IMG/VR virus record: IMGVR_UViG_3300036945_000716
Location: 1-23,769 of that record
Origin: a virus
Strand: one strand, 5' to 3'
DNA: 23,769 bases
Shown: one piece after another, positions 1 to 23,769 of the stretch
Numbering within the stretch: position 1 is the stretch's first letter
Layout: each line of letters starts with the position of its first letter
The notes under the pieces: generated by a model
Databases searched by the model: none
Seen by the model: only the letters and a program-made list of their open reading frames with translations
What the model was told of the DNA's origin: nothing
Made by a program: the position numbers and the translations under genes

Positions 1-411
1 ATTTATGACATCATTAAAGAAGCATCTAGAAGCTATACTACAGATCAATTAATGGCTAATGGTGGTTCATTAAAGTTTGAACAGTATGTCCAAAATATAG
101 TATCTACAGAATTTGAAAAATCAGGATTGCAGTTAATTAGTTTCAGCCTTAACTTAGATTTCTCTGCTAAAGTAAAAGAGAAGATTGATAATAGAAATGA
201 AGTAAATACAAACATTTCTGTATTAGATCAACAGATTGCTGAGCAAAAGAAAAGAAATGAGTTAGAGGTACTAAAAGCTGAACAAAATAAAATCAGAAGT
301 GCAGGTATCACTCCTCAGCTATTACAGGAACAAGCAATAAGAAAATGGAATGGACATCTTCCAAGTACATATTCTGGAGGTTCATTACCATTTGTTAAAA
401 CAGTAAATTAA
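1..411 (+). CDS. SPFH/prohibitin-like protein, C-terminal part (5' truncated)
   Basis: The frame is open from base 1, so the gene starts outside the window; the first ATG (52) is internal. The visible 136 residues end an SPFH/Band 7 (prohibitin-like) protein: a conserved ...LKFEQYVQ...EFEKSGLQL segment, then a charged coiled-coil stretch rich in Glu, Lys and Gln (roughly residues 60-110), then the short tail RKWNGHLPSTYSGGSLPF. Proteins of this class form membrane-associated ring or cage assemblies, and homologues recur in phages, where their role is unknown. The N-terminal membrane segment is not in the window. The lipoprotein gene follows after 18 bp, which suggests an envelope-linked pair. 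Confidence 0.75.
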   Translation: MYDIIKEASRSYTTDQLMANGGSLKFEQYVQNIVSTEFEKSGLQLISFSLNLDFSAKVKEKIDNRNEVNTNISVLDQQIAEQKKRNELEVLKAEQNKIRSAGITPQLLQEQAIRKWNGHLPSTYSGGSLPFVKTVN

Positions 412-429
412 AATTAAATAAAAACGAAA

Positions 430-600
430 ATGAAAAAAGTATTTTTAGCAGTAGCCTTAATGGCAGTAGTAGCAGTAAGTTGTAAGAAAGTAGAAACACC
501 AGCTTCAGTAACAACTCCAGATTCAACCACAGTAGTAGTTGATTCAGTATCAGTTGACACTACAGCAGTAGCAGTAGACTCAGTAGCAGTTACTAAATAA
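430..600 (+). CDS. Small phage lipoprotein (56 aa)
   Basis: The product starts MKKVFLAVALMAVVAVSC: two lysines, a hydrophobic core, and a lipobox-like AVSC with Cys18 as the likely lipidated residue after signal peptidase II cleavage. The mature part is a low-complexity run of Thr, Val, Asp, Ser and Ala with repeated VDSV and DTT units and only a few charged residues, so it is probably an extended surface tether, not a folded enzyme. The ATG follows the A-rich leader AAAACGAAAATG typical of this phage. Similar tiny lipoproteins can act in superinfection exclusion or at the outer membrane, but nothing here proves that. The call as lipoprotein is firm; the function is unknown. Confidence 0.75.
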   Translation: MKKVFLAVALMAVVAVSCKKVETPASVTTPDSTTVVVDSVSVDTTAVAVDSVAVTK

Positions 601-618
601 TCTTTAAAAGTAAAAATT

Positions 619-882
619 ATGTACGAAAACGAAGAACGAGTAATACAAGTTGAACAATGTGGGTCTCTAGAGAAATATGTACCATCACGTTCAGAAGCAT
701 TAAAAGATTATGCAATCTCAATTGACTTCTTAACAATTGGATGTATTGTAAGAGTAGGATGTAAATCAGTTCCATTCACATCAACAGACGAAGCAATGAA
801 AGAACTTAACGCATATATTAAGAACCCAATTGAAGCTCGAAAAGTTTGGGAAAAGAGATTTGCAGATTACGATAAACAGTAA
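619..882 (+). CDS. Hypothetical protein (87 aa)
   Basis: An 87-residue acidic protein starting MYENEERVIQVEQCG, with two cysteines in the middle (GCIVRVGCKS) and an amphipathic C-terminal helix rich in Lys, Glu and Arg. The segment KSVPFTSTDEAMKELNAYI looks like a strand followed by a helix. No signal peptide or membrane segment is visible. It is the last protein gene before the tRNA array and has the usual leader AAAAATTATG 18 bp after the lipoprotein stop. I do not recognise the family. Confidence 0.65.
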   Translation: MYENEERVIQVEQCGSLEKYVPSRSEALKDYAISIDFLTIGCIVRVGCKSVPFTSTDEAMKELNAYIKNPIEARKVWEKRFADYDKQ

Positions 883-905
883 CAAAGCATTATGCCTGAG
901 TCCAT

Positions 906-972
906 GCCCTCCTCTTGCTAGAAATTAAAAGACATAACACGCAGCCTGTTCTCTGCGGTAAGAAAGAGGGTA
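906..972 (+). ncRNA. tRNA-like RNA without a T arm (candidate)
   Basis: By eye this folds as an acceptor-like stem (906-911 with 966-971), a D-arm-like hairpin (913-916 with 929-932) and a 5-bp anticodon-like hairpin (940-944 with 953-957). That hairpin has an 8-nt loop, CCTGTTCT, containing GTT. Only seven bases separate it from the 3' acceptor strand, so there is no room for a T arm, as in T-arm-less mitochondrial tRNAs. The 3' end reads A-CT, as after tRNA-Phe and tRNA-Met of this array. It may be a degenerate tRNA or a chance fold. The following bases (973-1131) hold no gene and one copy of a 12-base repeat. Confidence 0.3.
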
Positions 973-1131
973 CTAATAAAAACTACTTGAGTAGGTGGGA
1001 GTGGTCAATCAACAACTCACTGAAGTTTCAGGTAAAACTATATTTAAAGGGATGGCCGAGCCTAGTATATCAGTAAGTAGGAAGTTAATGTTTTTTAGAA
1101 AGATTGAATAGTTTTTAACATTAGCGAAAAC

Positions 1132-1234
1132 AGTCAGGTGGCGGAATGGTAGACGCTTAAAGAAAGCCTTAATAGGTGGGTGTAAGTCCCTTAATGGTGT
1201 AAACTTCATACAGGTTCGAATCCTGTCCTGACTA
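1132..1234 (+). tRNA. Irregular 103-nt tRNA with Leu-type D arm and an extra hairpin
   Basis: The acceptor stem is a perfect 7 bp (AGTCAGG/CCTGACT), the T arm is canonical (ACAGG-TTCGAAT-CCTGT) and the D arm GCGGAATGGTAGACGC is Leu-like. Between D arm and T arm lie about 55 nt, too many for a normal tRNA. A possible reading is an extra TTAA/TTAA hairpin (1157-1172), then an anticodon arm with loop TGTAAGT (1181-1187, 3 bp certain) and a 4-bp variable arm (ATGG/TCAT) typical of class II. The anticodon would be TAA with G at position 33, or GTA if the loop is shifted. Identity is therefore open. The 3' end is A-CA, not CCA. Confidence 0.55.
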
Positions 1235-1241
1235 CAAAATA

Positions 1242-1578
1242 AACTACCGTTCTTTGAAATAAAAACTATAAAATTATGGAACAAATTTTAGCATTTGTTT
1301 TAGGGGTTAGTATGGGTGTCTTTGTATGGACAGTTGTGGTAGCGTTTAGAACAGCAAAATTAGCAAAACAAAATGAAAAAGACATTCGAAATTTAGAAGA
1401 CTGGATCTCTAGAAATGATGAATCAGCACATCGTAGAATTGATCAAGAAATTGATCGAGTAAATAATTTACACAAAGATAGCATTAGCTATATTGATTCC
1501 AGAGCAGACAAACTGGATTCAAAGATTGAAAACAATAAACATTTATTAAAAGGATAAATTAATAAAAGAACGGTAGTT
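1242..1578. repeat. 14-bp perfect inverted repeat flanking a small gene
   Basis: AACTACCGTTCTTT (1242-1255) and its exact reverse complement AAAGAACGGTAGTT (1565-1578) bracket the 93-aa gene at 1276-1557. The arms could pair in the mRNA around the whole gene, or mark the ends of an inserted cassette between the irregular tRNA at 1132 and the gene at 1651. No target-site duplication or transposase is visible. Confidence 0.6.
1276..1557 (+). CDS. Membrane-anchored coiled-coil protein (93 aa)
   Basis: Residues 4-24 (ILAFVLGVSMGVFVWTVVVAF) form a single N-terminal membrane segment. The rest is a charged helix with heptad-like spacing (LAKQNEKDIRNLEDWI... to KIENNKHLLKG), so the expected topology is short outside, long coiled coil in the cytoplasm. 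It sits alone inside the tRNA array and is framed by a 14-bp inverted repeat. The function is unknown; single-pass coiled-coil phage proteins include spanin-like, exclusion and scaffold proteins, and nothing here selects among them. Confidence 0.65.
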   Translation: MEQILAFVLGVSMGVFVWTVVVAFRTAKLAKQNEKDIRNLEDWISRNDESAHRRIDQEIDRVNNLHKDSISYIDSRADKLDSKIENNKHLLKG

Positions 1579-1650
1579 AAAAAATAAATCAACTTATAGT
1601 TGGTTTGGAATGGAAAAGTCAGTATATTTATATATACAATAACAGCAAAT

Positions 1651-1791
1651 ATGAAAGCAGTTCAAAACATGCAACAACTAAATCACACAGCGCAGAGAGC
1701 CATTAGTATATGGTCGGATTCGTTATGTGGAGATGTTCTTGTGGGCTTTACGTATAATAACGAACCGAAACAAAACACCGATTTGGGATGA
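1651..1791 (+). CDS. Small hypothetical protein (46 aa)
   Basis: I take the ATG at 1651 (MKAVQNMQQLNHTAQRAIS...) and not the TTG at 1600, because it follows an A-rich leader (ACAGCAAATATG). The protein is 46 residues, polar, with no signal or membrane segment. It is followed at 1827 by a strong intrinsic terminator, which supports it as the last gene of a transcript. It could also be non-coding sequence that happens to be open. Confidence 0.4.
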   Translation: MKAVQNMQQLNHTAQRAISIWSDSLCGDVLVGFTYNNEPKQNTDLG

Positions 1792-1826
1792 TATAAGAAA
1801 TTATAACATATAAACTTCATAAGAAG

Positions 1827-1860
1827 CCCAAATCAAAATAAAAAGATTTGGGTTTTTTTT
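1827..1860 (+). terminator. Strong intrinsic terminator
   Basis: An 8-bp hairpin, CCCAAATC (1827-1834) with GATTTGGG (1845-1852), is followed by eight T residues. It ends the transcript of the 46-aa gene just before the promoter of the next tRNA block. Confidence 0.9.
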
Positions 1861-1870
1861 ATAGAAAAAG

Positions 1871-1901
1871 TTGTCAGATACAAATAAAGATCGTATCTTT
1901 A
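1871..1901 (+). promoter_or_regulatory. Bacteroidota-type promoter for tRNA block
   Basis: TTG at 1871-1873, a spacer of exactly 20 bp and TATCTTTA at 1894-1901 match the -33/-7 layout of Bacteroidota promoters. The same GTAT(A/C)TTTAAGTAT core recurs at 5811, 6303, 6655 and 10994. It would start the tRNA transcript at about 1908-1915. Confidence 0.8.
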
Positions 1902-1915
1902 AGTATAGAGATAAG

Positions 1916-2035
1916 GGGGCGGTGGTAAAATGGTAAAGCACCCAGCATATGAAGCTGGGGGAAGAGGTTCGATTCCTCGAAGTAACGAAAGTTATGAGTA
2001 TGGTATTATTGTAGGTTCGAGTCCTACCTGCTCCA
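1916..2035 (+). tRNA. Irregular 120-nt tRNA with two T-type arms
   Basis: The ends pair as an acceptor stem with two wobbles (GGGGCGG 1916-1922 with CTGCTCC 2028-2034), next to a canonical T arm (GTAGG-TTCGAGT-CCTAC). A clean anticodon arm (CCCAGC-ATATGAA-GCTGGG, 1941-1959) would show anticodon ATG (His, CAU). Between it and the final T arm are about 50 extra bases: a second T-type arm (GAGG-TTCGATT-CCTC), a hairpin capped by GAAA (GTAAC/GTTAT, 1982-1995) and a D-loop-like stretch (ATGGTATT). The inner order T arm - capped stem - D arm is that of a permuted tRNA nested in a normal one. It could also be a fusion of two tRNA genes. Confidence 0.5.
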
Positions 2036-2071
2036 CAAAAGAGTTCATTGACATATTGGATAAAATTAAAA

Positions 2072-2157
2072 GGAGGAGTGGACAGTTGGTTGTCGAGCGG
2101 TCTTGAAAACCGTCGGGTGTAAAAGCTTTGCAAGTTCGAATCTTGTCTCCTCCGCCA
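2072..2157 (+). tRNA. tRNA-Ser(UGA)
   Basis: The 86-nt gene has acceptor GGAGGAG/CTCCTCC, T loop TTCGAAT, anticodon loop CTTGAAA (TGA) and a class II variable region. CCA is encoded. The D stem GACA/TGTC closes a short 6-nt loop, GTTGGT. It reads UCA and other UCN codons. Confidence 0.92.
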
Positions 2158-2160
2158 TAT

Positions 2161-2232
2161 TGTCCTATGGTATAACGGTTATTACACTTGACTTTGACTC
2201 AAGTAATTGTGGTTCGATTCCACATGGGACAA
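2161..2232 (+). tRNA. tRNA-Gln(UUG)
   Basis: Acceptor TGTCCTA/TGGGACA, anticodon arm CTTGA-CTTTGAC-TCAAG (TTG) and T loop TTCGATT are all regular. The discriminator A is followed by CA, so CCA must be completed after transcription. It starts 3 bp after the CCA of tRNA-Ser. Confidence 0.93.
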
Positions 2233-2395
2233 CAAATAATTGTAAGTAGTGAAAGCCTATCCCAACACCTGATCAGTAAGTAGGACGGTTAGTAAAGAAA
2301 GCATTATCAGTAAGTAGTGGAGAAATCCATGCGGAGAAAACGATGCAAGACGCAAGTACAGGGAATCAGCCCGATGGCTTTGCTTACGAAAATTT
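2233..2395 (+). other. Structured spacer between tRNA-Gln and tRNA-Pro
   Basis: No gene is visible. It holds two copies of the 12-mer ATCAGTAAGTAG and a hairpin with a GAAA tetraloop (GTGGA-GAAA-TCCAT, about 2315-2328). Part of it is more GC-rich than the phage genes. It may be a degenerate tRNA or another small RNA; I cannot fold it into a cloverleaf. Confidence 0.3.
2272..2317 (+). repeat. 12-mer ATCAGTAAGTAG, two copies here, a third at 1069
   Basis: Exact copies lie at 2272-2283, 2306-2317 and 1069-1080, all in non-coding spacer of the tRNA array and all on the + strand, with unrelated flanks. A 12-mer three times within 1.3 kb is unlikely by chance. Possible roles are an RNA-processing site or a shared structural element of the spacer RNAs. 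Confidence 0.55.
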
Positions 2396-2471
2396 CTGGA
2401 TGTATAGGAGTCAGGTTTATCTAGCCTACCTTGGACGTAGGAGCACGCAGGTTCGAATCCTGCCATCCAGA
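2396..2471 (+). tRNA. tRNA-Pro(UGG)
   Basis: Acceptor CTGGATG/CATCCAG, anticodon arm CCTAC-CTTGGAC-GTAGG (TGG) and T arm GCAGG-TTCGAAT-CCTGC are regular. The D stem is short (TAG/CTA) but its loop keeps GG. No encoded CCA (A-CG follows). Confidence 0.9.
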
Positions 2472-2535
2472 CGATAAGACTGTTACTAATTCATAGATCA
2501 CCGCCTAATAAGCACCGACGCATAGAATTAGATTT

Positions 2536-2606
2536 GCCCTCTAGGCTTTAAAGTGAAGCACGATACTTTTAATATCGGGAAGAAGGAGCATTACCTTCAG
2601 GGGGTA
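2536..2606 (+). tRNA. tRNA-Lys(UUU) with non-canonical elbow
   Basis: This is a full cloverleaf of 71 nt: acceptor GCCCTCT/AGGGGGT, D stem GCTT/AAGC, anticodon arm CGATA-CTTTTAA-TATCG (TTT) and T stem GAAGG/CCTTC. Its T loop is AGCATTA, not TTCRANN, and its D loop is TAAAGTG without the usual GG. The variable loop has only 4 nt. The loop changes A54...T58 for T54...A58 and keeps C56, so the elbow could still form in an altered way. It is the only Lys tRNA I can read. Lys-UUU is the target of the anticodon nuclease PrrC and other phage-defence tRNases. The 3' end is A-CA. Confidence 0.85.
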
Positions 2607-2611
2607 CAAAA

Positions 2612-2707
2612 GCTACATACACAACCTTACAATCTCTCAGTTAAAAGCTGTTGTAAGATCAAGTAATAAGCCAATATGCTTATTAGTTGTGATCAGGTGT
2701 AGCACCA
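2612..2707 (+). ncRNA. tRNA-like RNA ending in encoded CCA
   Basis: An acceptor-like stem (GCTACAT 2612-2618 with GTGTAGC 2697-2703) is followed by A-CCA and then directly by the first base of tRNA-Val. Inside are two long arms. One (2626-2632 with 2650-2656, 7 bp) holds an inner CAG/CTG hairpin with the 7-nt loop TTAAAAG. The other (2657-2694) holds the 7-bp AATAAGC/GCTTATT stem with loop CAATAT. No standard T arm exists. The acceptor stem, discriminator and CCA suggest that it is matured and perhaps charged like a tRNA, but the amino acid is unclear. Confidence 0.5.
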
Positions 2708-2781
2708 GCCTCGTTGGCGTAATAGGAGCGTATTTGTTTTACATGCAAATGGCGGTGGAGCGTAACCATCACGAGGTACCA
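2708..2781 (+). tRNA. tRNA-Val(UAC) with non-canonical elbow
   Basis: Acceptor GCCTCGT/ACGAGGT, anticodon stem TTTGT/GCAAA with loop TTTACAT (anticodon TAC) and T stem GGTGG/CCATC are clear, and CCA is encoded. The T loop is AGCGTAA instead of TTCRANN and the variable loop has 4 nt, as in the Lys, Met/Ile and His genes of the same subfamily. The D arm pairs poorly. It is the only Val tRNA in the array. Confidence 0.85.
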
Positions 2782-2823
2782 TAGGGGTTCGCACTACACT
2801 GTAGAGATTTAGGAAGTGCATTT

Positions 2824-2904
2824 GGGTAGCAAAAGTCGTTCGGATACGGCAGCCGGTCTGTAAAATCGGTCCTCAAGGGAGTGGTTCGAGTCCACTGCTG
2901 CCCA
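2824..2904 (+). tRNA. tRNA-Tyr(GUA)
   Basis: Acceptor GGGTAGC/GCTGCCC, D stem GTCG/CGGC, anticodon arm CCGGT-CTGTAAA-ATCGG (GTA), an elongated variable region and T arm AGTGG-TTCGAGT-CCACT. The 3' end is A-CA. Confidence 0.92.
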
Positions 2905-2908
2905 CAAA

Positions 2909-3045
2909 CAAGGAAACACTCCAGAGTTGGTAAGCGCTTATCAGGACTCAAGAGAAGTAAAGTTACAGATGGGTGCGTAACGCCTTGGACTACTAAGAAT
3001 GAATGATACGAGCCTCCAAAGTTCGAAAGGAGTCAGGTAGTAGTC
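2909..3045 (+). ncRNA. Two closed RNA units between tRNA-Tyr and tRNA-Phe
   Basis: No gene is seen. Unit one (2909-2987) is closed by CAAGG/CCTTG and contains a GAGTTGGTAAGC D-loop-like stretch and a GTTAC/GTAAC hairpin with a 10-nt loop just before the closing strand. Unit two (2988-3045) is closed by GACTACT/AGTAGTC and holds a CTCC/GGAG hairpin whose loop contains GTTCGAA. Both look like tRNA relics or tRNA-like RNAs; the folds are by eye only. Confidence 0.3.
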
Positions 3046-3051
3046 AAAATT

Positions 3052-3124
3052 GGGTCTTTTGTATAGCTGGTGCGTATGCTAGTCTGAAGAACTAGAGGAG
3101 TAGGTTCGATTCCTACAGGACCCA
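3052..3124 (+). tRNA. tRNA-Phe(GAA)
   Basis: Acceptor GGGTCTT/AGGACCC, anticodon arm CTAGT-CTGAAGA-ACTAG (GAA) and T arm GTAGG-TTCGATT-CCTAC are regular. The discriminator A is followed by CT, and the next base starts the permuted element. Confidence 0.93.
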
Positions 3125-3126
3125 CT

Positions 3127-3204
3127 AAGAGGAGAGGCATGGGTTCGAATCCCATACTGTCCCAGATATGGGGCGGTTAGTATAACTGGCAGTAGCGCTC
3201 ACTT
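3127..3204 (+). tRNA. Candidate circularly permuted tRNA (3' half before 5' half)
   Basis: This 78-nt element fills exactly the gap between tRNA-Phe (plus its CT trailer) and tRNA-Asn. It reads: 3' anticodon side, T arm ATGGG-TTCGAAT-CCCAT (3139-3155), acceptor 3' strand ACTGTCC, a short loop (CAGATATG), acceptor 5' strand GGGCGGT, a D-loop-like AACTGGCAG, then a 5' anticodon side ending CTCACTT. The acceptor strands pair over 7-8 bp with two wobbles. Joining base 3204 to 3127 gives a tRNA-size molecule with anticodon loop CTTAAGA (TAA, Leu), but the anticodon stem then has only three normal pairs flanked by A-G mismatches. It may be a relic of a tandem duplication, the accepted origin of permuted tRNA genes. 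Confidence 0.5.
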
Positions 3205-3276
3205 GGACTGGTAGCTCAGAGGCAGAGCAAGAAGCTGTTAACTTCGAGGTCGGGATTTCGAAATTCCCTCAGTCCG
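3205..3276 (+). tRNA. tRNA-Asn(GUU)
   Basis: Acceptor GGACTGG/TCAGTCC, D arm GCTC-AGAGGCA-GAGC, anticodon loop CTGTTAA (GTT) in stem GAAG/CTTC, T loop TTCGAAA with a T-T mismatch at its closing pair. Discriminator G. Its 5' end abuts the permuted element with no spacer. Confidence 0.9.
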
Positions 3277-3281
3277 CGAGG

Positions 3282-3359
3282 ATGTTTAGTTTGGTAGTAT
3301 GTTTTTAAGGAGCCAAAGTGCCGTAAGGATTACTTGATGAGTAAAAAGGATAAACTATC
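3282..3359 (+). ncRNA. Closed RNA unit between tRNA-Asn and the Thr-like tRNA
   Basis: GATGTTTA (3282-3289) pairs with TAAACTATC (3351-3359) with one bulge and encloses a D-loop-like AGTTTGGTAGTAT and a TTACT/AGTAA hairpin. It has no recognisable T arm. Possibly a decayed tRNA. Confidence 0.25.
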
Positions 3360-3360
3360 A

Positions 3361-3468
3361 GTCAGAGTAGTTTAAAGAGCACTAACCAAGGGTTAATTCC
3401 GATGGTTAATGTTTTAGTAAAACGTAGGTCTATCCGAGTAGTTGTAGGTGCAAGTCCTACCTCTGACA
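3361..3468 (+). tRNA. Irregular 108-nt tRNA, anticodon AGU (Thr), with 28-nt insert
   Basis: Acceptor GTCAGAG/CTCTGAC is perfect and the T stem is GTAGG/CCTAC, with the unusual T loop TGCAAGT. A full anticodon arm, ATGTT-TTAGTAA-AACGT (3409-3425), has U33 and A37 and anticodon AGT (Thr). Between the D arm (GTTT-AAA-GAGC, 3370-3380) and this arm lie 28 extra bases (3381-3408) containing a TAACC/GGTTA hairpin. The 18-nt variable region is also long for Thr. The insert could be an intron at an odd place, an extra permanent arm, or a sign of decay. An A at position 34 is rare in bacteria outside Arg-ACG. Confidence 0.6.
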
Positions 3469-3473
3469 CAATT

Positions 3474-3545
3474 GCTCCTATAGTAGAATGGTTAGCACAC
3501 ATCTCTGATAAGGATGAAATGGAGGTTCAATTCCTTCTAGGAGTA
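3474..3545 (+). tRNA. tRNA-Ile(GAU)
   Basis: Acceptor GCTCCTA/TAGGAGT, anticodon arm CATCT-CTGATAA-GGATG (GAT) and T arm GGAGG-TTCAATT-CCTTC. The 3' end is A-CA. Confidence 0.93.
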
Positions 3546-3551
3546 CAAAAT

Positions 3552-3636
3552 GGAGAGTAAATCACACAGGGTGTGGGACCGCTTGCTAAGCGAATCGAGT
3601 GCTTCGGCTCTTGGGGATCGATACCTCTGCTCTCCG
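3552..3636 (+). tRNA. tRNA-Ser(GCU)
   Basis: Acceptor GGAGAGT/GCTCTCC, anticodon loop TTGCTAA (GCT) in a stem with only CGC/GCG well paired, and a class II variable arm with a TTCG-capped hairpin. The D stem CACAC/GTGTG leaves a very small loop, and the T loop is ATCGATA. These deviations are milder than in the Lys/Val/Met/His group. Discriminator G followed by CA. Confidence 0.85.
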
Positions 3637-3644
3637 CAAAAACC

Positions 3645-3716
3645 TGTTCCCCGCCCTCACAACGCATTTAAGGAATGCAGGAGCTGAAAGTACAATCGGG
3701 GCGATGTGGTGGGACA
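3645..3716 (+). ncRNA. GC-rich closed RNA unit
   Basis: TGTTCCC pairs imperfectly with GGGACA, and CGCCC (3652-3656) pairs with GGGCG (3699-3703). Inside is a GCATT/AATGC hairpin. A further GATAAG/CTTATC hairpin follows at about 3738-3759. No T arm or anticodon can be named. Confidence 0.3.
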
Positions 3717-3763
3717 CTTTAAAATCTTAGGTACAACGATAAGTTAACGGGTTCTTATCAACT

Positions 3764-3833
3764 GCCGACTTGATCTAGTGATCGAGAATATCTCATAAGT
3801 ATTCTTAGACAAGAGCGTAACTTGTAGTCGGTA
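3764..3833 (+). tRNA. tRNA with CAU anticodon (Met or Ile2) and non-canonical elbow
   Basis: Acceptor GCCGACT/AGTCGGT, anticodon arm AATAT-CTCATAA-GTATT (CAT) and T stem ACAAG/CTTGT are clear. The T loop is AGCGTAA, identical to that of tRNA-Val. The variable loop has 4 nt (TTAG), and the D region contains TAGTG, like the AGTG of the Lys and His D loops. CAT could mean Met or, after lysidine modification, Ile(AUA). The 3' end is A-CA. Confidence 0.82.
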
Positions 3834-3839
3834 CAAAAA

Positions 3840-3896
3840 GTAAGGTGTATGGAAGCTATTAAAGTGCTACTCAATAATACCTAGTAGTCATCTTAC
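3840..3896 (+). ncRNA. 57-nt mini tRNA-like RNA
   Basis: GTAAGGT (3840-3846) pairs with ATCTTAC (3890-3896) over 7 bp. Inside are a loop TATTAAAGT closed by AGC/GCT, close to the AAAGTG D loop of the non-canonical tRNAs, and a hairpin CTACT/AGTAG with an 11-nt loop. There is no T arm. It lies between two non-canonical tRNAs and could be a minimal or decayed member of that group. Confidence 0.35.
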
Positions 3897-3903
3897 TTAA
3901 TAT

Positions 3904-3975
3904 GGTGTTCGAAGCTTTTTAGTGAAGTGCAAGACTGTGAATCTTGAGAAGACGGGGCGGTACCGTCCTTACACC
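3904..3975 (+). tRNA. tRNA-His(GUG) with non-canonical elbow
   Basis: Anticodon arm CAAGA-CTGTGAA-TCTTG (GTG) and the His-specific extra pair G-1 (3904) with C73 (3975) fix the identity. The T arm is GACGG-GGCGGTA-CCGTC, the D arm GCTT-TTTAGTG-AAGT, and the variable loop has 4 nt, as in the Lys gene. The acceptor stem has pyrimidine mismatches (T-T and C-T) at its fifth and sixth pairs, which either lower stability or need editing. Confidence 0.82.
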
Positions 3976-3981
3976 CAAAAT

Positions 3982-4055
3982 GCCTCCGTGATGGAACTGG
4001 AATACATATCGATCTTAAACGTCGAGTTTTGAGGGTTCGAATCCCTTCGGAGGTA
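3982..4055 (+). tRNA. tRNA-Leu(UAA) with a short variable loop
   Basis: Acceptor GCCTCCG/CGGAGGT, anticodon arm TCGAT-CTTAAAC-GTCGA (TAA) and T arm GAGGG-TTCGAAT-CCCTT. The variable loop is only 5 nt (GTTTT), whereas bacterial Leu tRNAs are class II with a long variable arm. tRNA-Leu(UAG) at 6680 shows the same reduction. Confidence 0.9.
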
Positions 4056-4068
4056 CAAAATTGATACA

Positions 4069-4088
4069 GTTTTAAGTTTCCTTAAAAC
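4069..4088 (+). terminator. Hairpin after tRNA-Leu(UAA)
   Basis: GTTTTAAG/CTTAAAAC forms an 8-bp hairpin with loop TTTC directly after the tRNA and before the HNH gene. No T-run follows, so it may serve as an RNA-processing or stability element as well as a weak terminator. Confidence 0.5.
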
Positions 4089-4111
4089 GTGCCTATTTAT
4101 AATAAAAGAAT

Positions 4112-4678
4112 ATGGTACATTTATCGAAAGAGCAAATAGAAGAGGCATATGCACTCTGTAAAAGCTCTCGAAAAGCTGCAAAACACTGTAACGTAAGCTA
4201 CGCCGCTTTTCAAAGAGTTGCAAAAGAGTTAGGGCTTTGGAGAACAAATCAAAGTGGAAAAGGATTGGCAAAATTAAAAAAACCATACCTAACACCAGAA
4301 GATATTTTTCAAAAAGGAAAACACATTACCGGAGGTGTATTGAAAAGAATACTACTAACAGAAAGAGAGTGGGAATGTGAGGAATGTAGAATATCAGAAT
4401 GGAGAGGAAATGCATTACCATTAGAAATTGATCACATAGACGGTGATACTTCTAATAATCTAAGAGATAATCTAAAAATACTATGCCCAAACTGTCACGC
4501 TCAGACACCAACATGGAGGAGTAGTAACAAAGGAAATACTTATAAAAATATAAGTGATGAGGATTTTTTAGAAGCATTAGAGAGTACAGAGAGTATTAGG
4601 CAAGCTCTAATAAAATTAGGAATGGCTCCAAAAGGAGGAAACTATTCTAGAGCATATCAAATACTCTCAGATAAATAA
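4112..4678 (+). CDS. HNH homing endonuclease (188 aa)
   Basis: The N-terminal part (residues 1-45) is helix-turn-helix-like (SRKAAKHCNVSYAAFQRVAKELGL), as expected for DNA recognition. The HNH nuclease core lies near residues 85-145: CEECR, then LEIDHIDGDTSNNLRDN, then CPNCHAQT and WRSSNKG. The two CxxC pairs bind zinc and the His of DHID is catalytic. A second small helical domain (residues 150-188) resembles the N-terminal recognition motif. It stands alone between tRNA genes, not inside a group I intron that I can see, so it is a free-standing homing gene that probably spreads by cutting tRNA-array DNA of related phages. Confidence 0.88.
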   Translation: MVHLSKEQIEEAYALCKSSRKAAKHCNVSYAAFQRVAKELGLWRTNQSGKGLAKLKKPYLTPEDIFQKGKHITGGVLKRILLTEREWECEECRISEWRGNALPLEIDHIDGDTSNNLRDNLKILCPNCHAQTPTWRSSNKGNTYKNISDEDFLEALESTESIRQALIKLGMAPKGGNYSRAYQILSDK

Positions 4679-4685
4679 GATAACT

Positions 4686-4758
4686 GGTCTTATAGCATAA
4701 CTGGAAATGCACTTGAATACGAATCAAGAGACTGTAGGTTCGACTCCTACTAAGACCT
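4686..4758 (+). tRNA. tRNA-Arg(ACG)
   Basis: Acceptor GGTCTTA/TAAGACC, D arm GCATAACTGGAAATGC, anticodon arm CTTGA-ATACGAA-TCAAG (ACG, read as inosine in bacteria) and T loop TTCGACT. Discriminator T followed by CT. It starts 8 bp after the HNH stop. Confidence 0.93.
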
Positions 4759-4763
4759 CTACT

Positions 4764-4836
4764 GCCCTTATAGCATAAATGGAAATGCCACATCCTTCTA
4801 AGATGTTCAATACCTGTTCGAATCGGGTTAGGGGTA
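4764..4836 (+). tRNA. tRNA-Arg(UCU)
   Basis: Acceptor GCCCTTA/TAGGGGT, anticodon arm ACATC-CTTCTAA-GATGT (TCT) and T arm ACCTG-TTCGAAT-CGGGT. It reads AGA, the most frequent Arg codon in the genes of this window. Confidence 0.93.
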
Positions 4837-4842
4837 CAAAAT

Positions 4843-4913
4843 GCGTTCCGCAGACAAGGTGTCGGTCAGGTCTCCAAAACCTCGACGGCTGGGTTCGATT
4901 CCTAGGGTTCGCG
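4843..4913 (+). tRNA. tRNA-Trp(CCA)
   Basis: Anticodon loop CTCCAAA (CCA) in stem AGGT/ACCT and T arm CTGGG-TTCGATT-CCTAG. The acceptor GCGTTCC/GGTTCGC contains two adjacent T-T mismatches (pairs 4 and 5). The D stem GACA/TGTC leaves only AGG as loop. Discriminator G followed by CA. Confidence 0.87.
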
Positions 4914-4919
4914 CAATAT

Positions 4920-5026
4920 CCTTCTGTAGTTTAACAAGAGCAAAACACAGAGACGAATACATCTCCCTCCGGTAACCAATCCAAGAATGTATTAAGAGTA
5001 TGTGGGTTCGATTCCCACTGGAAGGG
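4920..5026 (+). tRNA. Irregular 107-nt tRNA with a 24-nt anticodon-region loop
   Basis: Acceptor CCTTCTG/TGGAAGG (two wobbles), D arm GTTT-AACAA-GAGC like that of the Thr-type gene at 3361, and canonical T arm GTGGG-TTCGATT-CCCAC. The middle has a 7-bp stem AATACAT (4956-4962) with ATGTATT (4987-4993) closing a 24-nt loop, with 14 extra bases before it. No 7-nt anticodon loop can be named. If about 17 nt were removed from the loop, a normal anticodon arm would result. It is either intron-containing or decayed. Confidence 0.5.
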
Positions 5027-5041
5027 CAAAAATTATTAATT

Positions 5042-5082
5042 ATGAAAAAGAAATTCGATGCTCATTAGGTTTATTAACCTAA
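5042..5082 (+). promoter_or_regulatory. Mini-ORF plus TATT-loop hairpin
   Basis: ATG at 5042 opens an 8-codon ORF (MKKKFDAH) whose TAG stop (5066-5068) lies inside a hairpin, TTAGGTT/AACCTAA with loop TATT (5065-5082). The next gene starts 13 bp later. The same arrangement occurs at 8306-8351, also just after tRNAs. A leader peptide controlling the hairpin is possible. Confidence 0.4.
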
Positions 5083-5094
5083 AATTTGAGCAAG

Positions 5095-5274
5095 ATGAGA
5101 ATCAAAAACTATACTCAAAAAGAGTATAAAAGAGAAAGAAGGAGACAATCCAAAGATGGTGGAATGTGGTTTGAAGACTATTGGAGTAAAAAATCCGGAA
5201 TATGGGCCTTCAAGTACAGAGAATACCGTACCTGGAAGCACAACAGAAGAACACAGTATAAACCTTTAAAATAA
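5095..5274 (+). CDS. Small basic protein (59 aa)
   Basis: I take the ATG at 5095 and not the TTG at 5086, since ATG is the rule here. The product is very basic and aromatic (KNYTQKEYKRERRRQ, MWFEDYW, WAFKYREYRTWKHNRR), so nucleic-acid binding is plausible. No family is recognised. It ends 6 bp before the HNH gene and both may share one transcript. Confidence 0.6.
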   Translation: MRIKNYTQKEYKRERRRQSKDGGMWFEDYWSKKSGIWAFKYREYRTWKHNRRTQYKPLK

Positions 5275-5280
5275 GTTATC

Positions 5281-5787
5281 ATGAGTAAGTATCAGAAAAC
5301 ACTGGTAGTAGATTCAAGCTTTATGGCAAGATCAATTATCCCGACAGAAAGAGCATTCGTGATTTCTTATAAGGGTAATGCAGAAGTAGTAGCTGAACAT
5401 CCAGAAACATTTGGATTAGTAAATCCAGAATTACAAATTAATAAACCTTCAATCATTAGGGTTTATAAATACGTAAAGCAACACATACATAAAGTACCTC
5501 TATCAAGAGAGAACATCTATCGAAGAGATAATTACGAATGTGTTTATTGTGGTTGCTCAAACGTAAAGACACTAACGTTGGATCACGTCATCCCTCAATC
5601 AAAAGGAGGAAAGGATAGTTGGGACAACTTAGTAACAGCATGTAGAATGTGTAATAGTGAAAAATCAGACTTAACACTAGAGGAATACGGAAAGGAAATA
5701 CCTGAACCAAAAAGACCTCACTACTTAATGCTGATGAAACAAGTACATTATATACCAAAAGAATGGGAACCATTTTTGTTTTTCTAG
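5281..5787 (+). CDS. HNH endonuclease of flavobacterial type (168 aa)
   Basis: Residues 1-75 follow the pattern of a Bacteroidota chromosomal HNH family (RAFVISYKGNAEVV, PSIIRVYKYVKQ, SRENIYRRDNYECVYCG). The HNH core is at about 80-125: CVYCG, TLDHVIPQSKGGKDSWDN and ACRMCNSEKSD. The tail (PKRPHYLML...PKEWEPFLFF) also matches that family. Two CxxC pairs bind zinc and the His of LDHV is catalytic. Unlike the endonuclease at 4112 this is not a typical homing enzyme; it was probably captured from a host and may cut DNA or RNA in phage or host metabolism. Confidence 0.85.
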   Translation: MSKYQKTLVVDSSFMARSIIPTERAFVISYKGNAEVVAEHPETFGLVNPELQINKPSIIRVYKYVKQHIHKVPLSRENIYRRDNYECVYCGCSNVKTLTLDHVIPQSKGGKDSWDNLVTACRMCNSEKSDLTLEEYGKEIPEPKRPHYLMLMKQVHYIPKEWEPFLFF

Positions 5788-5818
5788 TTGGATACTCAAA
5801 AATAAGTTCGTATATTTA
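5788..5818 (+). promoter_or_regulatory. Bacteroidota-type promoter
   Basis: TTG (5788-5790), 20 bp, TATATTTA (5811-5818), followed by AGTATAAG. It begins right at the stop of the HNH gene and serves the 65-aa gene at 5837. Confidence 0.8.
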
Positions 5819-5836
5819 AGTATAAGAAATTAAGAT

Positions 5837-6034
5837 ATGAAAATTAAAATAGATGGAAGTGAATTATTAAAACACTTATCATATTGGCATAATAAAACAG
5901 ATTATGAGTGTATTGCATTAGCAACAAATGAAAATGGGTTAGATGCTGAACAGGCTTTAGCCAATATGTTGGAAAGAGACTTTTGTACTAGTATAAATAA
6001 TAGTGCAGTTGAAGAATTACAAAATTTAAAATAA
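5837..6034 (+). CDS. Hypothetical protein (65 aa)
   Basis: A small acidic protein (MKIKIDGSELLKHLSYWHNKTDYECIALATNE start) with a predicted strand-helix-helix pattern and a C-terminal LEEQNLK-like helix. No membrane segment or motif is seen. It has its own promoter and is followed by tRNA-like and tRNA-Cys sequences, which may be co-transcribed. Confidence 0.6.
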   Translation: MKIKIDGSELLKHLSYWHNKTDYECIALATNENGLDAEQALANMLERDFCTSINNSAVEELQNLK

Positions 6035-6035
6035 A

Positions 6036-6095
6036 TCACCTACTACGTAACGCACGATCGACGACACGTACTGTCTGGAAGGTCAGATCAGGTGA
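6036..6095 (+). ncRNA. 60-nt closed RNA before tRNA-Cys
   Basis: TCACCT (6036-6041) pairs with AGGTGA (6090-6095). Inside are a TACGT/ACGTA hairpin and a CTG/CAG hairpin whose loop contains TGGAA. No T arm. It resembles the other small closed units in the array. Confidence 0.3.
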
Positions 6096-6099
6096 AATT

Positions 6100-6171
6100 G
6101 GTCCTCAGGCTGATGGTTAAGCTTCATGTCTGCAAAATGTGAGATTCAGAGTTCGATTCTCTGGAGGACCT
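6100..6171 (+). tRNA. tRNA-Cys(GCA)
   Basis: Acceptor GGTCCTC/GAGGACC, anticodon arm CATGT-CTGCAAA-ATGTG (GCA) and T arm CAGAG-TTCGATT-CTCTG. Discriminator T followed by CA. Confidence 0.93.
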
Positions 6172-6185
6172 CAAAAAAATAAATT

Positions 6186-6272
6186 ATGGTAATAGGTTTT
6201 ATTTGTGTAGTTGTATTCTTTATGTTTTTTGGAGTTAGAATAACAATTCATAAAAAAGATAAAAAAGATTAA
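6186..6272 (+). CDS. Single-pass small membrane protein (28 aa)
   Basis: The 28 residues are one hydrophobic helix (MVIGFICVVVFFMFFGVRITI) followed by the basic tail HKKDKKD, so the C terminus should face the cytoplasm. The ATG follows AAATAAATT. Such mini membrane proteins in phages can affect the envelope or superinfection; no specific role can be given. Confidence 0.55.
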   Translation: MVIGFICVVVFFMFFGVRITIHKKDKKD

Positions 6273-6279
6273 AAAAAGC

Positions 6280-6310
6280 TTGGATACTAGAAATATAGTT
6301 CGTATCTTTA
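6280..6310 (+). promoter_or_regulatory. Bacteroidota-type promoter
   Basis: TTG (6280-6282), 20 bp, TATCTTTA (6303-6310). The whole TTGGATACTxxAAATAxAGTTCG stretch is nearly the same as in the promoter at 5788. It drives the gene at 6337. Confidence 0.85.
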
Positions 6311-6336
6311 AGTATTATTAATTAAGACAAATAAAG

Positions 6337-6654
6337 ATGAGAGCATACACAAAGAGGCAGTACTATGTTAGGGAAAAGTTCTACCATAACTATTCACTAG
6401 GATGGGGAGTATATAGAGATGGTCATCTTATATCTAACTTCAAAGATCATATAGAAGCTTGCGAACATGCTGAGAACTTAAACAAACGTTTTGGAGATAT
6501 AGAAGCAATGAAGTTACTGAATGTTATTAGAAGTGAAATAACTCTCTACGAGGATAGAGAGTTTAATGCTGAGACAGTTCTAGAGTCTATAAAAGCAATA
6601 TTGGATAGTCGGGAAATAAATGACAAAAAAGTTGCTCACATAGAATTAATTTAG
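6337..6654 (+). CDS. Hypothetical protein (105 aa)
   Basis: A 105-residue protein beginning MRAYTKRQYYVREKFYHNYSLGWGVYRDGHLISNF: a basic aromatic start, then a short beta region (WGVYRDGHLIS) typical of small phage proteins that fold as a two-stranded unit, then two helices. No catalytic motif or membrane segment. The end of the gene contains the promoter of the following tRNA-Leu. Confidence 0.65.
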   Translation: MRAYTKRQYYVREKFYHNYSLGWGVYRDGHLISNFKDHIEACEHAENLNKRFGDIEAMKLLNVIRSEITLYEDREFNAETVLESIKAILDSREINDKKVAHIELI

Positions 6655-6662
6655 TATCTTTA
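6632..6662 (+). promoter_or_regulatory. Promoter for tRNA-Leu(UAG) inside gene end
   Basis: TTG (6632-6634) lies inside the upstream gene; after 20 bp comes TATCTTTA (6655-6662) with the usual AGTATTAA. It would start transcription a few bases before tRNA-Leu(UAG) at 6680. Confidence 0.8.
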
Positions 6663-6679
6663 AGTATTAATAATTAATT

Positions 6680-6752
6680 GCCCGAGTGGTGGAACGGTAG
6701 ACACGCTAGTCTTAGAAACTAGATACTGAGGGTTCGAATCCCTCCTTGGGTA
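6680..6752 (+). tRNA. tRNA-Leu(UAG) with a short variable loop
   Basis: Acceptor GCCCGAG/CTTGGGT, Leu-type D arm GTGGAACGGTAGACACG, anticodon arm CTAGT-CTTAGAA-ACTAG (TAG) and T arm GAGGG-TTCGAAT-CCCTC. The variable loop is 5 nt (ATACT), unlike the long class II arm of bacterial Leu tRNAs. Confidence 0.92.
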
Positions 6753-7119
6753 CAAAATAACACATAGAAAGACAAACAGGTAATATTATTCTAACAGCTT
6801 GGATACTTCGAGTGAGGGATAAGAAGCTAATAAAGAGATGTAATAAGCTCAACGCACAGGTGACATGCAAAAGAGAGTCACAGAAGTGAGAAGTATTACA
6901 ACACTATCAAGAAGTGTTATGTTTGTTGAGTAAGATAATCATTAAGCATCCGCAGTAATTGTGAGAGGTGACTGAATGGAGTATAGGGGTTTGGGCCTAT
7001 ACGATTATCCCAATCTTGATGGATGTGTTAAAATATAGTAGGATCGGATTACCGGATATTAGTTCCTTAATTGGACAGAAGGATCGGACGCCAAGCGACT
7101 GATCGCCTACATAAAAAAA
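6753..7119 (+). ncRNA. Non-coding structured region with a ~196-nt closed domain
   Basis: No gene is visible for about 370 bases. A 7-bp stem GGGATAA (6816-6822) with TTATCCC (7005-7011) closes a domain that contains four hairpins. One is long (TGTAATA 6839-6845 with TATTACA 6894-6900, with inner GTGAC/GTCAC). AACACT-ATCAAGA-AGTGTT (6900-6918) has a 7-nt anticodon-like loop, and GTATAGG/CCTATAC (6981-7002) sits two bases before the closing strand. The acceptor-length closing stem followed by A is tRNA-like, but the size is not. A further folded stretch lies at about 7038-7110. Confidence 0.4.
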
Positions 7120-7186
7120 TTAGAGTTAGCTTATAGTAAAGTAGCAGGGGCTAACCTGCAGAAGGGATTCCGACACCCACTCTAAT
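7120..7186 (+). ncRNA. tRNA-like RNA with weak T arm
   Basis: TTAGAGT (7120-7126) pairs perfectly with ACTCTAA (7179-7185), and the pairing extends outward to 10 bp. A D-like arm (GCT/AGC, loop with TAAAGT), a 5-bp anticodon-like arm GCAGG/CCTGC with the 6-nt loop GGCTAA and a GGG/CCC hairpin with a 9-nt loop containing TTCCGA follow in tRNA order. Loop sizes are abnormal and no anticodon can be assigned with certainty. Confidence 0.4.
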
Positions 7187-7192
7187 TTATCT

Positions 7193-7264
7193 GCCTCTAA
7201 AGCATAAATGGTGATGCACTTGTTTTGTACACAAGACAACAGGGTTCGATTCCTTGTAGAGGCT
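7193..7264 (+). tRNA. tRNA-Thr(UGU)
   Basis: Acceptor GCCTCTA/TAGAGGC, D arm GCATAAATGGTGATGC, anticodon arm CTTGT-TTTGTAC-ACAAG (TGT) and T arm CAGGG-TTCGATT-CCTTG. Discriminator T followed by CA. Confidence 0.93.
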
Positions 7265-7268
7265 CAAA

Positions 7269-7340
7269 AGTGTTGTTCCCTTGAGAAAGGAAAATAGAGT
7301 GGCTACACGGTTGTTGCAACAACTAGTAAAGACTAACACT
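7269..7340 (+). ncRNA. 72-nt closed RNA between tRNA-Thr and tRNA-Gly
   Basis: AGTGTT (7269-7274) pairs with AACACT (7335-7340). Inside are TTCC/GGAA and GTG/CAC hairpins and the perfect palindrome GTTGTTGCAACAAC. A TGAGG/CCTCA hairpin follows before tRNA-Gly. Tentative fold only. Confidence 0.25.
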
Positions 7341-7362
7341 GAGGATTTCTCAACCTCAAACT

Positions 7363-7433
7363 GCAGATATCGTATAATGGTATTATTTCTGGCTTCCAAC
7401 CAGGTGATGTCGGTTCGATCCCGACTATCTGCT
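7363..7433 (+). tRNA. tRNA-Gly(UCC)
   Basis: Acceptor GCAGATA/TATCTGC, D loop with ATGGTATT, anticodon arm CTGG-CTTCCAA-CCAG (TCC) and T loop TTCGATC. Discriminator T followed by CT. Confidence 0.92.
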
Positions 7434-7617
7434 CTAAAATACAACATGACGAAAATAGGTTAACCAGCACCTGTTATCACGACACCAAGAGTATTCAGAG
7501 AGTACGTATTATCTGTTTTGCGGTGAGAAGGGAATAAGTCCGGATTAGCTATCCACCTGATGAAAACCTTAAGTCGGATTGTGGTGTTGCTCCACAGCAG
7601 TGTTTTATTTTTAATTT
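7434..7617 (+). other. Structured spacer between tRNA-Gly and tRNA-Glu
   Basis: No gene in 184 bases. ACACCA near 7480 can pair with TGGTGT near 7583, enclosing a GGAT/ATCC hairpin; the near-repeat AAGTCCGGAT / AAGTCGGAT occurs inside. It is less AT-rich than the genes, as expected for structured RNA. I cannot name it. Confidence 0.3.
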
Positions 7618-7689
7618 GCTACCGTCGTCTAACGGCTAGGACACAACACTTTCACTGTTGAAACGAGGGTTCGATTCCCTTCGGTAGTA
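7618..7689 (+). tRNA. tRNA-Glu(UUC)
   Basis: Acceptor GCTACCG/CGGTAGT, D arm GTCTAACGGCTAGGAC, anticodon arm CAACA-CTTTCAC-TGTTG (TTC) and T arm GAGGG-TTCGATT-CCCTT. The 3' end is A-CA. Confidence 0.94.
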
Positions 7690-7691
7690 CA

Positions 7692-7817
7692 AAATTAAAT
7701 AAATACCCATTTATGGGCAAGCTGGATTGAGTCGCTAGCATTCCCGTTCGAGTCGGGCACGAAGAGTAATCTTCAAGTGGGCCAGCTAGGAGAGACGAAG
7801 ACTTATTTATTTAATTT
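7692..7817 (+). ncRNA. Closed RNA with T-loop motif; permuted-tRNA-like order
   Basis: A perfect 14-bp AT stem (7692-7705 with 7804-7817) closes the element, which fills the whole gap between tRNA-Glu and tRNA-Ala. Inside are a CCCA/TGGG hairpin, then a helix AGCTGG (7720-7725) with CCAGCT (7782-7787). That helix encloses a T-type arm CCCG-TTCGAGT-CGGG (7743-7757) and a capped stem GAAGA-GTAA-TCTTC (7761-7774), followed by D-loop-like GCTAGGAGAG. The order T arm - capped stem - D-like part is that of the permuted element at 3127. Its role is unknown; the stem itself is solid. Confidence 0.5.
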
Positions 7818-7821
7818 AATT

Positions 7822-7893
7822 GGGGTTATAGTATAACGGCTATTACAATGGATTTGCAATTCATAAATTGGAGTTCGATTCTCCATAGCTCCA
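7822..7893 (+). tRNA. tRNA-Ala(UGC)
   Basis: Acceptor GGGGTTA/TAGCTCC, D arm GTATAACGGCTATTAC, anticodon arm ATGGA-TTTGCAA-TTCAT (TGC) and T arm TGGAG-TTCGATT-CTCCA. The 3' end is A-CA. Confidence 0.93.
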
Positions 7894-8057
7894 CAAAAAT
7901 AATAAAGTGAGGTAAGACTGGTAGGCTACTAATCCTAATGCTTGAAAGAGTACTAGAGAGGCTAACGAAAGAACCGAACGAGTAGTTAGTCGAAGGGATT
8001 TACTTGAAGGTTAAGTTTGGTGTAGAGTAAATTGTGTAACTTGTTGTTTTTAATTTT
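7894..8057 (+). other. Structured spacer between tRNA-Ala and tRNA-Asp
   Basis: No gene in 164 bases. Visible folds are TGGTA/TACTA near 7920-7932 and ATTTACT/AGTAAAT (about 7999-8032) closing a loop with an ACTT/AAGT hairpin. No T-loop motif is present. Confidence 0.3.
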
Positions 8058-8134
8058 GGTCTGTCAGTCCAGTTGGAGTGGACGCCTGCCTGTCACGTAG
8101 GAGATCACGGGTTCGAGTCCCGTACGGACCGCCA
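8058..8134 (+). tRNA. tRNA-Asp(GUC)
   Basis: Acceptor GGTCTGT/ACGGACC, D arm GTCC-AGTTGGAGT-GGAC, anticodon arm CCTGC-CTGTCAC-GTAGG (GTC) and T arm ACGGG-TTCGAGT-CCCGT. G73 and CCA are encoded. Confidence 0.94.
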
Positions 8135-8137
8135 TAT

Positions 8138-8211
8138 TGCGAGTTAAAGTTCTGGTGAACTTACCGGTCTCATAAGCCGGATGAAGGGTAGTTCGATTCT
8201 GCCATTCGCTA
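8138..8211 (+). tRNA. tRNA-Met(CAU), possibly initiator
   Basis: Anticodon arm CCGGT-CTCATAA-GCCGG (CAT) and T arm GGTAG-TTCGATT-CTGCC. The first acceptor pair is a T-T mismatch (TGCGAGT/ATTCGCT); an unpaired 1-72 position is the hallmark of bacterial initiator tRNA, although the three G-C pairs of the initiator anticodon stem are incomplete. The D stem AGTTC/GAACT has a very small loop. Confidence 0.88.
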
Positions 8212-8216
8212 CTAAT

Positions 8217-8290
8217 GGTCCTTTAGCTCAGATGGTTAGAGCAGCTCGCTCATAACGAGAAGGTCGTAGGTTCGAGTCCTACATGGACCA
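8217..8290 (+). tRNA. tRNA-Ile2(CAU), lysidine type
   Basis: The body closely follows bacterial Ile2: GGTCCTTTAGCTCAG start, D loop with GGTTAGAGC, anticodon loop CTCATAA in CTCG/CGAG, and T arm GTAGG-TTCGAGT-CCTAC. A T-T mismatch lies at the sixth acceptor pair. After modification by host TilS it would read AUA, a common codon here. Discriminator A then CT. Confidence 0.85.
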
Positions 8291-8305
8291 CTAAATTTAT
8301 CCAGT

Positions 8306-8351
8306 ATGAGAGCAATTCAATCGTCTCCAATGTAGGTTAGCTATTGCTAAC
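8306..8351 (+). promoter_or_regulatory. Mini-ORF followed by TATT-loop hairpin
   Basis: A 9-codon ORF (MRAIQSSPM, 8306-8335) stops with TAG exactly at the foot of the hairpin GTTAGC-TATT-GCTAAC (8336-8351), and the next gene starts 2 bp after the hairpin. The hairpin would hinder that start unless opened. It matches the arrangement at 5042-5082. Confidence 0.4.
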
Positions 8352-8353
8352 TT

Positions 8354-8587
8354 ATGACTCAAAAATTGAGAATTTGGAGAGTAGTCCCTACCAGTAAGAC
8401 TGGTGTTCAGGCTCCCACGTTTTTTGTTGAAACAACAGAGAACGGACGAGAAGAAGCAGTAAGATCTGCAAACCTACAAGCAAGACAAAAATCTGGCTTG
8501 GGTAAGTTTAACAATTGGTATTTTGAATTAACTAAAATGAATGTCAGAGTTGATAGACATGGAAAGTATATTCGTCATCACCAATAA
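8354..8587 (+). CDS. Hypothetical protein (77 aa)
   Basis: A basic 77-residue protein. It starts with a strand-rich region (KLRIWRVVPTSKTGVQAPTFFVETTENGREEA), passes through a helix (VRSANLQARQKSG) and ends with a WYFELTKMNVRV strand. That alternation suggests a small alpha/beta nucleic-acid-binding fold, but I know no family. The ATG at 8354 follows directly on the hairpin described at 8336-8351, so translation may be hairpin-controlled. Confidence 0.6.
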   Translation: MTQKLRIWRVVPTSKTGVQAPTFFVETTENGREEAVRSANLQARQKSGLGKFNNWYFELTKMNVRVDRHGKYIRHHQ

Positions 8588-8600
8588 AAAAATATTCGGA

Positions 8601-8638
8601 GAAAGGTTTGGAAACCTGAACCTTTCTTCTTATATTAA
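8601..8638 (+). promoter_or_regulatory. Hairpin with built-in promoter
   Basis: An 8-bp hairpin (GAAAGGTT/AACCTTTC, 8601-8626) is followed by TTCTTC. The TTG of the -33 element (8608-8610) spans the end of its 5' arm, and TATATTAA (-7) begins exactly 20 bp later at 8631. The element can end the upstream RNA and start the next one, for the 303-aa gene at 8673. Confidence 0.7.
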
Positions 8639-8672
8639 AAGAAATAAAAGTTATTAATTTTAAATCATAGTT

Positions 8673-9584
8673 ATGAAAAATTTATTAGCATCAAAAGGGT
8701 TATCAATGTCTCAAGCACAATCAATCTCAAACTTGTGCAATCAAAGAGCAAAAGAAATTTCAACTCAATTAGACAACATCAACAATGTGTCTAAAGAATT
8801 GACTATTGGAGTTGAAAACTACACTGAAACTAAAGGAAACCCAATCCCAGGAAACGTAGTGGAGTTATTAACCGCTAAAGCAAGATTATCTGCTACTCAA
8901 GCATTTTTGATGGAGAACATCAAAGCCAAGGATGAATTGATTAACGAAATCAAACGTGAACACTTTATATACGATGTAGAAGCTCCGATCCGTCAACAAT
9001 CAATTTCAGAGAACCTTCCTTTAGAAGTAAGTGAAGAATTTGGATGGGATCAACTAACCCCAGCCGAATACAATGAGTATTTAGAAGCTGAAGCCTATGC
9101 TTCACATATCGGTCAGTTCATCCACAAAAGAGGAACTCTAGATCGATTAAGAGCAGAACTTCCTACCATTAAGACTTTAGAGTTTATGGAAATTGAAGTA
9201 GGAAAGAAAACTCCTCTTAAAGTAACCATCCACCATACTCCTGAGCAATTACTTGCAATTCATGAAGAGTTAGCAGCACTTCATAGAGGGTATGAGCAAA
9301 AAGTAAATTACTTTAAATCTAAAGTAAAAAATGCTACCACTTCTGAGAATGCTAGAATTCAGAAAGAGAGAGGTGAGATTCAAGCAAGAGTGAATCAACA
9401 AAATGCAGATCTAGCAAATGCTTATAAATTAGCATATGAGCAATGGACTGCAGATCAACGTAAGGCTCAACACGAGTTTGAAGAAAAACGTCAAGGTAAA
9501 ATTCAAGAAGCTGTTAACTTAAAAATTGACGTAGCAGGAAGATTCCAGGATGTAGTAGATGAGTTCTTAAATCAACTAAAATAA
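8673..9584 (+). CDS. Helical phage protein of unknown function (303 aa)
   Basis: This is a mostly helical, charged protein. Residues 1-100 form helices (QSISNLCNQRAKEISTQLDN...), a middle part (110-180) is less regular with acidic DVEAPIRQ and HIGQFIHKRGTLDRLRAEL, and residues 190-300 form long coiled-coil helices (EELAALHRGYEQKVNYFKSK; ENARIQKERGEIQARVN; QRKAQHEFEEKRQGKI). No catalytic motif, signal or membrane segment is present. Size and helical make-up would fit a scaffold, internal or nucleoid-associated protein. It has its own strong promoter, which implies good expression. Confidence 0.7.
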   Translation: MKNLLASKGLSMSQAQSISNLCNQRAKEISTQLDNINNVSKELTIGVENYTETKGNPIPGNVVELLTAKARLSATQAFLMENIKAKDELINEIKREHFIYDVEAPIRQQSISENLPLEVSEEFGWDQLTPAEYNEYLEAEAYASHIGQFIHKRGTLDRLRAELPTIKTLEFMEIEVGKKTPLKVTIHHTPEQLLAIHEELAALHRGYEQKVNYFKSKVKNATTSENARIQKERGEIQARVNQQNADLANAYKLAYEQWTADQRKAQHEFEEKRQGKIQEAVNLKIDVAGRFQDVVDEFLNQLK

Positions 9585-9585
9585 T

Positions 9586-9798
9586 ATGGCACAGTGTCAA
9601 TGTTGTAATAGAGATTTAGATCTAAGATTTGGGTTTTGCTTTGATTGTGCTGATGCAGAATCAATTATAGAAGAAGGAGTTGATATGTACAATAAGCCAA
9701 TTGATAAACAAGAAGGAATGAGTACATCAATGAGTAAAGTACAACATATCCTTAAAATGTATGATGTAGGTAATATTAATTTGGTGCCAAGGAGGTAA
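9586..9798 (+). CDS. Small zinc-finger protein (70 aa)
   Basis: The N terminus has two Cys pairs, CQCC (residues 4-7) and CFDC (18-21), separated by NRDLDLRFGF, as in a rubredoxin-like or treble-clef zinc ribbon. The rest is polar with a C-terminal KVQHILKMYDVG helix. It starts 2 bp after the stop of the 303-aa gene, so both are one operon. A regulatory or nucleic-acid-binding role is likely, not proven. Confidence 0.7.
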   Translation: MAQCQCCNRDLDLRFGFCFDCADAESIIEEGVDMYNKPIDKQEGMSTSMSKVQHILKMYDVGNINLVPRR

Positions 9799-9825
9799 GC
9801 ACAAGCCGATCCTCCAAAGCTTTAT

Positions 9826-10096
9826 GCTGGGATAGTGGAGTCTTAAATTATAGCTATATAAAAAATGACTTTTAATCATTCTATGACACAAAATGGCCTC
9901 GTGCCATTTAGACAGCCACGCTTCCTTACAAACTTCAAAACTGAGATAGAACTCAACCGTTAGACATGTTACTCCTAAGAGAGACTAAAAGTGGCTAACA
10001 ACTTTGAGACTTAGTTTTTGTCCTTGCCTTTGTGGTAAGGAAGGTCCTTGACCTTGATTTTGCATTTGACTTAGCCTATATGCTTTACATCCCAGC
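9826..10096 (+). ncRNA. Structured non-coding RNA candidate (~270 nt)
   Basis: About 390 bases after the zinc-finger gene hold no clear gene. GCTGGGAT (9826-9833) pairs perfectly with ATCCCAGC (10089-10096). Inside are a 7-bp hairpin AAATGGC/GCCATTT (9891-9909), a CCTTxCC/GGxAAGG hairpin and AAGGTC/GACCTT near 10045-10060. The 3' strand is followed by AACA and a T-run. A 32-codon frame (9865-9963) lies inside but uses codons unlike the phage genes. It is not a tmRNA or RNase P RNA that I recognise. Confidence 0.5.
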
Positions 10097-10124
10097 AACA
10101 ATTTTTTTAAAAATAATTACAAAA

Positions 10125-10159
10125 AAGCTTGCTTCGGCAGGCTTTTATTCGTATATTTA
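10125..10159 (+). promoter_or_regulatory. Terminator with embedded promoter
   Basis: The hairpin AAGCTTGC-TTCG-GCAGGCTT (10125-10144) with following T-run ends the upstream RNA. TTG at 10129-10131, inside the 5' arm, lies exactly 20 bp from TATATTTA (10152-10159), which is the promoter of the next operon. The twin element is at 12565. Confidence 0.8.
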
Positions 10160-10189
10160 GGTATAAGAAACAATTAAAAAATAAAAGTT

Positions 10190-10312
10190 ATGAAGAGTAT
10201 TAAAAAACTTATATGTTATCTTTTTCATAGAAAGTATCATAAACTTACAGCCATAACTTGGGCAGGACATGATCATACATGTTCACAATGTAATATAACA
10301 TTTTACGATTAG
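10190..10312 (+). CDS. Small Cys-pair protein (40 aa)
   Basis: The 40-residue product MKSIKKLICYLFHRKYHKL... has a basic hydrophobic start and ends in ITWAGHDHTCSQCNITFYD, with one CxxC pair plus upstream His and Cys that could bind a metal. The start follows the standard leader ATAAAAGTTATG. The phosphoesterase gene begins 2 bp after its stop, so the two are translationally linked. The function is unknown. Confidence 0.6.
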   Translation: MKSIKKLICYLFHRKYHKLTAITWAGHDHTCSQCNITFYD

Positions 10313-10314
10313 GT

Positions 10315-10965
10315 ATGAAACTAGTATTAGAAAAAGACCAGCAAATATTCTTCACCTCAGACACACACTACGGTCATGCTAACATTTGTTCAGCAACTAC
10401 AAACTGGTCTGTGAATGATGGATATGCTCGTAGCTTTAAATCACTAGAGCATATGAATGCTACTTTGGTTGATAACATTAACAGTAAAGTAGGAGAGAAT
10501 GATATTTTAATTCACTTAGGAGATTGGTCCTTTGGGGGATTTGATAAGATCGCAGAATTTAGAAATAGAATTGTTTGTAAAAACATTCACTTGATTTTAG
10601 GTAACCATGATCACCATATTAAGAACAACAGAGAAGATATTCAAGATTTATTCTCTTCAGTTCATCAATACCTGGATTTAGATCTAAGAAAGCCTATCAA
10701 CAAAGCCACAGTAGCAAAGCATAGATTCGTGTGTATGCACTATCCAATTGCTTCATGGCATGATATGAACCAAGGTGTAATTCATTTGCATGGCCACGTT
10801 CATTTACCTTCTAACCTAAGGGTAGCAGAAGGTAAAGCAATGGATGTTGGAGTAGATGGAAATAATTTACAACCTTTATCATTAGGAGAGATTTTAATGA
10901 TTATGAAAGACAGACCAATTAAAAAACTAGCCTTACCAAAGGATCATCATGAGCGTAGAATATAA
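10315..10965 (+). CDS. Calcineurin-like metallophosphoesterase (216 aa)
   Basis: All motifs of a binuclear-metal phosphoesterase are present in order: SDTHYGH (residues 15-21), LGDWSFGG, LGNHDHH, MHYP and LHGHVH. The length matches the compact phage and bacterial members of the family. Such enzymes hydrolyse phosphomono- or diesters; phage members can act on nucleic-acid ends or 2',3'-cyclic phosphates. Here it precedes a polynucleotide-kinase-like gene and an RNA ligase, so processing of RNA ends before ligation is the most likely job (inference). The ATG is 2 bp after the preceding stop. Confidence 0.88.
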   Translation: MKLVLEKDQQIFFTSDTHYGHANICSATTNWSVNDGYARSFKSLEHMNATLVDNINSKVGENDILIHLGDWSFGGFDKIAEFRNRIVCKNIHLILGNHDHHIKNNREDIQDLFSSVHQYLDLDLRKPINKATVAKHRFVCMHYPIASWHDMNQGVIHLHGHVHLPSNLRVAEGKAMDVGVDGNNLQPLSLGEILMIMKDRPIKKLALPKDHHERRI

Positions 10966-10970
10966 ATAAT

Positions 10971-11001
10971 TTGGAAATATAAAAAATAGTTCGTATATTT
11001 A
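10971..11001 (+). promoter_or_regulatory. Promoter of kinase-ligase operon
   Basis: TTG (10971-10973), 20 bp, TATATTTA (10994-11001), then AGTATAAAT. The surrounding 60 bp (10966-11025) recur almost unchanged at 19876-19935. Confidence 0.85.
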
Positions 11002-11024
11002 AGTATAAATTTAAAATAAAAGTT

Positions 11025-11426
11025 ATGAAAGAGTTATTTTTATTAAGAGGGTTACCTGGAGCAGGAAAATCAACATTAGCAAATTCAATAGGAGGATCAT
11101 GGTTTGAAGCAGATCATTTCTTTCTTAATGAGAAAGGTGAGTATGAATTTAATCCTTCAAATTTAAAAGCAGCTCATGAATGGTGCAGACAAGCAGTTGA
11201 AGAGTCAATGTCAAATTGGAATGGAATAAATCCTGATGAAAAGATCATAGTATCAAATACATTCACTCAGGCTTGGGAAATGCAACCATACTTTGATTTA
11301 GCAGAAAAATACGGATACAGAGTTCATTCTTTAATTGTAGAGAATAGACATGATGGGGAAAATCAACATGGAGTACCGGTAGAAAAATTAATCGAAATGA
11401 AAAATAGATTTCAAGTAAAATTATAA
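11025..11426 (+). CDS. P-loop kinase, polynucleotide-kinase-like (133 aa)
   Basis: A Walker A motif GLPGAGKST (residues 9-17) begins the protein. A D in WFEADHFF and VSNTF fit the AAA_33/polynucleotide-kinase class, and the ending GENQHGVPVEKLIEMKNRF resembles the lid region of 5'-kinases of the NEDD4BP2-like type. The family transfers phosphate from ATP to small molecules or to 5'-OH ends of nucleic acids. The RNA ligase starts 3 bp downstream, so a joint role in healing 5'-OH RNA ends is very plausible, by analogy with T4 Pnkp. At 133 residues it contains the kinase domain only, without the phosphatase half of T4 Pnkp. Confidence 0.82.
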   Translation: MKELFLLRGLPGAGKSTLANSIGGSWFEADHFFLNEKGEYEFNPSNLKAAHEWCRQAVEESMSNWNGINPDEKIIVSNTFTQAWEMQPYFDLAEKYGYRVHSLIVENRHDGENQHGVPVEKLIEMKNRFQVKL

Positions 11427-11429
11427 GAA

Positions 11430-12551
11430 ATGGAAAATCAAAATAGTGTTTGCTTTATAGCAAAAATAAACGAAGTAAAAGCAATCGAAGGTGCTGATAA
11501 CATCGAACAAGCAGTTATTGGTGGATGGAATTGTATTGTAAAAAAAGGATCACATAAAGTAAATGATCTAGTAGGAGTTGCAACAACAGATGCAGTTATC
11601 CCTCAAGGACTAGCAGATGCTATTGGAATTGCAAATTACCTGAGAAAAGGAAACAGAGTTAGAACTGTAAAACTAAGAGGAGTATATTCTGAATGCTTAA
11701 TAATCCCAGATCAATTTTTGCCTATTGGAATTAACTACGAAGGTAAGGATTTAATGGAGGCTTTAAAAATTTCTAAATACGAACCACCAGTTAAACAAAT
11801 TCAACTTGCTTCAGGTAGAAAAATCAAATGGAGAGACAATCAAAACTTCCACATCTACTACAAATTCCCAAACCTTAAAAACGTAGCAGGAATGTTTACT
11901 GAACAAGATGAAGTACAAATCACTAGAAAGATTCACGGTACAAATGCTAGATACGGTATTGTAAAGAAAAGTAAATTGTCATTTTGGGATAAAGTAAGAA
12001 AATTCTTTAGAATTGCTGATGCTTTAATTGACTATGAATACATTTATGGTTCACATAACTGTGAGAAAGGAAGTGACTCTCAAGGATTCTATTCAACTGA
12101 TGTTTGGAGAACAATTGCTGAAAAGTATGATATCAAAGCAAAGCTTTGGCAAGAAGCAAAACGTCAAGGTTCTGATTTAGGAGAAGGACTTATTCTTTAT
12201 GGAGAGATTTACGGAGCTGGTATTCAAAAGAACTACGAGTATGGTTTAACCGATATTCAGTTTGCAGCGTTCGATATTAAAATAAATGGAGAATATTTAC
12301 CAACAGAAGTAACTGAAGTTATAACTCAAGGTTTATTAGAACTTCCTCACGTAGAAGTACTTTACGAAGGAAAATGGAATCAACAAATTCAAGATAACTG
12401 GGTATTCAACAACTTCATTGAAGGAACAAAAGTACCACATGAAGGAATTGTAATCAAACATATCTCAGGTGAAAGACAGAAAGTAGCAAAGGTAATCAAT
12501 CCAGATTATTTGATCTACGGAGAGAAGAACGATGTAGGAGATTCTCACTAA
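11430..12551 (+). CDS. RNA ligase, DraRnl/Rnl5-like (373 aa)
   Basis: The protein has an N-terminal OB-like domain (residues 1-100: AKINEVKAIEGADNI, VKLRGVYSECLIIPD) followed by a nucleotidyltransferase domain. Motif I is K167-I-H-G-T-N, where the lysine takes AMP; motif III is LYGEIYG (about 257-262), motif IV EGIVIK (338-343) and motif V KVAKVINPDYL. An OB domain in front of the catalytic domain is typical of the Deinococcus DraRnl (DRB0094) family, which seals 3'-OH/5'-phosphate breaks in RNA, preferably in a duplex context. Together with the kinase and phosphoesterase it forms an RNA repair or splicing set, fitting with the giant tRNA array upstream. Confidence 0.9.
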   Translation: MENQNSVCFIAKINEVKAIEGADNIEQAVIGGWNCIVKKGSHKVNDLVGVATTDAVIPQGLADAIGIANYLRKGNRVRTVKLRGVYSECLIIPDQFLPIGINYEGKDLMEALKISKYEPPVKQIQLASGRKIKWRDNQNFHIYYKFPNLKNVAGMFTEQDEVQITRKIHGTNARYGIVKKSKLSFWDKVRKFFRIADALIDYEYIYGSHNCEKGSDSQGFYSTDVWRTIAEKYDIKAKLWQEAKRQGSDLGEGLILYGEIYGAGIQKNYEYGLTDIQFAAFDIKINGEYLPTEVTEVITQGLLELPHVEVLYEGKWNQQIQDNWVFNNFIEGTKVPHEGIVIKHISGERQKVAKVINPDYLIYGEKNDVGDSH

Positions 12552-12564
12552 AATAATTAACAAA

Positions 12565-12599
12565 AAGCTTGCTTCGGTAAGCTTTTTTTATTATCTTTA
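12565..12599 (+). promoter_or_regulatory. Terminator with embedded promoter
   Basis: Hairpin AAGCTTGC-TTCG-GTAAGCTT (12565-12584) plus a 7-T tract ends the ligase transcript. TTG (12569-12571) in its 5' arm is exactly 20 bp from TATCTTTA (12592-12599), so the lysis-type gene is started from the same element. Confidence 0.82.
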
Positions 12600-12624
12600 T
12601 AATATAAATCAAAAACAAAAGGTT

Positions 12625-13185
12625 ATGTTTTACAAGTACAACGAAGACAAGTTAGCGTTTGAACAAGTCAAGACAGCTACATTTATTAAAGGTGGATTAA
12701 TTATCCTAGCAGTTACCCTAGCAATTGGATTTGGTGTAGTACCAAGAGCAACTATTCACAATCTTACTCCAGAAGAAAAACTTATTGTAGTAAGAGAGTA
12801 CAATGGATTCTCAGAAGCCAAGCTAGTTGATCAGATTAAAACTTTAAATTTTAAGTTTCCTCACATCATTCTAGCACAGTCTTATCAGGAAACAGGACGT
12901 TACACATCGGGTATCTTTAGAGAGAACCACAATCTATTTGGAATGAAAGAAGCAGTGCTTAGAACTAATGTAGCACAGGGTACAAATAGAGGACATGCTT
13001 ATTATGAAGATTGGCAATCATCAGTTGTAGACTATGCTTTATACTACGCAACATACTTATCAGATATAAAAACTGAAGGAGAGTATTTTGAATACCTAAG
13101 ACAGAACTATGCTGAGGATCCAACCTATGTTGAAAGATTAAAAGCATTAATCAAGAAACGTAATCTAAAAGCTAAATTCAACTAG
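12625..13185 (+). CDS. Membrane-anchored glucosaminidase, endolysin-like (186 aa)
   Basis: Residues 20-38 (FIKGGLIILAVTLAIGFGV) form one membrane anchor. The rest (about 65-180) is a glucosaminidase domain of the FlgJ/LytG type: FPHIILAQSYQETGRYTSG with Glu89 as likely catalytic acid, then NHNLFGMK, a YYEDWQSSVVDYALYYATYL segment and the closing YVERLKALI. The enzyme cuts the glycan chain of peptidoglycan from the periplasmic side. A signal-anchor endolysin that reaches the periplasm without a holin channel is a known phage strategy. Its own promoter (12569-12599) suggests separately timed expression. Confidence 0.85.
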   Translation: MFYKYNEDKLAFEQVKTATFIKGGLIILAVTLAIGFGVVPRATIHNLTPEEKLIVVREYNGFSEAKLVDQIKTLNFKFPHIILAQSYQETGRYTSGIFRENHNLFGMKEAVLRTNVAQGTNRGHAYYEDWQSSVVDYALYYATYLSDIKTEGEYFEYLRQNYAEDPTYVERLKALIKKRNLKAKFN

Positions 13186-13187
13186 TT

Positions 13188-14294
13188 ATGAAAAACATAC
13201 ACGTATTACCAACGGACAAACTAAGTAATGGGTATATACTTGGAAAATGCATCAAAGAGTTATCTGATGTAAAAATTGGACAATTTACTAAAACATATTA
13301 CTTAATGTTTAGTGAAGAATATTTTCAACCACATAACATCTACATCACTTCTGATGAAGAAATTAAAGAAGGAGATTGGTATTTTAATAATACAGGTTCA
13401 GCTATTGAAAAATTAAATAATAGATTACCAAGTGGAGGTTATTTTTGTAAAAAAATCATCCTAACAACAGACCAAGACTTAATCGAAAATGGTGTACAAG
13501 CTATTGGTGATGGGTTCTTAGAATGGTTTGTTAAGAATCCAACTTGTGAGGAGGTTGAGGTTGAACATACTTACATTTCTTTTGAATTAAATAAACCAAC
13601 TTCAAAATACTATAAAATAATTCTTCCAAAAAAGAATTTCTATTGTGGAGATAAATTTGATTATGATGAACAATGTTTAGAACAATGTGAGAATTGTGTA
13701 GATGCAAAAGGAGTTGATTATGGGTATCTTTCAAAAGAACAACAAAAGAAACACATCATTAATATGATGGAAAAAGATCAAGAGTTAGGTTTGTATGATA
13801 TTGAAAACGATTGGGATAAAATACTTGAAGAGTATTATGACCAACCCAAATTAAATTTTATTTCGTTAAATAAATGGTTAAAAGAGAATTACGAAATACC
13901 GAAGAAAAAGATGGGAACTAAAGAAGAAATCAAATTAGAAGATATCTTCAATGATGAAAAGAGACAAGGTGTTAAAGAGTTGATTGACAAACATAAACAA
14001 GATGATGAAAATTATTTAGATTCATTTGGTGTAACTAAGACACAATTTGAGGTGTATAGAAATTTTAATAAACAAGAAACACTTGAAGAAACTGTAAATG
14101 CTTTTAAAAAAACTGATGTTTATATAAATGAAATTAAACAAAAACAGGAAAGAATGTATAGTGAGGAAGAAGTTAAAAGATTAGCATTTGATTTTTATTA
14201 TGATATGTCCCATAAGATGGGTGTTGCTACGAATCTAATCTCAGAAAATGCAACAAATGTAGATGTATGGTTTAAACAATTTAAAAACAAATAA
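13188..14294 (+). CDS. Conserved Bacteroidota-phage protein of unknown function (368 aa)
   Basis: The N-terminal 120 residues carry the pattern HVLPTDKLS..., YITSDEEIKEGDWYF, KKIILTTDQDLIENGVQAI, DGFLEWFVKNPTCEEVEVE. I recognise it as widespread in proteins of Bacteroidota phages and plasmids, without an assigned function. A Cys cluster follows near 150-170 (FYCGDKFDYDEQCLEQCENC), possibly a zinc site. The C-terminal half is helical and charged (TKEEIKLEDIF, KELIDKHKQDDENYLDSFG, YSEEEVKRLAFDFYYDM). The modular build suggests that a common N-terminal module is attached to varying tails. It starts 2 bp after the lysin stop. Confidence 0.75.
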   Translation: MKNIHVLPTDKLSNGYILGKCIKELSDVKIGQFTKTYYLMFSEEYFQPHNIYITSDEEIKEGDWYFNNTGSAIEKLNNRLPSGGYFCKKIILTTDQDLIENGVQAIGDGFLEWFVKNPTCEEVEVEHTYISFELNKPTSKYYKIILPKKNFYCGDKFDYDEQCLEQCENCVDAKGVDYGYLSKEQQKKHIINMMEKDQELGLYDIENDWDKILEEYYDQPKLNFISLNKWLKENYEIPKKKMGTKEEIKLEDIFNDEKRQGVKELIDKHKQDDENYLDSFGVTKTQFEVYRNFNKQETLEETVNAFKKTDVYINEIKQKQERMYSEEEVKRLAFDFYYDMSHKMGVATNLISENATNVDVWFKQFKNK

Positions 14295-14298
14295 GATT

Positions 14299-14457
14299 AT
14301 GAAAACATTTGGACTTTTTATGGTATTGTTACTATTGATTACAATAGGACTTTCTGGTCTATCTAAAGAATGGTCAGGGCCAGAAATCATAATACAAAGC
14401 ACGATACTTGCATACATCATGCAACAATATTTTACCGAAGAACTTAAAAACAAATAA
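14299..14457 (+). CDS. Small membrane protein (52 aa)
   Basis: The ATG at 14299 follows the previous stop by 4 bp and is preferred over the in-frame upstream start, which would overlap the 368-aa gene. The protein begins MKTFGLFMVLLLLITIGLSGL (membrane segment or signal peptide) and has a second weaker hydrophobic stretch (IIIQSTILAYIM), ending in a polar tail EELKNK. The next gene is also a small membrane protein, and the pair sits behind the lysin gene, so a holin or envelope role is possible but unproven. Confidence 0.6.
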   Translation: MKTFGLFMVLLLLITIGLSGLSKEWSGPEIIIQSTILAYIMQQYFTEELKNK

Positions 14458-14458
14458 G

Positions 14459-14599
14459 ATGAAAACAGTATTACTAGTAGCATCAGGAATAAGTACAGGA
14501 TTATCCATAGGTGCAATATGGACAGGAGAAATTGACAGAGCAATACTATTCTTAGTATGGGCATTTTACTTAAGATATTTATCAGATCAAAACAAATAA
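14459..14599 (+). CDS. Small two-helix membrane protein (46 aa)
   Basis: It starts 2 bp after the stop of the preceding gene. Residues 3-22 (TVLLVASGISTGLSIGAIW) and 27-40 (AILFLVWAFYLRYL) look like two membrane helices joined by the short loop TGEIDR. Two-helix proteins of 40-60 residues near lysin genes are often holins, but this gene lacks any family signature. Confidence 0.6.
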   Translation: MKTVLLVASGISTGLSIGAIWTGEIDRAILFLVWAFYLRYLSDQNK

Positions 14600-14600
14600 T

Positions 14601-15218
14601 ATGGAAGATTTTTTCGAAGAATTAAGAAACAGACCTAGACCAAACTTGGTTAGAAGAATTTACCTTTGGTGGAACCACGAAGGAAGATATTACCACAAGT
14701 ACTTTAAGCAAGGAATCAAAAACTTAATATACTGGTTCCCAGTTATCTGGAAAGATAGAAATTGGGATACGCACTTCATTTATGAGGTTATCAAGCACAA
14801 GCTCAAAGCTCAGGCTCAGTACATAGGTGATAAGGATAGACACACAAGAGCACAACGAGATGCTCGCAATATGAGAATATGTGTAAAGTTAATCCAAAAG
14901 CTACAACATGACGACTACACCTCAGAGCGTACTGAATATGCTAAAGATAGAGTTTGGTTTACAGATTGCGAAAACAAACCAGGATACTCACTTTACAATA
15001 GTGAAGTAGTATGGGAAGTATATGATGAATATTTTAAAAAGTATCCACTAGTGTACAAAAGAGTACTCAAAGGAGAAGGTCCATTTAGTTTAGATGGTAG
15101 AGATGAACTTGAATTAAAAAGAATCATTGCAATGAACATTGGACACATCAACGAAGATCGAGCAAGAAAATTGTTATTTAAAATAATGCAAGAAAATATA
15201 GTATCATGGTGGGATTAG
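14601..15218 (+). CDS. Conserved phage hypothetical protein (205 aa)
   Basis: A highly basic and aromatic N-terminal half (VRRIYLWWNHEGRYYHKYFKQ, NLIYWFPVIWKDRNWDTHFIYEVI) is followed by a helical part (IKHKLKAQAQYIGD, NMRICVKLIQKL) and a mixed C-terminal region. The W/Y-rich RNWDTHF..YEVIKHKL stretch resembles a small protein found in many large phages, whose function is not known. There is no signal peptide. The next frame overlaps its last 13 bp, which implies translational coupling. Confidence 0.7.
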   Translation: MEDFFEELRNRPRPNLVRRIYLWWNHEGRYYHKYFKQGIKNLIYWFPVIWKDRNWDTHFIYEVIKHKLKAQAQYIGDKDRHTRAQRDARNMRICVKLIQKLQHDDYTSERTEYAKDRVWFTDCENKPGYSLYNSEVVWEVYDEYFKKYPLVYKRVLKGEGPFSLDGRDELELKRIIAMNIGHINEDRARKLLFKIMQENIVSWWD

Positions 15219-15379
15219 ACGGAATTTTAATTTTATTTATAATAATAGCGGTAGCAATAATTTCTGCTGTAGTACTTTGGTTACAGGGGGCAGCCTACAC
15301 TAAGTCACAAGAATTAAAAGATTGGGACGTAACAGTAGCAGACGGATTAGATGAATTAGAAAAAGAAGAAGAATCATGA
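15206..15379 (+). CDS. Single-pass membrane protein (57 aa)
   Basis: The ATG at 15206 lies 13 bp inside the end of the 205-aa gene, in another frame, and its TGA overlaps the next ATG (ATGA at 15376). Residues 6-28 (GILILFIIIAVAIISAVVLWL) form one membrane helix, followed by a cytoplasmic acidic tail (DGLDELEKEEES). The double overlap strongly supports a real, coupled gene. Confidence 0.7.
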   Translation: MVGLDGILILFIIIAVAIISAVVLWLQGAAYTKSQELKDWDVTVADGLDELEKEEES

Positions 15380-15915
15380 GTATTTTTCCAGAAAGATGGA
15401 TGGGTAGAACAATTTCCACACACAACATTCCAGAACACTATATAAAAGATGGTAAAAAATATAACACAAGAACTAACGAAGAAGTTCCAAAAAAGAAAAA
15501 AAAGATGAATAAAATTAAAATATACTTAGACGACGTAAGAACACCAGTTGATCCAGAATGGAAAGTAGTTAGAAATTACGAACAATTTGTAGATCAAGTT
15601 ACTTACTATGGATTAGAAAACATTGAATTAATTTCATTAGATCATGATTTAGGACCTTCAGCAATGGCTGAATGGCACTCAAACGTGTATCACAATTACG
15701 AATTAAATTATGATAACATTGAAGAGAAAACTGGAATGGATTGCACAAAATGGTTGGTTAATCAATGGTTGGATGGAGCTCCTGTTGTTGATGTTGTAAT
15801 ACATTCTGCAAATGCAGTTGGTAGTGCAAATATGATGGGGTACATAAACAACTACAGACACATCCATAGATTGCCTCAGAACTGTGTAAGAGTACGAATA
15901 GAACATACAGTATGA
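15376..15915 (+). CDS. Cyclic-phosphate processing receiver-domain (cREC) protein (179 aa)
   Basis: The receiver-like domain spans residues 44-175: IKIYLDDVRTP (Asp52-Asp53), ELISLDHDLGP (Asp89-His90-Asp91), GMDCTKWLV, DVVIHSANAVGSANM. This pattern is that of the cREC family, predicted to process 2',3'-cyclic phosphates or other phosphate ends in RNA repair and signalling. The HAD phosphatase gene overlaps its end by 4 bp. Residues 1-43 (basic, ending PKKKKK) precede a second good start, Met44 (15505), so a shorter product is possible; the ATGA overlap with the upstream gene favours the long one. The role in RNA-end repair is inferred from family and neighbours. Confidence 0.8.
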   Translation: MSIFPERWMGRTISTHNIPEHYIKDGKKYNTRTNEEVPKKKKKMNKIKIYLDDVRTPVDPEWKVVRNYEQFVDQVTYYGLENIELISLDHDLGPSAMAEWHSNVYHNYELNYDNIEEKTGMDCTKWLVNQWLDGAPVVDVVIHSANAVGSANMMGYINNYRHIHRLPQNCVRVRIEHTV

Positions 15916-16463
15916 AAGTAATCTTTCTAGATAATGACGGAGTAATATGTTTAGCCCATAACTGGGGTAGTAGATTCAAAAAACAAAAAAGAAGTATAGC
16001 TGAAACAGTTGCTGATAAAGATCTATCTGTTGAACTTCGTTTTGATAACTTTGATCAAAAAGCAATCAAAGTGCTAAATCAAATCATAGAACAAACAGAT
16101 GCTGAACTAGTAGTATCATCAGACTGGAGAACATGGGCTACGTTAGAAGAACTAGGAGAGTTTTACTTATCACAAGGAATAGTAAAAAAACCTATAGCAC
16201 TTACTCCATTATTAAAAGATTTTGATGATAGCTCTTATCAGCTATTCTACTATAAAAGATGGTTTGAAAAAATTAGGATCTTAGAGATCCAGGAATGGTT
16301 AGAAAATAACCAAGTTGACAAATGGGTTGCTATTGATGATCTGAATATGAGTCCACAATTCAATGGAGGATATGGATTAGAGAATTTTGTACTAACTCCT
16401 CGCTCAACTGAAGGAATAAAACAATCAGGAATAAAAGAAAAAATATTAGGATACTTGAAATAA
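15912..16463 (+). CDS. HAD phosphatase of RNA-repair type (183 aa)
   Basis: HAD motif I is FLDNDGVIC (residues 5-13, DxDG), motif II VVSSDWRTW, a lysine region follows near YYKRWFEKI, and the closing acidic motif is VAIDDLNMS. The WRTW segment and length fit the HAD domains found in Swiss-army-knife RNA repair proteins. Such domains act as phosphatases on RNA 3'- or 5'-phosphates. It overlaps the cREC gene (ATGA at 15912), so the two are co-translated. This pair would supply the phosphatase activity that the kinase at 11025 lacks (inference). Another phosphotransferase substrate cannot be excluded. Confidence 0.82.
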   Translation: MKVIFLDNDGVICLAHNWGSRFKKQKRSIAETVADKDLSVELRFDNFDQKAIKVLNQIIEQTDAELVVSSDWRTWATLEELGEFYLSQGIVKKPIALTPLLKDFDDSSYQLFYYKRWFEKIRILEIQEWLENNQVDKWVAIDDLNMSPQFNGGYGLENFVLTPRSTEGIKQSGIKEKILGYLK

Positions 16464-16477
16464 AGTTCGTATATTTA
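16447..16477 (+). promoter_or_regulatory. Promoter inside HAD gene end
   Basis: GGATACTTGAAATAAAGTTCG followed by TATATTTA (16470-16477) matches the promoters at 5788 and 6280, but the -33 triplet is TAG, not TTG, so it should be weaker. It serves the genes at 16494 and 16598. Confidence 0.65.
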
Positions 16478-16493
16478 TTTAGAAAGAGCAGAC

Positions 16494-16592
16494 ATGTTAT
16501 ATCTATTTTTAATTCTACTCTACGAAGTAGCAAGACCCAAAATAATTTGGTTGTGGTATTTCCTAATTAATTACAATGACAGGAAAAAATAA
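16494..16592 (+). CDS. Tiny membrane protein (32 aa)
   Basis: The frame MLYLFLILLYEVARPKIIWLWYFLINYNDRKK has a hydrophobic first half, a short polar break and a second hydrophobic piece before a basic end. It lies right after a promoter and 5 bp before the next gene. The small size makes the call tentative; it may act as a leader for the downstream phosphoesterase. Confidence 0.45.
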   Translation: MLYLFLILLYEVARPKIIWLWYFLINYNDRKK

Positions 16593-16597
16593 AAGTT

Positions 16598-17275
16598 ATG
16601 AAAATTTGGCATATTGGTGATACCCACACGTATCACGATTTATTAAACGTACCCTCAGGTATTGACATGGTTATACACTCAGGTGATTGTAGCAATTCTC
16701 GTGATCCTTACAACAATGAACCTGAAGTAAGAGAGTTTATAGACTGGTACAAAGAACTACCTATCAGAAACAAAATCTATGTTGCAGGTAACCACGATAC
16801 CTCTATTGAGAAAAAATTAGTTATTAAAAAAGATTTTGCAGAGGCTGGTATTCTTTATTTGGAGGATGATTTAGTTGATATAGAAGGAGTGTTGATTTAT
16901 GGTAATCCATACACACCAAACTTTGGTAACTGGGCTTTCATGAAAGATAGAGTTAAACTAGACAGATACTGGCCTCAGGCAATACCTAATTACGTTGACA
17001 TTCTAGTTACTCACGGACCACCAAAAGGTATCTTAGATAAATCTTACAACAGAGATAGAAGATTTGAGATGTGTGGTGATAAATCACTTTTGAACAGAGT
17101 ATTAGAAGTACAACCTAAGTATCACTTATTTGGTCACATTCACAACTACCAAGACATTATTAACGCCGGTATGCAAAAACTAAGTAAATATGATACTTGG
17201 TTTAGCAATGGATCAGTTGTTACTGATAACAAGTTTGGTTTTTTAAGTAGTAATGGAAACATATTTGAAATATGA
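16598..17275 (+). CDS. Metallophosphoesterase, MPPED-like (225 aa)
   Basis: Motifs in order are IGDTHTYHD (residues 6-14), HSGDCSN, AGNHDTS, VTHGPPKGILD and LFGHIHNYQ. The TH-G-P-P-x-G-I-L-D segment is typical of the MPPED/239AB-like branch of calcineurin-type phosphoesterases, whose members hydrolyse nucleotide phosphodiesters including 2',3'-cyclic forms. It belongs to a different branch from the enzyme at 10315. With cREC and HAD just upstream it completes a second RNA-end processing group. It overlaps the next gene by 4 bp (ATGA). Confidence 0.87.
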   Translation: MKIWHIGDTHTYHDLLNVPSGIDMVIHSGDCSNSRDPYNNEPEVREFIDWYKELPIRNKIYVAGNHDTSIEKKLVIKKDFAEAGILYLEDDLVDIEGVLIYGNPYTPNFGNWAFMKDRVKLDRYWPQAIPNYVDILVTHGPPKGILDKSYNRDRRFEMCGDKSLLNRVLEVQPKYHLFGHIHNYQDIINAGMQKLSKYDTWFSNGSVVTDNKFGFLSSNGNIFEI

Positions 17276-17670
17276 TAACACATACAAATAGATACGGAGA
17301 TCAATTCACTTTCACACTAGATAGTGAGCAAAACATTTTATGGGAAGGTAATTTTAATTTCTGTAGAATTGGCTATCCAAATGATTACACAAAAGCGTAT
17401 AATGCTTATGTAGGGGATGGAGGTAGATTAAGTTTCAATGAATTCAAACAATCTGTTCATGAATGGGATGATGAAACAAACACTCACTACTATCCAAAAT
17501 ACGTTACAATGGTTGAATCACTAAAAGATAAAATCGACATGGTAGATCCTTCCGGAGGACCTTACATTGGTGGTGGAGCTAATATGGGCAGGTATGGTGA
17601 AGAATTTGAAGGAATGATTGTAAAAGAATTTGAAAGAATTGATACAGGATATAAAATTGTTGTAGGGTAA
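17272..17670 (+). CDS. Hypothetical protein (132 aa)
   Basis: A beta-rich, acidic protein: TNRYGDQFTFTLD, NILWEGNFNF, a middle region with DDETNTHYYPKYVTMV, then a glycine-rich GGPYIGGGANMGRYG loop and a final strand GYKIVV. The start ATG overlaps the stop of the phosphoesterase. No catalytic signature is known to me. Coupling suggests a partner or accessory protein of the upstream enzyme. Confidence 0.65.
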   Translation: MITHTNRYGDQFTFTLDSEQNILWEGNFNFCRIGYPNDYTKAYNAYVGDGGRLSFNEFKQSVHEWDDETNTHYYPKYVTMVESLKDKIDMVDPSGGPYIGGGANMGRYGEEFEGMIVKEFERIDTGYKIVVG

Positions 17671-17694
17671 TTGATATTTATTATAAAGTAAAGT

Positions 17695-18063
17695 ATGATA
17701 AAGTTAGCTGATCTGCTAAAAGAGAACACAATTACTCCTGATGATATTAATCGTATACTAAAACGTACAGGAGATGAACAAGACCTAGCAGAACCTACCT
17801 GGGATGAATTTACCCCAGAAATATGTAATGATGGGTTTTGTGATATCTTTGCTCAAAAGTTTAGAGAAGAATACCCAGGAGCTGAAATATGGAGTACATA
17901 TTGGAGTATTGGTATGACAATGGGACATGTTTGGGTTAAGTACAAAGGAAAGTACTATGATGCTGAAGCACCAAATGGAGTAGATGATTGGAAACAGATA
18001 CCATACATTCAAAGAGTATTCAAACAGCGAGGGAGATATCCTGATGATATTGAAGTATTTTAA
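17695..18063 (+). CDS. Possible papain-like cysteine hydrolase (122 aa)
   Basis: After a short helical start (KLADLLKENTITPDDINRILKR) the core reads ICNDGFCDIFAQKFREEYPGAEIW, then TMGHVWVKYKGKYYDAEAPNG. A Cys followed about 55 residues later by a His in a strand (GHVWV) and an Asp (YYDAE) is the order of papain-like and transglutaminase-like enzymes. The spacing fits a minimal version of that fold. It could be a protease or deamidase, or the residues may be structural. It is the last gene before a terminator hairpin. Confidence 0.5.
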   Translation: MIKLADLLKENTITPDDINRILKRTGDEQDLAEPTWDEFTPEICNDGFCDIFAQKFREEYPGAEIWSTYWSIGMTMGHVWVKYKGKYYDAEAPNGVDDWKQIPYIQRVFKQRGRYPDDIEVF

Positions 18064-18077
18064 AAAATAATTATAAA

Positions 18078-18113
18078 AAGGCTTGTTTACTCAAGTCTTT
18101 TTTCTTATCTTTA
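18078..18113 (+). promoter_or_regulatory. Terminator with embedded promoter
   Basis: AAGGCTTG-TTTACT-CAAGTCTT (18078-18099) plus T-run forms the terminator. TTG (18083-18085) at the end of its 5' arm lies exactly 20 bp before TATCTTTA (18106-18113), and the downstream bases ATAATATAAATCAAAA match those after 12592. Confidence 0.82.
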
Positions 18114-18138
18114 TAATATAAATCAAAAGTAAAAGGTT

Positions 18139-18372
18139 ATGGAAGAACAAGGAATTATTTTAGAAAGAGCAACGTTTGAATTCTCACAAGATGGGAATTG
18201 TATTACAAGCTCAGATCAATACGAATCTCTAATAATTGAATGTGAATCATCTTTAGGAATCGATAGAGATGAAGGATGTTTTTATGTTTTAAAAACAGAG
18301 AAGTGGTCTATTGACGACGAACAAGATTTAAAAAAACTATTCGACAGAATACAAAAAGTAATTAAAAAATAA
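18139..18372 (+). CDS. Hypothetical protein (77 aa)
   Basis: An acidic 77-residue protein with alternating strands (IILERATFEFSQDG, YESLIIECESSLG, GCFYVLKTEKWSI) and a C-terminal helix (DEQDLKKLFDRIQKVIKK). This beta-beta-beta-alpha pattern suggests a small compact fold. It heads the operon started by the element at 18078 and has the leader AAAAGGTTATG. Confidence 0.62.
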   Translation: MEEQGIILERATFEFSQDGNCITSSDQYESLIIECESSLGIDRDEGCFYVLKTEKWSIDDEQDLKKLFDRIQKVIKK

Positions 18373-18377
18373 AGGTT

Positions 18378-18629
18378 ATGAAAAAGTTTTTAGAATTTAT
18401 TTGGGTATTGATATCTCCTGTAGTAGAGTTTGTAGTAGGAGCAATGATAGGTTGTTTAGTTATGATCTGGGCATGTACAGGATTTGGAGTTTTAATAATA
18501 TTTGCACCTACTATACTTCCAACACCAGAATGGGTTAGATGGAGTGTAATAGTATTTGATAGTTTATTATTAGGGTTATTCATATATGCAGCAATAAAGG
18601 AGGCTTACAAAAAAGTTTATAAAAATTAA
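18378..18629 (+). CDS. Two-pass membrane protein (83 aa)
   Basis: Two long hydrophobic stretches are visible, about residues 7-40 (WVLISPVVEFVVGAMIGCLVM and on) and 55-72 (WSVIVFDSLLLGLFIYAAI), with a PTPEWVR turn between. The tail KEAYKKVYKN is basic, so N- and C-termini should be cytoplasmic. The start follows AAAGGTTATG, 5 bp after the previous stop. No known function. Confidence 0.65.
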   Translation: MKKFLEFIWVLISPVVEFVVGAMIGCLVMIWACTGFGVLIIFAPTILPTPEWVRWSVIVFDSLLLGLFIYAAIKEAYKKVYKN

Positions 18630-18639
18630 AATAAGAGTT

Positions 18640-19026
18640 ATGGAAAAAGAATTTATACCTTATGAACAAGCATTAGCTTTAAAAGAATTAGGATTTGATG
18701 AACCTTGTTTTGGTTATTATAATAACTTGGGAAGACAACAATTTATATTGTCTTTAAGAAACTTGAAAGAAGATAATAATGATTCAATAAATTACTTTTC
18801 AGCACCACTATACCAACAAGCATTTAGATGGTTTAGAGAGAAGTACCATATAGTAGGTGAAGTAAAATTCAAAGGAGGCAAAACCACTAAAACTGCTTGG
18901 TATGATTATGTAATATACTCAGAAATTGATTGGAATGATGAAAATCTAAGTGAACAATGGAAGAAACACGAAGCAGCAGAACTTGCTTGCCTTAAAAAAT
19001 TAATAGAAATAGTAAAAAACAAATAA
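18640..19026 (+). CDS. Hypothetical protein (128 aa)
   Basis: The N-terminal part EFIPYEQALALKELGFDEPCFGYY is a pattern found in many Bacteroidota phage and mobile-element proteins. A central segment APLYQQAFRWFREKYHIVGEV and a C-terminal helix (AAELACLKKLIEIVKNK) follow. I recognise the motif as recurrent but know no function. It ends the three-gene operon from 18139; an AT-rich spacer follows. Confidence 0.7.
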   Translation: MEKEFIPYEQALALKELGFDEPCFGYYNNLGRQQFILSLRNLKEDNNDSINYFSAPLYQQAFRWFREKYHIVGEVKFKGGKTTKTAWYDYVIYSEIDWNDENLSEQWKKHEAAELACLKKLIEIVKNK

Positions 19027-19066
19027 CATTTTTTATAATTCTGTGATATTTATATTAAATAAAAAG

Positions 19067-19127
19067 GTACTGGTCCTACCGATAAAAATATTATGGAGAT
19101 TTTAAAAATTTACTACGGACCAGGTAG
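19067..19127 (+). other. Long hairpin enclosing a 14-codon ORF, before the GIY-YIG gene
   Basis: TACTGGTCC (19068-19076) pairs with GGACCAGGTA (19117-19126) with one bulge and is followed by a GTTGTTTTT run, so it may terminate. The loop holds ATG at 19094 (MEILKIYYGPGSCF, ending past the hairpin). This may be the interrupted start of a gene displaced by the endonuclease gene. Confidence 0.45.
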
Positions 19128-19157
19128 TTGTTTTTAATTTCTCCTTTTTTAGTTAAT

Positions 19158-19868
19158 ATGATAGGGATTTATAGAATAACAAGTCCAAGTAATAAAACTT
19201 ATATAGGACAAAGTATAAATGTTAGTAAAAGGTTAAAGGAATATAAGTACTTAACTAATTGTAAAACACAACCTAAACTTTATAATTCACTAGTAAAGTA
19301 TGGTTTCTCTCAACATATCTTTGAAGTTATAGAACAGTGTAGTGTTGAGGAATTAAACGTTCGTGAGAGACATTGGCAAGACTTCTACAATACTATTGGA
19401 GAAAGAGGATTAAACTGCAGATTAACAGAGACTGGAGATAAATCAGGAAGAATGTCACAAGAATTTATACAGAATTGCTGGAAACCAGTTGTACAGTATT
19501 CACTAAAAGGAATACTCATCAAGGAATGGAGATCAGTAAAAGAAGCAGGAGAAACTCTAAATATATTTAGAACAAGTATATCAAAATGTGTAAAGGGGAA
19601 AGGAAAGTCTGCTGGGGGTTTTATTTGGAAATATAAAACAAACATTACAGAAACAGTGATATTTGTAGATGAAGTAGGCAGTAGAGCAATAGCTCAGAAT
19701 AGACGAAAACCTACCATCCAGTACAGCAAAGATGGTACCTTTGTCAAAGAGTGGAATTCAGCTAAAGAAGCAGGAGAAGTTCTAAATATTCAAGTAACCA
19801 ACATAACATCCTGCTGTAGGGAAGAAATTAAATCTGCTGGAGGATTTATTTGGAAATATAAAAAGTAA
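19158..19868 (+). CDS. GIY-YIG homing endonuclease with two NUMOD-type repeats (236 aa)
   Basis: I take the ATG at 19158 (MIGIYRITSPSNKTYIGQS), where the GIY...YIG motif begins immediately, and not the TTG at 19128. The nuclease domain (residues 1-95) contains SKRLKEY and a catalytic-type Glu in NVRERHW. Two similar DNA-binding repeats follow, about 115-165 and 187-236. Both contain VQYS/IQYS, KEWRS or KEWNS, KEAGE, LNI and SAGGFIWKYK, which is the NUMOD1-like pattern. It is free-standing between phage genes. Codon use is a little less biased than that of its neighbours, in line with independent mobility. Confidence 0.88.
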   Translation: MIGIYRITSPSNKTYIGQSINVSKRLKEYKYLTNCKTQPKLYNSLVKYGFSQHIFEVIEQCSVEELNVRERHWQDFYNTIGERGLNCRLTETGDKSGRMSQEFIQNCWKPVVQYSLKGILIKEWRSVKEAGETLNIFRTSISKCVKGKGKSAGGFIWKYKTNITETVIFVDEVGSRAIAQNRRKPTIQYSKDGTFVKEWNSAKEAGEVLNIQVTNITSCCREEIKSAGGFIWKYKK

Positions 19869-19880
19869 GTTAGAAATAAT

Positions 19881-19911
19881 TTGGAAATATAAAAAATAGT
19901 TCATATATTAA
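19881..19911 (+). promoter_or_regulatory. Promoter, near copy of that at 10971
   Basis: TTG (19881-19883), 20 bp, TATATTAA (19904-19911). From 19876 to 19935 the sequence repeats 10966-11025 with few changes, including the TTTGGAAATATAAAAAATAG core. Confidence 0.75.
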
Positions 19912-19936
19912 AGTATAAATTTAAAACAAAGGTTTT

Positions 19937-20284
19937 ATGATATTTAAAAGGTTTTTCAAGTACACACCAACCACACAAGAGCAACAATTTATAGATATTA
20001 TTGCTAAATTGTTAGATCATCCAAAGACATCTTTGAGAATGACACCACTCACAAATAAGTATTTTCTTATTAATGAGCAGAAACATTATTATGTTTTACT
20101 AAAAGATAGTGGAGTACAAATAACAAACACAAAATTTTCATTTGCAAAGTCTATCCATCCAAAAGCATATGATATGATCATAGAGAATATCCATACCCAC
20201 ATTGAAGACAATCGACAAGCATTAGAGGAAAAGTTATTCAAGAATGAAACAAACATGTTAGAAACAGTATTAACCAGTCTGTAA
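19937..20284 (+). CDS. Hypothetical protein (115 aa)
   Basis: The protein starts MIFKRFFKYTPTTQEQQFIDIIAKLL and then has a beta meander (KYFLINEQKHYYVLLKDSGVQITNTKFSF) and two helices (PKAYDMIIENIHTHIEDNRQALEEKLF). The order helix - strands - helices resembles small phage regulatory proteins. No known motif. It heads a run of short, coupled genes reaching to thymidylate synthase. Confidence 0.65.
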   Translation: MIFKRFFKYTPTTQEQQFIDIIAKLLDHPKTSLRMTPLTNKYFLINEQKHYYVLLKDSGVQITNTKFSFAKSIHPKAYDMIIENIHTHIEDNRQALEEKLFKNETNMLETVLTSL

Positions 20285-20286
20285 CA

Positions 20287-20508
20287 ATGGGAAAAGTAGT
20301 AGCAACAGTACAAGTAAATGGTAATGAAGTTTACCTAGTAGAGGTAGAAGATCAGTATCTTATCTACTGGGGAGAAGCAAAGCAGGAAGGAAAAGCATCA
20401 ATAGAGATATTAACTCGTAAAGGTAAAAAACCTTCTTTCAAAAGAGTAATGAAAGAATTTTTAGCAGCAGCAGATGCAGCACAATATCTAAAATTTAGTA
20501 AATTATAA
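20287..20508 (+). CDS. Hypothetical protein (73 aa)
   Basis: A small beta-rich protein (GKVVATVQVNGNEVYLVEVEDQYLIYWG...) with a final helix (VMKEFLAAADAAQYLKFSKL). It starts 2 bp after the preceding stop and its last base is the first base of the next gene's ATG. No family is recognised. Confidence 0.65.
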   Translation: MGKVVATVQVNGNEVYLVEVEDQYLIYWGEAKQEGKASIEILTRKGKKPSFKRVMKEFLAAADAAQYLKFSKL

Positions 20509-20717
20509 TGGAAGATAAATTAAAAAACCCAGACGCATTTCCTTGTGACAATAAATCAGAAGGATACTCAGGAATGAGCTTAAGAGATTACTTTGCAGCA
20601 AAAGCAATGCAATCTGTTATGACAGGAGAAGGATATAGAATGTATAGTCTACCAGAAGATATGGCTCAAATAAGCTATAAAATGGCAGACGCAATGTTAA
20701 AACAAAGAGAAAAATAA
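20508..20717 (+). CDS. Small conserved phage protein (69 aa)
   Basis: The sequence NKSEGYSGMSLRDYFAAKAMQS followed by YKMADAMLKQREK is a pattern seen in small proteins of many phages, from Gram-positive to Gram-negative hosts, with unknown function. It overlaps both neighbours by one base (TAATG joints), so the block is translated as a chain. Confidence 0.75.
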   Translation: MEDKLKNPDAFPCDNKSEGYSGMSLRDYFAAKAMQSVMTGEGYRMYSLPEDMAQISYKMADAMLKQREK

Positions 20718-20917
20718 TGGCAGCAATATCAGACAACAAGTACGATGTGTACAATTGGATTACAAAAGTAATTGACTCTTGTGAAACAAATCAGCATTTC
20801 TATAAAGCATTAAGGTTAATAGATAACTTCTATAACATGTACAAAGACGGGGATATGTTAAGAAAGTTAAGAACCCTTGCATACTTCAGACAACATTCCA
20901 AAAACAATATAAATTAA
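20717..20917 (+). CDS. Hypothetical protein (66 aa)
   Basis: A helical 66-residue protein, MAAISDNKYDVYNWITKVIDSCETNQHFYKALRLIDNFYNMY..., with regularly spaced aromatic residues. No motif. It overlaps the previous gene by one base and precedes the next start by 1 bp. Confidence 0.65.
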   Translation: MAAISDNKYDVYNWITKVIDSCETNQHFYKALRLIDNFYNMYKDGDMLRKLRTLAYFRQHSKNNIN

Positions 20918-20918
20918 A

Positions 20919-21206
20919 ATGAATAAAAGTAATATACAACCAGTATCAGAAATAGAAGCTGATAAAAGACGTCTATGTGAAATCAGATTTGATTGTTACG
21001 TAACAATGTACGACTCAGGTACAAGATCAGTTGAGGGAGGAATGCTAGGAGTAACAAAAGATTTACCACCACAATGGTTTAAAAGTCAGTCAACAATGAC
21101 CCTAGAGGAAGTAAAATACAAGAGTCATGAATTAATAGGACTTAGGTTAAAGCAAATGTTATATGAATTAGAACAAGCAATTGAAAAGTATGAGCAGAGA
21201 AATTAA
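20919..21206 (+). CDS. Hypothetical protein (95 aa)
   Basis: It begins with a disordered stretch, then a strand region (RFDCYVTMYDSGTRSVEGGMLGV) and a long C-terminal helix (LIGLRLKQMLYELEQAIEKYEQRN). The build fits a small adaptor or dimeric protein. The following small gene starts 17 bp inside its 3' end. Confidence 0.65.
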   Translation: MNKSNIQPVSEIEADKRRLCEIRFDCYVTMYDSGTRSVEGGMLGVTKDLPPQWFKSQSTMTLEEVKYKSHELIGLRLKQMLYELEQAIEKYEQRN

Positions 21207-21348
21207 AAAATGCGTACTAGAAATTCTTGATGCCCTTTATGATAGAGCAGGATTTGATGATTGGTGGGACAATATAGGTGAGGAATTGAATGATGAGATT
21301 ACTCAAGAATTAGAAGAAATAGTTAAACGTAGATTACGAGACAGATAA
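21190..21348 (+). CDS. Small acidic helical protein (52 aa)
   Basis: The frame MSREIKKCVLEILDALYDRAGFDDWWDNIGEELNDEIT... overlaps the end of the 95-aa gene by 17 bp in another frame. It is helical and acidic with an aromatic FDDWWDNI turn, a pattern I have seen in small phage proteins. No function is known. It ends 13 bp before the next gene. Confidence 0.65.
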   Translation: MSREIKKCVLEILDALYDRAGFDDWWDNIGEELNDEITQELEEIVKRRLRDR

Positions 21349-21361
21349 ATAAAATTAACTA

Positions 21362-21592
21362 ATGGAAGATAAATATAGTCGACTTAAAGTACCACAAAAA
21401 CTCTTCGTACAAGGTAAGAAGTACGCTAATAGTAGTGGAGATCTAACAGTATTATGTGCAAAAACTACATGTAACTACTCCAGCAAAACTTTCAAAGGAA
21501 CAGTACTTCAAGCAAAAGAATACTCAATAGGTCATTTCAGTAAGGATTGGTTAACATCAGGTTTTAAAGAATACAAAGAAGAAAATGAATAA
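21362..21592 (+). CDS. Hypothetical protein (76 aa)
   Basis: A basic, beta-type small protein: VPQKLFVQGKKYANSSGDLTVLCAKTTCNYSSKTFKGTVLQ, ending in a helical KEYKEENE. The paired Cys (CAKTTC) could bind metal or form a link. Its end overlaps the start of thymidylate synthase by 8 bp, which links their expression. Confidence 0.65.
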   Translation: MEDKYSRLKVPQKLFVQGKKYANSSGDLTVLCAKTTCNYSSKTFKGTVLQAKEYSIGHFSKDWLTSGFKEYKEENE

Positions 21593-22628
21593 ACTAGATA
21601 AACAATACACAGACTTACTTCAGACCATACTGGAACATGGTGTTGATAAGAAAGACAGGACAGGTACAGGAACAAAATCAATCTTCGGTTATACTATCAG
21701 ACATAACATGAAGGATGGTTTTCCTTTACTTACAACTAAGAAAATGCCATTCAAAACAATTGTAACTGAACTGTTATGGTTTTTACGAGGTGATACAAAT
21801 ATTAAATACTTAGTTGACAATAATTGTCATATCTGGGATGGTGATGCTTATAAGAATTATTTAGATAGATATAATTCTAAAGAAGGTAAAGGATTATTTA
21901 CTAAAGAAGAATTTATTCAATATATAAAAGATAGAGAGAAACCACATCCTGTTATAGGTGAGTTAGGTCCAATTTATGGTAAGCAATGGAGAAAATGGAA
22001 ACAAAAAGATATATTAGAATGGGGTTATAAGGAAGGAGAAATAGAAATAGACCAAATCCAAAACCTAATCAACGACCTTAAAACAAATCCAGACTCAAGA
22101 CGATTAATGGTTAATGCTTGGAATGTTGGAGAATTAGACCAAATGGTTCTTCCACCTTGTCATTATGGGTTTCAAGTTTATACAAGAGAATTGAGTTTGA
22201 ATGAAAGAGATGTTATTTTTTCACAAAGAACATTTATATCAACAAAAGGCTCTTTTGCAGAACAAAATGGTACCCTAGCAGATTACTTAGATAAAGAAGG
22301 TATTCCTCGTAGAGCAATCTCTTTAATGTGGTCGCAGAGATCAGTCGATTCTTTTCTTGGGTTGCCGTTTAACATTGCTTCTTATGGATTGTTACTAGAG
22401 ATGTTAGCAGATGAAGTTAATATGGTTCCTGATCAATTGATTGGTAGCTTAGGTGATGTTCATTTGTATTCAAATCATATTGAACAAGCAAAGGAGCAGA
22501 TTGAAAGAGAGGGATTTGAATTACCAACAGTTCATGTTAGGGATGGAATATATTGTTCATCAATACAAGACGTACTACTATTTGATTACCAATCACACCC
22601 AACAATTAAAGCACCTTTAAGCAATTAA
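21585..22628 (+). CDS. thyA: Thymidylate synthase (347 aa)
   Basis: The enzyme methylates dUMP to dTMP with methylene-tetrahydrofolate. Seen in order: RTGTGT near residue 25, FPLLTTKKM, ELLWFLRGDTN, the paired arginines SRRLMVNAWN (phosphate binding), the catalytic Cys192 in MVLPPCHYGFQ, the QRSVDSFLGLPFNIASY folate/dUMP region and GDVHLYSNH. It is about 80 residues longer than the E. coli enzyme. One insert lies before SRRLM (about 95-160, as in several phage and Gram-positive versions); another follows GFQVYTREL (about 203-240). Phages carry it to supply dTTP for their AT-rich genomes. It shares one base with the thioesterase gene. Confidence 0.96.
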   Translation: MNKLDKQYTDLLQTILEHGVDKKDRTGTGTKSIFGYTIRHNMKDGFPLLTTKKMPFKTIVTELLWFLRGDTNIKYLVDNNCHIWDGDAYKNYLDRYNSKEGKGLFTKEEFIQYIKDREKPHPVIGELGPIYGKQWRKWKQKDILEWGYKEGEIEIDQIQNLINDLKTNPDSRRLMVNAWNVGELDQMVLPPCHYGFQVYTRELSLNERDVIFSQRTFISTKGSFAEQNGTLADYLDKEGIPRRAISLMWSQRSVDSFLGLPFNIASYGLLLEMLADEVNMVPDQLIGSLGDVHLYSNHIEQAKEQIEREGFELPTVHVRDGIYCSSIQDVLLFDYQSHPTIKAPLSN

Positions 22629-23017
22629 TGGAATTAATCTCAACACACCCAATTAAGAAATCTGATCTAGGGTTTCATGGAAATCTATTTGGAGGAAAGT
22701 TACTGGCTTGGATGGATGCAGCGGCAGCTGCCTATGCCATGCAAGTGGCTGACACTCCAAGAATAGTTACACTACTAATTGAGCAATGTGTATTCAAAAA
22801 GCCTGCTAAAGAAGGACAACTAATCAAAGTATATGGTGAAGTTGTAACAATAGGGAACACATCTGTTACTTTGTATATGGAAGCTAGATCACACAACGTT
22901 TATTCAGGAATACAATCAACAATCCTATCCACCAATATGAAATTTGTTCGTATAGATGAAAACGGAGATGCAATTCCTATCTCAGATAGAGTAAGAGAAA
23001 AATATAAAACTAAATAA
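22628..23017 (+). CDS. Acyl-CoA thioesterase, hotdog fold (129 aa)
   Basis: The pattern HGNLFGGKLLAWMDAAAAAYAM (about residues 17-38), with an Asn and Asp at the active site, then VTLLIEQCVFKKPAKEGQLIKVYGEV and VTLYMEARS, marks a hotdog thioesterase of the YciA/BFIT-like type. It would cleave acyl-CoA or related thioesters. Such a gene is uncommon in phages and could alter host lipid or CoA pools. The length is the usual single-domain size. It overlaps thyA by one base and the next gene by one base, so it is a fixed part of the operon and not a recent passenger. Confidence 0.85.
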   Translation: MELISTHPIKKSDLGFHGNLFGGKLLAWMDAAAAAYAMQVADTPRIVTLLIEQCVFKKPAKEGQLIKVYGEVVTIGNTSVTLYMEARSHNVYSGIQSTILSTNMKFVRIDENGDAIPISDRVREKYKTK

Positions 23018-23256
23018 TGACAATTAATATACCGGTTTCCGAATTAGAACCACAAGCAAAGAAACTATACCTAGAAGGAAAATTAACCGAACTAGGGATT
23101 GATTACCAATACAACTGGGTAGATGCCTGGGATGGAGAAAAAGATATTGTAGTGTTTAAATTTAAAAAATACTTTAAAGCAGACAATAAATTCTGTACCT
23201 ATAAAATACATCAGAACAAATCAGAATTAATAATAGAAATGACTTTACCTATATGA
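23017..23256 (+). CDS. Hypothetical protein (79 aa)
   Basis: A small alpha/beta protein (MTINIPVSELEPQAKKLYLEGKLTELG..., NWVDAWDGEKDIVVFKFKKYF, ELIIEMTLPI). It overlaps the preceding and following genes by 1 and 4 bp. No function is known to me. Confidence 0.65.
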   Translation: MTINIPVSELEPQAKKLYLEGKLTELGIDYQYNWVDAWDGEKDIVVFKFKKYFKADNKFCTYKIHQNKSELIIEMTLPI

Positions 23257-23591
23257 ATTTTATAATAGGATTATTTTACGGAGTACTAGCACAAATACTT
23301 ACATTTATACAACTACAGGGTCAATTTAAGTATCAATGGGCAAAAGATAATCCATTTTTAATGGCTTGTATAGGAGTACCGTTATCGCTTTTGTACCTAG
23401 CATCAGTTAAACATATGGTAATATACTTTGAAGGGCAGCTTTGGCCTTCCAGACTACTTGGCTTTGCTGTAGGTGCAGTTGTGTTTACAATCATGTCATG
23501 GGCTTGGTTCAGAGAGCCACTAACATTAAAAACATTAGTTTGTTTAGGTTTAGCAGTTTGTATAATGGGTATTCAAATATTTTGGAAATGA
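23253..23591 (+). CDS. Multi-pass membrane protein (112 aa)
   Basis: Four hydrophobic segments are visible at about residues 4-20, 35-52, 66-85 and 92-110. The ending REPLTLKTLVCLGLAVCIMG resembles the last helix of small multidrug/EamA-type transporters, so it could be a compact transporter of four helices. Its start overlaps the previous stop (ATGA). Function uncertain; membrane nature firm. Confidence 0.7.
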   Translation: MNFIIGLFYGVLAQILTFIQLQGQFKYQWAKDNPFLMACIGVPLSLLYLASVKHMVIYFEGQLWPSRLLGFAVGAVVFTIMSWAWFREPLTLKTLVCLGLAVCIMGIQIFWK

Positions 23592-23769
23592 AAAAACTAG
23601 AAACATGTCACCACTGTGGTGAAGAAAAAGAAAATTGTTATCACGGATTTATTTCCATGACTTTACCAATCCCTGAGGCAGAAGCCCAGATTGATAAGTG
23701 GGGAAGAGGTACTTGGTTTGAAAATTTAGAAAGAACAGATCTTACTGAAGATGAAATGAAAGAGCTTGA
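23588..23769 (+). CDS. Cys-rich small protein, 3' end beyond the window
   Basis: The ATG at 23588 overlaps the preceding stop. The visible 60 residues begin MKKLETCHHCGEEKENCYHGF, a CxxC plus C/H zinc-knuckle-like start, followed by an acidic helical stretch (LERTDLTEDEMKEL). The frame is still open at the last base, so the gene is partial. Confidence 0.65.
   Translation, partial: MKKLETCHHCGEEKENCYHGFISMTLPIPEAEAQIDKWGRGTWFENLERTDLTEDEMKEL

What the first reader, a model, noticed from the sequence alone, without database searches (positions are those of the whole stretch)
3127..3204. Likely circularly permuted tRNA gene filling the gap between tRNA-Phe and tRNA-Asn
Seen: T arm and acceptor 3' strand come first, then a short loop, the acceptor 5' strand and a D-loop region. 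The 78 bases fit exactly between the trailer of tRNA-Phe and base 1 of tRNA-Asn. Known: permuted tRNA genes occur in some algae and archaea and arise from tandem duplications; their precursors are circularised. Inference: RNase P cutting at tRNA-Asn and 3' processing of tRNA-Phe would free exactly this RNA, whose ends could be joined by the phage RNA ligase. The closed anticodon stem is weak, so it may be a relic.
Basis: partly seen in the sequence, partly recalled or inferred. Interest (0 to 1): 0.85.

Follow-up and report, generated by a model that had tools for sequence, protein, structure and literature searches.

The report
Permuted tRNA-mimic RNA in phage tRNA array
Between two transfer-RNA genes of a bacterial virus lies a small RNA that folds like a tRNA but in swapped order with its business end sealed; relatives show it is probably not a rearranged tRNA gene but a tRNA look-alike of the kind called bacterial Y RNA, here without the usual partner protein.

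Summary
Bases 3126-3204, exactly between tRNA-Phe and tRNA-Asn, encode in order a T arm, an acceptor-like hairpin and a D arm. Homologues of the same order occur in at least eight further phage lineages. T-arm and acceptor pairs covary (10 of 16 modelled pairs changed on both sides; sliding the partners destroys it).

The reading as a circularised pre-tRNA is not supported. No relative yields a common anticodon, or consistently a 5-bp stem, 7-nt loop and U33. The acceptor is often extended and capped (9 bp with a GATA loop here; 11 bp in relatives). In four relatives the two ends pair over 11 bp.

This is the architecture of YrlA, the tRNA-mimicking bacterial Y RNA. Phage contigs found by this permuted signature often encode Ro60/TROVE (10 of 18; 0 of 7 controls), mostly within 3 kb on the same strand; three relatives of this phage do too.

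Best explanation: a minimal, orphan YrlA-like tRNA mimic, probably cut out of the tRNA-array transcript by maturation of its neighbours. Membership in YrlA proper is not shown: the Rfam score is far below cut-off, no Ro60 was found, and the basal stem is weak. Expression, function and circularity are untested.

The parts
3052..3125 (+). tRNA-Phe(GAA); its 3' maturation would give the 5' end of the element
   Evidence: ARAGORN, Rfam; processing inferred
3126..3204 (+). permuted tRNA-like RNA (YrlA-like tRNA mimic)
   Evidence: sequence; family alignment A1, pair counts, CM searches
3127..3134 (+). 5' strand of weak basal stem (AAG and GAG pair with 3202-3204 and 3198-3200)
   Evidence: fold; own-versus-swapped test
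3139..3155 (+). T arm ATGGG-TTCGAAT-CCCAT
   Evidence: sequence; covariation
3156..3177 (+). acceptor-like hairpin ACTGTCCCA-GATA-TGGGGCGGT, 9 bp, capped
   Evidence: sequence; covariation
3180..3195 (+). D-arm-like stretch GTAT-AACTGGCA-GTAG (3 pairs, conserved GG)
   Evidence: sequence
3197..3204 (+). 3' strand of basal stem, ends at base 1 of tRNA-Asn
3205..3277 (+). tRNA-Asn(GTT); RNase P cleavage at its base 1 would give the 3' end of the element
   Evidence: ARAGORN; processing inferred
11430..12551 (+). RNA ligase (possible player in the rival circularisation model)
   Evidence: PF09414 E 4.5e-19

Best explanation
It is a small non-coding RNA whose body copies the tRNA elbow (T arm, acceptor-type helix, D arm) in permuted order, like the tRNA-like module of bacterial Y RNA YrlA. 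The acceptor helix is closed by a hairpin loop, so there is no CCA end. The anticodon arm is replaced by a basal stem made of the RNA's own two ends. It is co-transcribed with the tRNA array; 3' processing of tRNA-Phe and RNase P cleavage of tRNA-Asn would release it as a linear RNA (inferred). It would then bind a protein that recognises the tRNA elbow, as a tether (as YrlA links Ro60 to PNPase) or as a decoy (inferred). Shown here: the anatomy, its covariation, its recurrence beside tRNA genes, and the link of the permuted architecture with phage Ro60. Not shown: expression, partner, function, or homology to YrlA by score.
For: Ten permuted members aligned: T arm 100% and acceptor 97% of cells paired, 10 of 16 pairs with two-sided change versus 4.9 expected, slid controls 30-52% paired. 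Elbow residues TTCGA and the D-loop GG are invariant. The acceptor hairpin is extended beyond 7 bp and capped in several relatives; L051, L155 and L036 fold unjoined into basal stem + T arm + capped acceptor + D arm. L155/L170/L171/L174 carry an 11-bp basal stem (10 of 11 pairs in L170 and L171). YrlA's consensus has the same order and the same acceptor/UAG motif: CcgGgcc..gcCcgGUAG versus CYGGNCC..GGNNCGGUAG; L171 matches RF02553 over its full length (24.6 bits) and L051 at 24.9 bits. Phage relatives L040, L050 and L054 carry a permuted YrlA-like element (28-34 bits) 1.7-2.0 kb from a TROVE gene. A pattern scan for the permuted signature led to contigs of which, with phage Phass-1, 10 of 18 encode TROVE versus 0 of 7 controls, mostly 0.15-3 kb away on the same strand. 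PMC8394870 describes YrlA as basal stem plus D, T and acceptor arms; PMC12282133 reports a Listeria phage with an Rsr-like protein and candidate Y RNAs near its tRNA genes.
Against: The window element scores only 16.4 bits with YrlA (gathering 69). Ordinary tandem tRNA junctions can score as high with YrlA or with the family model, so scores alone do not discriminate. No TROVE gene in the window, in its nearest contigs or in the 234-236 kb contigs of the L086 type. The basal stem of the window element is short and interrupted. No transcript data.
Confidence: 0.7

Rival explanations
1. [quoted passage not shown]
For: Permuted order, exact fit between two tRNAs, RNA ligase, kinase-like and HAD RNA-repair genes in the window. 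RNase P and tRNase Z cleavage would leave ligatable 3'-OH and 5'-P ends (general knowledge). Known in algae and an archaeon, with junctions often at 37/38 (PMC3978253).
Against: No common anticodon, U33 or 5-bp/7-nt arm across members. Capped, extended acceptor helices. An 11-bp end helix in four relatives. All 20 amino acids seem to be served by other tRNAs of the array (and reading by eye). No ordinary counterpart. No case in bacteria or phages found in the searched papers.
Confidence: 0.12
2. A functionless relic of a tandem tRNA duplication, kept by chance.
For: Weak basal stem; many relatives lack it and have 4-12 nt between Phe and Asn.
Against: Compensatory changes across lineages, loss or presence as a unit in the cases seen, recurrence at different tRNA junctions.
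Confidence: 0.1
3. A structured spacer that helps the flanking tRNAs fold or be processed, without a partner protein of its own.
For: In eight cases its 3' end touches base 1 of the next tRNA with no spacer.
Against: Other junctions in the same arrays work with 4-8 nt; conserved elbow residues point to protein recognition; L170/L171/L174 do not abut a downstream tRNA directly.
Confidence: 0.08

Closest known systems
YrlA, bacterial Y RNA (Rfam RF02553)
   Same: Order T arm, closed acceptor hairpin, UA, D arm; ends pair as basal stem; acceptor/UAG motif; occurs in phages
   Different: Minimal basal stem, no Ro60 found with it, lies inside a tRNA array flush with tRNA genes, far below the Rfam cut-off
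Circularly permuted tRNA genes of algae and Thermofilum (PMC3978253)
   Same: 3' half before 5' half, short intervening loop
   Different: No consistent anticodon loop, acceptor sealed by extended pairing, no BHB splicing machinery expected in a phage-infected bacterium
Permuted two-piece tmRNA (RF04321)
   Same: Acceptor 3' part precedes 5' part, joined by a loop
   Different: No tag-coding part; only 14.6 bits for L171

Membership tests
YrlA / bacterial Y RNA | tRNA-like module: T arm, closed acceptor hairpin, D arm in that order | tested here: met
YrlA / bacterial Y RNA | basal stem formed by the 5' and 3' ends, bound by Ro60 | tested here: inconclusive
   weak 3+3 bp in the window; 5-11 bp in relatives; own versus swapped 51/5040; Ro60 binding not testable
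YrlA / bacterial Y RNA | encoded near a Ro60 (TROVE) gene | tested here: not met
   none in the window or W-type contigs, though met for L040/L050/L054 and 10 of 18 other contigs
YrlA / bacterial Y RNA | Rfam RF02553 score over gathering cut-off | tested here: not met
   16.4 versus 69 bits
Circularly permuted tRNA gene | 3' half, intervening sequence, 5' half whose joined form is a complete cloverleaf with anticodon | tested here: not met
   halves present, but no canonical anticodon arm on joining
Circularly permuted tRNA gene | circular RNA intermediate and mature CCA-tailed tRNA | not testable with these tools
   needs RNA data
Permuted tmRNA | tag reading frame with resume codon | tested here: not met
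   no room: tRNA-Asn starts at 3205
Ordinary tRNA | recognised by ARAGORN or Rfam tRNA in genomic order | tested here: not met

The most novel reading that the evidence does not exclude
The first permuted tRNA gene in a virus or bacterium, matured by flanking-tRNA processing and circularised by a phage RNA ligase before use.
Probability: 0.1. Interest if true: 0.9.

Novelty: new variant of a known kind. Interest (0 to 1): 0.55.

Why it matters
It would extend Y RNA-like tRNA mimics to orphan forms set inside phage tRNA arrays, apparently freed by tRNA processing and without a phage Ro60. That makes testable what such mimics do: tether a ribonuclease, or act as decoys for tRNA-recognising host enzymes or defence nucleases. 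It also explains some spacers in phage tRNA arrays that tRNA finders leave blank, and warns that 'permuted tRNA' patterns may be Y RNAs.

Tried and rejected
Joining the two halves with ARAGORN gave shifting anticodons (Leu-TAA, Pyl-CTA, undetermined) depending on one-base trims, and enumeration over members gave no common solution. Nested-gene idea (halves of one tRNA around Phe or Asn) rejected because the two halves stay adjacent while the flanking tRNAs change (L031, L086, L155). Scanner hits L027 and L035/L038 are ordinary tandem Leu-like tRNAs; L040/L050/L054 first looked like that but proved YrlA-like beside TROVE. Searching the phage collection with the short element mostly hit ordinary tRNA T arms, except Phass-1. 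Leave-one-out model R2 found the window element at 42.5 bits, but an ordinary Arg-Arg junction scored 44.4, so this test does not discriminate. Single-sequence folding energy was not significant for the window element (z -1.7).

Full report
OBSERVATION. ARAGORN finds tRNA-Phe at 3052-3125 and tRNA-Asn at 3205-3277. The 79 bases between them read T arm (3139-3155), acceptor-like hairpin (3156-3177: ACTGTCCCA-GATA-TGGGGCGGT, 9 bp), TA, and a D-arm-like stretch with GG (3180-3195). Neither ARAGORN nor Rfam calls a tRNA there. Among 445 adjacent ordinary tRNA pairs of related phages only 3 show 7/7 complementarity between the 3' strand of one and the 5' strand of the next.

RELATIVES. One viral contig (L001) is the same species: 3470 bases compared with five differences, none in the array. 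About 157 related loci were fetched through two proteins of the window. Between Phe and Asn, relatives have either a 4-12 nt spacer, another structured RNA or other sequence, or the same permuted element (L024 group 76 nt; L036 83 nt). A scanner and pattern searches found further members: L031 and the L086 group between Tyr and Phe, L051 before Leu, L155 between Glu and Thr, L170/L171/L174 after a Leu-like tRNA. Where present, both halves are present and adjacent.

STRUCTURE. On a ten-member alignment, T-arm pairs hold in 100% and acceptor pairs in 97% of cells; 10 of 16 pairs change on both sides (shuffled mean 4.9, 0/500 as high) and sliding the partners drops pairing to 30-52%. RNAalifold predicts the same two helices on its own. 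TTCGA and the D-loop GG are invariant, so the tRNA elbow seems kept. The acceptor helix is capped and often longer than 7 bp (window 9, L036 9, L051 9, L155 and L171 11). L051, L155 and L036 fold as unjoined linear RNAs into basal stem, T arm, capped acceptor and D arm. The basal stem varies: 3+3 bp in the window, 5 bp in L051 and L036, 11 bp in L155 and L174 (10 of 11 in L170 and L171). Own-versus-swapped pairing of the two ends is modestly better than chance (51 of 5040 permutations).

NOT A tRNA. Joining the ends in every member with up to four or five bases trimmed gives no common anticodon and rarely a 5-bp stem with a 7-nt loop and U33. No ordinary tRNA isotype matches the rotated sequence. 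By ARAGORN, Rfam and reading by eye the array appears to serve all 20 amino acids without it.

WHAT IT IS LIKE. YrlA, the tRNA-mimicking bacterial Y RNA, has exactly this order; its Rfam consensus shares the acceptor and UAG motif. PMC8394870 describes YrlA as a large stem of 5' and 3' ends plus D, T and acceptor arms. L171 (24.6 bits, full length), L051 (24.9) and the window element (16.4, best in the window) match RF02553 below its cut-off of 69. Ordinary tandem junctions can reach 24 bits, so the score is supportive only. Stronger evidence is genomic. L040, L050 and L054, relatives of this phage, carry a permuted YrlA-like element 1.7-2.0 kb from a TROVE (Ro60) gene. A scan for the bare permuted signature led to contigs of which, counting phage Phass-1, 10 of 18 encode TROVE (8 over cut-off; two of the 18 pairs of contigs are near-duplicates), against 0 of 7 control contigs hit through ordinary tandem tRNAs. 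Comparing positions, eight of the ten lie 0.15-3.0 kb away on the same strand. A Listeria phage with an Rsr-like protein and candidate Y RNAs near its tRNA genes has been reported (PMC12282133). So this permutation is a mark of phage Y RNAs, and the window element looks like its minimal form without Ro60. No TROVE was found in W-type contigs, including three of 234-236 kb, nor in the complete genome of phage Phass-1, whose unannotated element abuts tRNA-Thr.

MECHANISM (inferred). The element is flush with tRNA-Asn and begins just after the discriminator of tRNA-Phe, so maturation of its neighbours would excise it as a linear RNA with 5'-P and 3'-OH ends. An RNA ligase, a kinase-like protein and a HAD RNA-repair protein are encoded in the window, so ligation cannot be excluded, but nothing in the sequence requires it. 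The conserved elbow with a sealed acceptor suggests that the RNA presents a tRNA elbow to a protein, as tether or decoy.

LIMITS. No expression data; the contig is a fragment; sequence models do not separate the window element from ordinary tRNA junctions, so the case rests on its anatomy, covariation and company.

Noticed in passing
window 2906-3050: Conserved structured RNA between Tyr and Phe, found again between Phe and Asn in L006 and L014; terminal stem changes with compensation (GACTACT/AGTAGTC versus GACTATTATG/CATAATAGTC), related core in L098 near 9545-9605.
   Followed up: partly
window 3349-3472 and 4915-5027: tRNA-like genes of about 110 nt with matching acceptor and T arms but an insert of 30-40 nt in the anticodon region, not recognised by tRNA finders; possible small introns or replaced anticodon arms.
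   Followed up: no
window 1916-2040: A tRNA-like unit with two T arms in a row (GAGGTTCGATTCCTC and GTAGGTTCGAGTCCTAC); weak Rfam tmRNA match.
   Followed up: no
L020 4752-4932, L004 6014-6190, L086 after 15230: About 170-nt conserved RNA beginning GTCCATAGTCAA and ending in a T arm plus TATGTGGCTC, inside the tRNA arrays of several relatives.
   Followed up: no
L040 9560-9900: Jumbo-phage region with at least two permuted tRNA-like RNAs that share repeated basal sequences (GTTACTTCGCATG, CATTCCCTTA) upstream of a TROVE gene.
   Followed up: partly
L086 13294-13398, L092 15566-15682: A second, stronger YrlA-like element (34-37 bits) with a basal stem AGGATGGTT/AACCATCCT in phages that also carry the W-type element; no TROVE in their contigs.
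   Followed up: partly
L150 and L151 contigs (G033, G034): TROVE proteins of 548 aa in 185-kb and 294-kb phage contigs related through the RNA ligase.
   Followed up: no
L215 (phage Phass-1, OQ749652) 890-973: Unannotated permuted element with an 8-bp acceptor hairpin capped by GATT, abutting tRNA-Thr in a complete gut phage genome.
   Followed up: partly
L155 899-1317: GOLLD RNA (292 bits) near the tRNA array of a phage that carries the permuted element.
   Followed up: no
window 2530-2610, 3765-3836, 3905-3975, 4842-4913: tRNA-like genes (Lys, Met, His, Trp by eye) missed by ARAGORN because of unusual T arms or mismatched acceptors.
   Followed up: no
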